This document shows, piece by piece, positions 1 through 26,261 of a stretch of DNA of 26,261 nucleotides. Source of the stretch: a virus. Position 1 is the first letter of the stretch. The number at the start of each line of letters is the position of its first letter. Both the position numbers and the translations under genes were made by a program. Location: IMG/VR virus record IMGVR_UViG_3300007511_000123, positions 1-26,261 of that record; one strand, given 5' to 3'. The notes beneath the pieces were generated by a model, which saw nothing but the letters and a program-made list of their open reading frames with translations, searched no databases and had not been told where the DNA came from.

Positions 1-1689
1 GCAGTTGTTACATTCAGTGTAGCACCACCTGATAATTCAGATATTCAAGTACGATACAATGCTTATCTTGGTACAGCTACAGACGCTTCTGGTATTACTT
101 ATAACCAGGGTGGTACAGGTGCATCTAGTAGAACAGTAGAGAACAAGCTACAAGAGTCAGTATCAGTTAAAGACTTTGGTGCTGTGGGCGATGGGGTGAC
201 TGATGACACTGCTGCTATTCAGGCAGCTTTGGATAACGGCTCTCATATTTTAATCCCTACTGGAACATATAAAATAAACGCTGTTACATCTTTGGTAGTT
301 CCTTCAAATACATCTATTGAACTTCAAAGAGGGGCAACCCTTGAGGCTATTACCAACAACGTAGCTGTTTATGCTATTTTAAAGTGTAGAGATGTATCTA
401 ATATTCATATCTATGGTGGCGGTACATTAAAAGGTGAGCGCACAACACATACTGGCTCTACTGGCGAAGGTGGTGAGTGTTTAAACATCCAAGGGTGTGA
501 TAATGTTCTTGTGGAAAACTTAACAATTACCAAAGGTTGGGGTGATGGTGTTTATATTGGTGGCACAAGCACAAACAACCAGAGTACAAACATCCAAGTA
601 AAACATTGTATTATTCATAACAATAGAAGGAACAATATATCAGTAACAGCAGCAAAGTATTTCTCTATTGAAAACAATAGGATTTACAATGCGAATGGCA
701 CTGCACCAGAAAGCGGAATTGATGTAGAACCTAATCCATCAGATGGATGGTATGTAGAAGATGGTAACATCTCTAATAATATTATCAATACCAATCTCGG
801 TCACGGTCTAGTGGTGGTACACAACTTATCAAGAAACATTGTGGTTGATAATAATACGTGCCATTCAAATACTGTTGATGGTATTTTTGTGGGGTACACC
901 ACCAAGATTAAGGTTGTTGGTAATACTTGTAGAGACAACACTGGCAAAGGTATTACAGCAAGAGGTTCAGCCCCAACAGAACTTACAAATTGCATATTTG
1001 CTAATAATAGCATACACGGCAACACAGACATAGGACTGTATTCAGACTATCACGTATTGAATTGTATTTTTGCAGATAACTCTATTTTCTTAAATGGCAA
1101 GGAAGGTATTAAGGTTACTGGCTCAGGCTATCTTTGGGATTACAACCAGATTCAAGGCAATATGATTCACTCAAATAGCCAAACAACAGACGTTACATAT
1201 TCAAATGTACTAATTGAAGAGAGTACACATTACTCATCTATCATAAACAATATCATTTACAAGGGCAGCGAGACGAACAAGCCAAAATATGGAATTGCTT
1301 TTGTCGGCTCAACTCACGATGGTTTGAAAATAATCGACAATCAATTAAACGCGGCTGGTGATACAGGGGTTTTAGACAGTTTGACTAGCGGTATGACTCT
1401 TAGAAACAATACAGGGTTTGCTACTGAGAACGCACTATTGTCTCCTGCTTTTGATATATCAACTGTACAAGAGCTAGATGTTACAGTAGCACACGCTTGT
1501 GCTTATACACCAAGCAAAGGTGATATTCAAGCTACTATCGCAGCAGACTCCGTAACAGGTGGTTATGTTTGTGACTTGATTCAAATAAAAGACGTAGATG
1601 CTACCAATATTACATTTAGAGTCAATGTATCAACTGCAACAGGCTCAGGTTTGACAGCTAAACTATCTGTGCTAATAAATAGAATATAG
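1..1689 (+). CDS. Tail spike or fibre with pectate-lyase-type beta-helix (5' partial)
   Basis: The reading frame is open from the first base, so the N-terminus lies outside the window. The visible start-like GTG at 184 is internal: it falls inside the motif KDFGAVGDGVTDDT, which typically marks entry into the pectate-lyase-like beta-helix of phage tail spikes. Upstream residues (YNQGGTGASSRTVENKL) resemble the linker after a T7-type fibre anchor domain. Many short repeats rich in N, I and G (for example NNIINTN, NNTCHSN, NNSIHGN) follow, as expected for rungs of a right-handed parallel beta-helix. The last roughly 80 residues are beta-rich without that pattern and may be a trimerisation or tip domain. 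Such proteins bind and often cleave surface polysaccharide. No catalytic residues can be assigned by eye. The gene ends 8 bases before the next fibre gene. Confidence 0.88.
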   Translation, partial: AVVTFSVAPPDNSDIQVRYNAYLGTATDASGITYNQGGTGASSRTVENKLQESVSVKDFGAVGDGVTDDTAAIQAALDNGSHILIPTGTYKINAVTSLVVPSNTSIELQRGATLEAITNNVAVYAILKCRDVSNIHIYGGGTLKGERTTHTGSTGEGGECLNIQGCDNVLVENLTITKGWGDGVYIGGTSTNNQSTNIQVKHCIIHNNRRNNISVTAAKYFSIENNRIYNANGTAPESGIDVEPNPSDGWYVEDGNISNNIINTNLGHGLVVVHNLSRNIVVDNNTCHSNTVDGIFVGYTTKIKVVGNTCRDNTGKGITARGSAPTELTNCIFANNSIHGNTDIGLYSDYHVLNCIFADNSIFLNGKEGIKVTGSGYLWDYNQIQGNMIHSNSQTTDVTYSNVLIEESTHYSSIINNIIYKGSETNKPKYGIAFVGSTHDGLKIIDNQLNAAGDTGVLDSLTSGMTLRNNTGFATENALLSPAFDISTVQELDVTVAHACAYTPSKGDIQATIAADSVTGGYVCDLIQIKDVDATNITFRVNVSTATGSGLTAKLSVLINRI

Positions 1690-1697
1690 GAGAATAT

Positions 1698-2894
1698 ATG
1701 TATAACAACGGAAACACAAGCAAGAATGTAACAGGGGCTTCTGTAGTTGATGGTACGATTGCCAATGCAGATATAGATTCTTCTGCTGCAATTGCAACCA
1801 GCAAACTCTCAGGCGCAGTCACAAGTATTACAAGTCATGGGCTATCATCTTCTGCAACTACAGATACTACAGATGCCAGCAATATTGGTAGCGGAACATT
1901 ATCTAATGACAGATTAAGTTTAGATATTAGCAACTCAGATGTAAACGCTTCTGCTGAAATAGCTCAATCGAAACTGGCAACACTGGTAATCACTGATTCA
2001 GAAGTAGCGGACAATGCTTTATCAGGGAACAAGATTGATGGAGGCACTATCAGTAACTTCGCCTCTACAGGTATTGATGATAATGCTACGAGTACAGCAG
2101 TAACATTAGACTCCTCTGGCGATGTTATGATAGGTTCAACTGTTGCCCCTATTGGTACTGGTTTAACAGTAAACTCAGGCATTAGCTCTTCAAGCATCAC
2201 TGCTATAGAAATTCAACAAAATACTACCGGAGCAGTAAAAGCCGCAGCAGCGTTTGGTGTTGGTATAGCTAATGGCGGTGAATCCACTAATGCTGCTTCT
2301 TTAAAGATGCTTACAGCAACAGGGGGTTCTCTAGTAGAACGCATGCGTATCACCTCCTCTGGAGACGTACAAGTCAAAACAGGCAACCTAGTAATAGGCA
2401 CAGCAGGCAAGGGTATTGATTTCTCTGCTACTGCTAATACAACTGCTTCTGGTGCTTCTATGACATCAGAGTTATTAGATGACTATGAGGAAGGTACTTG
2501 GACTCCAGCCTTTACGACTACCGGAACAGCCCTCGACAGCGTGACACACTCTCACCAGTCTGGTTCTTATACAAAGATCGGCAGAAAGGTGACTGTAACC
2601 TTTATGCTACGCACCAGCGCGGTTACAGTGGGATCGGCTTCTGGCTATTTGATTATCGAAGGGTTGCCATTCACCCCTAGTCATAGTGGATCGGATCGAG
2701 GGGGAGGTTCAGCGCACAGCACTTTTGGTTGGGGTGGGGAGGCCCCTCGTAGCCTTTCAATCTCTGGTTCAACAAACAACATATACCCCACCTATCACAC
2801 CACAAACAACAGGACTTACAACAGCGACCCAACAGATTTAAGTGCATCAGGTAACAATGATGTTTATGGGGCAGCCACATACTTTACAGCATAG
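1698..2894 (+). CDS. Tail fibre protein with DYEEGTWTP-type C-terminal domain
   Basis: This 398-residue protein is rich in S, T, A, N and G and has no cysteine, typical of a fibrous phage adhesin. Residues 1-130 contain degenerate repeats such as ADIDSSAAIATSKLSG and DVNASAEIAQSKLATL, as in fibre shafts. Near residues 215-260 comes a region (RMRITSSGDVQVKTG, then LLDDYEEGTWTPAF) widely seen in marine phage fibres, where it precedes a receptor-binding tip. The ATG has a good upstream site (GGAGA). The tip-coding DNA from about 2490 onward is clearly more GC-rich than its surroundings, which suggests the tip was exchanged. A role in host recognition is inferred from composition and position next to the spike gene. 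Whether the two proteins share one fibre or are separate appendages cannot be told. Confidence 0.8.
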   Translation: MYNNGNTSKNVTGASVVDGTIANADIDSSAAIATSKLSGAVTSITSHGLSSSATTDTTDASNIGSGTLSNDRLSLDISNSDVNASAEIAQSKLATLVITDSEVADNALSGNKIDGGTISNFASTGIDDNATSTAVTLDSSGDVMIGSTVAPIGTGLTVNSGISSSSITAIEIQQNTTGAVKAAAAFGVGIANGGESTNAASLKMLTATGGSLVERMRITSSGDVQVKTGNLVIGTAGKGIDFSATANTTASGASMTSELLDDYEEGTWTPAFTTTGTALDSVTHSHQSGSYTKIGRKVTVTFMLRTSAVTVGSASGYLIIEGLPFTPSHSGSDRGGGSAHSTFGWGGEAPRSLSISGSTNNIYPTYHTTNNRTYNSDPTDLSASGNNDVYGAATYFTA

Positions 2895-2903
2895 GAGCAT
2901 AGC

Positions 2904-3158
2904 ATGGCTTTAGAAAAGAAAACAATTGAAGATAAAATCGAGATCATAGGTGATTTCAAATCAGTACAGGTACGCACTGCAACAGTGATTGAAGAGGACG
3001 GAGTAGAAATCTCTCGTTCATTCCATAGGCACACAATCTCAGCAGGTGACGACTACTCTAATGAGTCACCAGAAGTACAGGGGATTTGTCAGACCGTTCA
3101 TACACCAGAAGTAGTTGCTGCATTTGAAGCACACAAGGCAGAGCAGGAGAATAACTAA
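2904..3158 (+). CDS. Small hypothetical protein in fibre module
   Basis: An 84-residue acidic protein beginning MALEKKTIEDKIEIIG. It has a clear ribosome binding site (AGGAG, 2893-2897) and sits 9 bases after the tail fibre gene, so it is very probably co-transcribed. The sequence suggests a small alternating strand and helix fold with no signal peptide, membrane segment or cysteine cluster (one cysteine only). Proteins of this size and style are common beside tail fibre genes of marine phages, but I do not recognise a function. A minor structural or fibre-assembly role is only a guess from position. Confidence 0.75.
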   Translation: MALEKKTIEDKIEIIGDFKSVQVRTATVIEEDGVEISRSFHRHTISAGDDYSNESPEVQGICQTVHTPEVVAAFEAHKAEQENN

Positions 3159-3218
3159 TGCTATCACTACTAATACATGGCGGTGCTAACGGTAACGACT
3201 TATAAGGAGAAATGAAAA

Positions 3219-3527
3219 ATGAAAACACTAGATGTAATTGAAGATACGTTGGCAATTGTACCATCAGATACTTTCTACGAGATATCTATTGCAGCAACAA
3301 CCAATCAGCAATTGACAGCACCATCAAACGCAGAGTTTGTAGTGTTCTCTGCTAATGGTGACTTCTATGTTTGCTATGATGGCACTGCTGCAACTGTTCC
3401 ATCTTCTGCAACCTGGACAACCGGAGATCAGGAATTGAATCCTAGTATCCGTAAGTGTGAAGCAGGAGATACCTTCGATGTGATTGCTCCAGCAGCAACT
3501 AAGATTACTGCGGCATTCTACGCATAG
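3219..3527 (+). CDS. Small beta-rich structural protein, hypothetical
   Basis: A 102-residue protein rich in A, T, V, S and F with alternating hydrophobic residues, suggesting a compact beta sandwich. It has no signal peptide or membrane segment. A strong AAGGAG site (3203-3208) lies upstream; a closer ATG at 3212 is in another frame. The stretch ELNPSIRKCEAGDTFDVIAP and the AAFYA ending are of a kind I associate with small proteins encoded near fibre or head genes in marine podoviruses. The likely role is a virion accessory or decoration protein, inferred from composition and location between fibre and terminase genes. The 60 bases before it hold no convincing gene. Confidence 0.7.
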   Translation: MKTLDVIEDTLAIVPSDTFYEISIAATTNQQLTAPSNAEFVVFSANGDFYVCYDGTAATVPSSATWTTGDQELNPSIRKCEAGDTFDVIAPAATKITAAFYA

Positions 3528-3529
3528 AA

Positions 3530-4087
3530 ATGAACCTACATAAATATAAGAAGGGAGAGCACTTCAAGGGTAATAAGTATAGGGACTATAAGGGTTCCTT
3601 TATGACAGCCGCCCTATTCTTGGAGACCAGAACAAATGATTCTTATCCACCTCTATATACTTTTGAGTCGGAAGATAAAGAACATCCTGAATATGGTAAA
3701 CTCATATCAATAAGGAAGATTTATTTAGAGGCTAACGATCCAACTGAATATTCAGTAGCTATGGCTATAGTAGATTCTTGGGATCACTGGCAACGTATAT
3801 GTGCTTCCAAGAAAGTAGGACCATACATTAAACAGCTACGTGATGAACTGGAAGTTAAGATGAGATCACAAGCTATTCATGAGATGGCTAAGATATCAAC
3901 TCAAGGCGTTAAAGGATTATCTGCAGCTCGTTGGTTAGCTGAAGGTTCATGGAAAGGTAAACGTGGTAGACCTAAGAAAGCAGAGGTAGAGAGACAAATG
4001 AAGATTGATGCCAAGATCCAATCTGAAGTAGATGAGGACTTTAGTAGAATACAGGATTTCTTAAGTGATCAAGCAACAGCTCACTGA
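3530..4087 (+). CDS. Putative terminase small subunit
   Basis: A 185-residue charged protein directly before, and overlapping by 23 bases, the terminase large subunit, the usual place for the small subunit that recognises phage DNA and starts packaging. Residues 60-130 look helical. A basic segment GKRGRPKKAEVERQMK (residues about 142-158) resembles an AT-hook-like or DNA-contacting patch, followed by an acidic helical tail; similar tails occur in other phage small terminases. The start ATG is two bases after the preceding stop and has no obvious ribosome binding site, so translation is probably coupled. Identification rests mainly on position and general features, since small terminases diverge strongly. 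Confidence 0.65.
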   Translation: MNLHKYKKGEHFKGNKYRDYKGSFMTAALFLETRTNDSYPPLYTFESEDKEHPEYGKLISIRKIYLEANDPTEYSVAMAIVDSWDHWQRICASKKVGPYIKQLRDELEVKMRSQAIHEMAKISTQGVKGLSAARWLAEGSWKGKRGRPKKAEVERQMKIDAKIQSEVDEDFSRIQDFLSDQATAH

Positions 4088-5627
4088 GCGTAAGCAACAG
4101 CTCACTAAAGAAGACATAAAAGATCTAGCGGAAGCTGACCTACTTACTTTCGCTAAGCTCGTTAATCCTCAACGCATGTATGGTAAAATGCATGAGGAAC
4201 TATTTCGTTGGTGGCAAGCTGAGAATGCAAGTGATAACCAATTAGTTTTGTTACCTAGAGATCATCAGAAATCTCATTGTATCGCTACTAGAGTTGCTTG
4301 GGAAATAACGAGAGATCCGTCATTAACTGTACTGTACATATCTGCAACAGCAGATCTAGCCGAGAAACAATTATATGCTATTAAAAATATACTCACATCT
4401 AAAACCTATCGTAGATACTGGCCTAACATGGTTGAGAAAGAAGAAGGAAAGCGTGAGCGTTGGACTGTCGGAGAAATTTCGCTTGATCATCCAGTACGTA
4501 AAAGAGAAGGTGTCCGAGATCCAACGATAAAAGCAGCCGGATTAACTACAAACGTAACTGGTTTTCATTGTAATATAGCTGTACTGGATGATGTGGTAGT
4601 ACCTGGAAATGCTTATACTGGTGAGGGTAGAGATAAGGTAGCTGGTATGTATTCACAACTAGCTTCTATTCAAACCACCGGAGCTAAGGAGTGGGTAGTT
4701 GGTACACGTTATCATCCTAAAGATCTATATACCACTCTACTTGAAATGGTTGAGGAAGAGTTTGACGATGATGGTGAGGTCATAGACTTTGTACCTGTAT
4801 ATGATATATTCCAGAAGGTAGTAGAGATAGAGGGTGAGTTTCTATGGCCAAGACAAAGACGTAAGGATGGCAAGTTCTTTGGTTTTGATCTAAAACAACT
4901 GGCACGTAAGAAAGCTAAATATGTTGATAGAGTTCAGTTTTATGCTCAGTATTATAATGATCCTTTCGATCCTGATAATCAACGGATAAGCTATGATGTA
5001 TTCCAATATTATGATCGTAATCTAATATCACTTAACGACGGTTCTGTACATTTTAAAGGTAATAAATTAAATGTATTCGCAGCTATTGACTTTGCATTCT
5101 CAGTACGTAAAGGTGCTGACTATACAGCTATCGTAGTTATAGGTGTAGATGGAGATAATAATATATACGTACTGGATATAAACAGATTCCAGACTACATC
5201 TATTAAGGAAATGTTTGATGCTGTGTTGAACGTCTATTCTAAATGGGACTTCACTAAACTAAGAGCGGAGGTTTCAGTAGGACAGAAAGCCATAGTACAG
5301 GAATTTAAAGAATACATGAGACAATACGGTGTATTCTTTAGTATTGATGAGCATAGACCTACGAGATATCAAGGTACTAAGGAAGAACGTATGGCTTCCA
5401 TATTGGAACCTCGTTATGAGAATATGGCTGTATGGCATTATAAGGGTGGTAATATTCAATTATTGGAAGAGGAACTCATAGAGACACATCCAGCTCATGA
5501 TGATATTAAGGATGCTCTAACATCAGCTATAGAAGTTTCTAAACCACCAGCACGTAGACAGATGAATAGAAAACAACACAGAGATAATGTATTTACACAC
5601 GCTAGGTTTGGCGGTATAGCTGTTTAA
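4065..5627 (+). CDS. Terminase large subunit
   Basis: This is the 520-residue ATPase-nuclease that drives DNA into the prohead. A deviant Walker A segment LPRDHQKSH lies at residues 63-71 and Walker B IAVLDDVV at 171-178. A VVGTRYHPKD segment at 211-220 is a good candidate for the coupling motif. The C-terminal RNase H-like nuclease shows FAAIDFAFS with D342, then D352, E402 in LRAEVS, and HDDIKDALTSA with D479, D480 and D483. Length fits the family. The start is GTG at 4065; the first in-frame ATG comes after the NPQR segment and would remove the conserved N-terminus. The 5' end carries an in-frame duplication encoding QQLT twice. Confidence 0.95.
   Translation: MIKQQLTERKQQLTKEDIKDLAEADLLTFAKLVNPQRMYGKMHEELFRWWQAENASDNQLVLLPRDHQKSHCIATRVAWEITRDPSLTVLYISATADLAEKQLYAIKNILTSKTYRRYWPNMVEKEEGKRERWTVGEISLDHPVRKREGVRDPTIKAAGLTTNVTGFHCNIAVLDDVVVPGNAYTGEGRDKVAGMYSQLASIQTTGAKEWVVGTRYHPKDLYTTLLEMVEEEFDDDGEVIDFVPVYDIFQKVVEIEGEFLWPRQRRKDGKFFGFDLKQLARKKAKYVDRVQFYAQYYNDPFDPDNQRISYDVFQYYDRNLISLNDGSVHFKGNKLNVFAAIDFAFSVRKGADYTAIVVIGVDGDNNIYVLDINRFQTTSIKEMFDAVLNVYSKWDFTKLRAEVSVGQKAIVQEFKEYMRQYGVFFSIDEHRPTRYQGTKEERMASILEPRYENMAVWHYKGGNIQLLEEELIETHPAHDDIKDALTSAIEVSKPPARRQMNRKQHRDNVFTHARFGGIAV
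4071..4106 (+). repeat. 15-bp direct repeat at terminase gene junction
   Basis: The 15-base word AAGCAACAGCTCACT occurs exactly at 4071-4085 and again at 4092-4106, with a period of 21 bases (seven codons). It overlaps the end of the small-subunit gene, whose stop TGA begins at 4085, and encodes QQLT twice in the large subunit. It could be a recent in-frame duplication or part of a packaging recognition site; the sequence alone does not decide. Confidence 0.9.
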
Positions 5628-5645
5628 GTTTAAACAAGGAATCAT

Positions 5646-7442
5646 ATGAACAATACTTTTGATGTAGAACAATTCTTGGACAGAGATAGATTAGCAGTTA
5701 CTATTGCTAATAACTGGACTGAATGGCAAGGTCTACGCAAGGAATGGGAATCAGAGAAGAGAGAGCTACGTAATTATATCTTTGCTACTGATACTACTAA
5801 GACTACTAATGCCTCTTTGCCTTGGAAGAATAAAACTACTCTTCCTAAATTAACCCAGATCAGAGATAACCTACATGCTAACTATATGGCAGCCCTCTTC
5901 CCTAATGATGAGTGGTTATCATGGAGTGGTGATGATGAGGACTCAGTAGCTATGGATAAACGTAAAGCCATTGAGTTCTATATGAAGAATAAACTCAATA
6001 ACTCTGGCTTTAGGAATACCATATCTAAACTAATTCTGGATTATATTGATTATGGTAATTCTTATTCAGGTATTACGTACGTTAATGAATCTAAATCAGA
6101 TCCTATTACGGGTGAAGTAATACAGGGATATGTGGGTCCTAGACTTTATCGTATCTCACCTTTCGATATTGTATTTAATCCTACCACTGCATCCTTTGAA
6201 GAATCACCAAAGATCATTAGATCAATTAAATCACTAGGTGAATTAAAGAAGAATGTACTAAACAATCCTGAGCTTGGTTATAGTCAAGAAGTTATTGATC
6301 GTATACTTAATAATCGTAAGGCATATACACAGCTTGATCCTTCTGATCGTGCTAAGTCAGAGGGTTTCTCAGTAGATGGTTTTGGTTCTATTGAACAGTA
6401 TTATAACTCTGGATATGTAGAGCTTCTTGAGTTCCAAGGAGATATCTATGATCAGGATACAGATACTCTTTATGAAGATCATATCATCACTGTTATTGAT
6501 CGTAGTTATATAGTACGCCTAGAACCTAATAAATCGTGGTTAGGGGAGGGTTATATCAGACATGTGGGTTGGCGTACCAGACCTGATAATCTCCTCGCTA
6601 TGGGGCCACTAGACAATCTGGTGGGTATGCAGTATCGTATTGACCACCTTGAGAATCTAAAGGCTGACGTATTTGATCTTATAGCACATCCAGTTATGAA
6701 GATTAGAGGATACGTAGAAGACTTTGAGTATGGTCCAGGTGAACGTATTTATGCTGGTGATGATGGTGACGTAGATTTCATGCGACCAGATACTACTGCT
6801 CTTTCTGCTGATATGCAGATTAGAGAGCTAGAGAATAAAATGGAAGAGTTTGCTGGTGCTCCTAAACAAGCTATGGGTATTCGTACTCCAGGTGAGAAGA
6901 CAGCATATGAAGTACAAGCACTTGAGAATGCTGCTGGTCGTACATTCCAAAATAAGATCACACACTTCGAGGAACTATTTATAGAGCCACAGATAAATGC
7001 AATGTTTGAAATGTCAAGGAGACATTTAGATGGTGCTGATATTATTCGTGTAATGGATGATGACTTTGGTGTGGCTTCTTTCCTTACTGTAACCAAAGAA
7101 GACATTACAGCCAGAGGTAAGTTATATCCAAGAGGTGCTCGTCATTTCGCTAAACAAGCACAGCTTATACAAAATCTAACTCAGTTCGCTAACAGTTCTA
7201 TAGGACAAGATCCTGCTGTTAATGTACATATCTCAGGTAAACGTATGGCACAACTAGCTGAGGAATTACTGGGTGTAGATAAGTTTGGATTAGTACAAGA
7301 GAACGTGCGTATCATGGAACAGCAAGAGACTCAACGTATTATGCAGAGTGCTCAACAGCAACTACAACAAGAGCAGATGATGGATGTAGATCAGTCTGAG
7401 GAAGAAGAACAGATAATATTACAACAACAAGGAGCAATATAA
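5646..7442 (+). CDS. Portal (head-tail connector) protein
   Basis: A 598-residue protein in the canonical place between terminase and scaffold genes. The N-terminal segment LPWKNKTTLPKLTQIRDNLH followed by ANYMAALFPND is of a type I associate with portal proteins of short-tailed marine phages. Residues 100-300 mix helices and strands, consistent with wing and clip regions. The segment near residues 410-450 (KQAMGIRTPGEKTAYEVQALEN) matches the usual portal stem and helix region that precedes the crown. The C-terminus is unusually rich in Q and E, probably the flexible crown or barrel. The start has an AAGGA site. Portals form the dodecameric ring through which DNA enters and leaves. The stop overlaps the next start by one base. 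Confidence 0.9.
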   Translation: MNNTFDVEQFLDRDRLAVTIANNWTEWQGLRKEWESEKRELRNYIFATDTTKTTNASLPWKNKTTLPKLTQIRDNLHANYMAALFPNDEWLSWSGDDEDSVAMDKRKAIEFYMKNKLNNSGFRNTISKLILDYIDYGNSYSGITYVNESKSDPITGEVIQGYVGPRLYRISPFDIVFNPTTASFEESPKIIRSIKSLGELKKNVLNNPELGYSQEVIDRILNNRKAYTQLDPSDRAKSEGFSVDGFGSIEQYYNSGYVELLEFQGDIYDQDTDTLYEDHIITVIDRSYIVRLEPNKSWLGEGYIRHVGWRTRPDNLLAMGPLDNLVGMQYRIDHLENLKADVFDLIAHPVMKIRGYVEDFEYGPGERIYAGDDGDVDFMRPDTTALSADMQIRELENKMEEFAGAPKQAMGIRTPGEKTAYEVQALENAAGRTFQNKITHFEELFIEPQINAMFEMSRRHLDGADIIRVMDDDFGVASFLTVTKEDITARGKLYPRGARHFAKQAQLIQNLTQFANSSIGQDPAVNVHISGKRMAQLAEELLGVDKFGLVQENVRIMEQQETQRIMQSAQQQLQQEQMMDVDQSEEEEQIILQQQGAI

Positions 7443-8386
7443 TGGCAAGAACAACTCCAGGTGGAGGCTTTCAACCTAAGTTTGGTATGGGTAGAGGCGG
7501 TGGTACAGGTGGTGGTCGGATGGGTAAGGCTGCCGTAATCAAGGGTGGCACACCTACAGGACGTAAAGTAAAACGTCAAGGCAAGAAAGCACAGTCAACA
7601 GCAGTACCTAAGTCAGGACCTACTCGTCAGAGTGTAAAGGAAGGTATTAAGAGCAGAGCTAAGAAGCGTGAAGCTGAGAAGGCTAGAGTAACAGCACTAG
7701 CTAAGAAACGTATAGAGGAAGCTAAGAAACGTTCTGAGGCTCGCAAGAAGAAAGCCGCTGATAGAGAAGATACCAAGAAACAAGCTAAGAAGAAAACTGT
7801 TAAAAAGAAAACTGTTAAAAAGAAAACTGTTAAAAAGAAAACTGTTAAAAAGAAAACACCAAAAGCAAATATTAATAAGATTGGTGGTGGTAAACCTGCA
7901 TCACCTTCAAGAGCTAAGAAGGCTGGTATACTAACAGGTTCTGTTGTAGGGGGTACTATATTAGGTATAGGCCTTAGTAATCTTTCACAAGATAAAGTAG
8001 AAACTAAAAAGAAAAAGGTGGCTCCCAAGAAGAAGGTATGGGAAACAGACGCTTACAAGAAGAAGATTAGAGAACGTGATGCTAAGGTAGAGGCTATTAG
8101 AAAACGTAAACAACAGAACAAAAAGAAAGCTTTTGATGTTTCAGCTTTGATTGGTAAGTCTACCGATAAACTAAAGAAGCAACGTAAAAGCGATCTAGCT
8201 AAACGTTATGCTAAGAAAGCTAGTAAGTCAGGTTTTACTGTTTCTAATCTTATTGCTAAAGCAGTTGGTAATATGAAGAAGAAACGTAAACAGGAAGAAC
8301 TTAGTAAAAAGAAAGGTTATCTTAGAGATAGCTCAGGTAAAAGAGTGAGAACAGGCTATGGCGGTTATGTCAGAACAAGGAAATAA
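7442..8386 (+). CDS. Lysine-rich repeat protein with central hydrophobic segment
   Basis: This 314-residue, extremely basic protein is not one I recognise. Residues 1-45 are glycine-rich. Residues 60-140 are a K, R, E, A-rich helical stretch containing four KKTVK repeats (about 117-136), recalling histone H1 tails. A hydrophobic segment AGILTGSVVGGTILGIGLSN (161-180) could span a membrane. The C-terminal part holds two degenerate copies of F-x-V-S-x-L-I-x-K, at 231-239 and 265-273, each followed by a basic cluster. It lies between portal and scaffold genes, overlaps the portal stop by one base and has a GGAG site, so it is expressed with head genes. DNA binding or condensation, or a virion protein delivered with DNA, are possible roles but unproven. 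Confidence 0.8.
   Translation: MARTTPGGGFQPKFGMGRGGGTGGGRMGKAAVIKGGTPTGRKVKRQGKKAQSTAVPKSGPTRQSVKEGIKSRAKKREAEKARVTALAKKRIEEAKKRSEARKKKAADREDTKKQAKKKTVKKKTVKKKTVKKKTVKKKTPKANINKIGGGKPASPSRAKKAGILTGSVVGGTILGIGLSNLSQDKVETKKKKVAPKKKVWETDAYKKKIRERDAKVEAIRKRKQQNKKKAFDVSALIGKSTDKLKKQRKSDLAKRYAKKASKSGFTVSNLIAKAVGNMKKKRKQEELSKKKGYLRDSSGKRVRTGYGGYVRTRK
7790..7857 (+). repeat. 15-bp tandem repeat encoding KKTVK
   Basis: The unit AAGAAAACTGTTAAA occurs four times without change from 7790 to 7849 and continues for eight more matching bases. The period is a multiple of three, so changes in copy number keep the reading frame. Perfect identity of the copies, including third codon positions, points to recent expansion by slippage. 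Confidence 0.95.
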
Positions 8387-8627
8387 ACGTGTACCAGCTA
8401 TCCTTACTTCGCATTTAAAAACTAAAGCGGAGAAGGATAGTTGGAAAGAATCTTATTTTAATTCTACTTTTGTTACTGATCCTATTAAAAAGGTTATCAG
8501 TAAGAAGATTGATAAAGTAAATAAAACAAGTGAAGATGATTATAATGTTGCTTCATGGGCTTATTTACAAGCTGATAAAATTGGATACGAGAGAGCATTA
8601 AAAGAAATTATAGATTTATTGCCATAG
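8358..8627 (+). CDS. Small hypothetical protein, helical, before capsid operon
   Basis: An 89-residue charged protein that overlaps the 3' end of the lysine-rich gene by 29 bases. Two in-frame ATG codons are possible, at 8358 and 8367; neither has a strong ribosome binding site, so translational coupling is likely and the start is uncertain by three codons. The body is predicted mostly helical (for example YNVASWAYLQADKIGYERALKEI) with no membrane segment. No family is recognised. It is the last gene before the promoter at 8631. Confidence 0.65.
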   Translation: MAVMSEQGNKRVPAILTSHLKTKAEKDSWKESYFNSTFVTDPIKKVISKKIDKVNKTSEDDYNVASWAYLQADKIGYERALKEIIDLLP

Positions 8628-8630
8628 CTA

Positions 8631-8659
8631 TTGACTTTTCAATAAAAGTATGGTATAAT
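8631..8659 (+). promoter_or_regulatory. Consensus sigma-70 promoter for scaffold and capsid genes
   Basis: TTGACT at 8631-8636 and TATAAT at 8654-8659 are separated by exactly 17 bases, with TG two bases before the -10 hexamer region (TGG then TATAAT). This is nearly perfect for the host housekeeping polymerase. Transcription should begin near 8666 and read into the scaffold, capsid and decoration-like genes. It lies in the only sizeable gap (about 90 bases) of the plus-strand morphogenesis block. Confidence 0.85.
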
Positions 8660-8667
8660 ATATTAAT

Positions 8668-8689
8668 GTTAATAAGACTTATTATTAAC
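8668..8689 (+). promoter_or_regulatory. Hairpin at the 5' end of the capsid transcript
   Basis: GTTAATAA (8668-8675) and TTATTAAC (8682-8689) form a perfect 8-bp inverted repeat with a 6-base loop. It begins right at the expected transcription start of the promoter at 8631-8659. A terminal hairpin like this can protect mRNA from 5' decay; as DNA it could instead be an operator. It lies about 28 bases before the scaffold start codon and leaves the ribosome site free. Confidence 0.6.
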
Positions 8690-8717
8690 TATATAAATAA
8701 AGTGAAGGGAGAATTTC

Positions 8718-9476
8718 ATGACCAATGATACTGTGTTTGAGAAAGGTAACGATACGACCAATATTGATACTAACAATAATAACAACGCAATTAATAATGA
8801 TAATAATGGTGTTGTAGATACTTACGTAGGTGAAGGTAAAAAGTATTCTAGTGTAGATGAATTAGCACAAGGATATCAGAATGCTGATGCTTTTATCGAC
8901 AAGTTGAAAGAAGAGAATGCTGAGCTTCGTACTCAACAGACTAAACAGACAACTGTAACGGAAGTACTAGACGCTATTAAAACAGAGCAGAAATCCACGA
9001 ACGGAAGTAGCGATGACCTCTCTACTATAAGTGAAGATGAAGTAGCTAAAATTGCACAACAGACTTACGATCAACAGAAACAATTTGAGGGTGCTAAATC
9101 AAATATCTTGAAAGCAGATAAAATGCTCAAAGATATTTATGGTGATAAAGCTCAAGATATAATGAATAGTAAAGGCTCTGAACTTGGTTTAGGTCCTGAT
9201 ACTCTTCAAGATCTAGCTGCTAAATCACCTACTGCATTTATTAATCTTGTAGCTGGCAATCAAAAGTCTGCTAACGAAACTGCACCCACTACGGGTTCAG
9301 TGAACAGCGACTCATTAGCAAATGTAAATCAACAGACTATTGCACAGAAGGGTACTTATACATGGTACCAAGAGTTGAAGAAAAATAATCCTTCACTTTA
9401 CAACTCTTCATCTGTTCAAAATCAAATGATGGAAGATGCACGTACAATGGGTCGTGATGCTTTTTTTAATACTTAA
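8718..9476 (+). CDS. Capsid assembly scaffold protein
   Basis: A 252-residue acidic, Q, N and K-rich protein immediately before the major capsid gene, the standard site of the scaffold in short-tailed phages. The N-terminus is disordered, with an asparagine-rich run around residues 16-30. The motif GKKYSSVDELAQGYQNAD (40-57), leading into a coiled coil (about 58-75), is characteristic of phage scaffold proteins. The C-terminal part is helical. It should guide prohead assembly and be absent from the mature particle. A good AAGGGAG site precedes the ATG. It is the first gene after the consensus promoter at 8631. Confidence 0.87.
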   Translation: MTNDTVFEKGNDTTNIDTNNNNNAINNDNNGVVDTYVGEGKKYSSVDELAQGYQNADAFIDKLKEENAELRTQQTKQTTVTEVLDAIKTEQKSTNGSSDDLSTISEDEVAKIAQQTYDQQKQFEGAKSNILKADKMLKDIYGDKAQDIMNSKGSELGLGPDTLQDLAAKSPTAFINLVAGNQKSANETAPTTGSVNSDSLANVNQQTIAQKGTYTWYQELKKNNPSLYNSSSVQNQMMEDARTMGRDAFFNT

Positions 9477-9477
9477 T

Positions 9478-9490
9478 TAGGAGGTAATCT
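9478..9490 (+). promoter_or_regulatory. Extended Shine-Dalgarno leader of major capsid gene
   Basis: TAGGAGGTAATCT lies just before the capsid ATG at 9494, with AGGAGG nine bases upstream of it. It matches most of the complement of the 16S rRNA 3' end. The identical 13 bases recur before the decoration-like gene at 10436-10448, which suggests both genes are set for very high translation. Confidence 0.85.
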
Positions 9491-9493
9491 GTT

Positions 9494-10435
9494 ATGGCAG
9501 GTTGGTCTACAGGTAATATGGATCATCTCATTCGTAGTGAGATTTGGTCTAGTGAGTTGAAGGATGTCCTTTTGGATGATCTTCAGGCTCAGGGATATGT
9601 ACGTTGGTTGTCCGAATTCCCAGATGGTAATACATTTACTATTCCATCTATCGGTACTGCAAACGTACGTGATTATAACGAAGGTGATTCTGTTGTATAT
9701 GATGCTATGGATACTGGTGAGTTCCAGTTTAGTATCAGTGAGTACGTAAGTTCCGCAACATACATCACTAACAAGGCTAAGCAGGATTCATTCTATATGA
9801 ATGAGCTTGTATCTAGTTTTGTACCTAAACAGCGTAGAGCTATTGAAGAGAAACTTGAGACTGATATTCTAGCACTCTCCGGTTCTCAGACAGCTTCTAA
9901 CGTTAACTCAATCAATGGTGCAGAGCATCGTTTTGTTGGTACAGGTTCCAATGAAATTATGGCTCCTGCTGATTTTGCAAAGGCTAAGTATGGCTTGAAA
10001 AAAGCTAACGTGCCTATGTCTAATCTCGTAGCTATTGTTGATCCTTCTGTTGGTTATGCTTTGGAGACATCTAGCAATCTAGTTAATGTTTCTAACAACC
10101 CACGTTGGGAAGGTGTAGTAGCTGATGGACTCACTTCCGGTATGCGTTTCGTTAAGAACGTATATGGTTTTGATGTTTATGAGTCTAACTACTTGACTGA
10201 TGCAAACGAAACAATTGGTGGTGTAACTACTGCTGCTGGTAAGGCTAACATGTTCTTCAGTGCTGAAGGATCTGTTACTCCATTTGTCGGTGCATTCCGT
10301 CAGATGCCACAGGTTGATTCCGAGTACAATAAGGATAAGCAACGTGAAGAGTACGTAACTACTACTCGTTATGGTGTTCAGCTTTATCGTCCAGAGAATC
10401 TCGTTTGTGTTCTTACTGATACCGATCAGGTTTAA
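9494..10435 (+). CDS. Major capsid protein
   Basis: A 313-residue protein directly after the scaffold with the best ribosome binding site region in the window, fitting the most abundant virion protein. The N-terminal part (GNMDHLIRSEIWSSELKDVL) and the segment IPSIGTANVRDYNEGDSVVY followed by FQFSISEYVSSATYITNKAKQD have the look of HK97-fold capsid proteins of short-tailed phages: an N-arm, an extended loop and a spine helix. The helix-rich middle (FVPKQRRAIEEKLETDILALSG) corresponds to the spine helix and P-domain. Residue use is even, with no cysteine except one near the end, and the codons are rich in strong, common types. Length is normal for this fold. The HK97 fold itself is inferred. 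Confidence 0.9.
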   Translation: MAGWSTGNMDHLIRSEIWSSELKDVLLDDLQAQGYVRWLSEFPDGNTFTIPSIGTANVRDYNEGDSVVYDAMDTGEFQFSISEYVSSATYITNKAKQDSFYMNELVSSFVPKQRRAIEEKLETDILALSGSQTASNVNSINGAEHRFVGTGSNEIMAPADFAKAKYGLKKANVPMSNLVAIVDPSVGYALETSSNLVNVSNNPRWEGVVADGLTSGMRFVKNVYGFDVYESNYLTDANETIGGVTTAAGKANMFFSAEGSVTPFVGAFRQMPQVDSEYNKDKQREEYVTTTRYGVQLYRPENLVCVLTDTDQV

Positions 10436-10448
10436 TAGGAGGTAATCT
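10436..10448 (+). promoter_or_regulatory. Extended Shine-Dalgarno leader of decoration-like gene
   Basis: TAGGAGGTAATCT here is identical to the leader before the major capsid gene. AGGAGG (10437-10442) is seven bases from the ATG at 10450. The shared sequence points to matched expression of the two proteins. Confidence 0.85.
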
Positions 10449-10449
10449 A

Positions 10450-10935
10450 ATGGGAACTACATGGACAAATGATGATGGTCTTGTCGTACAGTTTGGTACT
10501 CGTACCTCTGAAGACAAGCGTGGCGGTGTTGTAAGTACTGCTGGTAATGTTGAGGAAATGGTCGTAGACTTTGCTTACGATGATCTTCCAGATGGCTCTA
10601 CTGACGGATCTTATACTACCATTCCTTCCGGTGCTATGATTCTTGATGCTTATTTTGAGGTAACTGCCGCGTTTGTTGGCGGTACTTCTTATGACATTGA
10701 TCTCGTAGATACTGCTGGTTCAGCTATTGGTTCTGGCGAAGACAAGCTCTTTGATGCTCTTGTTACCGCTGATATCAACGCTATTGGTGAGCGCAATTCT
10801 GCACGAACTCATGGTGGTACTAACTCTGGTAATGCTCTTGATACTGAGCTTGCTAGTGCTGGTATGCTTAAGGCAGCTGCAACAGGTACGTTTACTGCTG
10901 GCGCAGGACGTATGGTAATTCGTTACATTCCGTAA
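10450..10935 (+). CDS. Putative head decoration or minor capsid protein
   Basis: A 161-residue G, T, A, D-rich protein with alternating hydrophobic strands and no membrane segment or cysteine, typical of small beta-sandwich virion proteins. It begins MGTTWTNDDGLVVQFGTR and sits 14 bases after the major capsid gene with the same strong leader. That location and matched translation signal make a capsid-associated decoration protein the best guess. A tail component is possible but less likely, as the tail adaptor follows only after a strong hairpin. Composition and codon use resemble the capsid gene. Confidence 0.7.
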   Translation: MGTTWTNDDGLVVQFGTRTSEDKRGGVVSTAGNVEEMVVDFAYDDLPDGSTDGSYTTIPSGAMILDAYFEVTAAFVGGTSYDIDLVDTAGSAIGSGEDKLFDALVTADINAIGERNSARTHGGTNSGNALDTELASAGMLKAAATGTFTAGAGRMVIRYIP

Positions 10936-10942
10936 CTAAAAA

Positions 10943-10982
10943 GCAGGGCGTACTAATTATTAATTTAGTTAGTACGCCTTGT
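10943..10982 (+). terminator. Strong hairpin between head and tail genes, possible attenuator
   Basis: GGCGTACTAA (10947-10956) and TTAGTACGCC (10969-10978) are perfect complements around a 12-base loop. The stem can be extended outward to about 14 pairs if two G-U pairs are allowed. No T-run follows, so it is a poor intrinsic terminator. Partial termination, RNA processing or protection of the capsid mRNA 3' end are the likely roles, giving less tail than capsid mRNA. Confidence 0.6.
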
Positions 10983-10998
10983 ATTAATAGGATAAATT

Positions 10999-11751
10999 AT
11001 GGCACAGATGACTCTTCTTGACATGACCCAGAATATCCTGTCAGCTATGGATAGTGATAATGTCAACGATATAGATGCCACACCTGAGTCACAGCAAGTA
11101 GCTACCGTAATCAAAGAAACATACTTTGAGATTATTAATCGTAGAGATTGGCCATTCCTTATGGGGGCTGATCAACTAACAGCACTGGGTGATTCTTCTA
11201 ATCCAACACGTATGCAAATCCCTAGTGGGGTTAGTAAAATATATTGGATTAAATATGACCGTAAGGAAGCAACTGCTGATCCTGAATTAAGTACAGCTAT
11301 TACTTATAAAGAACCTATTGACTTTATAGAATTATGTGATAATAGAGATAGTACAAGTTCAGATGTATTAGTAGTCACAGACTCCAGCGGTATCAAACTA
11401 AATATTCGTAAAGATGATGGTCCTCAATACTGGACATCTTTTGATGACGAATATATCTATTTCGATTCTTATGCTTCTTCATTAGAATCAACACTACAAG
11501 AAAATAAAACCAAGATACATGTTCTTAAAGAACCATCTTGGTCACACACAAATACAACAATACCTGATCTACCTGCTCACATGTTCTCTATGTTTTTAGC
11601 TGAGGCTAAGTCAGTATGTATGCTCAACATTAAACAAATGGAATCAGTTAAGGAAGAGCAGAGAAGTAGAAGAGGTTTAACTAGAATGCAACATGCATCA
11701 TGGAGAGAGAATGGAAAACCAAGAACCCCTAACTACGGTAGAAACAGATAA
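10999..11751 (+). CDS. Tail adaptor (tail tubular protein A-like)
   Basis: A 250-residue protein in the position of T7 gp11, between the head genes and the tail nozzle. The N-terminus is helical (MTLLDMTQNILSAMDSD), followed by EIINRRDWPFLMG at residues 44-56; such an N-terminal helix pair and a DWP motif is typical of short-tail adaptor proteins. The middle is beta-rich (KIYWIKYDRKEA, then EYIYFDSY), and the C-terminus is helical again and basic (LTRMQHASWRENGKP). The protein would form a ring between portal and nozzle. The start has an AGGA site. Its 3' end overlaps the next gene by 41 bases. Confidence 0.8.
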   Translation: MAQMTLLDMTQNILSAMDSDNVNDIDATPESQQVATVIKETYFEIINRRDWPFLMGADQLTALGDSSNPTRMQIPSGVSKIYWIKYDRKEATADPELSTAITYKEPIDFIELCDNRDSTSSDVLVVTDSSGIKLNIRKDDGPQYWTSFDDEYIYFDSYASSLESTLQENKTKIHVLKEPSWSHTNTTIPDLPAHMFSMFLAEAKSVCMLNIKQMESVKEEQRSRRGLTRMQHASWRENGKPRTPNYGRNR

Positions 11752-12028
11752 ACAAAAAAAGAAACCTAGAAAGAAATATGTTAGATCTAGGGAAAATAAT
11801 AGTAAGCCTCTACAGAATACAAAAGCCAAACGACTAGAACAACAGAAGTTATGGCAAGAAGGTATGCGTACCAAGTTTGAAATCAAACGTCTACCTCAGC
11901 TCACTTCCGTTGAGATCGTAACCAAAGGTAATACTAAACTACCTAATAGTTTACAGGGTATGTGGACCGATCATAAAATAGCTCAACGAGCAATTAATGT
12001 TTATATAGAAACTGGATTCAAGGTTTAA
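11711..12028 (+). CDS. Small basic hypothetical protein between adaptor and nozzle
   Basis: A basic protein of about 105 residues. I chose ATG 11711 because GGAGAGAG lies just upstream; an in-frame ATG at 11693 would add six residues but lacks a ribosome site. The gene overlaps the adaptor gene by 41 bases and its stop overlaps the nozzle start by one base, so it is tightly coupled to tail genes. Residues 15-60 are K, R and Q-rich and probably helical or disordered. The C-terminal part (LPNSLQGMWTDHKIAQRAIN) looks folded. It could be a tail assembly factor or minor tail protein; I do not recognise the family. Confidence 0.7.
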   Translation: MENQEPLTTVETDKQKKKPRKKYVRSRENNSKPLQNTKAKRLEQQKLWQEGMRTKFEIKRLPQLTSVEIVTKGNTKLPNSLQGMWTDHKIAQRAINVYIETGFKV

Positions 12029-14556
12029 TGCCACAAGCACAACAAAATAAAAATTATTTCACATTCGTTAAGGGGCTTATTACTGAAGCAAACCCATTAA
12101 CATATCCAGAGGATACTTCTTTTGATGAAGATAATTTTATACTAAAACGTAACGGTAGCCGTGAACGTAGATTAGGTATAGATTGGGAAACTAATAATAA
12201 AACAGCCAATACTGTTGATGTTGTTACTACAATAGGTGGTTCTTCTTTTGATGATTCCGAAATAGAAAGTTATGCTTTTACTACTCATGAATGGAGGGGT
12301 GTAGCTGGTGATGGGAATAAGAATTATACTATTATTCAGATAGGGCCATATCTTTATGTACACGATATGGAAAGATATCCATCTGATAGTACGGATAATC
12401 ATATTATATCTGAAAACAGAATAGATCTAAATATAAGCGGTAACGAATACATAGATCTAACAAACTATGCGGCTCCTGGATTAGCTAGTTCAGTAGGCAC
12501 AAATCCTGTTGATATTGCTTTTGGTAGGGGACGTGCATTTATTACCTGTGCTTGTGTAGAGCCTATTTATCTTGAATATACTACAGCCACAGATACGTGG
12601 TCTGTTGTTCAGTTTGAGTTACAGGTTAGAGATTTTGAGGGGGTAACAGATAACCTAGATTTAGGTGAGCGTCCATCATACCTCTCAAAAGAACACCAAT
12701 ATAATCTACTTAATCAAGGCTGGAAAAACGAGGGTGAGGGTGGTATAGATACACGTAAGATGTCACCACTAGAAGATATTGGAGCGGTTAGTGAAGTAAC
12801 AGTAACCAACGGTGGTTCTGGTTATACCACTGAACCAACCATTGCTTTTACTGGTGGTGCGGGTGCAGATGCAGCAGCTACAGCCACTATACTTAATGGA
12901 GAAGTTATCTCTATTACTGTAACAGAAGGTGGTACTGGTTATACTTCCGCACCTACCATGAGTTTTTCAGGGGGTGGTGGATCCGGTGCAACAGCGACTT
13001 GTGATTATGCTACTGCTGATGACACTCCATCTAAATATCCATCTAACTCTGACTTATGGCAATTAGGTAAATATACAGATCTTGATACAGCATCTAGCAC
13101 CAACGGCCAAGATATCTGGAATACTACACAACTAGATAAATTCAATATAGGTAATGCAACTGCGGCTAAAGGTAGTTTTACTTATGATTTATTTAATATA
13201 AATAGATCTTCTAACGTAGCTGGACTTTCTGATATAACTGAAACATATAGAGCAAGCACAGTAGCTTTCTTTGCTGGACGTGTTTGGTATAGTGGTTTTA
13301 ATTCTGAACGCATTGGTGGTAATGTAGTATTCTCTCAAATTATTCAAAACATAGATCAGCAAGTTGGTTATTGTTTTCAAGCTAACGACCCTACTGCTGA
13401 AGACCTAAACGAAGTACTACCTTCTGATGGTGGTGTTATTGATATTCCAGAAGTAGGACATGTCAATAAGATTATTACTGCAGGTAACTCATTAATTATT
13501 TTAGCTAATAATGGTGTATGGCAAATATCTGGTGGTGATTCAGGCTTTACTGCTGATACTTATGTAGTAAAGAAGGTAACTAATGTTGGTTGCGATTCAC
13601 CAAATAGTGTTATCTTTGCTGAAGGGCTTGTTTTTTATTGGGCTGGTGGTGGTATTTATGTGCTGGAAGCAGATCAAATATCATTAAATCTGAAAGCTAC
13701 AAACATAACACAGAATACTATTCAAACTAAATATAATAATATACCTAGAAATAAAAAGAATAAAGTCTTTAGTATTTATGATGAGAACGAAAAAGTACTT
13801 ATTTGGGGATATAATGATGATGCTGGTGAGGATATAGATTATAAATATACTAAATCAATTATGTATGATTTAAATCTAAAAGCTTTTCATTTACATTCAC
13901 TAGGAACCCTAAACGGAGATAAACCTTTTATTGCTACGGGTCTTTTCTATCATGATCTAACGGTTGGGGGGGTACAACAGAAAAGCACACCTAAGTTCTT
14001 ATCTATAGTGCCTACAGTACCTACTCATGCAACGGATAAACAGTGGAAATATTGTTTTAGTTATATGAAGGATGGAGATTATTTTACAGATTGGAGACAG
14101 TTTGAGATAGATATAAATAGTGCCACTGACGATGCTGTTGCTGGTCATAGTTATACCTCATATTTAGAAACCGCTTATGAGTTAGGCGGTGATGCTATGA
14201 GAAATAAACAAGTTAATTATTTATATATTTATATGACACGTACTGAATTAACAGCTACGGATGGCGTTCTTGATAATCAAAGTGCTGTAGATGTACAAGC
14301 TCGTTGGGAATGGGCTGATGATTCTATAAGTGGTAAATTTACAGATACATTTGACGGTTATAAATATGTACGTCCTTATGTATTATCTTCCACAACAGGA
14401 ACAGTAAACGTGGATTATGGTTATAAGGTTATGGTAACAAAAAATAAAATACGTGGTCAAGGTAAAGCAGTACAATTTAGATTCGCTTCACAAGATAATA
14501 AAGACTGTAAGCTTTTAGGTTGGGCGATACACGCAACAGGAGTAACTATAGTGTAA
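12028..14556 (+). CDS. Tail nozzle (tail tubular protein B-like)
   Basis: An 842-residue protein in the T7 gp12 position, after the adaptor. The N-terminus FVKGLITEANPLTYPEDTSFDEDNFILK (within residues 13-40), then NGSRERRLGIDWE, is the typical start of phage tail nozzle proteins. Most of the rest is beta-rich, as expected for a propeller-like tube tip. Residues about 251-328 hold an inserted glycine-rich domain with two related copies of a motif, NGGSGYTTEPTIAFTGG and EGGTGYTSAPTMSFSGG. The nozzle closes the tail and forms the DNA channel. The start overlaps the preceding stop by one base, and the end overlaps the GNAT start in the same way. Confidence 0.85.
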   Translation: MPQAQQNKNYFTFVKGLITEANPLTYPEDTSFDEDNFILKRNGSRERRLGIDWETNNKTANTVDVVTTIGGSSFDDSEIESYAFTTHEWRGVAGDGNKNYTIIQIGPYLYVHDMERYPSDSTDNHIISENRIDLNISGNEYIDLTNYAAPGLASSVGTNPVDIAFGRGRAFITCACVEPIYLEYTTATDTWSVVQFELQVRDFEGVTDNLDLGERPSYLSKEHQYNLLNQGWKNEGEGGIDTRKMSPLEDIGAVSEVTVTNGGSGYTTEPTIAFTGGAGADAAATATILNGEVISITVTEGGTGYTSAPTMSFSGGGGSGATATCDYATADDTPSKYPSNSDLWQLGKYTDLDTASSTNGQDIWNTTQLDKFNIGNATAAKGSFTYDLFNINRSSNVAGLSDITETYRASTVAFFAGRVWYSGFNSERIGGNVVFSQIIQNIDQQVGYCFQANDPTAEDLNEVLPSDGGVIDIPEVGHVNKIITAGNSLIILANNGVWQISGGDSGFTADTYVVKKVTNVGCDSPNSVIFAEGLVFYWAGGGIYVLEADQISLNLKATNITQNTIQTKYNNIPRNKKNKVFSIYDENEKVLIWGYNDDAGEDIDYKYTKSIMYDLNLKAFHLHSLGTLNGDKPFIATGLFYHDLTVGGVQQKSTPKFLSIVPTVPTHATDKQWKYCFSYMKDGDYFTDWRQFEIDINSATDDAVAGHSYTSYLETAYELGGDAMRNKQVNYLYIYMTRTELTATDGVLDNQSAVDVQARWEWADDSISGKFTDTFDGYKYVRPYVLSSTTGTVNVDYGYKVMVTKNKIRGQGKAVQFRFASQDNKDCKLLGWAIHATGVTIV

Positions 14557-15017
14557 TGATTATATATCGAGAAGAGAGAGCAGAGGACTTGGTAGATGAG
14601 ATTAAATTACACATACATAATCATTGGGAAGAAGTAGAACAATATAAAGATAAGATAAAACTTAATCCTGATTTTAATAAATATATTGAATTAGATAATC
14701 TAGGTATGTTACATGTTGTAACCGCTAGAAGAGAACAGGATTTAAAACTGATAGGTTATTTTATATCAGTAATAATGCCACCATTACATCATAAAGATCA
14801 TTTATTTGCTGTTAGTGATATTATTTATATTGCACCAGAATATCGTGGTAAACTTTTAGGTTTAAAATTAATTAAATATACTGAAAAGAAATTAAAAGAG
14901 AAAGGTGTTTCAGTTCTAAACATAACCATGAAGACACACGCATCATTTGAAAAAATATTAGAACGTATTGATTTTAATAAACAAGAAATTACATATACGA
15001 AATACATAGGAGTATAG
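14556..15017 (+). CDS. GNAT-family acetyltransferase-like protein in T7 gp13 position
   Basis: I start this 153-residue protein at ATG 14556, which overlaps the nozzle stop (TAATG); a longer frame from TTG 14520 is less likely. The fold pattern fits GNAT: beta-rich middle (KLIGYFISVIMPP), then DIIYIAPEYRGKLLGLKLIKYTEKKL (86-112), where the segment after the strand matches the acetyl-CoA pyrophosphate-binding helix R-G-K-x-x-G, followed by VSVLNITMK. T7 gp13, at the same place, is itself reported to be related to GNAT proteins. The role may be acetylation of a host or virion target, or only structural with the fold reused. The first glycine of the motif is replaced, so activity is uncertain. 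Confidence 0.75.
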   Translation: MIIYREERAEDLVDEIKLHIHNHWEEVEQYKDKIKLNPDFNKYIELDNLGMLHVVTARREQDLKLIGYFISVIMPPLHHKDHLFAVSDIIYIAPEYRGKLLGLKLIKYTEKKLKEKGVSVLNITMKTHASFEKILERIDFNKQEITYTKYIGV

Positions 15018-15019
15018 AA

Positions 15020-15460
15020 ATGCAAGCTTTAATGATAGCATCAACAGTAATTGGAGCTTATTCAGCTTACCAACAAGGTAAAGCATCTAAAAAGGCAGCG
15101 GCGGAGACACGTAAAGCTAGGAAAGCTGAGGCTAAAGTGCAAGCTGCTAAAATGGTACGTGAGAAGAAAGATGTTGTTGAGCGAGGTCAGAGAGCTAAGG
15201 CAGTTGCTCTAGCACAAGCAGAAGCAGCAGGTGGTGAAACTGCAATTAGCACACAAACATCTTTACTTCCAGGGGTACAAGGATCTATTACTTCTCAACA
15301 GGGAGAGCAACTATCTTTCCTTGAGGGACAGGATGTTGCTATGGGTCAACGTAATGTAGCTGCAGGTAGAGCTGCCGGTCATCAATCAAGAGCCAACCAG
15401 TGGGGAGCTTATGGTTCTATGGCTGGTACTATTTTCTCGGGCGCACAAGCTCTAGCATAA
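15020..15460 (+). CDS. Internal virion protein, gp14-like
   Basis: A 146-residue protein in the position of T7 gp14. A short hydrophobic N-terminal helix (ALMIASTVIGAYSAY, residues 3-17) is followed by a K, A, R, E-rich coiled-coil helix to about residue 70. Glycine and glutamine-rich segments follow, ending in another hydrophobic stretch (YGSMAGTIFSGAQALA). This layout, an amphipathic or membrane-active protein with an alanine-rich helix, fits the small ejected proteins that open a path through the outer envelope. The ATG has an AGGAG site. The stop overlaps the next start by one base, so the giant protein downstream is coupled to it. Assignment is by position and composition. Confidence 0.7.
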   Translation: MQALMIASTVIGAYSAYQQGKASKKAAAETRKARKAEAKVQAAKMVREKKDVVERGQRAKAVALAQAEAAGGETAISTQTSLLPGVQGSITSQQGEQLSFLEGQDVAMGQRNVAAGRAAGHQSRANQWGAYGSMAGTIFSGAQALA

Positions 15461-18400
15461 TGACAACTCAAGCACTCTTTGCTGATCAAGAGATAGATCT
15501 ATTTGCTGATCTTGAACAACCAGAGGAACAACAGCCTCTAGGTGAAACACTACGTAAACTTATTGCTGGTGAAGCTACGTACGTATCTGCTCAGGAGAAT
15601 AGATATGAACCTATAGTACGTCAACAGCAGTACATTGGTGCATATAATCAGCTTAAGACTGAAGATAATATTGATGGTGTACTACATAATTCAGCTTCAG
15701 CATATAGTAATAGTATGCGTGAAGTACTGAATACATACATGCAGAAGTATATAGATTCTAATCCTAACGATGTAGATGGTTTTCAGGAAGAAGTAATGAC
15801 TGTGAGTGAAGCTCACGGTACTCTTGATGAGGATATGACAGTTGAGAATGCTTTTGATGTAGCATTCGTTGAGTCAGCTGCTAGTACCAATATGGATACA
15901 GCAGTGCAGAAAGAACAAATGTTTAGGTTCTATGCTCAGAGACAATTAGCAGAACTTTTAGATAAGCAGGATGTGTTTGATAAGGTTGTTAATTATACTG
16001 CATTATTATGGCCAGATATTACTTATGATATATCTCAGTTCTTAGAAGGAAGCTGGTTTAATAATTACGATGATTTCTATTCATTCCAACAGAATTTCTT
16101 TTCGTTGTCACCCAAAGATAAAGTTATTGCTTGGAAAGAAATTCAAGAACAAGCATACGAAACCTTCGATAGCAACGAAGTAAAGACAGCTATCTTCTTG
16201 GCAACACTCATTGATCCAGTAGGTGCTGATGAGGTTAAGACACAAGGATACTTCGATGCATTCGACATAGGTACTGCTGGAGTTACTGCTGGTATAGCAC
16301 TAACCAGACCTTTGTTTACCGCTCTCCGATCAATGAGACTTAATAAGAAACTCATGGAGCTTGAGAATGTAGATGAAGCAGGAATGGTTACAGCCATGGA
16401 AGGATTGGACGAGGCAGGGGCTGATGCGCTCTCTGCGAGCCGTTTCGATACAGCCTCTACCATTAACCCATTTAATACAGAAGAGTTCATAGGGGGCATT
16501 GACGGTCTCTCAGAGGCTACTGTACGTAACCTAGAGGGACATATAGGACAAGGTACTAAACTAGATACCATTCTTAATAATATACATAGATTCACATCTC
16601 CAGAAGCTGATAGCTTATTCCTAAAGGAAGGCTTCATACCACCAGATACGAGAGAACGTCTAATAGCTGAAGCACTTAATAAACAACAGCAGTTATCACA
16701 TGATTATCGTGTGAAGCTCGGTGTCGATATGAGGGATGTTCGTGTCATTAAGAGTGATGAGGATGGTTTCACTATTGGTTATAAGCTGGAGGGTTTAGAC
16801 TTAGAACATAAAGTAGCCTTTACTATTGATGATGAAACAGGCTCATTTATGACTACTGAATTAGGTAAAGTACCTGCTACTGTACTCTCACCTTCTCGTT
16901 TATTTCAGGATGATCCATACTTAGTATCTGGCTTTACCAGAACCGGTGATCAAGGTGCTCGTTTATCTGCTGGTTTTAAACAAGCATATAAAGAAGCACT
17001 TAAGCCTATAGAAAAAGGTTTGATTAAGGACGGTATACTAGATAAAATTAAATACCGTAAGCGGTATAGACAATTAGATGAGATACTTGTTCTAGCTGAT
17101 AACCACAGATTGAAACAAACACTCACACCCATACAATTAAAGCAAGGTTTCTTTACTAATAATGAAGGTAAGGTAATTCATTTTGAAGCTCTCAGTGATG
17201 ATGGCGTTAAGGCTTATTATGGTGTACGTAGAGTACTAGATCAGTTGTGGGAACTAACTAATTATCGTATACGTAGGGAATATCAGGCTAAAGGTTATAA
17301 AGATATTGACATATACCAAACAGTAGATGGTGCGGTCGCTAAACAACAACATATCGGTAAGCCTCATGATACTATAGAAGCTGCACATACATCTATTAGG
17401 CATTATGGTGATTCACTTAGTCAGGGCAAGGGTAAGAGATCACGATCTAACTGGATATATATCTATAAAGCACCAACTGAGGAGGGTGCTAGTGGTTCGT
17501 TTAATAAATACCCTAGCCACCAACTACCCTCTAAAACAGGTATACTTCAACAGTGGTATGATGAGGGATATAAACTTTATAGATTAGATACACCTGTTTT
17601 AATGAAGAATGCTGGTGATACTAAAGGTTCTTATATTGATTATGCTCTTATTAAGGAAGAGTGTTGTGTACATGAACTGCCTTATACTATGTTGAATAAG
17701 GAACCTAATTATATACCACGTATTTATAATAAAGGAACTTACTTCGTTAAGGAAATAGAGAAGGAAGGACTGACACATACTAGACGTATAATGTACAGCA
17801 AAAAAGATGCTGAGGATTTTGTCAACACACAGAATAAATATCTAGGTGAGGAAGTTACAGGCTCTAAATGGATTTATAAATTCGATAGAGAATTAACACC
17901 TTATGAACTTGAGGAAGAAACTATCAATATGTTTGGTGGTTTATATTCAGGTAAACGTGCTAAGGATAGAATCATTGAGGGTACTGGTGTTCCTAATGAA
18001 GCGGAGTTCCCTGATCGTGTTAACTCACTAGGTGCTATTCAGAGATACATGAACCACGTAGCTTCTGTTATTCCTATGAATGAATATCGTATGGCTATGC
18101 AGAAGCGTTGGTTGAATACAGCAGAGAAGATTAGAGTACAGAAAGGATACGCAGCTGTACTTGAGAAACCTTGGGACTTTCATTCTGATATTTTGTTAGA
18201 TAAGTTTTCTTCTGAAGCTGTTGCTTTGGAGAGTTTACGTTCATATATAAACGATGTTATGCGTTTACCTACATTCACTGATAAACTGTGGACATCAGGA
18301 ATGCGTAGGTTAGCTGAGACTACAGAGAAAACCACTATAGGTTCTATTGATTGGAGCGGTGGTCTTTATAAGAAGAAGTTTGGTAAGCCTTACGATGCTA

Positions 18401-20019
18401 CTATATATAGAGGATTACAATGGGCTTCATCAAAAGATCCTTATGCTCTTATGCGTACAATGGCTTTCCATCCCTTACTAGGTTTCTGGAACTTCTCTCA
18501 ACTGGTAGTACAATCAGCAGGAGCAACGCTAGCGGTTTCTCTTGATCCTGTTAATGCTACTAAATATATGAGACAGTACTCAGCATTAAGGATGTTGAGT
18601 TTAGCTAAACATTTTCCAAAGATACAGAACAACCCAGAGAAAATGTCTCTTATTTATAATAAAATAGCTAAGGCATCTGATCTAAAAGTAGATGATCTAA
18701 AAGAACTACACCTTCAATGGGAACGTACTGGTCTTGAAGAATCAATTATGCTTAATGCTGATTTCAACGCTGCTAAACAGGGGTTTGGTATAGGTATTGA
18801 AGGATTAAAAAAGATAACCGATAGTGGACTGCTGTTCTATCGTGAAGGCGAGCTAGTTAACCGAGGATATACTTGGTTAATGGCTAGAAATAAATGGATG
18901 ACTAGGGAAGGACGTGGTGTTCTAAATACTGCTGATGAGAAAGCTGTTATTGATGAGGCTTATAAAGTGGGTCTTAACTTCTCACGTATGAATCGTGCTC
19001 AGTGGCAGAAGGGAGCATTATCTGTGCCTACACAGTTCCAACAGGTAATGGCTAAGTTCATGGAACAGTTTATTCCTGGATCTAAGAACTGGACTAAAGG
19101 TGAGAAAGCCAAAGTACTGACAGGACAGTTGATATTATTTGGAGCGGCTGGAGTACCAACTGCTGAATACATAATTAATAATGCATTACGTATGGCTGGT
19201 TATGAAGCTGGTGATCTATCGGAAACAGAACGTAGAACTATTCAAGAAGGAATAACAGGTTTGTTCCTAGAGCTGATGGATGCTGATGTTACTGTAGTTA
19301 ATCGTATGGCATTCTCTGCTGATCCCGAACATAGTGTTATTGGTAAACTTTTTGATGGTGGTCCTAGTACTGCATCTGCTTACTTTGGTGCGTTTGGTAC
19401 AGTGATGGGACGTGCGGAGAATAGTATTAGTTTACTTAAACCAATATTTGGTTCAGCAGATACAATACATGACTTAACAGCTAATGATCTTTTGGCTGGA
19501 GCTAGTCAGCTTGGGCGTATCTCTTCTTCTTGGAGAAACATACACAAGTCTATGTATCACCATAACTTAGGTATCATGTTTGATAACCATGGTAATAAAA
19601 TTAAGGAAACAAGACCTAACCTAGTTTCAGAAATTGGTCAAGCACTTGGTTTTAAATCAAAAGATGTTGAGATTACCTATGACATGCTTGAGTACAACAA
19701 GGATAAATCTACATTCTATAAAGAGATACTGGATGACATGGTTCAATTACGTGTTATGTATCTACATACGGTAACTGGTGAGGTATCAGATCCACAGGCA
19801 GCTCGAAGACTACTAGCAGCTGAGAAGATTCTGTTTGCTGGTGCTGGTTTATCACCTGACGAAGAGCAGAAGATGTATACTATGTTGGGTCAGAGACTTT
19901 CTCAGAATGAAGGTAAGTACGTAATGGAACATAATAAACTATTCAACAATATATGGTTGGAACAAGGTGCTCCTAGAGTTGAACAGACAGTACCACCGCT
20001 AATGAATATAGGACAATAA
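15460..20019 (+). CDS. Giant internal virion (DNA ejection) protein
   Basis: A 1519-residue protein starting at ATG 15460, which overlaps the preceding stop (TAATG); an upstream ATG at 15400 lies inside the previous gene and is unlikely. It sits in the T7 gp15-gp16 region. The N-terminus is acidic and helical. A segment near residues 260-290 (GTAGVTAGIALTRPLFTAL) is hydrophobic. The last 500 residues, with LLGFWNFSQLVVQSAGATLA and QFQQVMAKFMEQFIPG, resemble the C-terminal region of large podovirus ejection proteins. I see no lytic transglycosylase motif at the N-terminus, unlike T7 gp16. It probably forms part of the inner core and the channel through which DNA passes. The exact family cannot be set by eye. 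Confidence 0.75.
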   Translation: MTTQALFADQEIDLFADLEQPEEQQPLGETLRKLIAGEATYVSAQENRYEPIVRQQQYIGAYNQLKTEDNIDGVLHNSASAYSNSMREVLNTYMQKYIDSNPNDVDGFQEEVMTVSEAHGTLDEDMTVENAFDVAFVESAASTNMDTAVQKEQMFRFYAQRQLAELLDKQDVFDKVVNYTALLWPDITYDISQFLEGSWFNNYDDFYSFQQNFFSLSPKDKVIAWKEIQEQAYETFDSNEVKTAIFLATLIDPVGADEVKTQGYFDAFDIGTAGVTAGIALTRPLFTALRSMRLNKKLMELENVDEAGMVTAMEGLDEAGADALSASRFDTASTINPFNTEEFIGGIDGLSEATVRNLEGHIGQGTKLDTILNNIHRFTSPEADSLFLKEGFIPPDTRERLIAEALNKQQQLSHDYRVKLGVDMRDVRVIKSDEDGFTIGYKLEGLDLEHKVAFTIDDETGSFMTTELGKVPATVLSPSRLFQDDPYLVSGFTRTGDQGARLSAGFKQAYKEALKPIEKGLIKDGILDKIKYRKRYRQLDEILVLADNHRLKQTLTPIQLKQGFFTNNEGKVIHFEALSDDGVKAYYGVRRVLDQLWELTNYRIRREYQAKGYKDIDIYQTVDGAVAKQQHIGKPHDTIEAAHTSIRHYGDSLSQGKGKRSRSNWIYIYKAPTEEGASGSFNKYPSHQLPSKTGILQQWYDEGYKLYRLDTPVLMKNAGDTKGSYIDYALIKEECCVHELPYTMLNKEPNYIPRIYNKGTYFVKEIEKEGLTHTRRIMYSKKDAEDFVNTQNKYLGEEVTGSKWIYKFDRELTPYELEEETINMFGGLYSGKRAKDRIIEGTGVPNEAEFPDRVNSLGAIQRYMNHVASVIPMNEYRMAMQKRWLNTAEKIRVQKGYAAVLEKPWDFHSDILLDKFSSEAVALESLRSYINDVMRLPTFTDKLWTSGMRRLAETTEKTTIGSIDWSGGLYKKKFGKPYDATIYRGLQWASSKDPYALMRTMAFHPLLGFWNFSQLVVQSAGATLAVSLDPVNATKYMRQYSALRMLSLAKHFPKIQNNPEKMSLIYNKIAKASDLKVDDLKELHLQWERTGLEESIMLNADFNAAKQGFGIGIEGLKKITDSGLLFYREGELVNRGYTWLMARNKWMTREGRGVLNTADEKAVIDEAYKVGLNFSRMNRAQWQKGALSVPTQFQQVMAKFMEQFIPGSKNWTKGEKAKVLTGQLILFGAAGVPTAEYIINNALRMAGYEAGDLSETERRTIQEGITGLFLELMDADVTVVNRMAFSADPEHSVIGKLFDGGPSTASAYFGAFGTVMGRAENSISLLKPIFGSADTIHDLTANDLLAGASQLGRISSSWRNIHKSMYHHNLGIMFDNHGNKIKETRPNLVSEIGQALGFKSKDVEITYDMLEYNKDKSTFYKEILDDMVQLRVMYLHTVTGEVSDPQAARRLLAAEKILFAGAGLSPDEEQKMYTMLGQRLSQNEGKYVMEHNKLFNNIWLEQGAPRVEQTVPPLMNIGQ

Positions 20020-20020
20020 G

Positions 20021-21769
20021 ATGGGACTACAAACACAACTACAAGATCCTACTGTATATGATATACCAGATACAGCAGTGGTGGATGATCATTATAGACA
20101 CTATGCTAAGGCATTTGATACTGCTGTTACTGGTGGTATTGAGACATACAAAGAATATCAGAAAGGAGTTGCTAGGGAAGAGCAAGCAGGGGAAGTTGAG
20201 GGTTATCAGAGTGAGGTTGAGGCATATCAAAAAGCTAAACCCACACCACTGCCTTCTAATGCTACACCTGAACAGGTACAGTTAGCTAAAGAACAGTCTC
20301 AGGTATTTCAAATGCATAAGCAGGGGCTATTATCTGGTCCTAGTTTAAAAGCACGTATACAAAAAGTAGCTCGTCAACAGATGGTTGATCATCCTTGGAT
20401 GGCTGCGGAGATTAAAGCTTACTCTGCTTTCTATACTAAAAGCTCAGCTGGTGCTATTGAGTTACCGCCTGAGTTACAGGGTATTAAGGATGCACAGAAA
20501 CAGATAGCTAAGAACATGGCTCTTGAGGGCATGAACGCTACTGATCCTAATCAATATAATGCTTACGTCACACGTATGCATAAGGTAGCTGTGTTTGATG
20601 CTAGACAGAAAGAATTAACATATAATGCATCACAAGGTGATTTCAATGTTCCTGATGTTATAGATCTTATTGATAACATGGCATTAATATTACCTGCTAG
20701 TGAAGGTCAAGGTATGGGTATGTTACCTTTAATGAAACAGTTTAATAAAGAACTAGCTAACGCAGGTGGAGATCCCTCTCAAGTTAATGTGGGTTTCTAT
20801 AAGTCACAAGTATCTTTGCTTAAGTTTCAGCTTAAAGCTGGGCTATCTGCTGCTATTGAACAGGCTGGTGCTAATCTTGATTTTAATGATCGCAAGGAAG
20901 TAGAGGAACATATAAATAATATAGGTAGTGATTGGATTACTGCTATTGAGGAAGGTAATAAAGCTAAGCTTGGCTTCCTTACGAGTCAGAATGAGTTGGT
21001 AGAACAAGGTGTTATACGAGATCTGGGTCCTATAGCACCATTAGCTAAAGCTCTTGGTGACTCAGGAGCACAGGAACTATTGGGGTCATGGAGAAGGCTA
21101 TCTGGGTTATCTGAGAATGCTTTTAAGCTCGACCCCTTCTATATTAAACATCCTATCTACTCTGATATGTTACGTAGGAACAAACCTGAATTTTATATAG
21201 GTGCAGTAATTAAGGGTTTCTCAACAGGCAATCCACTTGAACGTACACCATTAACTAATAATATTGCAGTTGATGTAATTAGTAGTATGTCAAGTGCTAA
21301 TGTACAAACTAATCAACCATTCACTAAAGAACAACAGATAACATATAGTACTGCTGTCAATAACTTATTGAATCAAGAGAGTACTGAGCATCGTGTGGGT
21401 GCTATGGAGAGATTACTTACTGATCGTATTAATGCTAGTGTGATATTTAGTAATCCAGAAACTACACAGGAAGTACGTAATGCATTCACATCTATCTATA
21501 CCGGACTGATAGAGAAACGTGAGACTATGGAATCACAGGCTATCTTCTATATTGGTGATGATAGTAATGTTCACTCATATCTTCCGGGTCGAGCTAAGGA
21601 AATTGATTTACTTTTTGGTGAAGGTACACAGGCTGTTGAACCAGCATTCGTAGAGATGACTAATAAAATGTTATCGTTATATGACATCATAGGTTTTAAT
21701 TCTAACATGGGATTAACTAGGGATGAGTTCATTCGTAAAGTTCTTGGTGAACGTAGAGAAAATAAATGA
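20021..21769 (+). CDS. Internal virion protein, gp15-like by position
   Basis: A 582-residue, mostly helical protein that follows the giant protein by one base. Residues 20-100 are Q, E and A-rich, resembling a coiled coil (YQSEVEAYQKAKPTPLPSN). A further helix-rich core follows, with motifs such as DHPWMAAEIKAYSAFY and DFNDRKEVEEHINNIGSDW. There is no signal peptide, membrane helix or enzyme motif that I recognise. Location in the ejection-protein cluster and helical composition suggest a core protein similar in role to T7 gp15. The stop overlaps the start of the ART-GNAT gene by four bases (ATGA), so the two are translationally coupled and probably made in related amounts. Confidence 0.65.
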   Translation: MGLQTQLQDPTVYDIPDTAVVDDHYRHYAKAFDTAVTGGIETYKEYQKGVAREEQAGEVEGYQSEVEAYQKAKPTPLPSNATPEQVQLAKEQSQVFQMHKQGLLSGPSLKARIQKVARQQMVDHPWMAAEIKAYSAFYTKSSAGAIELPPELQGIKDAQKQIAKNMALEGMNATDPNQYNAYVTRMHKVAVFDARQKELTYNASQGDFNVPDVIDLIDNMALILPASEGQGMGMLPLMKQFNKELANAGGDPSQVNVGFYKSQVSLLKFQLKAGLSAAIEQAGANLDFNDRKEVEEHINNIGSDWITAIEEGNKAKLGFLTSQNELVEQGVIRDLGPIAPLAKALGDSGAQELLGSWRRLSGLSENAFKLDPFYIKHPIYSDMLRRNKPEFYIGAVIKGFSTGNPLERTPLTNNIAVDVISSMSSANVQTNQPFTKEQQITYSTAVNNLLNQESTEHRVGAMERLLTDRINASVIFSNPETTQEVRNAFTSIYTGLIEKRETMESQAIFYIGDDSNVHSYLPGRAKEIDLLFGEGTQAVEPAFVEMTNKMLSLYDIIGFNSNMGLTRDEFIRKVLGERRENK

Positions 21770-23355
21770 CATTCAAGTACTGGCAAGATGGTGAAGAGAA
21801 GGAAGCTGAATCACTAGACCAAGCCATTGATCAGACTCTAATACATAAACCAGAAGAGTCTCAAACACCTATTGAGAGTGCCTCAGAGCCAGCGAGAGAG
21901 CTTGCTGAGTACATTGAGGGGCGTAAGGGTGTCCTAAAGGAACTCTTCTCTACGGAGGCGTGGAAGGAAGCATTGACTACCTTACCTAAGCTTGATGATG
22001 TGGTAGCACAGAAAGAAATTAGAGAAGAATCTATGTCTGTAGCTCTTGATTGGATGGGTGGTGGAATAACTCAGGTAGGTAAGAAGGGTGTACAATTAGT
22101 TGGTGAGGTTGCTGACATGATTGATAACTACAGACCTGGACAAGGATTTAGGGATACATATATCCAACCAAAGAAAGAGTTACCTTCTGGGGTAGAGGAA
22201 CAAATAAAAAACTCAGTCTTTAAAGATAACCAAGGTAATCCTCTGGTTGTATTCCATGGCACAAACCGTATCATTGAGGGTGGTTTAAAGAAAGGAAAGG
22301 TTAGACCTGTAATCTCTTTTACTTTAGATCCTAAACTAGCTGATGAAGTATACTCAGCTGCGGATGAGATACCTTATCATGCTAAGACAAGAGTACCTAA
22401 AAAACCTGATGAGTCAGTAGAAGAATATGCTACTAGATTACAGCCTATAGCTAAAGAATTAGGATTCACACATCCTTCTAATATAATTGAAATGATTGGT
22501 GGAATGGGTGATGAGAAACAATTAGCTAAGTACGTACCTATCATAGAGAAGAAGTGGGGTATTCAAGTAACTAAACACGGTACTGATGGTAGATATTTAC
22601 CTACCTCAGCAACACACCCAGTTACATTGGATATTCAAAAACCATTCAACCCTGCTGATCCTAAGCATGTTAAGAGATACCATGAGGCGTATGTTAAACA
22701 CTATGGACATACAGGGGAAATGGTTAAGAAGGATTTAGAAGCTATTAAGAATGGTGATTGGCATATGCTAGAGGAACCTGAGCTTATGAAGAAGCTAGGT
22801 TTTGATAGTACATATACCGTAGAGCACGGTGCAGTTAATATACACGTCTTTGATGAGAAACAAGTAGTGCCTCTTTTTAGTAAAGTAAAAAACAAATTAG
22901 ATGTGAATGTATCAGAGCACGGTATATTAGGTAGAATATATGAGATGACCAACGATGATGTTATTATTCATCATGGTCGTCCTGTTTTTACTAAGACAGG
23001 TAATAGATTATCAGGGACAAAAGGAACCAACAGATTAGAGTTTGATATTTATGATATGAAACACTATAAAGAAACCGAAGAAACACTTAAGATAGGAACA
23101 GTACAGTTGAACATAATTGAACAAGAAGGTTCAACACCTATAGTTGAGGGTTTGGTTGATATTACTTTAAATCCTAAGTATAGGAAACAAGGTTTTGGTA
23201 AGAAGATTATTGAAGCTGTACGTACACTAAACCCAGATAATAAACTAAATGTTTATGATGTAAAGAAATCAGCACAGGGTTTCTGGAAGAAATTAGGCGG
23301 TAAACCTGTAAAGAATAAAGGTGTTATTGATCAACAAGATTTTATAATTGAGTAA
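21766..23355 (+). CDS. Putative ADP-ribosyltransferase-like and GNAT acetyltransferase fusion protein
   Basis: A 529-residue protein with three parts. Residues 1-140 are a charged, partly helical N-terminal region. Residues about 145-372 resemble the ART-like domains of phage polyvalent proteins: SVFKDNQGNPLVVFHGTN (150-167, with H164 in the expected HGT position), ISFTLDPKLADEVY (183-196), LDIQKPFNP (288-296), and a closing HVFDEKQVVPLFS (360-372). Residues about 390-529 look like a GNAT domain: VEGLVDITLNPKYRKQGFGKK (460-480, with R473, G476 and G478 of the acetyl-CoA loop), then NVYDVKKSAQGFWKKLGG (495-512). The gene ends the internal-virion cluster and shares an ATGA overlap with the previous gene. 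Catalytic competence of either domain is unproven, and the fusion and motifs are read by eye. Confidence 0.7.
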   Translation: MTFKYWQDGEEKEAESLDQAIDQTLIHKPEESQTPIESASEPARELAEYIEGRKGVLKELFSTEAWKEALTTLPKLDDVVAQKEIREESMSVALDWMGGGITQVGKKGVQLVGEVADMIDNYRPGQGFRDTYIQPKKELPSGVEEQIKNSVFKDNQGNPLVVFHGTNRIIEGGLKKGKVRPVISFTLDPKLADEVYSAADEIPYHAKTRVPKKPDESVEEYATRLQPIAKELGFTHPSNIIEMIGGMGDEKQLAKYVPIIEKKWGIQVTKHGTDGRYLPTSATHPVTLDIQKPFNPADPKHVKRYHEAYVKHYGHTGEMVKKDLEAIKNGDWHMLEEPELMKKLGFDSTYTVEHGAVNIHVFDEKQVVPLFSKVKNKLDVNVSEHGILGRIYEMTNDDVIIHHGRPVFTKTGNRLSGTKGTNRLEFDIYDMKHYKETEETLKIGTVQLNIIEQEGSTPIVEGLVDITLNPKYRKQGFGKKIIEAVRTLNPDNKLNVYDVKKSAQGFWKKLGGKPVKNKGVIDQQDFIIE

Positions 23356-23366
23356 GAAGAAGAACA

Positions 23367-23597
23367 ATGGAAATAGACCCAAGAATAATCTGGAACATAA
23401 TCTTAACTCTAGGCATTGGACCTCTCTATTGGTTCATAAAGAGAATGGCAAATGATATTAGATCACTTGATCGTAGAGTTACTGACCATGAGATTAGAGA
23501 TGTGCAAACATTTATAACCAAGGAAGATTATCACAGGGATATTGATGAGATCAAGGGAATGCTCTCAGATATATTTGAGATCCTTAGGGCTAAATAA
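23367..23597 (+). CDS. Small membrane protein, holin-like
   Basis: A 76-residue protein with one hydrophobic helix (about residues 8-25, WNIILTLGIGPLYWFIK) followed by a charged helix of heptad character (RSLDRRVTDHEIRDVQTF, then DIDEIKGMLSDIFEILRAK). The topology is typical of small phage membrane proteins encoded in lysis regions. It overlaps the spanin-like gene by one base, which favours a holin role. Without an endolysin in view, another inner-membrane role cannot be ruled out. No clear ribosome binding site other than AAGAAG is seen. Confidence 0.6.
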   Translation: MEIDPRIIWNIILTLGIGPLYWFIKRMANDIRSLDRRVTDHEIRDVQTFITKEDYHRDIDEIKGMLSDIFEILRAK

Positions 23598-23965
23598 TGA
23601 AGATAATATATGTTATACTACTCAGTCTTACTCTATCAGGCTGTGCCGGACTCGGTGTATTATCAAATCTATTATCACCCTCTAATGCTCCTAGTATAGA
23701 AGCTGAGGCAAATATAGGTAAGGAAGTAGAGTCAACAGATAAGTCTTTGGTTATCAAAGAAGATACAATCAAGGGGGAGGTTGTTACTGTACATAAGGCT
23801 GAGCGATTTGCTCAAGTAACTGCTACTGAATTAATATACGAGGAACGTATACCATTTTGGATATGGATCTTAGTAATTATGGGTTGGATATTACCAAGTC
23901 CTATAGAGATATATAAGGGTTTAGGTACGCTTATATTAAATATAAAAAATTTTATTAAGTCCTAG
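23597..23965 (+). CDS. Probable unimolecular spanin (u-spanin) lipoprotein
   Basis: A 122-residue protein with a lipoprotein signal: hydrophobic residues 3-12 followed by the lipobox LSGC, lipidated Cys16. The middle is a polar, charged linker with little aromatic content (residues 30-80). A membrane segment IPFWIWILVIMGWIL (85-99) and a second hydrophobic run at 107-119 close the protein. This is the layout of u-spanins such as T1 gp11: an outer-membrane anchor at the N-terminus and an inner-membrane anchor at the C-terminus, linked across the periplasm to fuse the membranes during lysis. It directly follows a holin-like gene and precedes the operon terminator. Function is inferred from topology and position. 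Confidence 0.7.
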   Translation: MKIIYVILLSLTLSGCAGLGVLSNLLSPSNAPSIEAEANIGKEVESTDKSLVIKEDTIKGEVVTVHKAERFAQVTATELIYEERIPFWIWILVIMGWILPSPIEIYKGLGTLILNIKNFIKS

Positions 23966-23975
23966 TATTCTAGGC

Positions 23976-24022
23976 AAGGAACCCCTTAGAATTTCTCTCT
24001 CTGTTCTAAGGGGTTCTTTTTT
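23976..24022 (+). terminator. Strong intrinsic terminator closing the late operon
   Basis: GAACCCCTTAGAA (23979-23991) and TTCTAAGGGGTTC (24004-24016) are perfect 13-bp complements, followed by TTTTTT (24017-24022). It lies 13 bases after the u-spanin stop. The gene on the opposite strand ends at 24028, so the hairpin sits between convergent genes and may act on both strands, though only the plus strand has a T-run. Confidence 0.95.
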
Positions 24023-24027
24023 ATTTA

Positions 24028-24261
24028 CTAGAAGTAACCGTTGCTTTCATTATAAGCATCAACCTCTGCCTGATACTCCCTAATATCTTCCTCGGTTACC
24101 TGATCATCAGACCAGTTTACTCTACAACTAATAGTGTCTACTGATGGTGTATCTACAACATTATAGGTAAACTGAGTATAGTCTACGGGTTCATCATACC
24201 AATAGGCTTGTGAACTACTGCCACCCAATAGTAGCATTGCTATCATAGTAGTCTTAATCAT
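24028..24261 (-). CDS. Small exported hypothetical protein
   Basis: A 77-residue protein with a clear signal peptide (MIKTTMIAMLLLGGSSSQA, cleavage expected after SQA) and a mature part of about 58 residues that is acidic and aromatic-rich (YWYDEPVDYTQF) with one cysteine (in TISCRVNW). Its start codon lies within the 3' end of the upstream gene (overlap of 8 bases including ATG 24259-24261), so the two are translated together. I do not recognise the family. A periplasmic or surface role is inferred from the signal peptide. It ends directly at the shared terminator. Confidence 0.75.
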   Translation of the reverse strand: MIKTTMIAMLLLGGSSSQAYWYDEPVDYTQFTYNVVDTPSVDTISCRVNWSDDQVTEEDIREYQAEVDAYNESNGYF

Positions 24262-24568
24262 TGGTGGTTACTCCATTGATAAAGTTCTTACCCTCAGTAT
24301 CCATGTAACCGTCAACAACTGAGTTCATGTAGGTATCAGCCTTGCCTGATGCATTGATCACCATTGAGAAGTTACCCTCTGCTGAGCCTTTACCTTTCCC
24401 TGAACCATTGTGGTCAGCCACAAGTTTACCAGTAGTATCACCCAGATAGGTTCCATTACTATTATCACCAAAGAATGCCTCAGCAGTGTTGGAACTAAGA
24501 GCCATTAGTACAGCCATAACTGCGCCGCCTGCTACAATATACAATCCAGCCTTCAAAGTTTTATTCAT
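24254..24568 (-). CDS. Small exported glycine/asparagine-rich protein
   Basis: A 104-residue protein with a long signal peptide: basic MNKTLKAG, a hydrophobic core to about residue 24, and a cleavage-like SSNTAEA before FFGDNSNG. The mature part is rich in G, N, D and S with a repetitive look (NGSGKGKGSAEGNFSM, then NASGKADTYMNS). This low-complexity pattern recalls small exported proteins annotated as sulfur-globule-type in sulfur-oxidising bacteria, but the resemblance is from memory and could be composition only. It has a GGAGA site and its own sigma-70 promoter. A host-envelope accessory role is the best guess. No cysteine is present, and no membrane segment beyond the signal peptide. Confidence 0.75.
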   Translation of the reverse strand: MNKTLKAGLYIVAGGAVMAVLMALSSNTAEAFFGDNSNGTYLGDTTGKLVADHNGSGKGKGSAEGNFSMVINASGKADTYMNSVVDGYMDTEGKNFINGVTTND

Positions 24569-24595
24569 AATATATTCTCCTTGTTAAATTTATAT

Positions 24596-24610
24596 TATAC
24601 TAATAGTATA
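24596..24610. promoter_or_regulatory. Palindrome over the -10 box of the exported-protein promoter
   Basis: TATACTAATAGTATA is a palindrome with 7-base arms around one central base. It contains the -10 hexamer of the minus-strand promoter and reaches the expected transcription start. A repressor bound here would block transcription; no such repressor gene is visible in the window. Confidence 0.5.
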
Positions 24611-24633
24611 TCATAGAATGCTTATCTAGTCAA
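24605..24633 (-). promoter_or_regulatory. Sigma-70 promoter for the two exported-protein genes
   Basis: Read on the minus strand, TTGACT (24633-24628) and TATACT (24610-24605) are 17 bases apart. Both hexamers are one base from consensus at most positions and the spacing is optimal. The -35 hexamer overlaps the stop codon of the upstream gene. The transcript would start near 24598 and read through both exported-protein genes to the terminator region. Confidence 0.8.
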
Positions 24634-24799
24634 GCTCTAATTCTTTAATTACTCTATAAGCTTGTTCTATGTGTAGTTCCCAACGCATACGTCCTTTATT
24701 CCTACCCATCATATGTTCTTCTGAGCCTGGACCAGCGATAGCTTTAGCTACGCGTTCCACCATATAATGTAGACCATCATTGCCGTTGAGTCCTATCAT
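24626..24799 (-). CDS. Small hypothetical protein
   Basis: A 57-residue protein starting at ATG 24799. This start has AGGA at a good distance and lies just after the stop of the upstream gene, whereas a longer frame from TTG 24820 would overlap that gene. The sequence begins MIGLNGNDGLHYMVERVAK and ends with a charged helix (WELHIEQAYRVIKELELD). No family is recognised. The tight spacing suggests co-transcription with the upstream small genes. Its end carries the -35 element of the next promoter. Confidence 0.6.
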   Translation of the reverse strand: MIGLNGNDGLHYMVERVAKAIAGPGSEEHMMGRNKGRMRWELHIEQAYRVIKELELD

Positions 24800-24809
24800 A
24801 TCTATCCTA

Positions 24810-25046
24810 TTAAATACCAAGACCTGCTCTCTCTTTAATTAAAGCATTGATCTCACCTTCAACATCAGCCAAAGTCAACTCTTCATCCATTGGAAATATG
24901 AAGGAACAACCCCTGAGGAAGTAAGTCATGTTACTCATTACTTCATCCAAGGAAATTGTTGAAAACTCTTGAGTGGTCCTATTATCTATCTCTCCCTCAT
25001 CATTAAAATCTACTTTTGTCAGTGTGTAAATTGAATCTTTAATCAT
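24810..25046 (-). CDS. Small acidic hypothetical protein
   Basis: A 78-residue acidic protein with one or two cysteine residues and no signal peptide or membrane segment. It begins MIKDSIYTLTKVDFNDEGEI, suggesting a beta hairpin, and ends with a helix (LADVEGEINALIKERAGLGI). The ATG has a strong AGGAGAG site. It lies in a row of small minus-strand genes that resemble the accessory, often early, genes of phages. No function can be assigned. Confidence 0.65.
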   Translation of the reverse strand: MIKDSIYTLTKVDFNDEGEIDNRTTQEFSTISLDEVMSNMTYFLRGCSFIFPMDEELTLADVEGEINALIKERAGLGI

Positions 25047-25058
25047 TACGCTACTCTC

Positions 25059-25247
25059 CTATTTAAAAATGTCATTGAAAATATCTGGTAAGTCTGGTTT
25101 AGTCTTACCCGAATCTCTTTGTGAATACCCTTGGTTCCCTGTCATATTAAAAAACTGATGTAATCCTTTGGGTGTAAAGTTAGCTCCCTTTGTAAGCCAG
25201 TGAGGATTCTTATCTGTATATCTTTTCCAGAGTTCTTCTCTATTCAT
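25059..25247 (-). CDS. Small basic hypothetical protein
   Basis: A 62-residue protein rich in K, N, F and aromatic residues (MNREELWKRYTDKNPHW, then FFNMTGNQGYSQRDSG). It contains no cysteine or membrane segment. The ATG has an AAGG site, and the gene is separated from the phosphoesterase gene by 42 bases that hold the TACATTAA repeats. The family is not recognised. The N-terminal segment, WKRYTDKNPHWLTKG, looks like the start of small phage accessory proteins with a helical first turn, but that is only a weak resemblance. Confidence 0.6.
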   Translation of the reverse strand: MNREELWKRYTDKNPHWLTKGANFTPKGLHQFFNMTGNQGYSQRDSGKTKPDLPDIFNDIFK

Positions 25248-25254
25248 AATACCT

Positions 25255-25293
25255 TACATTAACCCTTTTAATGTATGACATATCCTACATTAA
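25255..25293. repeat. Three copies of TACATTAA, two forming an inverted repeat
   Basis: TACATTAA occurs at 25255-25262, as its reverse complement TTAATGTA at 25268-25275, and again at 25286-25293, which overlaps the stop of the phosphoesterase gene. The first two form an 8-bp hairpin with a 5-base loop. On the minus strand they lie just upstream of the small gene at 25059-25247, where they could be protein-binding sites or an mRNA hairpin. Confidence 0.7.
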
Positions 25294-26141
25294 CCTGCAT
25301 CTTCTAGGTTATTGCCTGTTATTTCAATCACTAAATCATCTTGAAAGTCAGGGTTCTCTTCGTAGTTATGATAACCTCTGGGGTTACTAAGTACTCTAGT
25401 ATCTTCCACCATATAATCATTTGAGCTATGGGTGTGTCCATGTATCCATAGATCAATGTTATGTACCTCTATGAAGTCATCAAGGTTGCTGTAGTATGCT
25501 TCATTAATAGCACTCAGCCCATACCTTCTCATATCTACTGACTTCTTAGAAGGTAAATGGTGAGACACTACAACATTGTATTTGGTCTCAGACTGCTGAA
25601 GAACATAATTAATCCAGTCCTTAATCTTATAATGTTCATCCACTGATCTTCTAGGTGTGAAGGCGTATTCATCTGGTACCTCTTCATCATGTCTATATGT
25701 AGATATATTCTTACCTCCTGAGTCCTTGAGAGACATACGACAACCGTTGTAGTCATTCATCATACTCCAAGCTGCATCCATACTAGACTGATCATAATGG
25801 TTGAAATCAGTCCAGAGAATACCTCCAACAAAGGTAGTATCGTTTATCTCTACACTAGTACCTTCATCAAGATAATAAACATTCCTACTAGCTAAGTCAT
25901 CCCACCCTTCATTCCACTGTGATCTAATGGTATCTACATTCCCACTCCGATAGAATGAATGGTTGCCTAGGACAAAGACTACTGGCTTCTCATGTTTCTC
26001 TGCTAACATGATACAGTATTCTCTCTCCCTGCTCCACCCTACATCAATATCACCAGCCAAGACTATTACATTTGCATCAGTCTTAGGTAGATCTATGTCT
26101 CCAAACTCTAGGTGAAGGTCACTTACTACTTGTAGTTTCAT
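25290..26141 (-). CDS. Calcineurin-like metallophosphoesterase
   Basis: A 283-residue protein with the full motif set of the calcineurin-like family: SDLHLEF with D8 and H10; AGDIDVG with D31; LGNHSFY with N60 and H61; VVSHHLP with H194 and H195; and HGHTH at 234-238. These residues would bind two metal ions and hydrolyse a phosphoester. The substrate (nucleic acid, nucleotide or protein phosphate) is unknown. The enzyme has no signal peptide and should act in the host cytoplasm. The ATG overlaps the stop of the preceding gene (ATGA), so the two genes are coupled. Its neighbours are small genes typical of the non-structural part of phage genomes. Confidence 0.92.
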   Translation of the reverse strand: MKLQVVSDLHLEFGDIDLPKTDANVIVLAGDIDVGWSREREYCIMLAEKHEKPVVFVLGNHSFYRSGNVDTIRSQWNEGWDDLASRNVYYLDEGTSVEINDTTFVGGILWTDFNHYDQSSMDAAWSMMNDYNGCRMSLKDSGGKNISTYRHDEEVPDEYAFTPRRSVDEHYKIKDWINYVLQQSETKYNVVVSHHLPSKKSVDMRRYGLSAINEAYYSNLDDFIEVHNIDLWIHGHTHSSNDYMVEDTRVLSNPRGYHNYEENPDFQDDLVIEITGNNLEDAG

Positions 26142-26261
26142 TTCTCTAACCTCTCTACATAATACTCATAGTGATCTGCATAAAAATGACAACACTCCCC
26201 ACATATCTCAGCGTAAGTACCTGCTGTCTCTGAGTCACCTGAGTTGTGCTTGCAGGTGTCA
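26138..26261 (-). CDS. Cys/His-rich protein, possible zinc-binding (5' partial)
   Basis: Only the last 40 codons are in the window; the frame is open at the edge. The visible part has CKH near its start and CGECCH about 16 residues later, a spacing that could bind one zinc ion. It then ends with an aromatic and charged helix (FYADHYEYYVERLEK). The stop overlaps the phosphoesterase start (ATGA). Such short zinc-ribbon proteins are common among small phage genes, but without the N-terminus no function can be given. Confidence 0.6.
   Translation of the reverse strand, partial: DTCKHNSGDSETAGTYAEICGECCHFYADHYEYYVERLEK

Follow-up and report, generated by a model that had tools for sequence, protein, structure and literature searches.

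According to the passages on polyvalent proteins in Iyer et al. 2017 (PMC5512222), phage GNAT acetyltransferases typically adjoin an ADP-ribosyltransferase (ART) domain in the same polypeptide, and packaging of such proteins was predicted. The polyvalent ARTs are described there as H-Y-D enzymes, while T4 Alt, the virion ART that served as their model, is an R-S-E ART (PMC5512222). A precedent for a hydrolase within an ejection protein is T7 gp16, in the passage of PMC8954989 that bears on it. Since ART-GNAT polyvalent phage proteins with predicted packaging were thus published in 2017 in those passages of PMC5512222, the protein described here belongs to a known kind, and the idea of a packaged ART-GNAT protein, which a sequence-only reading of this DNA also proposed, had already been put forward.

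A two-domain gene behind the ejection proteins

The window, that is, the whole analysed stretch of 26,261 nucleotides from the IMG/VR virus record IMGVR_UViG_3300007511_000123, comes from a Zobellviridae-like podovirus. The gene under study is surrounded by late virion genes in a phage of the portal-terminase type, as polyvalent genes are; portal, tail and ejection genes were found around it, and terminase and capsid were assigned by look and synteny. The neighbourhood comprises the following features:

12028..14556, + strand, tail tube B / tail appendage protein (phrog_8094)
14520..15017, + strand, solo GNAT, kept at this place, after tail tube B and before the ejection proteins, in many Zobellviridae-like phages
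15020..15460, + strand, small internal virion protein (weak phrog_418, E 0.007)
15400..20019, + strand, large internal virion protein, 1539 aa if counted from the earliest possible start (phrog_12003)
20021..21769, + strand, second ejection protein, 582 aa (syntenic-protein profile), overlapping the ART-GNAT gene
21766..21769, + strand, ATGA overlap of the second ejection protein stop and the ART-GNAT start (sequence)
21766..23355, + strand, ART-GNAT protein, the gene under study (ORF, 529 aa)
23367..23597, + strand, short 76-aa ORF, holin-like only in its position and look
23597..23965, + strand, lipoprotein-like / Rz-like spanin (phrog_1804, E 1.2e-5)
23976..24019, + strand, strong hairpin with a T run behind it (z -5.47)

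The ART-GNAT gene is read in the same late direction as the second ejection protein gene, and the hairpin beyond the lysis genes is the probable end of the late operon. This hairpin was not listed by the terminator scan, which had a loop limit of 8, and consensus promoters and terminators were no commoner in the window than in shuffles. The 76-aa ORF had no family above cut-off.

The kinship of the second ejection protein was visible only with a profile built from 39 syntenic counterparts, against which it scored 46.3 bits (top of 200 shuffles, 6.2); it had no PHROG, and single-sequence searches gave no phage tblastn match and no phmmer match among 13 syntenic proteins. The profile match bears out the earlier placement of the ART-GNAT gene at the end of the ejection cluster, and the ATGA coupling to an internal virion protein gene was seen as reported.

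The product of the gene is a compact polyvalent protein in which an ART-fold domain is followed by a GNAT in a single chain, with at least two domains, enzymatic kinds among them. The observation of both domains in one ORF was confirmed, and every motif quoted in the sequence-only reading lies at its proper residues. The whole protein gave no tblastn match in the phage collection, no PADLOC match, only sub-threshold acetyltransferases in NCBIfam, and nothing convincing among the PDB sequences, where the best E was 0.14 (yjaB acetyltransferase). No Pfam family was found in its N-terminus (21766-22206 scanned), and the first ~135 residues are possibly a packaging segment.

The ART and GNAT domains

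The protein was divided as follows:

21766..22170, + strand, N-terminal ~135 residues, without Pfam match
22198..22881, + strand, ART domain, residues ~145-372 (Pfam, 127-stretch profile, predicted model)
22255-22257, + strand, H164 codon
22315-22317, + strand, S184 codon (Y/F/W/H in relatives)
22804-22806, + strand, D347 codon
22861-22863, + strand, Q366 codon
22961..23003, + strand, 43-bp linker segment IIHHGRPVFTKTG, with two in-frame copies in contig L001
23002..23352, + strand, GNAT domain, residues ~413-529, motif RKQGFG (Pfam, predicted model)

Residues ~145-372 are an ART domain related to ART-PolyVal. The Pfam family ART-PolyVal (PF18760) matched the protein with an E value of 6.4e-5 and 24.2 bits, below the cut-off of 31.2, with the best stretch confined to residues 154-171, and scored 16.3 bits in the genome search. 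A profile built from 127 ART-like stretches reached 39.9 bits (top of 200 shuffles, 3.3). These stretches had been picked by their HGT motif; with the HGT block cut from both profile and query, 16.3 bits were obtained over residues 167-395 (top of 500 shuffles, 5.5). By these bits against the shuffles, the homology extends across the whole ART domain. The profile found no ART among the PDB sequences (best E 0.17), and two alignment-based scans for nearer ART relatives yielded only 3 loci, two of which are near-identical contigs, and 2 loci from genomes.

The motifs of the domain are VFHGT (162-166), ISFT (183-186), LADEVY (191-196) and HVFDEKQV (360-367), with a long insert at about residues 198-283. 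The strand-1 histidine is H164, which is shared by all 127 comparison stretches, picked as they were by that motif, and stands where R-S-E enzymes of the T4 Alt type have arginine. D347, in GFD, aligns with the aspartate of GYDG (aspartate in 125 of 127) and, in our own reading, would be the strand-5 aspartate meant by Iyer et al. The strand-2 catalytic position is occupied by S184 and not by tyrosine. Among the 127 relatives this residue is Y in 50, F in 43, W in 19, H in 10, M in 2, and S, A and I in one each, so that 122 carry an aromatic residue or histidine and only L110 shares the serine. Consequently, the domain was filed as an ART-fold relative and not as a canonical H-Y-D enzyme, and its activity is uncertain; judged from the alignment, it may be altered or inactive. 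The polyvalent-type ART that had been read by eye was therefore upheld as to homology, but not as to the strand-2 residue or the Pfam cut-off.

The predicted ART model (pLDDT 73.7, pTM 0.65) resembles ARTs with modest scores. Foldseek gave no match to it at E <= 0.001. In a second structural comparison, all of the 50 matches listed except 9ya0_AB belonged to the ART superfamily, a count resting on entry titles, and for 9k3a_B on motif only; the Z values, 8.4 and below, were in or near the warning range of the tool. The top row was 9k3a_B, a chain of the pre-ejectosome from cyanophage A4 (Z 8.4, 132 residues, rmsd 3.6), on which Hou et al. 2025 is reportedly the paper. By its length and residue numbers, chain B is probably ORF27 of Anabaena phage A-4L, which has the motifs SLYHGT, GTYFS and GVDAL. 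An ART in this protein was detected neither by Pfam nor by the 127-stretch profile (-5.1 bits) nor by hhalign (probability 17%), and by sequence A4 is a weak precedent for an ART in an ejectosome.

It is conceivable, although we consider it unlikely, that the ART is degenerate, transfers no ADP-ribose and serves the ejection complex structurally or by binding a target, leaving the GNAT alone, or neither domain, catalytic. S184 and the possible ART-like domain inside the A4 structure are consistent with such a role, but H164, D347 and Q366 are retained, L110 has the same residue, and R-S-E ARTs carry a serine in strand 2.

The acetyl-CoA loop of GNATs follows the rule R/Q-x-x-G-x-G/A, and RKQGFG was found at residues 473-478, within YRKQGFG (472-478), with FWKKLGG at 506-512. 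No Pfam GNAT match was above its cut-off: Acetyltransf_7 gave an E value of 5.4e-5 and 23.9 bits over residues 442-511 (cut-off 27), and Acetyltransf_1 gave 18 bits (cut-off 20.7). The predicted model (pLDDT 75.8, pTM 0.61) reached Z 10.9 at best, over 100 residues. Of the 50 matches listed, nearly all were titled acetyltransferase, with 5jpq_i and 3eo4_B not saying. Loop motif and model matches together point to the GNAT fold, and on the predicted model residues ~413-529 are clearly a GNAT, as had been proposed. The segment is similar to the GNATs of the ART-bearing proteins L129, L184 and L038, and a scan with it retrieved only the contig of L001. Thus, the profile searches suggested earlier as a check matched both families, each below its Pfam cut-off, and structure prediction was clear for the GNAT and modest for the ART.

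The third-gene slot and the repeated linker

The gene just 3' of the second ejection protein varies among relatives, and a third gene is common there; the sequence-only reading, which knew of no standard T7-like counterpart at the position, was not supported here. Wall-hydrolase domains above cut-off were found in 9 of the 23 third-slot proteins scanned, one of these nine being fused to ART-PolyVal, and none of the 23 combined ART and GNAT by Pfam. The slot holds SLT with ART-PolyVal (ART 48.4 bits, above cut-off) in MW202697, the Manatee Spring podovirus, a GNAT of 19.6 bits (below the cut-off of 20.7) in L065, Phage_lysozyme in L071, L082, L085 and PQ867843, an M15 peptidase in L080 and an amidase in ICBM2. 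A hydrolase at or above cut-off was fused to the second ejection protein itself in 3 of 15 scanned (L063, L072 exactly at cut-off, and L074). The ART-GNAT protein had no phmmer match among the third-slot proteins of nine relatives and no significant blastp match to the MW202697 protein (best E 0.025, off the matching motifs). The passages of PMC10386132 and PMC9960094 make no mention of third-slot enzymes. A short N-terminal motif was seen by eye in the third-slot proteins V1077, VpV262, V1015 and L075, and the ART-GNAT N-terminus is weakly similar.

Since several third-slot genes (L071, L082, L085) resemble small endolysins, the position alone fits a lysis cassette too. The protein could then be an unpackaged late effector, a moron or lysis-phase factor acting in the dying host cell, next to a gene that looks holin-like and a spanin-like one. 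The endolysin-like contents of the slot in relatives fit this reading, but the ATGA shared with the ejection protein gene, the hydrolase domains fused to second ejection proteins and the SLT with ART in MW202697 argue against it, and we give it a rather low probability. Delivery with the phage DNA is plausible and draws its support from the gene context: the slot carries SLT with ART-PolyVal in MW202697 and a sub-threshold GNAT in L065, and there are the hydrolase fusions in L063, L072 and L074.

In the near-identical contig L001 (99.9% identity over 9584 bp), the reading frame runs beyond the GNAT via a repeat of the 43-bp linker, so that the GNAT has a copy on either side, and contig L002 stops at window position 22923, next to the linker. 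Among viral contigs, the linker motif was found elsewhere only in L001. The tail of L001 amounts to no more than 185 bp at the end of the contig. Its final 119 bp occur unchanged in L006, a contig looking like another phage; L001 is therefore the likelier chimera. That the 3' end of the window gene is an assembly product of a truly longer polyvalent protein, as L001 and the break in L002 might suggest, is very unlikely given this tail and the unbroken run from the GNAT to plausible lysis genes and the terminator.

Possible delivery and comparison with known systems

In the preferred reading, delivery with the DNA, the ART-GNAT protein would be produced alongside the ejection proteins, be loaded into the head together with them, enter the host through the ejection channel along with the leading DNA, and modify its proteins once in the cytoplasm. 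Acetylation of amino groups would fall to the GNAT, and the ART would move ADP-ribose from NAD, provided that S184 permits catalysis; otherwise it might only bind NAD or a target, so aiming the GNAT. We judge the chances of this full mechanism to be about even. The literature search found no virion proteome of the source phage. More speculatively, and with still less confidence than we give the late effector, the third slot might be a cargo bay in which the usual wall-piercing hydrolase is swapped for host-modifying enzymes, here ART and GNAT; recombination at the repeated linker would exchange C-terminal modules within one phage population in the style of polymorphic toxins, and the serine ART would be a re-tuned enzyme or a GNAT-targeting domain.

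If delivered, this would be a small, tractable, two-domain, virion-borne host-modifying protein. Its podovirus family has cultured members, so the 2017 polyvalent-protein prediction could then be tested by virion proteomics. The locus also suggests where such proteins might be sought, in the gene that immediately follows the one for the second ejection protein.

T4 Alt is not known to have a GNAT and belongs to the R-S-E clade, whereas the window ART follows the H-Y-D pattern except for an S in the place of Y. The parallel with Alt drawn in the sequence-only reading is not supported by this division, as made in the passages of PMC5512222. The cyanophage A4 pre-ejectosome protein (9k3a_B) shares an ART-like fold match and, in A-4L ORF27, the YHGT/YFS/GVD motifs, but has 1717 aa. 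The MW202697 third gene occupies the same slot, shares one base with the gene of the second ejection protein and has its ART at the C-terminal end, but carries a transglycosylase in place of the GNAT. Like the polyvalent proteins in the passages of PMC5512222, the window protein has ART and GNAT together on a single polypeptide, its gene lying near the late virion genes, with packaging predicted; unlike them, it has only 529 aa and two recognised domains, ART before GNAT, a serine in strand 2 of the ART, and a place directly behind the ejection proteins of a Zobellviridae-like phage.

Gene, gene order and the possibly variable 3′ end

The sequence-only reading had proposed a protein joining an ADP-ribosyltransferase (ART) to a GNAT acetyltransferase, and all the motifs it quoted were found where it had placed them. 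The gene begins within the stop of the preceding gene (ATGA at 21766-21769).

Window, 26261 bases: virus record
21766-23355, + strand: ART-GNAT gene, encoding 529 residues

The portal of this phage shared up to 57% identity with its counterpart in MW202697, a phage classified as Caudoviricetes only, and up to 56% with Zobellviridae portals. In the best rows, its large internal virion protein showed 23-28% identity to the same group over most of its length, and it also matched phrog_12003. In annotated relatives the tail tube B gene was repeatedly followed by genes for a solo GNAT, the small and then the large internal protein, the second ejection protein and a third gene, with individual genes absent from some. 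No relative of the window's second ejection protein was found by tblastn, its sequence being too divergent, and it scored 46.3 bits (best of 200 shuffles, 6.2) with a profile built on 39 syntenic proteins, of which 13 came from annotated phages and 26 from IMG/VR loci, some near-duplicate and some partial. Three other features were observed in the window:

14520-15017: solo GNAT, placed after tail tube B and ahead of the ejection proteins, kept in many Zobellviridae-like phages
7442-8386: protein very rich in lysine and containing KKKTV repeats, directly behind the portal gene
12781-13020: glycine-rich segment (about residues 252-331) of the tail tube B protein, matching several differently named virion families

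Over 9584 positions, the near-identical contig L001 and the window had 10 differences (99.9% identity), and the match stopped at window 23349, one codon short of the stop. From there L001 continues in frame through an exact second copy of a 43-bp linker, 381 bp beyond the first, and then a polyvalent-type segment.

L001:9577-9769 (compared with window 22961-23355): extension leading through the second linker copy into the DPLIEEAKKYKTAEEFVE segment

Contig L006 contains the final 119 bp of L001 without a mismatch and by eye looks like another phage, with ORFs resembling terminase and portal genes; the end of L001 may have arisen by exchange of a module or through chimeric assembly. Contig L002 likewise ends adjacent to the linker. 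Separately, in several of 15 polyvalent-like ORFs from L006-L020, differing domains are bracketed in a cassette-like manner, with the motif DPLIEEAKKYKTAEEFV at the start and LTDIWNKA at the end.

The ART and GNAT domains

For the ART segment, the best stretch in Pfam covered 18 residues and stayed under cut-off, whereas a local ART profile gave 39.9 bits, the best of 200 shuffles reaching 3.3. Searching by a DNA pattern of the HGT block had found at least 120 IMG/VR stretches, 80 of them listed; from these and other stored loci 144 ART-like stretches were picked by motif, 129 of them distinct, and leaving out the window's own two gave the 127-stretch profile. Since the set had been selected by the HGT block, this block was removed from profile and query, and the protein still scored 16.3 bits, where the best of 500 shuffles reached 5.5. 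The alignment spans four blocks (HGT; FT-DP--A; a strand with P; GFD ... F--Q), and within it the window protein has a long insert, some 85 residues in length.

An AlphaFold2 model of the ART domain (window plus 57 of 123 usable rows) reached pLDDT 73.7 and pTM 0.65, and Foldseek returned no match at E ≤ 0.001. In a VIA-align comparison with 1000 chains, all of the 50 entries listed except 9ya0_AB were, judged by title, ART-superfamily members, 9k3a_B being counted as ART-like by motif alone, at modest Z values of 4.8-8.4 that, as the tool warns, may reflect merely a common arrangement. Among them are Tpt1, tankyrase, PARP4, diphtheria toxin, NatT, ParT, anti-CRISPR 6kyf and others. The assignment is based on the uniformity of this list and on the sequence-profile support.

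Polyvalent ARTs, as set out in passages of Iyer et al. (2017, PMC5512222), carry a histidine in strand 1, a tyrosine in strand 2 and an aspartate in strand 5. The window protein retains H164, D347 and Q366, and an aspartate aligned with D347 is present in 125 of the 127 stretches. Its strand-2 position is S184, where Y stands in 50 of the relatives, F in 43, W in 19, H in 10, M in 2, and S, A and I in one each; thus, aromatic substitutes are tolerated in the family and serine is rare. Judged from these residues, catalysis is putative and the site unusual.

Pfam GNAT matches were also under cut-off. Among 8681 open frames of other loci, the GNAT domain matched only L184 (E 0.003) and L129 (E 0.016), both times the GNAT segment of a large protein bearing ART-PolyVal (Pfam), and L038 has ART then GNAT in a single frame. 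The AlphaFold2 model from 19 rows, most of them hand-chosen solo or other GNATs, had pLDDT 75.8 and pTM 0.61. Its seven Foldseek matches at E ≤ 0.001 were two named acetyltransferases, three chains of AtaT, an acetyltransferase toxin, and two with uninformative titles; in VIA-align nearly all 50 listed rows named an acetyltransferase, with a top Z of 10.9 across 100 residues. A further GNAT-like segment was seen within a large internal virion protein (L086:7943-8155; a local profile from five seeds gave E 0.0006, Pfam just 13.8 bits).

The third-gene position and proposed delivery with the DNA

The gene directly behind the second ejection protein gene (slot 3) was scanned with Pfam in 23 relatives, using ORF chains built by a simple, uncurated script; for V1015 the scanned gene was the second after the ejection protein. 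A wall hydrolase was over cut-off in 9 of the 23 proteins, and none had ART and GNAT together.

Pfam matches of the 23 slot-3 proteins
MW202697 third gene (L045:12569-13807): SLT and ART-PolyVal fused, behind the second ejection protein, over cut-off
MEP401: Phage_lysozyme2, over cut-off
ICBM2: Amidase_2, over cut-off
PQ867843, L066, L071, L082, L085: Phage_lysozyme, over cut-off
L080: Peptidase_M15_4, over cut-off
L067, L069, L075: lysozyme-like, under cut-off
L065: GNAT, under cut-off
PQ867845, PQ867844, CRP-4, V1077, VpV262, V1015, L064, L068, L089, L074 (fibre-like in appearance): no such match

Outside the scan were the following ORFs, short or displaced, in L063, L072, L073, L076, L077, L083, L084 and L088, the following genes in ICP2, CW02 and VP41s3, L081 (a repeat of L080), and L070, L078, L079, L086 and L087, in whose stored DNA no slot-3 ORF turned up. 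Among 15 second ejection proteins, three had a hydrolase near the C-terminus (SLT in L063 and L074, lysozyme exactly at cut-off in L072), and that of PQ867844 had a match under cut-off.

We rate the proposed delivery of the protein with the DNA a little better than even. In its favor are the overlap with the ejection protein gene, the relatives that fuse a hydrolase to the second ejection protein, and the presence in slot 3 elsewhere of SLT plus ART and of a sub-cut-off GNAT. A precedent is T7 gp16, an ejection protein carrying a transglycosylase according to a section of PMC8954989. A possible ART-like domain inside the solved cyanophage A4 pre-ejectosome points the same way: its chain 9k3a_B was the top entry listed for the ART model, and we infer that it is ORF27 of Anabaena phage A-4L, which has SLYHGT at 1423, GTYFS at 1446 and GVDAL at 1578.

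L212:20116-25269: A-4L ORF27, annotated 'tail protein', ART-like motifs at about residues 1423-1595

By sequence the A4 case is weak: ORF27 had no ART in Pfam, -5.1 bits with the 127-stretch profile and an hhalign probability of 17%. Against delivery, slot 3 also adjoins lysis genes, and several of its occupants resemble ordinary endolysins. A strong hairpin at 23976-24019 probably terminates the entire unit, so that the ejection and lysis readings have one late transcript in common.

Comparison with described polyvalent proteins

In the sections of Iyer et al. (2017, PMC5512222) covering these families, one GNAT family of phage polyvalent proteins typically neighbors ART in one polypeptide and such proteins are probably packaged; for ARTs encoded close to head genes, the packaging argument is restated in part of Iyer et al. 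(2022, PMC9503650). These portions of the two papers hold no description of the present phage context. The window protein is a small further member of the described polyvalent ART-GNAT proteins, with an unusual ART site. Whereas the polyvalent ARTs in those 2017 sections have a strand-2 Y, it has serine there with H and D kept, and where MW202697 places SLT and ART-PolyVal in slot 3, this phage places ART and GNAT.
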